Made by a program: the position numbers and the translations under genes. From the IMG/VR virus record IMGVR_UViG_3300034104_000236, positions 1-32,688 of that record: a DNA stretch of 32,688 bases; one strand, 5' to 3'. The notes beneath the pieces are model-generated. The model ran no database searches. It saw nothing but the letters and a program-made list of their open reading frames with translations, and was not told the DNA's origin. Of this stretch, positions 1-32,688 are shown piece by piece (position 1 is the stretch's first letter; every line of letters begins with the position of its first letter). This stretch comes from a virus.

Positions 1-127
1 AAGTTACAAATCGCAGGCAAGCACCCGCCCCAGAGCGTATCGTTACAGGAACTGGAAGATCATCTGGTGCGGTTGACTCAACACTTGAACGGCTGAGAGA
101 AGAAGCGGCTCGTACTGGCAACATGAC
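1..127. repeat. 127-bp terminal direct repeat (left copy)
   Basis: Bases 1-127 are identical to 32562-32688. An exact repeat of 127 bases at both ends, lying inside a gene whose reading frame continues from the right end into the left end, is the usual mark of a circular contig closed by an assembler with k=127. It is most simply one genomic locus shown twice, not a biological direct terminal repeat. The unique genome is then 32,561 bases. Confidence 0.95.
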
Positions 128-173
128 GAAAGTCATTCAGTACAAATCGCAGAAACGATCAGCATCCAAATAA
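1..173 (+). CDS. Scaffolding protein, C-terminal part (continues from window end)
   Basis: Bases 3-173 are an open frame ending in TAA, with no start of their own. The same frame is entered from the right end of the window (gene beginning 31889), so this is the last ~56 residues of one protein split by the linear cut. The tail is rich in basic residues (TKVIQYKSQKRSASK). In P22 the scaffold C-terminus is a small basic helix-turn-helix that binds coat protein, and this tail fits that role. It sits directly upstream of the coat gene, as in P22. Confidence 0.85.
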   Translation, partial: VTNRRQAPAPERIVTGTGRSSGAVDSTLERLREEAARTGNMTKVIQYKSQKRSASK

Positions 174-190
174 TTTATTAGGAGCTTATT

Positions 191-1477
191 ATGAGCAATA
201 GTTTTTCAAAAGAAGAGCGTGTAGCGTTTGAGGACATCCTCGAAGGCTTTAATGATGCTTTGGTTTTATCCCGCAACGTGTCCATCTACAACACAGATGG
301 CTCGATGATGGAACGCACCAACAACGTGATCTACCGTCCCCAGCCTTACATCGCACAATCGTATGATGGCATGGATCAGACCAACAACTTCACAGCTTAC
401 ACACAGCTTTCAGTACCAGCGACACTTGGCTTCCAAAAGTCTGTGCCGTTCATTCTGGATGCTTTGGAACTGCGTGACGCTTTGCAAGAAGGTCGTTTGG
501 GCGAAGCCGCCAAGCAGAAGTTGGCATCTGACATCAACATCGCCATCATGAACGTGGCTGCGGCTCAAGGCTCTTTGGTAGTGACCGTCAACACCGCTGC
601 TGGTGATTATGATGATGTGGCCTTGTGCGACAGCATCATGAACGAGCAGGGTGTTCAATCGTTTGACCGTTACTTGGCTTTGTCAAGCCGTGATTACAAC
701 GGCATCGCTGGCAACATTGCTGGTGGTACTGGTGGCGCATCCGTGTCACGTAGTTTCGCAGGCACTAAGTCAAACAGTGCGTTTGAGCGTTCTTACGTTG
801 GCATGGTTGCAGGTTTTGATACCTACAAACTGGACTACGCAAACCGCCTTACTGGTGCAACTGGTGCTGACCCAACAATGAGCACTTTGGCTGCCGCCAA
901 CAACTACTACGTTCCTACGGCAACACAGACCGCAGTAACTGGTGAAACTCAGAACGTGGACAATCGTTTCCAAACGATTACCGTGTCGAGCACCACCAAC
1001 CTGCCTGCTGGCACTGCCATCGAGATCAGTGGCGTTGAGGCTGTCCATCACATCACCAAGCAAGGTACTGGATTCTCCAAGACTTTCCGTGTGGTGAGCG
1101 TTACCAATGCAACCACTTGCGTGATTACACCTCCTATCATTTCCGCACAAGGTGGAACTGATGCCGAGTTGCAATATCAGAACTGTATCGTTACACCTAA
1201 CGCATCAGCAACCATCAACCGCTTGAATACTACAACCGCACCTATCAACTGCTTCTGGCAAAAAGATGCGTTGGAAATTCTGCCTGGTCGTTACGCTGTG
1301 CCTGGTGATGCTGGTGTCGCAGTGATGCGTGCTTCTACAGATCAAGGCATCGAGTTGGTCATGCAAAAGCAATACGATGTGAATACCATGAAGACCAAGT
1401 ACCGTTTGGATACTTTGTTTGGCGTGGTTAACAAACAGCCAGAAATGTCTGGTATTTTGCTGTTCAATCAAGCCTAA
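191..1477 (+). CDS. Major capsid (coat) protein, P22 gp5-like
   Basis: This 428-residue protein is close to the 430 residues of P22 coat. It forms the icosahedral shell on the scaffold and has an HK97 fold. Recognisable similarity to P22 coat is strongest around residues 255-285, where NVDNRFQTITVSSTT followed by a hydrophobic ISGV segment matches the P22 stretch NVDNRFATVTLSATT. That region of P22 leads into the beta-rich half of the coat, past the inserted I-domain. The N-terminal region also keeps a P22-like pattern of N-arm, RTNN..YRPQ and NVAAAQGSLVV. The start has a strong Shine-Dalgarno site (AGGAG) 7 bases upstream. It follows the scaffold stop by 17 bases and is followed 9 bases later by a probable decoration gene and then a terminator-like hairpin, consistent with a highly expressed structural unit. 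Confidence 0.95.
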   Translation: MSNSFSKEERVAFEDILEGFNDALVLSRNVSIYNTDGSMMERTNNVIYRPQPYIAQSYDGMDQTNNFTAYTQLSVPATLGFQKSVPFILDALELRDALQEGRLGEAAKQKLASDINIAIMNVAAAQGSLVVTVNTAAGDYDDVALCDSIMNEQGVQSFDRYLALSSRDYNGIAGNIAGGTGGASVSRSFAGTKSNSAFERSYVGMVAGFDTYKLDYANRLTGATGADPTMSTLAAANNYYVPTATQTAVTGETQNVDNRFQTITVSSTTNLPAGTAIEISGVEAVHHITKQGTGFSKTFRVVSVTNATTCVITPPIISAQGGTDAELQYQNCIVTPNASATINRLNTTTAPINCFWQKDALEILPGRYAVPGDAGVAVMRASTDQGIELVMQKQYDVNTMKTKYRLDTLFGVVNKQPEMSGILLFNQA

Positions 1478-1486
1478 GGAGTCATC

Positions 1487-2101
1487 ATGAGTTATCAAGT
1501 AATTTTTGCACAAGGTACAGCTACCGTTGCAGTACCCGCAGGCGAGAAAATCGCTGTTCAAGCCTTTTCAACAGCACAAGTGTTTCAAGAAGTTGGTTTC
1601 CCCAACTTTCCTGAAGCCAATGACCTGTTGACAACTGTTGACAACACTACCTATGTTTCAGGCGCATTTACCAATGCCACCAACGTGATTATTCAGGCTG
1701 GTGCATCAGGCGCTTACTACTCTGTGGGTGTTGCTCCTGACATCAGCAACAATGGCAACTGGCAACCTCAAGGTGCGCCAGCCAACATTGCTGATGGCGG
1801 CTCGATGGCGGCAACTGCTGCCAACGTGTTGACAGGCATCATCACTGCCACACCAACTTCAGCCCGTGACATTCAATTGCCAACAGGTGCAAACCTTGAT
1901 TTGGCAACTGAGTGGGCAATCGGTGATTCGTTTGACTTCAGCGTCATCACTTTGGCTGCATTTGCTTTGACATTGACTGTCAACACAAACGTGACCATCG
2001 TTGGTTCTGCTGCAACTGCGGCTACGGCTGGTGCATCTGCACGTTTCCGTTGCCGTAAGACTGCTGCTGACACTTTTGTTGTTTATCGCATCGGTGGTTA
2101 A
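1487..2101 (+). CDS. Probable capsid decoration or head-associated structural protein
   Basis: A 204-residue protein rich in Ala, Thr, Val and small residues, with beta-strand periodicity and no Cys-rich or enzymatic motif. The N-terminal ~45 residues look like a compact beta unit (VIFAQGTATVAVPAGEKIAV). The C-terminal ~80 residues (LPTGANLDLA to the end FVVYRIGG) look like the beta-sandwich seen in phage head or tail decoration proteins. The start follows the coat stop by 9 bases with an AAGGAGTCATC ribosome site, so it is co-expressed with coat. No specific family was recognised; the structural role is inferred from position and composition. It could instead be a head fiber. Confidence 0.6.
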   Translation: MSYQVIFAQGTATVAVPAGEKIAVQAFSTAQVFQEVGFPNFPEANDLLTTVDNTTYVSGAFTNATNVIIQAGASGAYYSVGVAPDISNNGNWQPQGAPANIADGGSMAATAANVLTGIITATPTSARDIQLPTGANLDLATEWAIGDSFDFSVITLAAFALTLTVNTNVTIVGSAATAATAGASARFRCRKTAADTFVVYRIGG

Positions 2102-2104
2102 ACC

Positions 2105-2136
2105 AAGACAGGCCAGCAGAGATGTTGGCCTGTTTT
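2105..2136 (+). terminator. Intrinsic terminator-like hairpin after coat/decoration genes
   Basis: ACAGGCCA (2108-2115) pairs perfectly with TGGCCTGT (2126-2133) around a 10-base loop. The stem can extend through a G.T pair and A-T pairs to 2105-2136, followed by TTTTACTT. It starts 4 bases after the stop of the decoration gene and ends just before the ribosome site of the next small gene, so it probably lowers, but does not abolish, transcription downstream of coat. Confidence 0.6.
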
Positions 2137-2151
2137 ACTTAGGAGAACAAA

Positions 2152-2316
2152 ATGCCAATGAAAAAAGGTTACTCAGACAAGACCATTTCCAAGAATATCA
2201 AAATGGAAATGAAATCAGGCAAGCCCCAAAAGCAAGCCGTTGCAATGGCACTTGGTATGGCTACTAAGTCGGCAAAAGCCGCTGGCAAGCCTAGCAAAGC
2301 ACCAATGAAAAAATGA
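2152..2316 (+). CDS. Small lysine-rich protein (54 aa)
   Basis: Starts MPMKKGYSDKTISKN and ends in a run of Lys, Ala and Met. About a quarter of the residues are Lys and there is a central GKPQKQAVAMAL motif that I recognise as recurrent in small hypothetical proteins of environmental phages. AGGAGAACAA gives a strong ribosome site 5-7 bases upstream. The stop overlaps the next start (ATGA, 2313-2316). A strongly basic, tiny protein inside the head gene cluster could bind packaged DNA, but no function is established. Confidence 0.75.
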   Translation: MPMKKGYSDKTISKNIKMEMKSGKPQKQAVAMALGMATKSAKAAGKPSKAPMKK

Positions 2317-2657
2317 TTAAGTCAGCCGCAATCGTTAAGACCAAAACTCTTGCCCCGTGGAAAGAGTTGCGGTTGCAAAAGCGTAAGCTGAAAAAAGCCA
2401 ATGCCGCACAGCGTAAAGCAATAAAGCAAATTCGCCCATCGCCCATCGGTTCACAAGTTATTGAAGAGCCTGAAGTGATTGATGTGGTTGAGCCGATTGA
2501 AGTTGATGAGGCTGATATTGACAGCCCACCAACCCGTGAGGAAATGCTACAGCAGGCTGAAGCCATTGGCATGAAGGTTGACAAACGCTGGTCAGATGCG
2601 ACACTTCTGAAACACATTGAGGAATCAGCATGGGCTACACAAAACGACAATTCATAA
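2313..2657 (+). CDS. Basic/acidic head-locus protein with HeH/LEM-like C-terminus
   Basis: 114 residues in three parts. A very basic N-terminus (~1-45, many K and R) is followed by an acidic linker (~50-75, EEPEVIDVVEPIEVDEAD). The C-terminal ~40 residues (TREEMLQQAEAIGMKVDKRW then SDATLLKHIEE) have the look of a helix-extended loop-helix (HeH/LEM, SAP-like) DNA-binding unit. It overlaps the upstream gene by 4 bases and the downstream gp4-like gene by 28. The HeH assignment is from pattern only, and a structural role in the head or connector is inferred from the neighbours. Confidence 0.75.
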   Translation: MIKSAAIVKTKTLAPWKELRLQKRKLKKANAAQRKAIKQIRPSPIGSQVIEEPEVIDVVEPIEVDEADIDSPPTREEMLQQAEAIGMKVDKRWSDATLLKHIEESAWATQNDNS

Positions 2658-3112
2658 GCGCAGCCTTTGAGGAAATTGGGCTTGCGTCTTATGTGTTTGA
2701 TTTACAGCCTGAACAGCTTGAATCTGCCTTGCGTAGATTAGATGCAATGATGGCAGACTGGAACGCCAAGGGCATCCGCTTGGGTTACCCTTTGCCATCC
2801 AGCCCACAAGATAGCAGTCTAGATGAAGAAACCCTCGTGCCTGATTCGGCTTATGAGGCCATTATTTGCAGTTTAGGCATCAGGCTTGCCCCAAGTTTTG
2901 GCAAGCAAGTGATGATTGAGACCAAGACAACTGCCAAGCAGGGTTACGACATTCTGTTGCAAAGAGCCACATTCCCGCTTGAACAGCAACTTCCGGCAAC
3001 AATGCCTGCTGGTGCTGGCAATAAGCCGTGGAGAGTCTACGATAATCCGTTTATCAGACCACCAGCCAACCCAGTTACTGCTGGCCCTGATGGGCCTCTC
3101 GAATATTACTAA
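2630..3112 (+). CDS. Head-tail connector / DNA stabilisation protein, P22 gp4-like
   Basis: 160 residues (P22 gp4 is 166). In P22 gp4 binds under the portal, closes the filled head and forms the platform for gp10. The diagnostic region is residues 37-53, LDAMMADWNAKGIRLGY, closely matching the P22 EAMMAEW..GI..GY segment. It is followed by a helical region with the LGIRLAPSFGKQV motif (P22 NLACRIAPDY). The start lies within the end of the preceding frame, a 28-base overlap. The C-terminus (from ~125) is Pro/Gly-rich and probably extended. Confidence 0.9.
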   Translation: MGYTKRQFISAAFEEIGLASYVFDLQPEQLESALRRLDAMMADWNAKGIRLGYPLPSSPQDSSLDEETLVPDSAYEAIICSLGIRLAPSFGKQVMIETKTTAKQGYDILLQRATFPLEQQLPATMPAGAGNKPWRVYDNPFIRPPANPVTAGPDGPLEYY

Positions 3113-3120
3113 GGACAGTC

Positions 3121-4329
3121 ATGCCACAAATCAATCAGTTACCAGTACTCAGCACTGTTTCAAGCGGAGACCAGTTACCCGTTTATTCTCCCAACAATGG
3201 AGATGCAAGACGCACATCAATCGGCAGTTTGTTGACGTTTTTCCAGCAAAGTTTTGCATCGCCAACTTTGTCGGTGAATCTGTATGTGCCTGGCTCTGGT
3301 TTCAATATCACTGTGCCAACTCCTGTTAGTCAAGATCAGTGGATGCTGTTGCAACCCGCTGGAACGCTGGCAACTGGCACGATTACTTTGCCTTTGAATA
3401 CTGGTGTGCCTGATGGCACTACGGTGCTGATTACCACCACTCAAGAGATTACATCATTGACGATTGCGTTGAATGGTGCGACTGCTATTTATGGCGGGGT
3501 CACTTCTTTAGCGGCTGGCACAGCGACAGCAATTCGGTTTTATCAACCCACAAATTCGTGGTATCAGATCAACGCTGAGACTGTTTATGCGGCTGGCATA
3601 CAGACATTCTTGGCAACCCCATCAAGTGCTAATTTACGGGCTGCAATGACTGATGAAACTGGTACAGGTTCATTGGTATTTGCAACCAGCCCGACCTTGG
3701 TTACGCCAGCACTTGGTACACCATCCGCACTTGTTGGTACAAATATCACAGGCACGGCTGCTGGATTGACCGCAGGTAATGTGACCACAAACGCAAACTT
3801 GACTGGTGCTATTACGTCAGTTGGCAATGCCACATCTTTGGGTTCATTTACATCGGCAAATCTTGCCTCGGCATTAACCGATGAAACTGGCACAGGCGCA
3901 AATGTATTTGCCAACACACCCACATTGGTGACTCCAGTAATTGGTGCAGCAACAGGAACAAGTTTAGCAGTCACAGGGTCACTTAGATCATCTGGCACGG
4001 CTGGTGTGGGTTATTCCACAGGCGCAGGCGGTGTAGTTATTCAAGGCACAAGCCGAACCACAGGTGTGACGATTAACAAAATAACTGGTCAAATCACGTT
4101 ATTTTCTGCGGCAGGAACAACAAGTGCAACAACTTTTACTGTGACCAATAGCACCGTCAATACCACCGATGCGATTATCCTCACTCAGCACACTGGCACT
4201 GATTTGTATGACTTGATGGTCACTAAGACAACCTTGGGTTCTTTTGATATTACATTCCGCACCACTGGCGGCACAACAACTGAACAGCCAATATTTAACT
4301 TTGCAGTTATCAAAGGCGTGGATTCATAA
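3121..4329 (+). CDS. Fiber-like structural protein with repeated TxTLVTP modules
   Basis: 402 residues. The N-terminal ~45 residues (INQLPVLSTVSSGDQLPVYS) are a segment commonly seen at the start of fiber-like proteins of environmental podoviruses and may anchor the protein to the virion. Residues ~170-200 and ~245-280 carry two copies of a module with the core DETGTG..VFA..PTLVTP, typical of trimeric phage fibers. The C-terminus is Thr-rich beta structure. Its position between the gp4-like and gp10-like genes is not occupied by a fiber in P22. It could be a side fiber on the connector or a head fiber; receptor binding is not shown. Confidence 0.7.
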   Translation: MPQINQLPVLSTVSSGDQLPVYSPNNGDARRTSIGSLLTFFQQSFASPTLSVNLYVPGSGFNITVPTPVSQDQWMLLQPAGTLATGTITLPLNTGVPDGTTVLITTTQEITSLTIALNGATAIYGGVTSLAAGTATAIRFYQPTNSWYQINAETVYAAGIQTFLATPSSANLRAAMTDETGTGSLVFATSPTLVTPALGTPSALVGTNITGTAAGLTAGNVTTNANLTGAITSVGNATSLGSFTSANLASALTDETGTGANVFANTPTLVTPVIGAATGTSLAVTGSLRSSGTAGVGYSTGAGGVVIQGTSRTTGVTINKITGQITLFSAAGTTSATTFTVTNSTVNTTDAIILTQHTGTDLYDLMVTKTTLGSFDITFRTTGGTTTEQPIFNFAVIKGVDS

Positions 4330-4514
4330 TGGCTACAAAGCCTAAGTCATCTGTCAATGAGGCTGGCAACTACACGAAGCCAACCATGCGTAAGCGGCTC
4401 TTTGAGGAAATCAAAGGTTCTGCTGTGCAAGGCACTGCGGCTGGTAAATGGTCGGCTCGCAAAGCCCAACTGTTGGCAAAGAAGTACAAAGAAAAAGGTG
4501 GCGGTTATAAATGA
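4329..4514 (+). CDS. Small basic protein (61 aa), GKWSARKAQLLAKKY motif
   Basis: 61 residues, strongly basic, ending GGGYK. The pattern KPKSSVNEAGNYTKPTMRKR, then GKWSARKAQLLAKKYKEKGG, is one I recognise as widespread among phages and environmental viruses without a known function (possibly the DUF5872 group, not certain). The start codon shares one base with the preceding stop (TAATG) and the stop overlaps the next start (ATGA), so translation is coupled. Together with its two neighbours it forms a block of small Lys/Arg-rich proteins in the connector region, plausibly minor virion or DNA-associated proteins. Confidence 0.8.
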   Translation: MATKPKSSVNEAGNYTKPTMRKRLFEEIKGSAVQGTAAGKWSARKAQLLAKKYKEKGGGYK

Positions 4515-4744
4515 AAGCCACACAAAAAAGCCTCAAAGATTGGTCAAGCCAAAACTGGCGCACCAAGTCTGGAAAACCATCGTCTGAAACAGGCGAGAGG
4601 TATCTGCCTGAGAAGGCTATTAAAGCCTTGAGTGCGGCTGAGTATGCGGCAACCACACGGGCAAAGCGTGAGGCTACAAAGGCAGGAAAGCAGTTTGCCA
4701 AGCAGCCTAAAAAGATTGCTGAAAAGATCAAGGGGTTCAGATGA
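4511..4744 (+). CDS. Small basic protein (77 aa), WRTKSGKPS..TGERYLP motif
   Basis: 77 residues. The motif order is DWSSQNWRTKSGKPSSETGERYLPEKAIKAL, given here as WRTKSGKPS (res. ~16-24) and TGERYLP (~27-33), followed by a helical Ala/Lys tail ending KIKGFR. This is a recurrent phage family of unknown function, often found beside the two flanking small proteins. ATGA overlaps link it to both neighbours. It probably acts in the virion or during packaging, judging only from its location among connector genes. Confidence 0.8.
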   Translation: MKATQKSLKDWSSQNWRTKSGKPSSETGERYLPEKAIKALSAAEYAATTRAKREATKAGKQFAKQPKKIAEKIKGFR

Positions 4745-5034
4745 AAACTCCAGCCTATGCACGAAAAGAAGGCCAGAACCCTAAAGGCGGCTTGAACGCC
4801 AAGGGAAGGGCTGCGGCAAAGGCCGAGGGCATGAATCTGAAGCCACCTGTCAAGTCTGGTGACAATCCTAGAAGAGCATCGTTCTTGGCTCGTATGGGCG
4901 GCAATGCTGGCCCTGAATACAAAGATGGTGAACCCACTCGATTGCTGTTAAGTCTAAGGGCTTGGGGCGCATCATCAAAAGCAGATGCCAAAGCCAAGGC
5001 AAAACGCATCTCTGAACGCAATAAGGCTAAGTGA
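4741..5034 (+). CDS. Small basic protein (97 aa), PVKSGDNPRRASFLARM motif
   Basis: 97 residues. An N-terminal GGLNAKGRAAAKAEG segment is followed by a very distinctive central block, PPVKSGDNPRRASFLARM (res. ~35-52), then PTRLLLSLRAWGASSKADA and a basic tail. I recognise this arrangement from many phage structural regions (possibly the DUF6321 group, uncertain); its function is unknown. It overlaps the preceding gene by ATGA and its TGA shares a base with the ATG of the gp10-like gene. It is the third member of the basic trio. Confidence 0.8.
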   Translation: MKTPAYARKEGQNPKGGLNAKGRAAAKAEGMNLKPPVKSGDNPRRASFLARMGGNAGPEYKDGEPTRLLLSLRAWGASSKADAKAKAKRISERNKAK

Positions 5035-6440
5035 TGCAGATACCTATCCTGAACGGCATTTTTACTGACAGCACCCCTGAACTGCGTACAGCATACCCAG
5101 TGAATCTTGTGCCTGTGCCAAAGCAATCAGGCATCAGTAATGGGTTTCTGCGACCAGGCGATGGGATTGTGGCAAACGGCACAGGGCCAGGCATTGACCG
5201 TGGCGGCATCAACTGGCAAGGCAACCTGTATCGAGTCATGGGTACAAAGTTGGTTGAGATTGACAGCGCAGGCACAGTGACCGTGCTTGGCGATGTTGGT
5301 GGGCCAGTAGATCAACTTGTGACATTTGATTACAGCTTTGATTTACTTGCGATTGCCTCCGGTGGGCGTTTGTATTACTGGAATGGCACAACATTGACGC
5401 AAGTGACTGACCCTGACTTGGGTGTGGTGCTTGATGTGGTGTGGGTGGATGGTTACTTTATGACCACAGATGGCGAGTTCTTGATCGTCACAGAACTTTC
5501 AGACCCAACTCAAGTCAATCCGCTGAAATATGGTAGTTCAGAAGTTGACCCAGACCCTGTGGTTGCACTTTTAAAATTACGAAATGAAATCTTTGCCCTG
5601 AACCGCAACACGATTGAGGTATTCGATAACATAGGCGGTGAGTTGTTCCCATTTGCAAGAATTGATGGCGCACAAATCCAAAAGGGTGTTGTTGGGACAT
5701 TTGCTTGCTGTGTCTTTATTGACCGCATTGCGTTTTTAGGTAGCGCAAGGAATGAAGCACCAAGCATCTACGTGGGTGCTGCGGCAACTACTCAAAAGAT
5801 CAGCACTCAGGAAATTGACAATCTGCTTCTTGAATACACCGAGGCGCAATTGGCCTTGGTCAAGTTAGAGGCCAGAAACGACAAGAACCACGAACATCTT
5901 TATGTGCATTTGCCTGACCGAACCATAGTTTATGACGCATCAGCATCCGAGGCTTTACAGACTCCTGTTTGGTTTACCCTGACCACAACCCTTGCTGGGT
6001 TTGCACAATACCGAGCCAGAAACATGGTTTGGGTGTACGACAAGTGGATGGTGGGCGATCCGCAATCCACCAATATCGGTTACTTGGTGCAGGACACAGG
6101 CCATCATTGGGGGCAACAGGTGCGTTGGGAGTTTGGCACATTGATTGTCTACAACGAGAGCAATGGGGCAATATTTAACGAAATGGAACTTGTCAGCCTG
6201 ACAGGTAGCATTGCATTAGGCAAAAACCCAAAAATTAGCACCAGCTACTCATTAGATGGGCAGACTTATTCACAGGAAAAGTTTATTTCTGTCGGCACGA
6301 TTGGCAACCGCCAAAAGCGTCTTGCATGGTTTCAGCAGGGGCATATGAGGAACTGGCGCATCCAGCGTTTTCGTGGCGACAGTGATGCTCATGTGTCTTA
6401 TGTGCGCTTAGAGGCACAGATTGAAGCATTGGCGTACTGA
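5034..6440 (+). CDS. Head-tail connector / DNA stabilisation protein, P22 gp10-like
   Basis: 468 residues (P22 gp10 is 472). gp10 forms the hexameric hub joining gp4 to the tail needle and tailspikes, and seals DNA in the head. Matches to P22 gp10 include the N-terminal LPILNG/YPVNLVPVPK region and the central VQKGVVGTFAC-type segment (residues ~215-225). HVYVHLPDRTIVYDASAS (~290-310, here HLYVHLPDRTIVYDASAS) corresponds to P22 LLIIHLPRHVLVYDASSS. I chose ATG 5034, which overlaps the preceding stop as TGATG; a GTG at 5031 is an alternative. The stop overlaps the needle-like gene (TGATG at 6438-6442). Confidence 0.92.
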   Translation: MQIPILNGIFTDSTPELRTAYPVNLVPVPKQSGISNGFLRPGDGIVANGTGPGIDRGGINWQGNLYRVMGTKLVEIDSAGTVTVLGDVGGPVDQLVTFDYSFDLLAIASGGRLYYWNGTTLTQVTDPDLGVVLDVVWVDGYFMTTDGEFLIVTELSDPTQVNPLKYGSSEVDPDPVVALLKLRNEIFALNRNTIEVFDNIGGELFPFARIDGAQIQKGVVGTFACCVFIDRIAFLGSARNEAPSIYVGAAATTQKISTQEIDNLLLEYTEAQLALVKLEARNDKNHEHLYVHLPDRTIVYDASASEALQTPVWFTLTTTLAGFAQYRARNMVWVYDKWMVGDPQSTNIGYLVQDTGHHWGQQVRWEFGTLIVYNESNGAIFNEMELVSLTGSIALGKNPKISTSYSLDGQTYSQEKFISVGTIGNRQKRLAWFQQGHMRNWRIQRFRGDSDAHVSYVRLEAQIEALAY

Positions 6441-7309
6441 TGGCAACCGCACCAATCTCCCGCAGACTTAACTTGACCCGTGACCAGCTTGCGGAGTTCC
6501 TGACCGATCAGCAACAGATCAGACAGTTTGAATTGTTGTTTTCTACTGTTGATACCTTGCAAGTAATTGTCGGGACTGACTTTGAGTTCCAAGCAGACAA
6601 TGCAGCGGCTGGTGCAAATTCAGCATTGGCGCAGATCATTGCTTTAGCGCAAGAGACTGGTGTTAATAATGCCGCATTGGGCGCAAAGGCACAGGATGCA
6701 TTGGACAGAATTGCATTGCTAGCGCAAGAAACTGCGGTGACTGTGGCATTGGCTGAAAGCAAAGCAAATCAGGCTTTGGCATTGGTGGACAAACTCAATA
6801 AATCTGTTGAGGGTTTGCAGATGACCCCTCCGCCACGAGAGTTCAAACGAGCAAGATATGGGTCGTTTTACGACACCACCACCCAGACAGCGACCACAAT
6901 CAACACAGCCAAGGCCATCACGTTTAACAGCACGGACTTAAGCAATGGCGTTTATCTTGGAACTCCAACCTCACGCATCATTGTGGACAGCGAGGGAATC
7001 TACAACTTTGATACCTCGTTCCAGTTGGATAAGACAGCAGGCGGCACGGCAGAATTTTATTTTTGGTTTAGGCTCAACGGTGTGGATGTGCCAGACAGCG
7101 CAAGTCAGATCAGGATTCAAGGTAATAATGCTGAGATTTTTTCATCGTTGAATTACTTTTTTGACCTTAAAGCAAATGATTATGTTGAGCTGATGTTCTC
7201 GGTCAGCGACCTAAGTGTTGAGGTAACAGCATTTCCTGCGGCTGCACCGCACCCAGGTATTCCGTCCATAATTCTTACAGTCAACAACAATATCGGAGGT
7301 GTCCAATGA
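6440..7309 (+). CDS. Probable tail needle: coiled coil plus C1q/TNF-like knob
   Basis: 289 residues directly after the gp10-like gene, the place of the tail needle gene 26 in P22. Residues 1-35 (LNLTRDQLAEFLTDQQQIRQ) form a conserved N-terminal cap. Residues ~36-130 are Ala/Leu/Gln-rich with long heptad-like runs (ALAQIIALAQETGVNNAALG), consistent with a trimeric coiled coil. From ~138 onward there is a beta domain (ARYGSFYDTTTQTATT, later GIYNFDTSFQL and FYFWFRLNG) with the pattern of C1q/TNF-like jelly rolls. Phage Sf6 has a needle with a TNF-like knob, so the whole architecture fits a needle that plugs the tail and perhaps touches the cell. It could alternatively be a head fiber. Confidence 0.65.
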   Translation: MATAPISRRLNLTRDQLAEFLTDQQQIRQFELLFSTVDTLQVIVGTDFEFQADNAAAGANSALAQIIALAQETGVNNAALGAKAQDALDRIALLAQETAVTVALAESKANQALALVDKLNKSVEGLQMTPPPREFKRARYGSFYDTTTQTATTINTAKAITFNSTDLSNGVYLGTPTSRIIVDSEGIYNFDTSFQLDKTAGGTAEFYFWFRLNGVDVPDSASQIRIQGNNAEIFSSLNYFFDLKANDYVELMFSVSDLSVEVTAFPAAAPHPGIPSIILTVNNNIGGVQ

Positions 7310-7641
7310 CAGTTACAGTAAAAGTGCTAATCCCTGCAAAACAGGCAGAAAATGCACAGACTACCCAATACACCGCAACAAATGTCAAGGCAATTATTGA
7401 CAAGTTCACGGTGACCAATACCAGTGCCAACAATGTAACTTTTAGTTGCAACTTGGTGACAACTGGCGGCACGGCAGGTGTATCAAATCTGATTATTGAC
7501 ACACGTACCATCGTGCCAGATGAGACCTATACTTGCCCTGAATTGGTGGGTCAGGCATTAGACGTTGGCGGGTTTATTTCCACAATCGCAGGGGCGGCAA
7601 CATCCCTCACCATCCGAGCATCAGGCCGAGAAATTTCATAA
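7306..7641 (+). CDS. Small beta-rich structural protein of unknown role
   Basis: 111 residues, beta-rich. It has the blocks AENAQTTQYTATNVKAIIDK, FTVTNTSANNVTFSCNLVTT and VPDETYTCPELVGQ, and resembles small phage decoration-type proteins without a name. Its start overlaps the needle-like gene by 4 bases (ATGA), suggesting coupled translation and possibly a partner role with the needle or tail. There are two Cys residues, no membrane segment and no catalytic motif. The structural role is inferred from context. Confidence 0.7.
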   Translation: MTVTVKVLIPAKQAENAQTTQYTATNVKAIIDKFTVTNTSANNVTFSCNLVTTGGTAGVSNLIIDTRTIVPDETYTCPELVGQALDVGGFISTIAGAATSLTIRASGREIS

Positions 7642-7651
7642 GGAGCTAAAA

Positions 7652-8047
7652 ATGAAAGAATTTATGGTTATTCCACGGGGCTTTAATGGCTTGCCGATGG
7701 AAGAAGAATTTTTGAGCAACGCAGAGAATAAAAAGAACTATGCCGTTGCGGTTGCTGATTGGAATTATGGCCCTGAAATGCCCACCAATGAAGCTGGCGC
7801 AAATAAGGAGTTTTATGCTGGTTTGGCAGAAGCGATGCAATGCGATGAAAAAGACGCAAGACGCAAGCATTGCTCGAACTGCGAGTATTACGACAACAGT
7901 TTTATGACGCAAGTCAGAATTGAGCGCATCCCAATGGCGGCTTATGACAAGGGAGCAGGCTTCAGGGGTCACTGCGAAAAGCTGAACTTTATCTGTAACG
8001 ATATGCGGGTTTGTCAGGCTTGGGAAGATGAAGAAGAAGAGGATTGA
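7652..8047 (+). CDS. Cys-rich protein with HiPIP-like cysteine pattern
   Basis: 131 residues. I chose ATG 7652 because AAGGAGCT lies just upstream; the open frame extends further left without a good site. The C-terminal half carries C74-SN-C77-EYY, then GHC108, C115 and C121-QAW. The spacing Cx2C ... C(x12)C followed by x-x-Trp resembles high-potential iron-sulfur proteins (four Cys binding a 4Fe-4S cluster), though the Cx2C-to-third-Cys loop is longer (31 instead of about 15-17). A zinc site is the alternative. It ends in a very acidic tail (EDEEEED). It lies among virion genes between the tail and ejection genes. Role unknown. Confidence 0.75.
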   Translation: MKEFMVIPRGFNGLPMEEEFLSNAENKKNYAVAVADWNYGPEMPTNEAGANKEFYAGLAEAMQCDEKDARRKHCSNCEYYDNSFMTQVRIERIPMAAYDKGAGFRGHCEKLNFICNDMRVCQAWEDEEEED

Positions 8048-8100
8048 CCTTTTCGGAATTTGTGCGAAAATCAAGCCGCTGAGTTCTGGCATCCAGCGGC
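8044..8100 (+). promoter_or_regulatory. Intergenic hairpins and possible weak promoter
   Basis: The 75-base gap before 8123 holds two inverted repeats. TTTTCG/CGAAAA lies near 8050-8070, and GCCGCTG (8075-8081) pairs with CAGCGGC (8094-8100). The sequence TTGACC (8044-8049) and GAAAAT (8066-8071) are spaced by 16 bases and could be a weak sigma70 promoter feeding the ejection genes. No T-run follows the second hairpin, so it is not a clear terminator in the + direction. Confidence 0.3.
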
Positions 8101-8122
8101 CTGCCCTAATTAGGAGTTTTGG

Positions 8123-8566
8123 ATGACCGATGGACTGCGAGAAAACCTGACCAAGGTTTTTATGCTACCTCAACCAGCCATTGATTGGCTGATGATGGTC
8201 TTTGACGCAATCCAAGTCTTTGATGATGTAGCAGATGGCGATCAAGTGGCACGAGAAGACCTCAATGCGACCATTTGGAACACCTTGGTGGGTATGCACC
8301 AGAACACATTTTTTATCGCAAATAGCGCTCATTTAACGCCTTTGTTGGCGACAATGATTCTCAAGTGGCAAGCATCGGACACGGCAGAGCGAAATAAACA
8401 GGCAGATGCCAAATCGTTCGTTTGGCGAGCCGGATATTACGATTTGATTTTAATGACCGTTTCGCTAGTGCATGGGGCTGAATATGCCACAAAATATGGT
8501 CATCATGTGATGGCTTTGTATGGCGAGACTTTTGAAGATTACATGAAGGAGTTTGGCGATGCCTGA
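8123..8566 (+). CDS. Helical protein in gp14 position, DDxxD-like motif
   Basis: 147 residues, largely alpha-helical, with a strong ribosome site (TTAGGAGTTTT). It lies just upstream of the gp7-like ejection gene, where P22 has gene 14 (154 residues, needed for a complete particle), so it may be a positional counterpart; I see no clear sequence match to gp14. Residues ~27-40 read FDAIQVFDDVADGD, an aspartate-rich motif reminiscent of isoprenoid synthases, but the protein is about half their length and lacks the second motif. Three His occur in GHHVM and HGAEYA near the C-terminus. Function unknown. Confidence 0.75.
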   Translation: MTDGLRENLTKVFMLPQPAIDWLMMVFDAIQVFDDVADGDQVAREDLNATIWNTLVGMHQNTFFIANSAHLTPLLATMILKWQASDTAERNKQADAKSFVWRAGYYDLILMTVSLVHGAEYATKYGHHVMALYGETFEDYMKEFGDA

Positions 8567-9284
8567 TCCAATAACAGCCCTAGTCGTTGGTGGAAGCCAA
8601 CTCATTGGCAGTTCAATGCAAGCCAAAGCCGCTGGCGAGGCCGCAGACATTCAGTCTGGTGCAGCTCAAGCAGGCATTGAAGAACAACGCAGACAGTTTG
8701 ATGCTTTACAGGCGATATTGAAACCCTATGTAGAGGTTGGTGTGCCAGCAATGGCTCGTTTTCAAGCATATGGTGAAGCAGGGCCAAAAGCATTTGAACA
8801 ACAGCAAGCATTGGCGGGTGTTCTTGGCCCTGAGAGACAGGCAGCAGCAATTGCCGAAATTGAACAGGGCGCTGGTTTCCAAGCCAGAGTGCGGTCTGGT
8901 GAAGAAGCATTATTGCAACGTGCATCTGCCACAGGTGGATTGCGTGGTGGCAATATCCAAGCGGCATTGGCTCAATTTAGACCACAAATGTTGGAACAGG
9001 AAATTGAACGCCAATACGGAAAACTTGGTGGTTTCTCAGATATTGGTCGTGAAACAGAGGCTAATTTACTAAAAATTGGTCAAGCATCTGCGGCTGGTGT
9101 TGGCGCACAAGGTATTCAAACAGGAACGAATATTTCAAACTTGTTAGCTCAACAGGGTGCTGCACAAGCTGGTGGTGAACTTGGACAAGCCAAGGCTTAC
9201 GGTCAACTCTTTAATTTGCCTGCACAAATGCTAGGTTTCCAGTATGCCGCAGGCGGTAAAGCTGGCACAGGCTTTAAGTTTTAA
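8559..9284 (+). CDS. DNA ejection protein, P22 gp7-like
   Basis: 241 residues from ATG 8559 (P22 gp7 is 229). AAGGAG lies 8 bases upstream; an in-frame TTG at 8553 is less likely. The N-terminus is a hydrophobic Gly/Ala segment (DPITALVVGGSQLIGSSMQA), followed by Gln/Glu-rich helices. The block QRASATGGLRGGNIQAALAQ (res. ~127-146) and the TGTNISNLLAQQGAAQAGG block are typical of gp7-type ejection proteins in environmental P22-like phages. These proteins are packaged in the head and injected to build a channel through the envelope. It overlaps the preceding gene by 8 bases and leads the three-gene ejection cluster. Confidence 0.85.
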   Translation: MPDPITALVVGGSQLIGSSMQAKAAGEAADIQSGAAQAGIEEQRRQFDALQAILKPYVEVGVPAMARFQAYGEAGPKAFEQQQALAGVLGPERQAAAIAEIEQGAGFQARVRSGEEALLQRASATGGLRGGNIQAALAQFRPQMLEQEIERQYGKLGGFSDIGRETEANLLKIGQASAAGVGAQGIQTGTNISNLLAQQGAAQAGGELGQAKAYGQLFNLPAQMLGFQYAAGGKAGTGFKF

Positions 9285-9295
9285 AGGGATAAAAC

Positions 9296-10648
9296 ATGGC
9301 AACCATAAATCCATTCCAAGCACCTATTAACTATGCAATTGATGTGCAAAGTCCATTTGAGGCGGCACTTGGAGGTTTTAAACTTGGTGCTGGTGTTGCT
9401 GAAATTCAAGCAGCACAGCAAGCTAGAGAGAGAGCGCAAACAGCCCAAACTGAACTTGCAAATTTATTCAAAAACCCTAACGCAACAGCAACAGATTATG
9501 CACGGGTTACTGCATTTTTGCCTAAAGATCAAGCGGCAACAGTATTGTCAGGTTTTGAGGCTCAAACAAAAGAACAGCAACAAAATACCTTAAGACAAGG
9601 CACTCAGGTTTACACAGCCATCAAATCTGGAAATTTGCCAGTTGCTGAAATGCAACTTAAAGAACAAGCCCTAGCACTTAGAAATGCTGGTAGAGAAAAA
9701 GAGGCGCAGGGTTATGACGACCTTTCAAATCTTATTAGGCTCAACCCAACAGGAGCGCAGACAACGATTGCGTTGACTATTGCTGGATTGCCTGGCGGTA
9801 AAGATTTTCTCGATAATGCTGACAAGGCATTGTCGACACAAAGAGCAGAAGCCCTCCAGCCAAGCGCATTAAAAGAAGCTGAAGCTAAAGCAGAGCAAGC
9901 AGTAACTGAGGCTCAAACTAAAGTTGCAGACTTGCGTATCAAATTGCAAAACGAACCAATTGAAGCTGAAAGATTGATAATTAAGCGAGACCTTGAACTT
10001 GCACAAGCAAATGAAGCAAAGGTTAAGGAAAAGTATGCAGAGCAGATCACACTTGCAGACCTTAAAAAGAAAGCCGCTGACCTTGGTTTGACAAATGCAC
10101 AAACTGGTTCAGCATTAGCGCAGACCAAAAAACTTGGCGTAGAAACAAAGAAGGCTGCACTAGAACTTTCCGCACTTGAAGCTACTGGTGGTGTTGACCC
10201 TGAAAAGAAGTTCACACAGGAAGAAAAAATACGCAAAGAATGGCAAGGCCGTAGCAAAGTATATGGTGAACTGCAAGGCACTTACAGCAATATCAAATCT
10301 TCGGCAGATGCAAAGACAGGCCCAGGCGATATTGCTCTGATTACTGGGTTTATGAAAATGCTTGACCCTGGCTCTGTGGTACGTGAGACAGAATTTGCAA
10401 CTGCAAGGGATACTGCTGGTCTTTACGAAAGATTGCTTAACACATCACAAAAATTGCAAAGCGGTCAACTTTTTACTTTGGATTCAAAGCAACGCCAAGA
10501 ATATGTCAATTTAGCCAAGCAATATCTGGACTCAGCACAGAAAAAAGCTGAACAAGAAAAAAAGGACTTAAATATTGTGGTGAAGAACTACAAACTGAAT
10601 CCTGAAAACGTATTTGGTGCAACCCGCAACGTGACTGTGGATTACTAA
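9296..10648 (+). CDS. DNA ejection protein, P22 gp20-like
   Basis: 450 residues (P22 gp20 is 471). Long charged helices dominate, with coiled-coil potential at ~185-290 (Ala/Glu/Lys/Gln). The C-terminal third has the conserved phage block GPGDIALITGFMKMLDPGSV, then VRETEFATARD (res. ~343-375), seen in ejection or internal virion proteins of many podoviruses. The order gp7-like, this gene, gp16-like is the P22 order. It would be packaged and ejected with DNA. The start has an AAAGGGAT ribosome site. Confidence 0.8.
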   Translation: MATINPFQAPINYAIDVQSPFEAALGGFKLGAGVAEIQAAQQARERAQTAQTELANLFKNPNATATDYARVTAFLPKDQAATVLSGFEAQTKEQQQNTLRQGTQVYTAIKSGNLPVAEMQLKEQALALRNAGREKEAQGYDDLSNLIRLNPTGAQTTIALTIAGLPGGKDFLDNADKALSTQRAEALQPSALKEAEAKAEQAVTEAQTKVADLRIKLQNEPIEAERLIIKRDLELAQANEAKVKEKYAEQITLADLKKKAADLGLTNAQTGSALAQTKKLGVETKKAALELSALEATGGVDPEKKFTQEEKIRKEWQGRSKVYGELQGTYSNIKSSADAKTGPGDIALITGFMKMLDPGSVVRETEFATARDTAGLYERLLNTSQKLQSGQLFTLDSKQRQEYVNLAKQYLDSAQKKAEQEKKDLNIVVKNYKLNPENVFGATRNVTVDY

Positions 10649-10649
10649 T

Positions 10650-13076
10650 ATGGCCTACTCGATAACCACAAAAGATGGCATCACAGTAGATAACATCCCT
10701 GATGATGTTCCACCAGACTCGCCACAACTTAAAGCCCGTGTAGCAGCTATACGTGCTGGTCAACAGCCAGCCGTAGCGCCAGTAACCGCACCAGCTACAG
10801 CAGCAGAAACAACACCAACTGCACAATCCACTGGATTCTTGGCATCGCTGGCTGAATCAATTACAGGGCGTGCTAGAACAACACCAGAGACACAAGCATT
10901 GCCTGAGTGGACAACTATGCCAGAACTTAATCAAATGAGTCTTGCATCGTTTAAATCTGCATTGGGTAGTTTGGTATCAAACCCAAAAGAGACTGTGCAG
11001 ATTTTGCAATCCAATTTTCCACAACTTGGTGTGCGACAGGATGAAAAAGGAAACTTCATTCTGCGTTCAAGTGTTGACCAAAAAGAATATGCAATACCGC
11101 CTGGCTTTACTGTTGGAGATATACCTCGTGCAGTTGGTGGCTTATTGGCATTTACCCCAGCAGGTAGAGCGACAACCATCTTAGGTGCGGCTGGTAAATC
11201 TGCATTAACACAGACAGCAATTGAGGGAACACAAGCCGCAACTGGTGGACAATTCGATAAAGGCGAAGTGGCTATGGCTGGTGTTACTGGCCCAGCAGGA
11301 CAAATCATTCAGCGTGTAGTGCCTCCAGTAGCCCAAGCGGTTAAAAAAGGCGTTCAGCGTGTTACAGGCAAAGCACCAGCACCAGCACCAGCAACTGGTA
11401 CAGCAGGTGCTCCAATGGGTACAGCAATAGCCCCAGAAGCACCTCCAGCAGCCGCAGTAATGCCAGAAATTGCACCAGTAGCCCCAGAGATTCCAGTCGT
11501 TCCAGCAGCACCGCCAGTTGCGCCAATCGTGGCGGCAGTGACTGAGGAAGAAGTTGGAAACTTGGTTAAAAAAGCCGCAGGCACAGGGTTTGGTTCGGCA
11601 GGCGCACGTGACCGATTAGCTGATCTTGCACAAGTTAATTTGGCGGCAAAAGAAGCGGCTGATCGACTTGGCATCCAATTGCCTGCCGATGTATTCAGCG
11701 ATAACCCACAAGTCCGAGCAGCGGCTGGTCTAACACGTTCTGTTGCTGGTGGTGAACCTGAAGCCGCATGGCGCAATACAGTAACTCAAGCTGTAGATAA
11801 AGCCGATGATGTGATAAAACAATTTGATGCCACATTTGTTGAAGGTACAGTCGCACCAGGCGTAGTATCGCAAAAAATCAAGGACTCGCTGACAAAAACA
11901 CGCTTAGACCTCAATACCCAAGCGGGTAAAGTTTACGATGCAGTTGACGCAGTAGTTCCAGAAACATCAATAGTTAACTTGCCAAAACTCAAAGCAACAC
12001 TTGATGATGTCAAAGCAAGAGTTACTGAAGAAGGAATGTCCTCAGCCGAGCGCAAACTGGCAAACATGATTGAGCGAGGAAACGTTACATATGGCCTACT
12101 CAAACGTGAAAAATCCTTGATTGGTAAAGCTATCAACAAGATGGAATCACCCTACGGCAGCATGGCCGAGGCAGACCTCAAGCGTTTGTATGCGGCACTC
12201 TCTGACGATCAACTAACAAACGTGGGTAATATTGGTGGCGAGCAGTTGCGCCAGCAATTACGTGCGGCCAACCTTTTATATGCAAAAGAACGTGCATTAG
12301 GCAATCGCATTGTAAATGCATTTGGTCAAGACATTGAGGGTAGCGTTGCCAATAAGATGCGTACCGCCATCACTGGTGCGGCAAAAGGCGATGCAGGCGA
12401 GTTCAATCGTCTGCTAAAGACTGTTCCAGAAGACTTACGCAAAGAGACTATTGCTACTGCACTGGCATCTGTTACACGTTCTGCAAGAGGCGCTGAAAAG
12501 GGTGGTTTTGGATTCTCTGAGTTTGCTGATATATATCCAAAGTTGAGAGCTAATCCACCAGTTTACAAAACCATCGTAGACACACTTGGAAAAGACTCAG
12601 CAGACGTTTTGCGTGATCTATATGAAGTTTCCAAAAGAGTTACTGAAGCCAGAGCAAATGTTTTGACAACAGGAAAAGCAAACCAAGCATTGTTACAAGG
12701 GATGCAGGCCGAAAGTCTGATTGGCAAAATCATGGAAAGCACACTTTCAAAAGGTGCATTGACGGGGGCTGCGGCAATGGGTGGGCCTATTGCGGCTGCA
12801 GCCACATCGATAATCACTGGAGCAATGACTCAAGGTAATAAAGATTCTCTCAAAGCGGCAGGAAAATTGTTTGCTGATGAGAGTTTCCAGAAACTTGCAA
12901 TCGAAGCTGCCACAAAGGGAACACCAAGTGCGGCTAGTATTAGACGAACAGCTATGTCACAATCATTTCAGAAATTTGCAGATCAAATTAAATTGCCTAA
13001 AGAACTTGATGCTCGGATTCAATTTTTGCAATCTGCAATCCAAACTGAGCGTCAACTCTCACAGGAGAATCAATAA
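10650..13076 (+). CDS. Large DNA ejection protein, P22 gp16-like
   Basis: 808 residues, longer than P22 gp16 (609). Residues ~1-35 form a small domain (YSITTKDGITVDNIPDDVPP) common at the N-terminus of phage internal virion proteins. Residues ~150-225 are Gly/Ala-rich and amphipathic. Residues ~240-297 are a Pro/Ala/Val linker (APAPAPATG, APPVAPIV). The rest is helical, with a hydrophobic Gly/Ala segment near 700-725 (GALTGAAAMGGPIAAAATSI) that could insert into membrane. It is the last and largest of the three ejection genes, expected to extend the DNA-transfer channel across the inner membrane. One base separates it from the upstream stop. No transglycosylase or protease motif was seen. Confidence 0.75.
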   Translation: MAYSITTKDGITVDNIPDDVPPDSPQLKARVAAIRAGQQPAVAPVTAPATAAETTPTAQSTGFLASLAESITGRARTTPETQALPEWTTMPELNQMSLASFKSALGSLVSNPKETVQILQSNFPQLGVRQDEKGNFILRSSVDQKEYAIPPGFTVGDIPRAVGGLLAFTPAGRATTILGAAGKSALTQTAIEGTQAATGGQFDKGEVAMAGVTGPAGQIIQRVVPPVAQAVKKGVQRVTGKAPAPAPATGTAGAPMGTAIAPEAPPAAAVMPEIAPVAPEIPVVPAAPPVAPIVAAVTEEEVGNLVKKAAGTGFGSAGARDRLADLAQVNLAAKEAADRLGIQLPADVFSDNPQVRAAAGLTRSVAGGEPEAAWRNTVTQAVDKADDVIKQFDATFVEGTVAPGVVSQKIKDSLTKTRLDLNTQAGKVYDAVDAVVPETSIVNLPKLKATLDDVKARVTEEGMSSAERKLANMIERGNVTYGLLKREKSLIGKAINKMESPYGSMAEADLKRLYAALSDDQLTNVGNIGGEQLRQQLRAANLLYAKERALGNRIVNAFGQDIEGSVANKMRTAITGAAKGDAGEFNRLLKTVPEDLRKETIATALASVTRSARGAEKGGFGFSEFADIYPKLRANPPVYKTIVDTLGKDSADVLRDLYEVSKRVTEARANVLTTGKANQALLQGMQAESLIGKIMESTLSKGALTGAAAMGGPIAAAATSIITGAMTQGNKDSLKAAGKLFADESFQKLAIEAATKGTPSAASIRRTAMSQSFQKFADQIKLPKELDARIQFLQSAIQTERQLSQENQ

Positions 13077-14852
13077 ATGTCAGCACTATCAGTTCAACCA
13101 CCATATCCAGCGTTTGCGGATGCTGGTGGACAGCCGCTTGAGGATGGTTACATCTGGATTGGCACTGTCAATCTAAACCCAATCACAAACCCGATTGTTG
13201 CTTATTGGGACTCTGCGCTGACCATCACTGCTGTACAGCCGATTCGCACAAGTGGAGGCTATCCTGTTTATCAGGGAACGCCAGCACGTATTTACGTTAA
13301 TAGTGATTACAGTATCCAAGTACAGAATAAGAACGGCAGTGTGGTGTACAGCGCACCAGCAGCGACTGAGCGATATAGCGATGTTGTGGTGAGTATGAAT
13401 GCTGAGAATGTCGTTTACGATCCGCCTTTCACAAGTGCTGTGCAGACCAATGTTGAAGCTAAATTGGCGCAATATGTCAGCGTCAAAGATTTTGGTGCTG
13501 TGGGTAACGGTGTTGCTAATGACGCAGCGGCTATTCAGGCAGCAATTGACTCAGTTGCCGCAAATGGTGGGGGCCAAATTTGGTTTCCTACTGGTGAATA
13601 TAATATAGGAACTACGAGTCTTAATATTTCTCAAAATATTATTCTAAGCGGAGATGTTACTCGTTATGCGGGAAACACTCCACGTGGCACATCTATTATT
13701 TACACTGGCGCGGGTGCGGCTATTTATGGCGAAAATTTGTTAGACGCACAAATTCTTGATTTAGACATTGATTGCACAAATGCAACTGGAGTTTACCCAA
13801 CAGGCCGAGGAATATATTTAAATGGTGCGTGGAAATGCACTTTGCGTAACGTAACTGTTAGAGGTTTAACGCTTGCTAAAGGTTACGCAATTGCCATTGA
13901 TACAAATTCCGATGCGTTTGGCCCACCTAGTCCTGCAAATGCTTGGGGCGCACAGCACAACTATCTTGAGCAAATTGAAGTAGCTGATGGGACAATTTTA
14001 TTTTATGGCGTTGGCATTAATGATGGTACTACCACCACAGTTTGTAACACCATTCGAGGTTATCAATACGAAATAGCATCTAGCCAAGTTGTATTTATTA
14101 ACTCAACAGCAGAAGGCTGGTCAACTGGCATTGGGTTTAATTTTTATGGCGTGGGATGTTACGGCCTTATGCTTGGCTGTGATATTGAAGGCGCGGGTTC
14201 TCCTGGCATCAATATTGGCGGTGGTGCTGAAGTTAGAGAGATGGGAACTATTTGGGCGGGATTTAGCGGTGCAGTTAGAGTTAACGGCTACATGGCTTCT
14301 GTGCGTTCTTATGGTGGTGCGTTTGAATGGAACGCTGATCTAACAGTAGGCGTGCCCGCCCAACTTATGTTTGCGGGAAATAAAAATATAGCTAATTTTG
14401 TTAGTGAGTTTTTGTATCCAGTAAACGTAGGTGGAGGAACACAAGATGGATACCGATTATGGAAACGCTTAAATACTGGCGTGGACATTATTGACCACAA
14501 TTGGCAACAACACGCTTTTCTTCAAAAGCCAATAATTACAACATCAATTGCCACTGTGCCAGTTTTTATAATTCCTATTCCAAATGGAACAGGATTAAGA
14601 TTATCGGCCCATGCAAATGGAACTCAAGTTGGTGATGGCCCATTTTCACTTTATCGTGATTGTGTCGTAATAAACAATGCTGGAACATTGACTATTACGC
14701 AAGGAACACAACAAACCGCAGGGGCTGCTTGTGTCATATCTTTTAATGCAAGTGGCTCAAATTTATTGGTTGACTGGACACCATCAACTGCTAATGCATC
14801 AACAAACCAAATGAATTTAGAAATTCGTGGGCCTTGGACTTCATACGGTTAA
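13077..14852 (+). CDS. Tailspike: P22-type head-binding domain plus beta-helix
   Basis: 591 residues. The N-terminal ~110 residues match the pattern of the P22 tailspike head-binding domain: GYIWIGTVNLNPITNPI, then IRTSGGYPVYQGTPARIYVN and SDYSIQVQNKNGS. This domain attaches six trimers to gp4/gp10. At ~136-185 the sequence VKDFGAVGNGVANDAAAIQA, then GGGQIWFPTGEYNIG, is the typical entry of a pectate-lyase-like right-handed beta-helix. The rest is Gly/Asn-rich repeats fitting a helix that binds or cuts surface polysaccharide. A catalytic pair cannot be assigned by eye. Base composition becomes clearly more A+T rich from about 13590, so the receptor-binding part may have been acquired separately. 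It starts directly after the gp16-like stop. Confidence 0.88.
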   Translation: MSALSVQPPYPAFADAGGQPLEDGYIWIGTVNLNPITNPIVAYWDSALTITAVQPIRTSGGYPVYQGTPARIYVNSDYSIQVQNKNGSVVYSAPAATERYSDVVVSMNAENVVYDPPFTSAVQTNVEAKLAQYVSVKDFGAVGNGVANDAAAIQAAIDSVAANGGGQIWFPTGEYNIGTTSLNISQNIILSGDVTRYAGNTPRGTSIIYTGAGAAIYGENLLDAQILDLDIDCTNATGVYPTGRGIYLNGAWKCTLRNVTVRGLTLAKGYAIAIDTNSDAFGPPSPANAWGAQHNYLEQIEVADGTILFYGVGINDGTTTTVCNTIRGYQYEIASSQVVFINSTAEGWSTGIGFNFYGVGCYGLMLGCDIEGAGSPGINIGGGAEVREMGTIWAGFSGAVRVNGYMASVRSYGGAFEWNADLTVGVPAQLMFAGNKNIANFVSEFLYPVNVGGGTQDGYRLWKRLNTGVDIIDHNWQQHAFLQKPIITTSIATVPVFIIPIPNGTGLRLSAHANGTQVGDGPFSLYRDCVVINNAGTLTITQGTQQTAGAACVISFNASGSNLLVDWTPSTANASTNQMNLEIRGPWTSYG

Positions 14853-14865
14853 CAAAGGAAAAATC

Positions 14866-15135
14866 ATGGCACTTAAAATAAACATTGATCTTATAAATAA
14901 CTTTGGTCAAATTTCAAATTTAACAAATTGTTATTGCAAAGTAACACAAATTTTTGGCGACAAAGCAACAATAAATTTTAAAGTTGTTGTGATGAACGAA
15001 GATAAAAATTTTGTTTATCAAGAAGAAGCATTTGGGTTCAATCCATCTGTTGATGAAAATGCAAAGAACTTTATTGCTCAAGCTTATGAGCACTTAAAAA
15101 CTTTGCCTAAGTTTTCCGAAGCACACGACTGCTAA
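14866..15135 (+). CDS. Small A+T-rich protein after the tailspike (unknown)
   Basis: 89 residues from ATG 14866 (AAAGGAAAAATC ribosome site; the open frame continues further left but inside the tailspike end). The sequence is MALKINIDLINNFGQISNLT at the start, with FKVVVMNEDKNFVYQEEAFG in the middle and a helical C-terminus. Its codons are A/T-rich like the preceding tailspike body, so the two probably travelled together. Position suggests a tailspike or fiber accessory protein or chaperone; nothing in the sequence proves this. Confidence 0.7.
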   Translation: MALKINIDLINNFGQISNLTNCYCKVTQIFGDKATINFKVVVMNEDKNFVYQEEAFGFNPSVDENAKNFIAQAYEHLKTLPKFSEAHDC

Positions 15136-15153
15136 ACGACCAAAGGTGCAATC

Positions 15154-16020
15154 ATGCTAAAAACAGTTTCATCCATCACGAACGCTATCGGTGCGTTAAA
15201 CTTCAAAGGCACATGGGATGCCAATGCCAACAGTCCTGCGCTGGCCTCTAGCGTGGGTACAAAGGGCGACTACTACGTTGTTGGCACAGCAGGCTCAACC
15301 AACCTAAACGGCATCAGTAATTGGGGCGTAGGCGATCTAGCAACCTTTAACGGTTCTGTCTGGCAACGAGTCGAGGGTGGCGCTGATCTCAATGGCGTGA
15401 ACTTGTCCGTCTCAGGCACAAGCACCCTGTCTGGCTTGACCGCATCCACTGCGCTGGCACTGAACTCAAGCAAAGAGATCGTCAGCGTCACCAATACTGG
15501 CACTGGCAGCAATGTGCTGGCAACCACACCGACCTTGGTGGGCGATGTCACCCTTTCCACTGGCAACCTTGTTGTGTCAAACGGCAAAGGTATTGACTTT
15601 TCTGCAACTTCTGGCGCAGGCACAAGCGAGTTATTAGCTGACTATGAAGAAGGTACTTGGACACCTAGTGTTGGCGGCAATGCCACATACACAGCACAAA
15701 CAGGGTATTACACCAAAGTTGGCAATCTTGTAAAACTTCGTTTTTTTATGACAATCAGTGTTTTGGGAACTGGAAGCACAACAACAATTTCTGGAATCCC
15801 TTTTACGCCAAGCTCAAATCAACCAGTTATTGTGGGCGGCGTTGCTTGTTACGTAAATAACTTGGCAACTGCAGCACTTTCAATTGGTGTTTATGCTCAA
15901 AATGACACAACCATAAAATTCTTTAGCAGAAATTCAAGTTTGACTACGGCAACAAATCAAACAGTAGCTGTTATCGGAAACGGTTTTGATGTATACGCTG
16001 AAGTGTCGTACCAAGTTTAA
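15154..16020 (+). CDS. Fiber-like receptor-binding candidate
   Basis: 288 residues. The N-terminal ~75 residues (FKGTWDANANSPALASSVGT, then GDYYVVGTAGSTNLNG, NWGVGDLATFNGSVWQRV) form a module common in phage tail fibers. At ~113-130 NTGTGSNVLATTPTLVG repeats the module seen twice in the fiber-like protein at 3121-4329. From ~165, DYEEGTWTPSVGGNATYTAQ, then TGYYTKVGNLVKLRF, is a widespread C-terminal fiber domain. The start has an AAAGGTG ribosome site. It could be a second receptor-binding protein or an appendage attached to the tail. Confidence 0.75.
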   Translation: MLKTVSSITNAIGALNFKGTWDANANSPALASSVGTKGDYYVVGTAGSTNLNGISNWGVGDLATFNGSVWQRVEGGADLNGVNLSVSGTSTLSGLTASTALALNSSKEIVSVTNTGTGSNVLATTPTLVGDVTLSTGNLVVSNGKGIDFSATSGAGTSELLADYEEGTWTPSVGGNATYTAQTGYYTKVGNLVKLRFFMTISVLGTGSTTTISGIPFTPSSNQPVIVGGVACYVNNLATAALSIGVYAQNDTTIKFFSRNSSLTTATNQTVAVIGNGFDVYAEVSYQV

Positions 16021-16040
16021 ATATTTAAAAATAACCCGTA

Positions 16041-16057
16041 CCAGTTCGGACAACTGG
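16041..16057 (+). promoter_or_regulatory. Intergenic hairpin
   Basis: CCAGTT (16041-16046) and AACTGG (16052-16057) form a perfect 6-bp stem with a 5-base loop in the 85-base gap between the fiber gene and the next gene. No T-run follows, so it is not a clear terminator. It may be an RNA processing or regulatory stem. Confidence 0.3.
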
Positions 16058-16105
16058 AAATCTTAATGCTTGACTGGATGGTCAGGTTGGAAACAAGGAA
16101 ATATC

Positions 16106-16351
16106 ATGCTAGAAAAAGTTATCTCAGTCGATCTAATTGAAGTTCTTGCAAATGGTTGTATTCAGGTTCGCACTAAAACCGCGATCAAAGAAGATGGCAT
16201 TGAAATCAGTAGCAAGTTTCACCGACACATTGTTGTGCCTGGTGCTGACTACAGTGCTGAAGATGCTAAAGTAAAAGCTATTGCCGCATCTATTCACACG
16301 GCTGAAGTGATTTCGGCTTACCAAGCAGCCATTGCTGCACAAGGAGTCTGA
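16106..16351 (+). CDS. Small protein of unknown function (81 aa)
   Basis: 81 residues from ATG 16106, chosen for its AAGGAAATATC ribosome site over upstream in-frame codons. The sequence has beta strands (VISVDLIEVLANGCIQVRTK), a middle region with FHRHIVVPGADYSAEDAKV and a helical C-terminus ending AAIAAQGV. Similar small proteins occur near fiber and lysis genes of environmental phages. Function unknown. Confidence 0.7.
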   Translation: MLEKVISVDLIEVLANGCIQVRTKTAIKEDGIEISSKFHRHIVVPGADYSAEDAKVKAIAASIHTAEVISAYQAAIAAQGV

Positions 16352-16352
16352 C

Positions 16353-16706
16353 ATGGCAAGTAATTCACAAATCGCATTTGCCCCACTTGGTCAAACAGTT
16401 GTTATCCCTGCTGCGGCTTCTGCTTCTACTGGTGTTCAGGCGCTGGTTGATTCACGCTTTGATGGTCAAGGCACAGGCCAGTATCGCATCATCAATTCAA
16501 GCGCCAATACGGTGTTTTTGGGTGTTGGTAGTACGGCTGCAATTGCTACGGCAAATGCTGTTGCTCCTGTTGCTGGTACACCCTCGGCTGCCATCGTGCT
16601 AGTGCCTGGTGCTGTTGAGGTATTGCGCTTTCAGCGTGAGTCATTCTTTAGTGGCTTGGCCTCTGCCTCCTCTACGGTCTATATCGTGCAGGGCGAGGGT
16701 ATCTGA
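16353..16706 (+). CDS. Small beta-rich structural protein (117 aa)
   Basis: 117 residues from ATG 16353 with AAGGAGTCTGAC upstream. Ala/Ser/Val-rich, beta-type: QIAFAPLGQTVVIPAAASAS, then YRIINSSANTVFLGVGSTAA and a GAVEVLRFQRESFFSGL block. The pattern is typical of small virion decoration-type proteins. The stop overlaps the next start by one base (TGATG), linking it to the lysis genes that follow. Role not known. Confidence 0.7.
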   Translation: MASNSQIAFAPLGQTVVIPAAASASTGVQALVDSRFDGQGTGQYRIINSSANTVFLGVGSTAAIATANAVAPVAGTPSAAIVLVPGAVEVLRFQRESFFSGLASASSTVYIVQGEGI

Positions 16707-16903
16707 TGCTTGAGGATACCGAGACACGGCTGGCGGTTCATGAGGCGGTTTGTGCTGAGAGGTACACCGCCATTGAGAAGTCGTTTGAATCAGGTTCACA
16801 GCGCATGACCCGCATTGAGTATTTGCTTTATGTGGTGATTGCGGCTGTGTTGCTCGGGCCAGGCTTTGCTGGCGAGTTGGTTAAAAAAATCATAGGCTTG
16901 TGA
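16706..16903 (+). CDS. Small membrane protein, XhlA/holin-like
   Basis: 65 residues. The N-terminal ~38 residues are charged and helical (EDTETRLAVHEAVCAERYTA). Then comes one transmembrane segment at ~39-56 (YLLYVVIAAVLLGPGFAG) and a short basic end (KKII). This matches the layout of haemolysin XhlA-type phage proteins that sit in lysis cassettes. It begins the run of membrane genes leading to the endolysin, overlapping its neighbour by one base. Confidence 0.7.
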   Translation: MLEDTETRLAVHEAVCAERYTAIEKSFESGSQRMTRIEYLLYVVIAAVLLGPGFAGELVKKIIGL

Positions 16904-16910
16904 GCAATGG

Positions 16911-17054
16911 ATGCTTTGGCTTCTTTTGCCATTGTTTCTGTTAGCAGGAACTTCAGAAAAAGTCGAGTACCGTTGTGTAAGGTGGGCGTGGACAGGTGAT
17001 GTTTTCAACCGCAAGGTTGTTTGCCTTGAATGGGTAAAGGTTGTACGGAAATGA
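16911..17054 (+). CDS. Short secreted protein with two Cys (47 aa)
   Basis: 47 residues: an N-terminal hydrophobic signal peptide (MLWLLLPLFLLAGTSE) followed by VEYRCVRWAWTGDVFNRKVV, then CLEWVKVVRK. The RCV.W.WTGDV.NRKVVCLEW pattern is one I recognise from small phage genes in similar positions. The two Cys probably form a disulfide in the periplasm. There is no Cys directly after the signal peptide, so it is not an Rz1-type lipoprotein. The stop overlaps the next start (ATGA, 17051-17054). Confidence 0.7.
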   Translation: MLWLLLPLFLLAGTSEKVEYRCVRWAWTGDVFNRKVVCLEWVKVVRK

Positions 17055-17545
17055 TTGACCCCATAACAGCGCTTGCAGGATTACAAAGTGCAATCAGCGT
17101 AGTCAAAAAAGCCAGTAAGGTCGCAAATGATCTAGCTGGTTTAGCCCCGTCTATCGCCAAGATGTTTGATGCCAAGAGCACCGCTACGAGGGCGATGGTT
17201 GAGGCAAAACGATCTGGCAACAAATCAAACTTAGGCACTGCGCTACAGATCGAGATGGCCTTAGATGAGGCAAAGCGTTTTGAGGCCGAATTGATGCTGT
17301 TATTCCAAGCTACAGGCCGTGCAGACGTATGGCAGAAGATCAAAGAACGTCAACAGCAGATGGACATTGAAGATGCCCACTTAGCAAGACAAGCCAAAGC
17401 AGAAGAAAAGAAAAGAAAAGAAGAAGAAGAAGAATACATGGCATGGGCGGTTGGTGTTGTCGTGATCGTGATGCTTCTTGGTGCAGTTGGTTGGGGCATT
17501 GCTGAGATACAAGATTTCTGTGCCAAGACAAGGTGTGGTCGGTGA
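17051..17545 (+). CDS. Coiled-coil membrane protein with C-terminal TM segment
   Basis: 164 residues from ATG 17051, preferred over an upstream TTG because of the ATGA overlap. Residues 1-30 are amphipathic (MIDPITALAGLQSAISVVKK). Residues ~60-125 are a highly charged helix ending in KKRKEEEEEYM, and ~130-150 is a transmembrane segment (AWAVGVVVIVMLLGAVGWGI) followed by a short tail with two Cys. The type recurs in marine and freshwater podoviruses before the holin. A lysis (spanin-like) or ejection-assist role is possible; unknown. Confidence 0.75.
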   Translation: MIDPITALAGLQSAISVVKKASKVANDLAGLAPSIAKMFDAKSTATRAMVEAKRSGNKSNLGTALQIEMALDEAKRFEAELMLLFQATGRADVWQKIKERQQQMDIEDAHLARQAKAEEKKRKEEEEEYMAWAVGVVVIVMLLGAVGWGIAEIQDFCAKTRCGR

Positions 17546-17691
17546 ATGAGTACCAAAAGCAATTTGATCTATTCCTTAAAGTCTTTGTCAGGCTTTGCAT
17601 TGCTTGGTGGGTGCTTGGATTTCTCAAGTTTTTGCCTGACGACTTGTCAGACAAGATCGTGAACAAATTACTTGGAATGATTGGTTTATGA
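17542..17691 (+). CDS. Small membrane protein with GTG start (49 aa)
   Basis: Begins at GTG 17542, whose GTGA overlaps the preceding stop, and ends in TGA overlapping the next start (ATGA at 17688). It encodes VNEYQKQFDLFLKVFVRLCI, then AWWVLGFLKFLPDDLSDK and a short helix. Residues ~10-30 form one hydrophobic, probably membrane-spanning, segment. Exact coupling on both sides makes it more credible than the competing ATG frame at 17546, which ends early. Confidence 0.65.
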   Translation: MNEYQKQFDLFLKVFVRLCIAWWVLGFLKFLPDDLSDKIVNKLLGMIGL

Positions 17692-18299
17692 GTGATGAGA
17701 AGCCATCAGACGTATTAAGCAAGGTGCTGTCTTATGTGGATAGCCCATTCAAGCTGTTTGCACTGATATTGATGGCGGTGTTTGCGTTCGCTGGGTACTT
17801 TGTTTGGCAAAACCAATCGTTTTTATTTGATGCCTACAAAGAAAACAAGAAACTCCCAACTATTGCAGAGGAAAGAGCAGAAGATGTTGCAGCGCATTTG
17901 TTTAAAAACACTGATGCAACAGTCATTGCCATTTTCAAAGTAAACCCTTTATTTGGCACAAGGGTTTTGTTTCGTGCCTATACCCGTGAGGGCAGAGACA
18001 AAACGCATGATGGCTTAGATGTTGGTTTATTCACGCAGAGTTCAGCCAATAATCGTGATGTGATTGCACTGATGGCTAATGAGATTCCTTGCAGCGAATA
18101 CACTGTGGCCCAAAGTGAGATCGGCCTTTGGTACATTGAAAAGGGAGTTACTTTTGGATGCCGTGTGAGTGTGCCGCCAGAGCAGGGGCGGTTCGTTGGG
18201 CAAATCACTGTTGGGTGGGACAAAGAACCCAAGGACTTGGACAAGGCAATTAGTATGTTGCAAATAGCAAGTAATATATTGAGTAAAAGCAAACAGTAA
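17688..18299 (+). CDS. Membrane-anchored periplasmic protein, lysis region
   Basis: 203 residues. One transmembrane segment lies at ~22-42 (LFALILMAVFAFAGYFVWQN), followed by a ~160-residue domain with recognisable blocks VAIFKVNPLFGTRVLFRAYT-like (VIAIFKVNPLFG), NRDVIALM, IPCSEYT, SEIGLWYIEKGV and FVGQITVGW. I have seen this arrangement in environmental podoviruses but know no function. Two Cys (in IPC and FGC) could form a disulfide outside the membrane. Neighbouring holin and endolysin suggest an envelope role. Confidence 0.75.
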   Translation: MSDEKPSDVLSKVLSYVDSPFKLFALILMAVFAFAGYFVWQNQSFLFDAYKENKKLPTIAEERAEDVAAHLFKNTDATVIAIFKVNPLFGTRVLFRAYTREGRDKTHDGLDVGLFTQSSANNRDVIALMANEIPCSEYTVAQSEIGLWYIEKGVTFGCRVSVPPEQGRFVGQITVGWDKEPKDLDKAISMLQIASNILSKSKQ

Positions 18300-18308
18300 A
18301 GGATCACT

Positions 18309-18824
18309 ATGCTGACACTACTTTCAACCCTAATCTCATTCCTGATGGGCGGCTTGCCTAAGATTCTTGATTTTTTTCAAGATCGAGCAGATAAAAAGCA
18401 TGAGTTAAACCTTGCCCAGATGCAGATCACCCGTGAGTTAGAACTGCGTAAAGCGGGGTTTGAAGCACAGGAAAGAATTGAACACATCAAGTCAGAGCAA
18501 CTGGCTACTGAGAGTGCAGCCAACACTACTCAGGTTTTGATTGGCGCACAACAGGCTGAAATGCAAGCCCTTTATGCTCACGACACAAGTTTGAATGAGG
18601 GAACATCCACATGGATGAAAAACCTTAGAGCAAGTGTGCGCCCTGTCATTACTTACGGCTTCTTTTTCCTGTTGCTGTTTATTGACATTGGCCTGTTTGC
18701 CTATGGTTGGAATCGTGGTGTTCCATTTACCGAGTTGGCTGAGATGCTGTGGGATTCTGACACCCAAGCCCTGTTTGCCTCAATCATTGCTTTCCACTTT
18801 GGTGGTCGGGCTTTTGGCAAATGA
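18309..18824 (+). CDS. Holin, GTA-type 3TM family
   Basis: 171 residues. A hydrophobic N-terminus (~1-23) is followed by a long charged helix (~24-95, Glu/Gln/Arg). A short WMKNLRASVRPVITYGFFFL segment then leads into two hydrophobic segments (~112-137 and ~150-168, ALFASIIAFHFGGRAFG). The W..NLRASVRP block plus three hydrophobic regions is characteristic of the 3TM holin family (GTA_holin_3TM). It would permeabilise the inner membrane at lysis. The start has an AAAGGATCACT ribosome site and the stop overlaps the endolysin start by 4 bases. Confidence 0.85.
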   Translation: MLTLLSTLISFLMGGLPKILDFFQDRADKKHELNLAQMQITRELELRKAGFEAQERIEHIKSEQLATESAANTTQVLIGAQQAEMQALYAHDTSLNEGTSTWMKNLRASVRPVITYGFFFLLLFIDIGLFAYGWNRGVPFTELAEMLWDSDTQALFASIIAFHFGGRAFGK

Positions 18825-19297
18825 ACATTAGCCCTAAAGCTATCAAGATGGTGATGCATCACGAGGGCGTGAGGCAAAATCCCTATAAATGTCCGGCAAA
18901 GCTGTGGACTGTCGGAGTGGGTCATGTGATGTTCCCAGAGCAGGGTAAGCTCAAGATAGACCAGCGCGATACCTTTGTGCCACCGCCAGAGGCCATGCGT
19001 AAACACTCAATGGAGGAAGTCGATGCAATACTTAGGGCAGACCTTGCTCGCTTTGAGAAAGGCGTGGCTACTTATTGTCCTGTGCCTCTTACTCAAGGAC
19101 AGTTTGACGCACTGGTTTCATTTTCTTTCAATGTAGGGCTTGGCACTCTCCAGAGGTCAACCCTGCGCCAAAAGGTACTTAGGGGTGACATGGAGGGTGC
19201 TGCCGAGGAACTTCTAAAGTACTGCATGGCTGGCGGCAAAGTTCTCAAAGGCTTGCAAAAGCGCAGAATTGACGAGCGAGCCTTATTTCTGAGTTGA
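18821..19297 (+). CDS. Endolysin, lysozyme-type (GH24)
   Basis: 158 residues, a usual length. It cleaves cell-wall peptidoglycan after holin opening. The N-terminal active-site region has E15 in HHEG, C24 in YKCP and T30 in WTVGVGH. T4 lysozyme has E11, D20 and T26 at the same spacing (9 and 6), so the catalytic Asp position is Cys here. T4 lysozyme is known to tolerate Cys at this site. Later blocks PLTQGQFDALVSFSFNVG, LRQKVLRGD and RRIDERALFLS are typical of the family. No signal peptide is present, so it depends on the holin. The end overlaps a convergent - strand gene by 15 bases. Confidence 0.93.
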   Translation: MNISPKAIKMVMHHEGVRQNPYKCPAKLWTVGVGHVMFPEQGKLKIDQRDTFVPPPEAMRKHSMEEVDAILRADLARFEKGVATYCPVPLTQGQFDALVSFSFNVGLGTLQRSTLRQKVLRGDMEGAAEELLKYCMAGGKVLKGLQKRRIDERALFLS

Positions 19298-19462
19298 GTT
19301 CTGGCGCAAATGTTTGCCTGTCAGTCTCATGATCCAACAAGACTGACAAATCCATTTATGCCCCATATCAACCCCTCCCTCTGGCGGCTTTGTCTCATCA
19401 CATTTATTACAAGTTCGTAATCTGTGAACAGGCTGATTGCCGCCTAATTCGATTGGGTACAT
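19283..19462 (-). CDS. Small zinc-ribbon protein
   Basis: 59 residues from ATG 19462, chosen because GAGAG lies upstream (a GTG at 19468 is the alternative). CNKC and CQSC flank a PPEGGVDMGHKW segment, giving a four-Cys zinc-ribbon, a type frequent among small phage early genes. It is the last gene of the - strand early operon, overlaps the winged-helix gene by 19 bases, and converges on the endolysin with a 15-base overlap. Function unknown; nucleic-acid or protein binding is likely. Confidence 0.7.
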   Translation of the reverse strand: MYPIELGGNQPVHRLRTCNKCDETKPPEGGVDMGHKWICQSCWIMRLTGKHLRQNSTQK

Positions 19463-19770
19463 TGCCACTCTCTTTCGCTTCTGCCTGAGTTTGATTTGAC
19501 TGTGTTGCCTGTCAGTTCAATCAAACCCATTATTTTCATTTCGTTGAGCCGCCTAGCAACTTGATTGCTGTCCAAGTTGGTACAGGCTGAGATGCCATCT
19601 TTGCCTAGTGGCCCGTGTGTTTGGAGGCACTCTAAGATTGTTTGGTGGTGTTGGGTGGCGGCTTCTTTGATGGAATCTGCTGCCTGAAACGATGTTAGAG
19701 GATCATTTGCCCTGACTCTTGGGAATTCGGGCATGGCGAAAATTTTCTTAAATGCGTCTTTATAGTCCAT
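19444..19770 (-). CDS. Winged-helix DNA-binding protein
   Basis: 108 residues. The N-terminal ~30 residues are a leader (FPRVRANDPLTSFQAADSIK). Then comes a helix-turn-helix with wing: HHQTILECLQTHGPLGKDGI, SACTNLDSNQVARRLNEMKI and MGLIELTGNTVKSNSGRSER-like. This arrangement is common in phage early regions and probably acts on DNA or transcription. The ribosome site is AAGGATAAATC before ATG. Confidence 0.75.
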   Translation of the reverse strand: MDYKDAFKKIFAMPEFPRVRANDPLTSFQAADSIKEAATQHHQTILECLQTHGPLGKDGISACTNLDSNQVARRLNEMKIMGLIELTGNTVKSNSGRSEREWQCTQSN

Positions 19771-19804
19771 GATTTATCCTTGTTAAGGGCAATGCCCCTG
19801 TTAC

Positions 19805-20047
19805 TTAAAATGGGATATCTTCCTCGTCTTTTGGCAAGCCCTTGTAATCCTCTTTAGGCTTGGGAGTGTTCAGATATGCCCAGCCATTCCAACCACCATC
19901 AGGAAGTGGGATGCTGTCCAACTTGAGCATTGGCCCGTTCTTGGTCTCAATAACCGAGCCGATGGTTTGGTAGCGTGATTTTTCTTGACCATCTTTGTTT
20001 GTGTACTTACCTGACACGATGGTGATTTCATAGAGTTTTTTAGACAT
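19805..20047 (-). CDS. Small SSB-like protein with DIPF tail
   Basis: 80 residues. Beta strands (YEITIVSGKYTNKDGQEKSR, YQTIGSVIETKNGPMLKLDS) are followed by a WNGWAYLN block and an acidic end, DEEDIPF. Bacterial single-stranded DNA-binding proteins end in an acidic tail with the terminal DIPF, which recruits partner proteins. This protein is much shorter than an SSB, so it may be a minimal OB-like phage SSB or a mimic that recruits host partners. It overlaps the upstream exonuclease by 8 bases and lies with the annealing protein, which supports a recombination or replication role. Confidence 0.75.
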   Translation of the reverse strand: MSKKLYEITIVSGKYTNKDGQEKSRYQTIGSVIETKNGPMLKLDSIPLPDGGWNGWAYLNTPKPKEDYKGLPKDEEDIPF

Positions 20048-20666
20048 TTTTTAAATCCATAAGTTGAGCAATTTTGATGTCAAGTTCATTCAAGAATTTG
20101 ACCACTTCATCTTCCATTTGCTTGATGAATTCGTTATCCCGTGGGACTCGTTTCACAAACAATTGAAGTTCTTCTGGTAGCCGATTGTCAAAGCTGACAA
20201 AATCACACCACTGCCGCCCTGTGCAACTAAGTTGAAATTGCATCTGCGTAAAGTATTTGCCTGGCACTGATTGACTAAGCAAAGTCTCAATGTGCGTGGC
20301 TGTGTTGGGGCATTTGATCTCTAGGAGGCCATCCTCACCCACCAAGCCATCAGGAGAAGCACCAGCCATGATGATTGAGGGATGGGGTACAAACCCCACT
20401 TCATCAACCAAAACGTCTTTAAGAGCCTCATAAGCGGCTCTGGCAAGGGGTTCTGTATCTGTGCCGTGTTGCATGGCAGCATTGGTGAAACTCTCACCCT
20501 TTTGACCCGTCAGGCGTTCACACACCAGCTGGGCCATGTAGTTGTCACGGGTTGCTGAATAGCCTGTCTTTGTCTTGGCAATCACATCTGCCACACGGGA
20601 AGCGGTGACTTTGCCAATGCGAATGGTGAACCATTCTTCTGTGCCTTGCTCCATCATTTCAATCAT
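20040..20666 (-). CDS. YqaJ/lambda-type exonuclease
   Basis: 208 residues. It is expected to chew 5' strands of double-stranded DNA ends so that the annealing protein two genes upstream can pair the single strands. Motifs: GTEEWFTIRIGKVTASR (res. ~8-24), HGTDTEPLARAAYE with E72, then SPDGLVGEDGLLEIKCP with D106, E116 and K118 (PD-(D/E)xK core), and YFTQMQFQL with Q143. The start overlaps the 68-aa gene and the stop overlaps the SSB-like gene. M4 is an alternative start. Confidence 0.92.
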   Translation of the reverse strand: MIEMMEQGTEEWFTIRIGKVTASRVADVIAKTKTGYSATRDNYMAQLVCERLTGQKGESFTNAAMQHGTDTEPLARAAYEALKDVLVDEVGFVPHPSIIMAGASPDGLVGEDGLLEIKCPNTATHIETLLSQSVPGKYFTQMQFQLSCTGRQWCDFVSFDNRLPEELQLFVKRVPRDNEFIKQMEDEVVKFLNELDIKIAQLMDLKNV

Positions 20667-20865
20667 TTTTCATATTCCTTACAAAATCGGCAAAAATTGC
20701 AGATGTCATGCCATAAGGCAAAACGGCTAATTTATTGGCTACTTCCTCAAGCACCTGATTGCGCTGTGAAGGTGAGACATATACATCGTAGTGATATGGC
20801 TGACCATTTCTGATTTCCGCTTCATGGGCAATGCGGTCGAATTCATCATCTTCGTCTGTTTTCAT
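20659..20865 (-). CDS. Small unknown protein between Erf and exonuclease
   Basis: 68 residues from ATG 20865, which overlaps the Erf stop as ATGA; the open frame is longer but begins inside Erf. Acidic N-terminus (MKTDEDDEFDRIAHEAE), then YHYDVYVSPSQRNQVLEEVA and a helical end. The stop overlaps the exonuclease start. Co-translation with both recombination genes suggests a related role; no motif was recognised. Confidence 0.7.
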   Translation of the reverse strand: MKTDEDDEFDRIAHEAEIRNGQPYHYDVYVSPSQRNQVLEEVANKLAVLPYGMTSAIFADFVRNMKND

Positions 20866-21407
20866 AATTTGGCCTTTACTTTGTCTTTGGCTGCAATCAC
20901 TTTCTTTTGCCATTCAGAATCACCATTGCAAGCGGCATAGGCGGCTTTGTAGGCGTTTTTCAAGCTGTCTTGATCGGTAGATGCCTCGATAGCCGCCAAG
21001 TGATCTACGAGGGCGCTTTCATTGACTTGAGGTCTACGGCTGGCAGTGTTGCCATCATCATCTTCTGGTGCTATGCCGCAAGCCGCCATCAGGGAATATC
21101 TACGGGCATAAGTCAAAGCCGAGCCAAAACCTTGGGCATCGTGTTTATTTGCTGGAACAAATAGTTGCCCACAATTAAGGGATTCGCCAGATTCGTGCAA
21201 AAAGATGGTTTCAACAATCACACCATCTGGCGATGGTTGGTTCTGTTGAATCAGGGCAATGCCATTGTTATTCAGAGAATCAACGACTGCCTCAACGCAA
21301 GCCGCCAAGTCTGCATAGCGTGATTTGAAATGTGGGTTTGTTGAGGATTTAAGAGCTGGACCAAAAGCCTGTTGTGCTTTGACCAATGCTGTTGCGAGAT
21401 TTTTCAT
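20862..21407 (-). CDS. erf: ERF-family single-strand annealing protein
   Basis: 181 residues. Erf-type proteins of P22 and relatives form rings on single-stranded DNA and anneal complementary strands, circularising or recombining phage DNA. The family core is clear: NPHFKSRYADLAACVEAVVD (res. ~24-43), the middle VIVETIFLHESGE block, and GSALTYARRYSLMAACGI with EDDDGN (res. ~95-120). The C-terminal ~60 residues are a variable helical end. It pairs with the downstream exonuclease and SSB-like genes as a recombination module and overlaps both neighbours by ATGA. Confidence 0.93.
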   Translation of the reverse strand: MKNLATALVKAQQAFGPALKSSTNPHFKSRYADLAACVEAVVDSLNNNGIALIQQNQPSPDGVIVETIFLHESGESLNCGQLFVPANKHDAQGFGSALTYARRYSLMAACGIAPEDDDGNTASRRPQVNESALVDHLAAIEASTDQDSLKNAYKAAYAACNGDSEWQKKVIAAKDKVKAKL

Positions 21408-21598
21408 TCCTGTTCCTTTGAAAGTTCGATTTGAATTTGTTTAAGTTCATCTGATGCGATGTTGATTAAGTAGCAAAGACTGCGAATCTTGCCTTGAAGC
21501 ATTCCTACCTGATAAGCCAAGCGATCTCGTGGGTCTTGCCCCTCGTAAATTGAGGCGGCATTTTGTGCAATTTGATTGATGATGTAATCAGCATTCAT
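21404..21598 (-). CDS. Small helical protein (64 aa), unknown
   Basis: 64 residues, all helical by composition (NADYIINQIAQNAASIYEGQ, DPRDRLAYQVGMLQGKIRSL, then a Glu/Gln-rich end). ATGA-type overlaps join it to the 61-aa gene upstream and Erf downstream. Small helical proteins of this type often precede recombination genes in phage early operons. Function not recognised. Confidence 0.7.
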   Translation of the reverse strand: MNADYIINQIAQNAASIYEGQDPRDRLAYQVGMLQGKIRSLCYLINIASDELKQIQIELSKEQE

Positions 21599-21780
21599 GA
21601 CTCGTCCTTTAAATAAGCTGTCAGACGTTTGATTCGGTCTTGGTGGTACTCACCCATGCGCTTTGCATATTCTTGTGCGCTGAGAGCCTCCAATAGCTTT
21701 CGCTGTGCCATTTCAAGCTCTTTAGCCGCCAATTCTTTTGGTGATGGCAAACGGAAATGATTTTTAAGTTGGTCGATCAT
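21595..21780 (-). CDS. Small helical protein (61 aa), unknown
   Basis: 61 residues from ATG 21780, which has a strong GGAGAGG ribosome site; the frame is open further upstream but that part belongs to the TM gene in another frame. Basic and Ala/Glu-rich (PSPKELAAKELEMAQRKLLE), coiled-coil-like, similar to small phage proteins of this region. No function assigned. Stop overlaps the next start. Confidence 0.7.
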   Translation of the reverse strand: MIDQLKNHFRLPSPKELAAKELEMAQRKLLEALSAQEYAKRMGEYHQDRIKRLTAYLKDES

Positions 21781-21782
21781 GG

Positions 21783-21875
21783 TTAGCCTCTCCAAGCCAA
21801 AAGAACACCCCAGCCGCCAAAAATAACAATGGCAAGAGTCCATTCAATCAAAGTTGTGATGATCTTAGATTTCAT
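21783..21875 (-). CDS. Tiny single-TM protein (30 aa)
   Basis: 30 residues: MKSKIITTLIEWTLAIVIFG then GWGVLLAWRG. It has a basic start, one transmembrane segment and a short end. The start overlaps the upstream stop by 11 bases and its 3' end supplies the ribosome site (GGAGAGGCTAA) of the next gene, which supports it being translated. Only plausible by position and composition. Confidence 0.5.
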   Translation of the reverse strand: MKSKIITTLIEWTLAIVIFGGWGVLLAWRG

Positions 21876-22137
21876 TGCGATCTTTCTGAATTTGAGCAAA
21901 GTTTGATTTGACTTCTTGCATCAAGCGTTTGTATTCGTCATTAGGAATATCGTAAGTAATGTGCTTGCCTTGAACATCAAAGACAAACACATCAAACATT
22001 TCCGCATAGTCATGATCGTGGGGATAGTTGATTTCCTCAGGGTAGTAGTCATAACCAACCTTGACGTTTTCAACTGTTTCGCCATTGTCGTAAGAGACAA
22101 CATCATCAAAGTAATACTGGAGTTTGGTATCAATCAT
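21865..22137 (-). CDS. Acidic small protein (90 aa), unknown
   Basis: 90 residues from ATG 22137 with AAGG upstream; earlier in-frame codons lie inside the next gene. It is rich in Asp, Tyr and Val (YYFDDVVSYDNGETVENVKV, DYYPEEINYPHDHDYAEMFD) and has predicted beta strands followed by a Lys/Gln-rich helix. The strong negative charge could suggest a DNA-mimic or inhibitor, but this is only composition. Belongs to the early leftward operon. Confidence 0.65.
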   Translation of the reverse strand: MIDTKLQYYFDDVVSYDNGETVENVKVGYDYYPEEINYPHDHDYAEMFDVFVFDVQGKHITYDIPNDEYKRLMQEVKSNFAQIQKDRNEI

Positions 22138-22147
22138 TTTGGTTGCC

Positions 22148-22345
22148 TTATGCGTAGTCAACATGATGCATTTCGTAATAGGCCTGTGCATCCTCTGGTG
22201 TCGATGCTTCCCATTCGCGGCAAATGGCAACTTCATAACCATTGTTGAAAACAGCAATCCAAGCGGCAGGGATTGTGCAATTAAGCACATGGTTGAAATA
22301 CTCTAATTTCAAATAAATTTCGGTGATTTTGAATTGTTTGAACAT
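22148..22345 (-). CDS. Small protein, first gene after promoter module 1 (65 aa)
   Basis: 65 residues from ATG 22345, with GGAG 8 bases upstream in a leader that matches the leader of the DUF932 gene. Sequence: FKQFKITEIYLKLEYFNHVL, then AAWIAVFNNGYEVAICREWE and a PEDAQAYYEMH end. No family recognised. It is the first gene driven by promoter 22392-22419, so it should be made early. Confidence 0.7.
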   Translation of the reverse strand: MFKQFKITEIYLKLEYFNHVLNCTIPAAWIAVFNNGYEVAICREWEASTPEDAQAYYEMHHVDYA

Positions 22346-22391
22346 TTTGATTTCTCCTAAATAGACCCCAAGAAGTTCAGGGCATGTGTGC

Positions 22392-22419
22392 ATTGTATAG
22401 GGTTCTTAACAGTTATCAA
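22392..22419 (-). promoter_or_regulatory. sigma70-type promoter 1 (leftward)
   Basis: Read on the - strand: TTGATA (22414-22419), 16 bases, TACAAT (22392-22397). It matches consensus at 5 of 6 bases in each box. The predicted start is near 22385, giving a ~40-base leader before the 65-aa gene. The -10 context (CCCTATACAATG) and the distance to the upstream palindrome are the same as in promoter 2. Confidence 0.75.
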
Positions 22420-22438
22420 GAGTTTTTTATCAGTTTTT

Positions 22439-22456
22439 ATTAGGACTTTCCCTAAT
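22439..22456. promoter_or_regulatory. 18-bp palindromic operator, copy 1
   Basis: ATTAGGACTTTCCCTAAT, with half-sites ATTAGG and CCTAAT around 6 bases. It lies exactly 19 bases upstream of the -35 box of promoter 1. An identical site sits at the same distance from promoter 2. Probable binding site of a phage regulator, the Cro-like protein or a host factor. Confidence 0.75.
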
Positions 22457-22458
22457 AC

Positions 22459-22478
22459 GATGAGGCCGAAGCCCCATC
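22459..22478 (-). terminator. Stable UUCG hairpin after the DUF932 gene
   Basis: On the - strand GATGGGGC-TTCG-GCCTCATC forms an 8-bp stem (one G.T pair) capped by a UUCG tetraloop. It begins 4 bases after the DUF932 stop codon. The following GTATT is a poor T-run, so termination may be partial; the stem may also protect the mRNA 3' end. Confidence 0.55.
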
Positions 22479-22482
22479 TGTA

Positions 22483-23451
22483 TCAAGCCAATAAAAGTGA
22501 TTCTGCTTCTGACTTCAGTCGGTTGCCATTGCCAAACCAAGCATTGTTCATGCGTGTATCTACATTGTGTCCACGCTCATGGTCAATGTATTGAGTCACC
22601 GCATTTAGCAAGCCCCATCGTGTGCCGTAAACCCCTTGTTCTGATGCACCAATCCCTGCACCATCAAAGAGTTCAAGAACCCTCTTGTAACCCCTAGACT
22701 CTTTGTACTTTTCAGTCTGAGGGTCAAAGATCGCAGGGAATAATTTACTAACAAAACCCTTTGCGTATCCACCTGAAACGCCCATTCTGGCAAGTGATCT
22801 GTATTTGTCCATCATTCCATCAAAGCCACCAACAATGATGCCGAGGCGGTCACGCATCAGGCTTGCATCAAAGTCTGTGCCATGGGTCAACATCACCCGA
22901 CTTGGTGCATCTTCAGTATCAGCCGCAGAGAGGGTGTTATTGCATACAACTCGAATACTTGTGAATTGACCAATCGTTGCAGCCGAACCATCAAAAGAGG
23001 TGCTGAGAAGCAAATAGCCTTTCACAGCATCATCATTCAGAACCACCGATTCTTTATTCACATTTGCCAATGCCCAGATACGCTTGCCGCCTTTGATTGC
23101 TCCTGCAACCTCAAGAGTAAAACCAGCCGATTGCACAAGGGTGTTAAAAAAGTCCAAAACATCTGCTGGTTGGTGAACTTTGTATCGGTCTGAAACTACA
23201 CCGAGTGGGGTCTTGGTGTCATTGCGGAAAATTACATTCTTGTTTTCCACCTGTTGTGGTGCGGCAAGACCTTCAGGCCAAAACATGACGGGAGAAACTT
23301 GCGCCTCCCAGTCAAGTCCAGCCTCTTTGCGCCACACATCAATGGGTGCATCTTGGGTGAGCTGTTGACCAAGACCATGCCAAGGTGTCTTGTTGGCGTA
23401 TGCAATTTCTGCCTTGCCTGTCTGTGCGTTATTTTCGATTAAATGTGCCAT
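22483..23451 (-). CDS. DUF932 (phage/plasmid-like) protein
   Basis: 322 residues, the full length of the DUF932/TIGR03299 family. These proteins are frequent in phages and plasmids and their biochemical role is not settled. Typical blocks: YANKTPWHGLGQQL near the N-terminus, LGVVSDRYKVHQPADVLDFF, the central STSFDGSAATIGQFTSIRVV then CNNTLSAA, and the C-terminal TRWGLLNAVTQYIDHERG. It is the first gene of the leftward early region, with its own promoter (23499-23526) and a GGAGAAATC ribosome site. Strong early expression is likely. Confidence 0.9.
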   Translation of the reverse strand: MAHLIENNAQTGKAEIAYANKTPWHGLGQQLTQDAPIDVWRKEAGLDWEAQVSPVMFWPEGLAAPQQVENKNVIFRNDTKTPLGVVSDRYKVHQPADVLDFFNTLVQSAGFTLEVAGAIKGGKRIWALANVNKESVVLNDDAVKGYLLLSTSFDGSAATIGQFTSIRVVCNNTLSAADTEDAPSRVMLTHGTDFDASLMRDRLGIIVGGFDGMMDKYRSLARMGVSGGYAKGFVSKLFPAIFDPQTEKYKESRGYKRVLELFDGAGIGASEQGVYGTRWGLLNAVTQYIDHERGHNVDTRMNNAWFGNGNRLKSEAESLLLA

Positions 23452-23498
23452 GATTTCTCCAATTAGACCCTTATGCGAAATTGCTAGGGAATGGTCAC

Positions 23499-23526
23499 AT
23501 TGTATAGGGCTCTAAACACTCGTCAA
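23499..23526 (-). promoter_or_regulatory. sigma70-type promoter 2 (leftward, DUF932)
   Basis: On the - strand: TTGACG (23521-23526), 16 bases, TACAAT (23499-23504). Predicted start is near 23492 and the leader is ~40 bases. The leaders of promoters 1 and 2 share GGGTCTA followed by TT and GGAGAAATCA, showing the whole promoter-leader unit is duplicated. Confidence 0.8.
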
Positions 23527-23545
23527 TAATTAATGTAAAACTTTT

Positions 23546-23563
23546 ATTAGGACTTTCCCTAAT
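23546..23563. promoter_or_regulatory. 18-bp palindromic operator, copy 2 (divergent region)
   Basis: Identical ATTAGGACTTTCCCTAAT, 19 bases upstream of the promoter 2 -35 box. The identity continues into flanking bases, 23 in all. It also overlaps the place of a -35 box for the rightward Cro-like gene, so one bound protein could act on both directions. Confidence 0.8.
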
Positions 23564-23579
23564 ATGGAGTTCTACTTTG

Positions 23580-23585
23580 TATAGT
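23580..23585 (+). promoter_or_regulatory. Possible rightward -10 box for the Cro-like gene
   Basis: TATAGT preceded by TTG, with an overlapping TAAAAT at 23585-23590. There is no good -35 box; the expected place is covered by operator copy 2. If used, transcription would begin only a few bases before the ATG at 23597, giving a leaderless or nearly leaderless mRNA, consistent with the lack of a ribosome site there. Confidence 0.4.
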
Positions 23586-23596
23586 AAAATGCACTG

Positions 23597-23755
23597 ATGT
23601 CAAAAAATGATGCAATTTCAAAAGCTGGTTCACAAGCTGCCCTTGCAAGGTTGCTTGGTGTGACTCGAGGTGCTGTTTCCCAATGGAAGCAGTTACCAAA
23701 AGGTCGGCTGTATCAGCTCATGGTCATAAGACCAGAATGGTTTGATCGTCTATAA
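23597..23755 (+). CDS. cro: Cro-like repressor (52 aa)
   Basis: 52 residues: MSKNDAISKAGSQAALARLL, then GVTRGAVSQWKQLPKGRLYQ and a short end LMVIRPEWFDRL. The segment SQAALARLLGVTRGAVSQWK is a clear helix-turn-helix, very like P22 Cro (TQRAVAKALGISDAAVSQWK). It would bind an operator as a dimer and turn down early transcription. It is the first gene on the + side of the divergent region and lies beside operator copy 2. There is no Shine-Dalgarno site. No CI partner was found on the other side, where DUF932 stands instead. Confidence 0.85.
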   Translation: MSKNDAISKAGSQAALARLLGVTRGAVSQWKQLPKGRLYQLMVIRPEWFDRL

Positions 23756-23766
23756 TTTTTGAAACA

Positions 23767-23834
23767 CGGCTAGATCTGAAGTCATGAGCAGATCGAAAAG
23801 GGTTACACCTTCCCCTGCCGAGGTTTCTTCATAA
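23767..23834 (+). promoter_or_regulatory. Structured leader (possible three-way junction) with 16-codon ORF
   Basis: The 104-base gap between the Cro-like and DUF1376 genes has CGGC (23767-23770) pairing GCCG (23817-23820). Enclosed are GATCTG/CAGATC (23773-23778/23789-23794) and AAGG/CCTT (23798-23801/23808-23811). Together they can fold as a three-way junction. An ORF at 23784-23834 encodes MSRSKRVTPSPAEVSS, either a leader peptide or a remnant of a longer HTH gene. No known riboswitch class was recognised. Confidence 0.35.
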
Positions 23835-23859
23835 AGGTGCTTGAAAAAGGTAAAACTTA

Positions 23860-24630
23860 ATGCATTACTACACATTCAATATCGGTGACTATCGAGGTGC
23901 TACTGCACATCTGTCAAACGAGGAAGACCTTGCTTACAGAAGACTTCTTGATATGTACTACGACACAGAAAAAAAAATCCCATTAGATACCCAGTGGCTT
24001 GCCAGACGCTTGCGTTTGGATACCAAAGTGATTCAGGATGTTTTAACTGATATGTTTGAAAAACAAGAGGATGGTTGGTTTCATGCTCGCTGTCATGAGG
24101 TAATTGCTCAATACCATGCAATGGCAGAAAAGAACAGGACAAATGGCAAACTTGGTGGCAGAAAAAAGAACCCAGTGGGTAACCAAATGGCTACCGACTC
24201 GCAACCCAACGATAAGGCAACTAATAACCAAGAACTAATAACCAATAACGAACTAAATACCAATATATGTCCACCTGAAGGTGAACCTGAGGAAAAGTTA
24301 CCTGATTGTGAACACAAGGCAGTTATCAGTCTTTATCACCAACACTTACCAACACTGAGGAAAGTAGAAGTCTGGAATACAACAAGACATGGTTACTTGA
24401 GACAAAGATGGCGAGAGGTGGCGATTGAACTATCTCAAGGCAAAACAATTCAAACTGAAGATGTGCTGAATTGGTGGGAAGACTTTTTCAAGCACATCGG
24501 GCATTCAAAATTCTTAACTGGCAAAGTCAACAGCAAAGATGGTCGGGCATTTACTGCCGACCTTGAGTGGATTCTGAAACCAAGCAATTTTGCAAAAATC
24601 GTAGAAGGTAAATACCATGGCACTCACTAA
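23860..24630 (+). CDS. DUF1376 (YdaU-like) replication protein
   Basis: 256 residues. The N-terminal ~85 residues match DUF1376: YYTFNIGDYRGATAHLSNEE, then DLAYRRLLDMYYDTEKKIPL and a winged-helix-like stretch to RCHEVIAQYH. The C-terminal ~90 residues form a second helical domain (LRQRWREVAIELSQGK, LNWWEDFFKHIGHSKFLTGK) of the kind found in phage replication initiators. An Asn/Gln-rich linker lies between them (TNNQELITNNELNTN), and its DNA is made of short repeats. Position just after Cro matches the lambdoid O gene, so this is the likely origin-binding initiator. The start has AAAAAGGTAAAACTTA upstream. Confidence 0.85.
   Translation: MHYYTFNIGDYRGATAHLSNEEDLAYRRLLDMYYDTEKKIPLDTQWLARRLRLDTKVIQDVLTDMFEKQEDGWFHARCHEVIAQYHAMAEKNRTNGKLGGRKKNPVGNQMATDSQPNDKATNNQELITNNELNTNICPPEGEPEEKLPDCEHKAVISLYHQHLPTLRKVEVWNTTRHGYLRQRWREVAIELSQGKTIQTEDVLNWWEDFFKHIGHSKFLTGKVNSKDGRAFTADLEWILKPSNFAKIVEGKYHGTH
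24221..24263 (+). repeat. Iteron-like repeats inside the replication gene (candidate origin)
   Basis: CTAATAACCAA occurs at 24221-24231 and 24235-24245, and a variant CTAAATACCAA at 24253-24263. The tract is A-rich and T/A-rich. In lambda and relatives the origin consists of iterons inside the initiator gene, and this sits in the linker between the two domains of the DUF1376 protein. Confidence 0.5.
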
Positions 24631-24847
24631 TTTCAAACAGCAAAATCACCAGATTGACGAAACAAATCACAGTTTATGTAGCGTTCCTGGTTGTGGAAAA
24701 CGTTGGGCAGTTCACATGGAAGGCCTGCGACCGATGTGTTCAGCGCATCAATGGTCCGATAAAAAACCAGCCACAAAGCGGGATATTTCTATTGCTGCAT
24801 TCACGCAGCCACCAGTTCAGCATTGGCAAGATGATGAGGTTTTCTGA
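24617..24847 (+). CDS. Small zinc-binding-like protein (76 aa)
   Basis: 76 residues. C21-x4-C26 (CSVPGC) and C41-x2-H44 (CSAH) form a likely zinc site around KRWAVHMEGLRPM. The C-terminus (AAFTQPPVQHWQDDEVF) is unstructured. It overlaps the DUF1376 gene by 14 bases and the next ORF by one base (TGATG). Similar short proteins follow phage replication genes; function unknown. Confidence 0.75.
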   Translation: MALTNFKQQNHQIDETNHSLCSVPGCGKRWAVHMEGLRPMCSAHQWSDKKPATKRDISIAAFTQPPVQHWQDDEVF

Positions 24848-25110
24848 TGTATGACCACAAATCCTTATTGGACAAAAGACGGGAAGGCCAAGAATTTAGC
24901 CTTGCTGACATCAACCGAGCATTGCGAGATGCTGGAGACCTTGAGCCACACCGAAGCCCGAGAATGGATAAAACGCTATCGCAAGAAACGCCTAGAGCTG
25001 GGGAAGCAGGAAGCCCAAGCATGGTGGGAAAGTATCAAGATGGACATCAAAAAGAAACGTGGGCAGGATGGTCTAGATACCTTGATTACCAACATGAGGC
25101 AACAAAATGA
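24847..25110 (+). CDS. Alternative overlapping frame (87 aa), possibly also coding
   Basis: This frame is open across almost the same DNA as 24851-25120. Its ends fit coupling better: TGATG with the gene before and ATGA with rusA after. The first ~34 residues (MYDHKSLLDKRREGQEFSLA, then DINRALRDAGDLE) look like a genuine small phage protein. The rest (RSPRMDKTLSQETPRAG) has the low-complexity look of a shadow. Either only the start is real in homologues, or both frames are used. Confidence 0.35.
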   Translation: MYDHKSLLDKRREGQEFSLADINRALRDAGDLEPHRSPRMDKTLSQETPRAGEAGSPSMVGKYQDGHQKETWAGWSRYLDYQHEATK

Positions 25111-25120
25111 TGCAAATTAA
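24851..25120 (+). CDS. Small helical protein (89 aa), preferred frame of a dual-open region
   Basis: 89 residues: TTNPYWTKDGKAKNLALLTS, then TLSHTEAREWIKRYRKKRLE, LGKQEAQAWWESIKMDIKKK and RGQDGLDTLITNMRQQ. The amphipathic pattern with AWWE and DI.KKRG is like small proteins located before RusA in many phages. It is preferred over the +1-shifted frame at 24847-25110 because of this pattern. It overlaps RusA by 14 bases. Function unknown. Confidence 0.6.
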   Translation: MTTNPYWTKDGKAKNLALLTSTEHCEMLETLSHTEAREWIKRYRKKRLELGKQEAQAWWESIKMDIKKKRGQDGLDTLITNMRQQNDAN

Positions 25121-25529
25121 CTTTGCCGTATATGGCGAACCTGTACCAAAGGGCAGACCAAGGTTTTCTACAAGAGGAAAGTTTCCAGTTGCCTACACCC
25201 CTGAAAAAACAAAGAATTACGAATCCGAGGTGGCGATGATGGCAAAAGCGGCAATGGGCGCTTCAGAACCACTACAAGGGGCATTGGAAGCTTTTATTTA
25301 CGTTATCTTTCCTGTTCCAACTTCATATTCAAAAAAGCGCACCGAGGCGTGTTTAAGCGACTCTGAGAAACACATAAAACGCCCAGATTTAGATAACGTA
25401 ATTAAGTGCGTGATTGATGGCATGGACAAAATTGTGTTTTTGAACGACTCGCAGATCACATCCATTCACAGCACCAAGGTTTATGGAGAAATTGCCAAGG
25501 TCGAAGTTTTAGTGAGGGAGGTTGAATGA
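25107..25529 (+). CDS. rusA: RusA-type Holliday junction resolvase
   Basis: 140 residues (E. coli RusA is 120). It cuts four-way DNA junctions made in recombination or replication, helping resolve phage DNA before packaging. Motifs: K15GRPR19 near the N-terminus, RPDLDN at 92-97 with D94 and D96, K100, and NDSQI at 113-117 with D114, corresponding to the Asp and Lys active-site residues of the family. ATG 25107 (or 25110) overlaps the upstream frame. It acts downstream of the Erf and exonuclease module on the other strand. Confidence 0.93.
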   Translation: MMQINFAVYGEPVPKGRPRFSTRGKFPVAYTPEKTKNYESEVAMMAKAAMGASEPLQGALEAFIYVIFPVPTSYSKKRTEACLSDSEKHIKRPDLDNVIKCVIDGMDKIVFLNDSQITSIHSTKVYGEIAKVEVLVREVE

Positions 25530-25855
25530 AACCAGAAAAAGCAGCCCAAACAATCAGGGATAAAGCACCAGCTTACGGGGAGGCAAAAGCACAAAGGGTA
25601 TATCTTGAAGAATTTCGCAAGTCCAAAAAAGCCCTTTTGATGAAAGATGCACTCAAACTTGGTGTCGAGGCGGCAAATGCACAGGAGCGAGAAGCATACG
25701 CAGACCCTGCTTATCACCAATTACTCAAAGGGCTGGCGCAAGCAATCGAACAGGAAGAAACGCTAAAGTGGGAGCTGGAGGCGGCAAGGTTGGACATAGA
25801 AATTTGGCGTACTCGGGAAGCAACAAACCGAATGCAAGATAGGTCGCACCAATGA
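25526..25855 (+). CDS. Coiled-coil early protein (109 aa), unknown
   Basis: 109 residues, nearly all helical. YLEEFRKSKKALLMKDALKL, EREAYADPAYHQLLKGLAQA and WELEAARLDIEIWRTREATN are typical of a phage family found beside RusA and NinB-like genes. Four-base overlaps join it to both neighbours. Function not known; a role with DNA or nuclease partners is possible from context only. Confidence 0.8.
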   Translation: MKPEKAAQTIRDKAPAYGEAKAQRVYLEEFRKSKKALLMKDALKLGVEAANAQEREAYADPAYHQLLKGLAQAIEQEETLKWELEAARLDIEIWRTREATNRMQDRSHQ

Positions 25856-26037
25856 AATGCCCAGAATGTGGGACATGGACAATCGTTAAAGAGACCAGAA
25901 CAAGCACAGGAAATACACGCAGACGCAGGCTTGAATGTGCCAATGAGCACAGATTTACAACTTTGGAGACCATAATTGTTTCAAAAACACGCATACGTCA
26001 GAAGCAAAAAACTTCTCAAACTGGTGGCAAGTCTTGA
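25852..26037 (+). CDS. Zinc-ribbon protein, NrdR/Ogr-like N-terminus
   Basis: 61 residues. C3-PE-C6 and C29-ANE-H33 make a zinc ribbon, with a TRRRRLEC block typical of NrdR-like zinc ribbons. It lacks the ATP-cone of NrdR. Such short zinc-ribbon proteins in phages can act as activators or DNA-binding factors, here unproven. The last 62 bases overlap the next gene in another frame. Confidence 0.75.
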   Translation: MKCPECGTWTIVKETRTSTGNTRRRRLECANEHRFTTLETIIVSKTRIRQKQKTSQTGGKS

Positions 26038-26299
26038 TTGCCAACTTTGTGGTTCAGGCCATTTTGTCCAGGCAGCACACACAAACTGGGGTGGCGGCAA
26101 GGGCAGAAGCATCAAAGCTGACGACAATCTGACTGCCGCACTCTGTATGACTTGCCATTACGACATTGATGCTGGCGCAAAATGGTCTAAAGCTGAAAGA
26201 CAGCAAGCATGGCAAGTAGCGCACTTCAAAACAGTTCAGTTATTGGTAGATACTGGTCAATGGCCTGTTGACATACCTATACCTGATATAGCAAAATGA
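25976..26299 (+). CDS. HNH-like zinc nuclease (phage nin-region type)
   Basis: 107 residues if started at TTG 25976; no ATG fits. C22-QL-C25, A34-H35, then KADDNLTAALC57-MT-C60-H61 and DIDAG. This CxxC ... AH ... CxxCH layout is that of small phage HNH-type proteins related to those of the nin region. KGRSIKADD and ALCMTCHYDID are the distinctive blocks. The gene overlaps the zinc-ribbon gene by 62 bases. It is the last gene before the terminator at 26330. Nuclease activity is predicted, not shown. Confidence 0.8.
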   Translation: MFQKHAYVRSKKLLKLVASLDCQLCGSGHFVQAAHTNWGGGKGRSIKADDNLTAALCMTCHYDIDAGAKWSKAERQQAWQVAHFKTVQLLVDTGQWPVDIPIPDIAK

Positions 26300-26329
26300 A
26301 CACGCTGACAAATGCAGTTGCCAGCTTTT

Positions 26330-26354
26330 TGGGGGCTGATGCTCCCATTTTTTT
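26330..26354 (+). terminator. Strong intrinsic terminator between early and late genes
   Basis: TGGGGGC (26330-26336), TGAT loop, GCTCCCA (26341-26347), a 7-bp GC-rich stem with one G.T pair, then seven T. The T-run is only 9 bases before the ATG of the ParB-domain gene, with the ribosome site AAGG in between. Downstream genes therefore need read-through, antitermination or another promoter. Confidence 0.85.
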
Positions 26355-26363
26355 AAGGAAAAT

Positions 26364-27161
26364 ATGAACCCAGCAGATAAAGTCGAAAAATGGGCGATTG
26401 ATAAGCTCATTCCTTACGCACGAAACTCACGCACACATTCTGATGAGCAAGTAGCACAACTTGCCGCAAGTATTAAGGAGTGGGGCTGGACAACTCCAGT
26501 TTTGGTGGATGAACAAGGCGGCATCATTGCTGGACATGGGCGTACACTAGCGGCTCAAAAGCTGAAAATGGCAGAAGTTCCTGTGATGGTGGCAAAAGGT
26601 TGGTCAGATGCCAAAAAACGAGCTTATATCATTGCTGACAATAAACTTGCACAAAATGCTGGTTGGGACAACGCAATGTTATCCCTTGAACTTGAAGAAC
26701 TTGATGGTCTAGGTTTTGACATTGACTTAACTGGATTTACGCCAGAGGAAATTACAGAATTGTCATTTTTGGATGCTGATGATGAGCAAACTGATGATAG
26801 CAAGTACACAAAAAAGATAGATGCCCCAGTTTATGCGCCATCTGGTGACTGCCCTCCCATAAGTGAACTTTACGATAAAGTTAAATACGAACAACTTACA
26901 GCAAAAATTTACCAAGACCCTGAAATAAAGCCAGAGGTTAAAGACTTTTTATTGGCAGCGGCAGCACGACACATACGATTCGACTTTGAGCAAATTGCAG
27001 AGTTCTATGCTCATGCTGACCCAGATATACAGCAACTCATGGAAGATAGCGCATTGGTCATAATTGACTTTGACAAGGCTATTGCCAATGGATATGTAAA
27101 GCTTTCACAAGCCATCAGTGATGTTTATGCCAGCGAAAAGGGTGAAGAACATGATGCCTAA
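26364..27161 (+). CDS. ParB-domain protein with conserved extra C-terminal domain
   Basis: 265 residues. Residues ~8-100 form a ParB/Srx N-terminal domain: IPYARNSRTHSDEQVAQLAA, then GIIAGHGRTLAAQKL with G57-H58-G59-R60 (ParB box 2 type) and VPVMVAKGWSDAKKRAYIIA. Residues ~150-265 are a separate helical domain (PPISELYDKVKYEQLTAKIY, RHIRFDFEQIAEFYAHAD, DSALVIIDFDKAIANGYVKL) which I recognise as linked to a neighbouring glycosyltransferase-like gene in other mobile elements. ParB-domain phage proteins may bind or modify DNA, hydrolyse CTP or act as nucleases; which applies here is unknown. It overlaps the next gene by 11 bases. Confidence 0.85.
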   Translation: MNPADKVEKWAIDKLIPYARNSRTHSDEQVAQLAASIKEWGWTTPVLVDEQGGIIAGHGRTLAAQKLKMAEVPVMVAKGWSDAKKRAYIIADNKLAQNAGWDNAMLSLELEELDGLGFDIDLTGFTPEEITELSFLDADDEQTDDSKYTKKIDAPVYAPSGDCPPISELYDKVKYEQLTAKIYQDPEIKPEVKDFLLAAAARHIRFDFEQIAEFYAHADPDIQQLMEDSALVIIDFDKAIANGYVKLSQAISDVYASEKGEEHDA

Positions 27162-28056
27162 GACCTTTGCCGTGTTTATTCTGACGCATGGTCGAGCAAA
27201 TAATGTTTATACGTACCAAAGTTTACGTAAACAAGGTTACACAGGCAAAATTTACCTGATATGCGATGACGAGGACAAACAACTCGACAAATACAAAGAG
27301 GTTTATGGCAAAGAATCTGTGATCGTTTTCAACAAGCAAGAAGCGATTGATATTACCGACAGCGGAGATAACTTCAAAAAACGCAATAGCGTGGTCTACG
27401 CAAGAAATATCAGCTTCAAAATTGCAGCCGATCAAGGTCTGACGCACTTTTGGCAACTAGATGACGATTACACAAGGTTTGATTACTCAACGAATGAAGA
27501 ATTGCAGTACATCACATCCGAAAATAAGATTGGCAAACTGGATGATGTGCTTGTTGCACTGGTTGAGTTTTTGGATACAACACCGTTTCATTCAGTCGCA
27601 TTTGCACAGGGGGGCGACTTTATTGGTGGTGAAGGTTGCGTATTACTGAGCAAAATGCGGAAAGATGAAATTTATCGTAAAGTAATGAATTCGTTTATGT
27701 TTCGTGTAGATCGCCCTGTCAAGTTCATGGGTCGAATTAACGAGGATGTGAATATGTATGCCGAATGGGGCAGACGAGGCATATTGTTCATGACGACACC
27801 TCAGTTGCGCTTACAGCAGATCGTAACTCAGCAAAATGCAGGCGGATTGACTGAAATCTACTTAGACCTTGGAACTTATACTAAATCGTTCTATTCAGTT
27901 ATGTATGCACCATCGTGTGTAAAAATCTCAGAAGTAGGCACAAATGACAAACGGATACATCATCAGTTATCATGGAAACACACTGTGCCAAAGATATTGA
28001 GTGAGGAACATCGCAAACCAAGGGTGCTTTCACGCATTACAAGCACAGTTAAATAA
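27151..28056 (+). CDS. Glycosyltransferase-like protein linked to ParB
   Basis: 301 residues from ATG 27151 (27154 also possible). It has the look of a GT-A fold sugar transferase: MPKTFAVFILTHGRANNVYT with T12-HGR15, YLICDDEDKQLDKY (38-50), the nucleotide-binding-like ARN at 84-86 and a WQLDDDY motif at 101-107 that could hold the metal and sugar nucleotide. Later blocks: VAFAQGGDFIGGEG and FMGRINEDVNMYAEWG. TET-associated and other phage glycosyltransferases modify DNA bases, but no TET or hydroxymethylase gene is present, so the target is open. The 11-base overlap with the ParB-domain gene shows a two-gene unit. It could also act on protein or sugar. Confidence 0.75.
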   Translation: MMPKTFAVFILTHGRANNVYTYQSLRKQGYTGKIYLICDDEDKQLDKYKEVYGKESVIVFNKQEAIDITDSGDNFKKRNSVVYARNISFKIAADQGLTHFWQLDDDYTRFDYSTNEELQYITSENKIGKLDDVLVALVEFLDTTPFHSVAFAQGGDFIGGEGCVLLSKMRKDEIYRKVMNSFMFRVDRPVKFMGRINEDVNMYAEWGRRGILFMTTPQLRLQQIVTQQNAGGLTEIYLDLGTYTKSFYSVMYAPSCVKISEVGTNDKRIHHQLSWKHTVPKILSEEHRKPRVLSRITSTVK

Positions 28057-28088
28057 CGCAGCAAACCAACCTTTCGCGGAGGTTACTT

Positions 28089-28523
28089 ATGAAAAAAACA
28101 ACTGAAATTTCCACCCAACTGCCTAAAAAAGAGGCAGATAAGCCAAAACAGAACGGTGGGGCACGAGAAGGTGCTGGCAGAAAACCCTTTTTGCCTACTG
28201 ATGCAGAACGCAAACAGGTTGAGGCAATGTCTGGTTATGGTGTGCCTTTTGAACAGATTGCGGCATTGATACGTGATGGCATTGACATTGATACGCTGAG
28301 AAAATACTTCAGCCCCGAACTTATCAACGGAAAAGCCAAAGCAAATGCACAGATTGGCAAAGGCATTTTCCAAAAAGCAATGGCTGGTGATACGACAGCA
28401 CAAATTTGGTGGTCAAAATGCCAAATGGGTTGGAAAGAAACCCAACGTCATGAACTAACAGGAGCTGATGGTCAACCACTAGAGTTCGCAAAGATTGAGC
28501 GTGTCGTTGTCAAACATGGGTAA
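28089..28523 (+). CDS. terS: Terminase small subunit
   Basis: 144 residues. GGAREGAGRKPFLPTDAERK is the typical start of the Phage-terminase small-subunit type, followed by MSGYGVPFEQIAALIRDGID and TLRKYFSPELINGKAKANAQ, a helix-turn-helix that recognises the packaging site, and a WWSKCQMGWKETQRHE block for oligomerisation. The start has GCGGAGGTTACTT upstream, a strong site. The end overlaps the large subunit start by 8 bases. The pac site is usually inside or near this gene. Confidence 0.9.
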   Translation: MKKTTEISTQLPKKEADKPKQNGGAREGAGRKPFLPTDAERKQVEAMSGYGVPFEQIAALIRDGIDIDTLRKYFSPELINGKAKANAQIGKGIFQKAMAGDTTAQIWWSKCQMGWKETQRHELTGADGQPLEFAKIERVVVKHG

Positions 28524-29742
28524 AACCCTGCAAATTCAAACCCCTGAGTGGGCTTTGCCTTTGTTGCAGCCCTCTCGTTACAAAGGTGCATGGGGCGGTC
28601 GAGGTTCAGGAAAGTCACATCTATTTGCTGAGATGATGATTGAGGCTCACATAATGAACCAAAAGCATCGAAGCGTTTGCGTTCGTGAAATACAAAAGTC
28701 GCTTAATCAATCAGTAAAACGCTTGCTCGAGACCAAGATTGAGGCCATGAACGCAGGGGCTTACTTTGAAGTTCAGGATTCGGTTATCAAGTCCAAAAAG
28801 GGCGATGGTGCTATTATTTTCCAAGGTATGCAGAACCACACAGCCGACAGCATTAAATCGCTTGAAGGCTATGACTGCGCTTGGGTTGAGGAAGCCCAAA
28901 GTCTGAGTCAGACCAGCCTTGATCTACTGAGACCAACAATTCGTAAACCAAATAGTGAACTGTGGTTTACATGGAATCCAAGGCAGCAATCCGACCCTGT
29001 GGATTTTTTACTGCGTGGGCCAGAGCCGCCAGCTAGTGCCTCGGTAATCAAGGTCAACTTTGGTGATAACCCGTGGTTTCCACAAGTCCTAAAAGACGAA
29101 ATGGAATACGACAAGCGCAGAGACCCTGATAAATATCAGCACGTTTGGATGGGTCAATACCTGCAAAACAGTAATAGCAGGGTATTCAGGAACTGGAAAA
29201 TTGACGACTTTGAAGCACCGCCAGATGCCATTCACCGACTTGGTGCTGATTGGGGTTTCTCGGTTGACCCGACAGTTTTGGTTCGCTGTCACATTATTGG
29301 GCGCACCCTTTACATTGATTACGAAGCCTATATGGTGGGATGTGAGATCGTTAACACGCCTGAACTATTTATGCAAGTGCCAGATGCCGAGAAATGGCCT
29401 ATCGTGGCAGACTCAGCCAGACCTGAGACTATCAGCCACATGAAGCGCAACGGTTTTCCAAAAATAATGAATGCAGTAAAAGGACCAAAATCGGTTGAGG
29501 AAGGCATTGAGTTTTTAAAGAACTACGACATCATTGTTCATCCTCGCTGTATTCACACTATTGACGAATTAAGTCTGTACAGTTATAAATCAGACCCATT
29601 GACAGGCAGAATTCTGCCAATGCTTGAGGACAAAAAGAATCACGTAATTGATGCTTTGCGATATGCGTGTGAGGGCATTAGGCGGTCAGCGGTCACAAAA
29701 TCGGCTATATTTACACCATTGCCCAATGTCAAACGCTGGTAG
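28516..29742 (+). CDS. terL: Terminase large subunit (PBSX/Terminase_3 type)
   Basis: 408 residues from ATG 28516; an in-frame TTG further left is unlikely. It packages DNA with its N-terminal ATPase and cuts it with its C-terminal nuclease. Walker A GGRGSGKS at 27-34, Walker B region YDCAWVEEA at 119-127 and the coupling motif TWNP at 152-155. The RNase H-like nuclease follows with D245 in GADWGF, D299 in ADSARPE and D379 in KNHVIDALRYA. It belongs to the PBSX-like terminases, not the P22 gp2 lineage by sequence style, so it is paired with P22-type head genes. Headful packaging is likely. Confidence 0.95.
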   Translation: MGKTLQIQTPEWALPLLQPSRYKGAWGGRGSGKSHLFAEMMIEAHIMNQKHRSVCVREIQKSLNQSVKRLLETKIEAMNAGAYFEVQDSVIKSKKGDGAIIFQGMQNHTADSIKSLEGYDCAWVEEAQSLSQTSLDLLRPTIRKPNSELWFTWNPRQQSDPVDFLLRGPEPPASASVIKVNFGDNPWFPQVLKDEMEYDKRRDPDKYQHVWMGQYLQNSNSRVFRNWKIDDFEAPPDAIHRLGADWGFSVDPTVLVRCHIIGRTLYIDYEAYMVGCEIVNTPELFMQVPDAEKWPIVADSARPETISHMKRNGFPKIMNAVKGPKSVEEGIEFLKNYDIIVHPRCIHTIDELSLYSYKSDPLTGRILPMLEDKKNHVIDALRYACEGIRRSAVTKSAIFTPLPNVKRW

Positions 29743-29765
29743 ATAATCGCCCCAAAAGGACAAAT

Positions 29766-31829
29766 ATGGCACGAATACCCAACGACCAACGCCTTGCAAA
29801 CTTACACGCTGAAGCACTGCGGCAGTTTAATGATATACAAACTGCGCTGCGGGATGAGCGTCTGCAATGCCTGCAAGACAGGCGTTTTTACTCGTTGTGC
29901 GGCTCTCAGTGGGAAGGGCCATTATGGGATCAGTACGAAAACAAGCCCAAGTTTGAAGTCAACAAAATCATGTTAGCGGTCATTCGCATCGTTAACGAAT
30001 ACCGCAATAATCGCATCACAGTTGACTATGTAAGCAAAGACGGTACTGAAAACGACAAACTGGCAGAAGTCTGCGATGGCCTTTATCGTGCTGACGAACA
30101 AGCATCGGTGGCTGATGAGGCTTACGACAATGCTTTTGAGGAAGCTGTTGGCGGTGGCATTGGTGCATGGCGTTTGCGTACTGTTTACGAAGACGAAGAA
30201 GACCCAGAAAATGAGCGCCAGCGCATCAGGTTCGAGCCAATCTTTGATGCCGACTCAAGCGTGTTCTTTGACCTGAACGCCAAGCGGCAAGACAAGTCAG
30301 ATGCAAAATATGCTTTTGTGGTCAACAGCATGACCCGTGAAAGCTACAAAGAAATCTACAACGATGACCCAACGGATTGGCCTAAGATAATTCACCAATA
30401 CGAGTTTGATTGGGCAACGCCTGATGTTGTGTTTGTGGCTGAGTATTACAAGGTTGAGGAAAAAACCGAGGTAATCCGCATCTTTGAAGCCATTGATGGC
30501 ACAGAGGAACGCTACACAGCCCAAGACTTTGCAGACGATGAAATGCTAGAAGAAACCCTGATGGCGGTCGGCACAAGGGAAGTTCGTCAAAAGCGCATCA
30601 AGCGGATGCGTGTTCGCAAATACATCATGTCTGGTGGCAAGGTGCTGGAAGATGCAGGCTACATTGCAGGCAAAAACATCCCCATTGTGGTGGTCTACGG
30701 CAAGCGTTGGTTTGTGGATAACATCGAGCGATGCATGGGTGCTGTGCGCCTGGCTAAAGATGCACAACGCCTGAAGAATATGCAACTATCCAAGCTAGGC
30801 GAGATTTCAGCCTTGTCTAGCATCGAAAAGCCCATCATGACTCCAGAGCAAGTGGCTGGGCATCAGGTTATGTGGGCAGAGGATAACCTGCGGGATTACC
30901 CTTATCTGCTGATTAACCCTGTCACTGGTGCTGATGGCGGCACACAAATCAGTGGCCCTGTGGCTTACACAAAGTCGGCACAAATCCCACCTGCGATGGC
31001 GGCTTTACTTGCTATCACAGAACAAGATATGCAGGATATTTTGGGCAACCCACAAGGGGCTGACAAGATGATTTCAGGCGTATCAGGCAAAGCGGTTGAG
31101 ATGATTCAAACCCGTGTGGATATGCAGACGTTCATCTACATGAGCAACTTTGCCAAGGGCATGAAGCGATGTGGTGAGATTTGGCTTGGCATGGCAAAGG
31201 AAATCTACACCGAAGACAAGCGCAAGATGAAAACCATTGCCGCTACTGGTGAGGCCGGAATGGTCGAGTTGATGCAACCCACAATTGATACCAAAACTGG
31301 TGCTGTGGTGATGGCAAATGACCTGTCCAGTGCCACATTTGATGTGGTTGCTGATGTTGGCCCATCCTCAAGTAGCAAACGTGCGGCTACCGTAAGGGCT
31401 TTGACAGGAATGCTCCAGATCACCCAAGACCCAGAGACAGCCCAAGTGCTGACTGCAATGGCGATGATGAACATGGAAGGCGAGGGCGTTGGGGATGCAA
31501 ATGCTTATTTCCGCAAGAAGTTATTGCGGATGGGCGTTGTTCAGCCAACAGACCAAGAGGCAGAAGAACTCATGGCAGAAATGCAGGGCAAGCCTCAAGA
31601 CCCGAACGCAATGTATCTGCAAGCCGCAGCCGAGAATGAAATGGCAAAAGCAGCCAAGGCCAGAGCTGATACTGTTGAAACCGTGGCAAGCGCAGAACTC
31701 AAACGGGCGCAAACGCTAGAGACTTTGGGCAAGGTTGAAGAGACAGCACAGAACATGGCAATGACCAATGCCCAGGCAGTACAAGAAATTTTGCAGGGGC
31801 AGATTGTGCAACCTGTTGCGAATCAGTAA
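29766..31829 (+). CDS. Portal protein, P22 gp1-like
   Basis: 687 residues (P22 gp1 is 725). It forms the dodecameric ring at one vertex through which DNA enters and leaves. N-terminal ANLHAEALRQFNDIQTALRD, then GSQWEGPLWDQYENKPKFEV-NKI and RNNRITVDYVSKDG match the P22-type portal pattern. The core continues through DAQRLKNMQLSKLGEISALS, and the C-terminal ~100 residues (Ala/Glu/Lys-rich, KARADTVETVASAELKRAQ) form a barrel-like helix. AAAAGGACAAAT provides the ribosome site. Confidence 0.92.
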   Translation: MARIPNDQRLANLHAEALRQFNDIQTALRDERLQCLQDRRFYSLCGSQWEGPLWDQYENKPKFEVNKIMLAVIRIVNEYRNNRITVDYVSKDGTENDKLAEVCDGLYRADEQASVADEAYDNAFEEAVGGGIGAWRLRTVYEDEEDPENERQRIRFEPIFDADSSVFFDLNAKRQDKSDAKYAFVVNSMTRESYKEIYNDDPTDWPKIIHQYEFDWATPDVVFVAEYYKVEEKTEVIRIFEAIDGTEERYTAQDFADDEMLEETLMAVGTREVRQKRIKRMRVRKYIMSGGKVLEDAGYIAGKNIPIVVVYGKRWFVDNIERCMGAVRLAKDAQRLKNMQLSKLGEISALSSIEKPIMTPEQVAGHQVMWAEDNLRDYPYLLINPVTGADGGTQISGPVAYTKSAQIPPAMAALLAITEQDMQDILGNPQGADKMISGVSGKAVEMIQTRVDMQTFIYMSNFAKGMKRCGEIWLGMAKEIYTEDKRKMKTIAATGEAGMVELMQPTIDTKTGAVVMANDLSSATFDVVADVGPSSSSKRAATVRALTGMLQITQDPETAQVLTAMAMMNMEGEGVGDANAYFRKKLLRMGVVQPTDQEAEELMAEMQGKPQDPNAMYLQAAAENEMAKAAKARADTVETVASAELKRAQTLETLGKVEETAQNMAMTNAQAVQEILQGQIVQPVANQ

Positions 31830-31850
31830 AAAACAAGCGACAATTAAAAC

Positions 31851-31882
31851 AACGGTTACCACCCAGCCGTTTAAAGTGGGTG
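31851..31882 (+). promoter_or_regulatory. Possible H-type pseudoknot at the scaffold start
   Basis: AACGG (31851-31855) pairs CCGTT (31867-31871), while CACCCA (31860-31865) pairs TGGGTG (31877-31882). The two stems interlock with loops of 4, 1 and 5 bases, an H-type pseudoknot geometry. The last strand overlaps the GGTGAG ribosome site of the scaffold gene, so folding could control scaffold translation. Confidence 0.45.
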
Positions 31883-31888
31883 AGTTGA

Positions 31889-32688
31889 ATGGGGTCAAAG
31901 ATGAATCAAAAGGCAGTAATTGAGGACAATGAAGTCGAGGTAGTAGAAGAAGAAATCGAAGTCAACGAACCCGTTGATGAGATTGAACCCGAAGATACCG
32001 AAGAAGTTGTTGTCAGCATTGGTGAGGAAGCGCCACCTCCCGAAGAACATACTCCTGCGCCTGAATGGGTAAAAGAGTTGCGTAAGACGAACCGAGAACT
32101 GCAAAGGCAGAATCGTGAACTGCAAGCAAGGGTACAAGCCGCACCACCTGAGACCAAGCCAGTGGTGATTGGAAATAAGCCAAAGCTAGAAGATCACGAC
32201 TATGACGCTGATGCATACGAGGAAGCATTGACCAGTTGGTTTGAGCGCAAGCGTCAGGCCGATGAAATCAACGCCAAGCAAGAAGCTGAAGTTATGAATC
32301 AGCAAAAGGCATGGCAAGCCAAGTTGGATGGTTATGGCAAGGCGAAAGCCGAGCTAAGAGTGAAAGACTTTGAGGATGCTGAAGAAGTTGCTCAACAAGT
32401 TTTTTCTATCACCCAGCAAGGCGTTTTGCTGCAAGGTGCAGATAATCCTGCACTCGTTGTTTACGCACTCGGTAAGAACCCTGCAAAGGCTAAAGAGTTG
32501 GCTGAAATCAAAGACCCCGTAAAGTTTGCCTTTGCGGTAGCAAAACTGGAGAAAGACTTGAAAGTTACAAATCGCAGGCAAGCACCCGCCCCAGAGCGTA
32601 TCGTTACAGGAACTGGAAGATCATCTGGTGCGGTTGACTCAACACTTGAACGGCTGAGAGAAGAAGCGGCTCGTACTGGCAACATGAC
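31889..32688 (+). CDS. Scaffolding protein, N-terminal part (continues at window start)
   Basis: Runs off the window end and continues at 1-173, giving about 281 residues in all (277 from the alternative ATG 31901). It guides coat assembly and leaves the head before packaging. The N-terminal ~55 residues are very acidic (EVEVVEEEIEVNEPVDEIEP), followed by a helix with NRELQRQNRELQARV and a WFERKRQADEINAKQEAEV coiled coil. The C-terminus is basic. P22 scaffold is 303 residues with similar composition and gene order (portal, scaffold, coat). The GGTGAG site favours 31889. Confidence 0.85.
   Translation, partial: MGSKMNQKAVIEDNEVEVVEEEIEVNEPVDEIEPEDTEEVVVSIGEEAPPPEEHTPAPEWVKELRKTNRELQRQNRELQARVQAAPPETKPVVIGNKPKLEDHDYDADAYEEALTSWFERKRQADEINAKQEAEVMNQQKAWQAKLDGYGKAKAELRVKDFEDAEEVAQQVFSITQQGVLLQGADNPALVVYALGKNPAKAKELAEIKDPVKFAFAVAKLEKDLKVTNRRQAPAPERIVTGTGRSSGAVDSTLERLREEAARTGNM
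32562..32688. repeat. 127-bp terminal direct repeat (right copy)
   Basis: Identical to bases 1-127 and located inside the scaffolding gene. It lets the two window ends be joined without a break in the reading frame. Confidence 0.95.

Follow-up and report, generated by a model that had tools for sequence, protein, structure and literature searches.

What does a gene for a ParB-domain protein do when it overlaps a gene for a glycosyltransferase-like protein directly upstream of the terminase genes of a phage, and what would that transferase glycosylate? The pair lies in the IMG/VR virus record IMGVR_UViG_3300034104_000236, whose 32,688 nt were analysed as a whole and are called the window here. 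The window codes for a small tailed phage with a major head protein, head-tail connectors, an endolysin, a YqaJ exonuclease, an Erf annealing protein, a replication initiator, RusA and HNH, after which come the pair, terS, terL and the portal gene. A DUF932-family protein (PF06067; 22483-23451, minus strand) adjoins the Erf/YqaJ recombination genes. An initial sequence-only reading had described the pair as a two-gene unit with an 11-base overlap, set between a strong terminator and the terminase. Both open reading frames were confirmed (Table 1), with an overlap of 11 nt when ORF2 begins at ATG 27151, its best start; the mechanical ORF opens at GTG 27118. The terminase genes do follow the pair, but the hairpin in front of it is a plausible rather than a significant terminator, as the region contains four terminator-like sites against 2.8 ± 1.8 in shuffled sequences.

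Table 1. Features of the ParB-PC/TAGT locus and its surroundings in the window.
Feature	Position	Strand	Support
Terminator-like hairpin	26330..26347	+	7-bp stem then T-run, 16 nt before ORF1
ORF1, ParB/Srx-PC protein, 265 aa	26364..27161	+	PF02195; whole-length phrog_620; AF2 model; Foldseek matches to Noc, ParB and sulfiredoxin
ParB-CTPase/Srx-fold domain, ORF1 residues ~8-96	26385..26651	+	PF02195; Foldseek; GHGR conserved
ORF1 GHGR, residues 57-60	26532-26543	+	Conserved across homologues
PC domain, ORF1 residues ~163-255, helical (predicted)	26850..27128	+	No Pfam family; almost confined to this TAGT clade
ORF2, TAGT-family glycosyltransferase, 301 aa, predicted GT-A fold	27151..28056	+	PF20691, E=1e-34; phrog_842; pLDDT 91.6; GT2/GT-A structural matches
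ORF2 DDD motif, residues 104-106 (WQLDDDY)	27460..27468	+	Invariant in 67 homologues
terS, terminase small subunit	28089..28523	+	phrog_309; slot of the pair is directly upstream
terL, terminase large subunit	28516..29742	+	PF04466/PF17288; query for close relatives

Profile searches and structure prediction agree with the earlier suggestion that the partner is a GT-A-like transferase. ORF2 matches the TAGT family PF20691 along its entire length (120.8 bits against a cut-off of 27.5, positions 1-205 of 205) and so belongs to a family that already has a name. Its structure model, predicted with high confidence (pTM 0.88), matches the GT2/GT-A enzymes SunS, K4CP, GpgS and SpsA in the PDB (E about 1e-5, TM about 0.45), with SunS as the top match, and it also matches viral TAGT models; a GT-A fold is accordingly predicted. 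By analogy with GT-A enzymes in general, the DDD motif would be the expected metal/NDP-sugar site. ORF2 shares the full-length Pfam domain and the GT-A fold with the T6 beta-glucosyl-HMC-alpha-glucosyltransferase, but no alpha/beta-GT annotation is found in the window. The TAGT of T2 and T6 adds glucose to glucosylated hydroxymethylcytosine and is likewise predicted to have a GT-A fold (PMC13216743), and PMC13390438 agrees on the role of the T6-type enzyme. Searches for sequence relatives of known structure yielded no convincing match for either TAGT or the PC domain described below.

The companion protein, ORF1, has two parts. A Pfam search matches residues 8-86 to ParB_N (PF02195, E=6e-7), while phrog_620 covers nearly all of the protein. 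In Foldseek, the N-terminal part of the AF2 model (mean pLDDT 82, pTM 0.52) matches Noc, ParB and sulfiredoxin. R60 of the GHGR motif is nearly invariant in homologues and represents the conserved Box-II-type arginine. We rejected a canonical partition ParB, as TIGR00180 (ParB/RepB/Spo0J) scores 32.6 bits, below its cut-off of 58.45. The second, C-terminal domain that the sequence-only reading had noticed is indeed present as about 95 residues, conserved among homologues and matching no Pfam family. This domain, which we call PC, is predicted to be helical, with low model confidence in its last third.

The same reading had held that the C-terminal domain accompanies the transferase in other genomes, and this is so almost without exception. 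In scans that favour relatives of this clade, and in viral records that are mostly fragments, PC lies directly upstream in 150 of 166 TAGT ORFs; in 11 of the other 16 it lies one gene away, or next to a tandem TAGT of the same locus, and the remaining five sit at a contig edge, so that PC is found at every untruncated TAGT locus. A search from PC alone gives the same result, with a TAGT downstream on the same strand in 79/79 PC proteins, most of these pairs overlapping or abutting within about 13 nt. Among 50,697 phage records, 28 contain PC and all 28 of those contain TAGT. In these scans, PC was not seen beside more distant TAGTs (e.g., those of Porphyromonas phages, 25% identity). The pair is present in Haloarcula virus HHTV-2 and in Lactobacillus, Nocardia, Vibrio and E. 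coli phages, as well as in genome records of Bacteroidetes, Clostridia, Desulfovibrio, Kiritimatiellae and others, and overlapping PC and TAGT genes occur in archaeal, Gram-positive and Gram-negative phages alike. The two-gene unit is real, and its conservation is far beyond chance.

Within ORF1, the part that tracks the transferase is PC. Pairwise distances of PC and TAGT correlate more closely (r=0.69) than those of ParB and TAGT (r=0.50), and the partial correlations are 0.57 and 0.22, respectively. Vibrio phages and L143-145 encode PC without a ParB domain, and in L068-L070 the ParB part belongs to a different subfamily; the stand-alone PC proteins and the swapped ParB halves rule out ParB as an essential partner. 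Because ParB is exchangeable between enzymes and absent in some systems, the constant partner of TAGT is PC.

The position of the pair bears on the substrate. For phages with a TerL 88-96% identical to that of the window, we compared what fills the slot upstream of terS. This slot contains ParB fused to N6_N4_Mtase at 17 loci, PC with TAGT at 10 (two of which show only TAGT on a truncated contig), ParB with Mom at six, ParB with C5-MTase at five and ParB with TET/JBP at three, two of these with an extra GT-like protein. Of the other loci, six show only a methylase match and no ParB, 24 have a slot free of ParB-linked genes, and nine offer too little sequence upstream. Pfam confirms Mom (PF25680) in 6/6 loci, TET/JBP (PF12851) in 3/3, DNA_methylase (PF00145) in 3/5 and N6_N4_Mtase (PF01555) in one; the other assignments rest on sequence similarity. 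The ParB-MTase version is found at the same place in MW202867 and in Psychrobacter phage pOW20-A.

The ParB halves are close relatives across these enzyme types, with identities of up to 94% for TAGT against TET loci and up to 95% for N6A against Mom loci. The ParB domain of the window is up to 84% identical to those serving other modification enzymes, among them the ParB-N6A methyltransferase fusions (phrog_498) of the same slot. In those fusions the enzyme is the attached N6_N4_Mtase, whereas in the window ORF1 joins ParB to PC, and the enzyme is encoded by a second gene that overlaps it. On the ParB tree, many branches of which are weak, the enzyme label changes 14 times, compared with a minimum of 4 and a shuffled mean of 20, which indicates that the enzyme has been swapped repeatedly, though not at random. 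The pair of the window lies directly upstream of terS, and both its position and its ParB identity are common to N6A-MTase, Mom, C5-MTase and TET/JBP cassettes. Since this TAGT sits where relatives otherwise have DNA base modifiers with its ParB module, the swapping points to DNA as its substrate; this association is our main argument. A survey of ParB-CTPase fusions that includes phage methyltransferases suggests anti-defence roles for them and does not mention glycosyltransferases (PMC12704722).

Several occupants of the slot deserve a separate description. A Mom-family protein is paired with a ParB protein upstream of terS in L257, L264, L267, L276, L279 and L316, and in several cases this ParB partner has a Cys-rich CPxCG tail at its end instead of PC, as does the ParB beside C5-methylases, which suggests enzyme-specific tails on a common ParB. 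In L268 (1422-3028) and L277 (450-2074), the slot holds ParB, a GT-like protein (RNSALRMM, SDDF; no Pfam match) and a TET/JBP oxygenase, a candidate for a separate hydroxylation-plus-glycosylation cassette; a profile comparison showed no relation between this GT-like protein and TAGT. PAPS-reductase-like proteins lie upstream of terS in phages of the lineage without a ParB cassette (L275:3511-4302 and L254:823-1506, Pfam-confirmed for L275 only).

The genes around the pair bear on what the transferase may carry and also on whether DNA is its target. When 129 TAGTs at ≤85% identity, representing 125 distinct loci, were surveyed, an accessory donor or tailoring gene adjoined the pair in 39 loci: radical SAM in 13, cytidylyltransferase-like proteins in 11 (in some cases joined to a histidine phosphatase-like domain), UDP-galactopyranose mutase in eight (three with a sulfotransferase), SDR epimerase/dehydratase in five and class I methyltransferase in two. 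Tandem TAGTs occur at six loci. None of these accessory genes was found in the window. As judged from their families, they are compatible with an active nucleotide-sugar enzyme whose sugar would differ between phages. The mutase genes lie beside phage TAGTs in, for example, L110 (7828-8976), L136, L140, L147 and L159 (7703-8812), and galactofuranose or, where the sulfotransferase is present, a sulfated sugar is a possible donor chemistry. The radical SAM proteins, often with SPASM, adjoin the pair on either side (L031:2391-3347, L068:245-1261, L081, L194).

The glycosylation of proteins or glycolipids would also be compatible with radical SAM, SDR and UDP-galactopyranose mutase, and this weakens the case for DNA, as does the fact that the top structural match, SunS, is a peptide S-glycosyltransferase. 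The TAGT could then target the ORF1 product, a protein of the virion or some host factor, with PC as acceptor or chaperone, and such a role would fit both an invariant co-encoded partner and the radical SAM/SPASM enzymes, which often modify peptides. We nonetheless regard protein glycosylation as unlikely: the slot otherwise holds only DNA base modifiers with the same ParB domain, the invariant columns of PC include no invariant Ser, Thr, Cys or Asn acceptor site, and the characterised phage TAGT works on DNA (PMC13216743). Sugar-nucleotide genes near the pair in a share of the distinct loci could also indicate a surface-glycan enzyme, acting in serotype conversion or superinfection exclusion beside an unrelated ParB gene. 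GT-A enzymes for O-antigen modification are common in phages. However, no GtrA/GtrB-type partner recurs when the neighbouring genes are clustered into families, the linkage to PC is near-universal, the hosts include haloarchaea and Gram-positives, whose envelopes differ, and the slot is one common to DNA modifiers. An enzyme of surface glycans is therefore a very improbable explanation.

If DNA is the substrate, the question becomes which base would accept the sugar. Known TAGTs act on pyrimidines that are already hydroxymethylated or glucosylated and differ from the TAGT of the window in its obligate PC partner. The absence of genes for making such bases weakens the DNA-glycosylation reading. 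The sequence-only reading had listed no TET, hydroxymethylase or base-synthesis gene, and our searches detected no TET, hydroxymethylase or C5-methylase gene either. Tet_JBP, Thymidylat_synt-type and C5-MTase domains were not found in 24 pair-carrying records, including those of the complete phages HHTV-2 and phi jlb1, and the TET search did match where expected, in the L247 and L268 records. N6_N4_Mtase was not found in 25 TAGT-carrying records, and neither TET/JBP nor ThyA was found in NTR1; the large Vibrio phage phiKT1024 has a ThyA-family gene. For HHTV-2 and the Vibrio phages Pv27 and phiTY18, a literature search turned up no published data on restriction or on bases. We note that the annotations 'beta-glucosyl-HMC-alpha-glucosyltransferase' and 'ParB-like partition protein' have been propagated to phages without a detected hydroxymethylcytosine pathway.

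It is conceivable, but in our view improbable, that the acceptor is a 5-hydroxymethylpyrimidine supplied by a phage or host enzyme that escaped detection, with the TAGT acting like the T6 enzyme. Characterised TAGTs in the literature use such bases (PMC13216743, PMC13390438), the relatives L268 and L277 combine a different GT-like protein with TET/JBP in the slot, and the window, like most of the records, may be incomplete; against this, none of TET/JBP, ThyA-type hydroxymethylase and C5-MTase was found in the 24 records, complete phages included, and NTR1 also lacks TET/JBP and ThyA. TAGT glycosylation of phage DNA bases was also predicted for TET/JBP base-modification operons (Iyer et al. 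2013, NAR 41:7635, as cited in PMC4111573), but there the TAGT is coupled to a JBP-like hydroxylase, a gene that the pair of the window lacks. With no hydroxylation genes detected in the 24 pair-carrying records, a T-even-type hydroxymethyl route is not evident, so PC-TAGT would use an ordinary base or PC would take part in making the acceptor. Mom offers a possible functional analogue of such a route without a hydroxyl intermediate. DNA-adenine hypermodification by Mom acts directly on the unmodified base, in the same slot and with a closely related ParB protein, although the enzyme is unrelated to TAGT and moves no sugar.

Taken together, these observations make it probable that the pair encodes the two subunits of a phage DNA-glycosylation module, one that works without a separate hydroxylase. 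The TAGT would be the catalytic GT-A subunit, moving a sugar from a nucleotide-sugar donor, and the PC domain of ORF1 would be its obligate, probably physical partner, presenting or preparing the DNA acceptor. The ParB/Srx domain may be a common NTP-binding and DNA-handling module for several unrelated base-modifying enzymes in the terS slot. The product would be modified phage DNA, most likely anti-restriction in function. The proposal that the two proteins act together on DNA is thus backed by their association and by the exchange with N6A-methylase, Mom, C5-methylase and TET/JBP, but its further element, that the ParB domain chooses the DNA site, is not supported, given that ParB is exchangeable between enzymes and missing where PC stands alone. 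A more specific version, which we put forward tentatively, is that PC-TAGT glycosylates a canonical DNA base directly, without prior hydroxylation, and with a sugar that varies between phages (e.g., glucose, galactofuranose or a sulfated sugar, depending on the optional gene). It would then be one form of an interchangeable ParB-enzyme cassette, not recognised before, through which the phages of one lineage exchange methylation, Mom, TET and glycosylation for one another at the same locus.

Solitary TAGTs in 288 of 753 phage genomes were recently suggested to be potential novel transferases (PMC13216743, 2026). Our results give part of an answer, in that one TAGT clade now has a fixed partner, PC, shares its slot with known classes of DNA base modifier, comes with several kinds of donor or tailoring gene and can be put to the test in an E. 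coli model. Were the acceptor an ordinary base, DNA would here be sugar-modified by a new route, and the anti-restriction chemistry would be new as well. More generally, the exchange of enzymes in the slot offers a way to find unknown DNA-modifying enzymes, by looking beside this ParB.

In E. coli the pair is formed by ynaK and the gene of a 'GREB1-related protein', which lie in a prophage among Rac-type neighbours. Of 5426 complete E. coli genomes, 885 (about 16%) hold at least 80% of the pair. In their Rac prophage, K-12 derivatives retain only a 254-nt ynaK remnant, adjoining ydaY, as the trace of a deletion.
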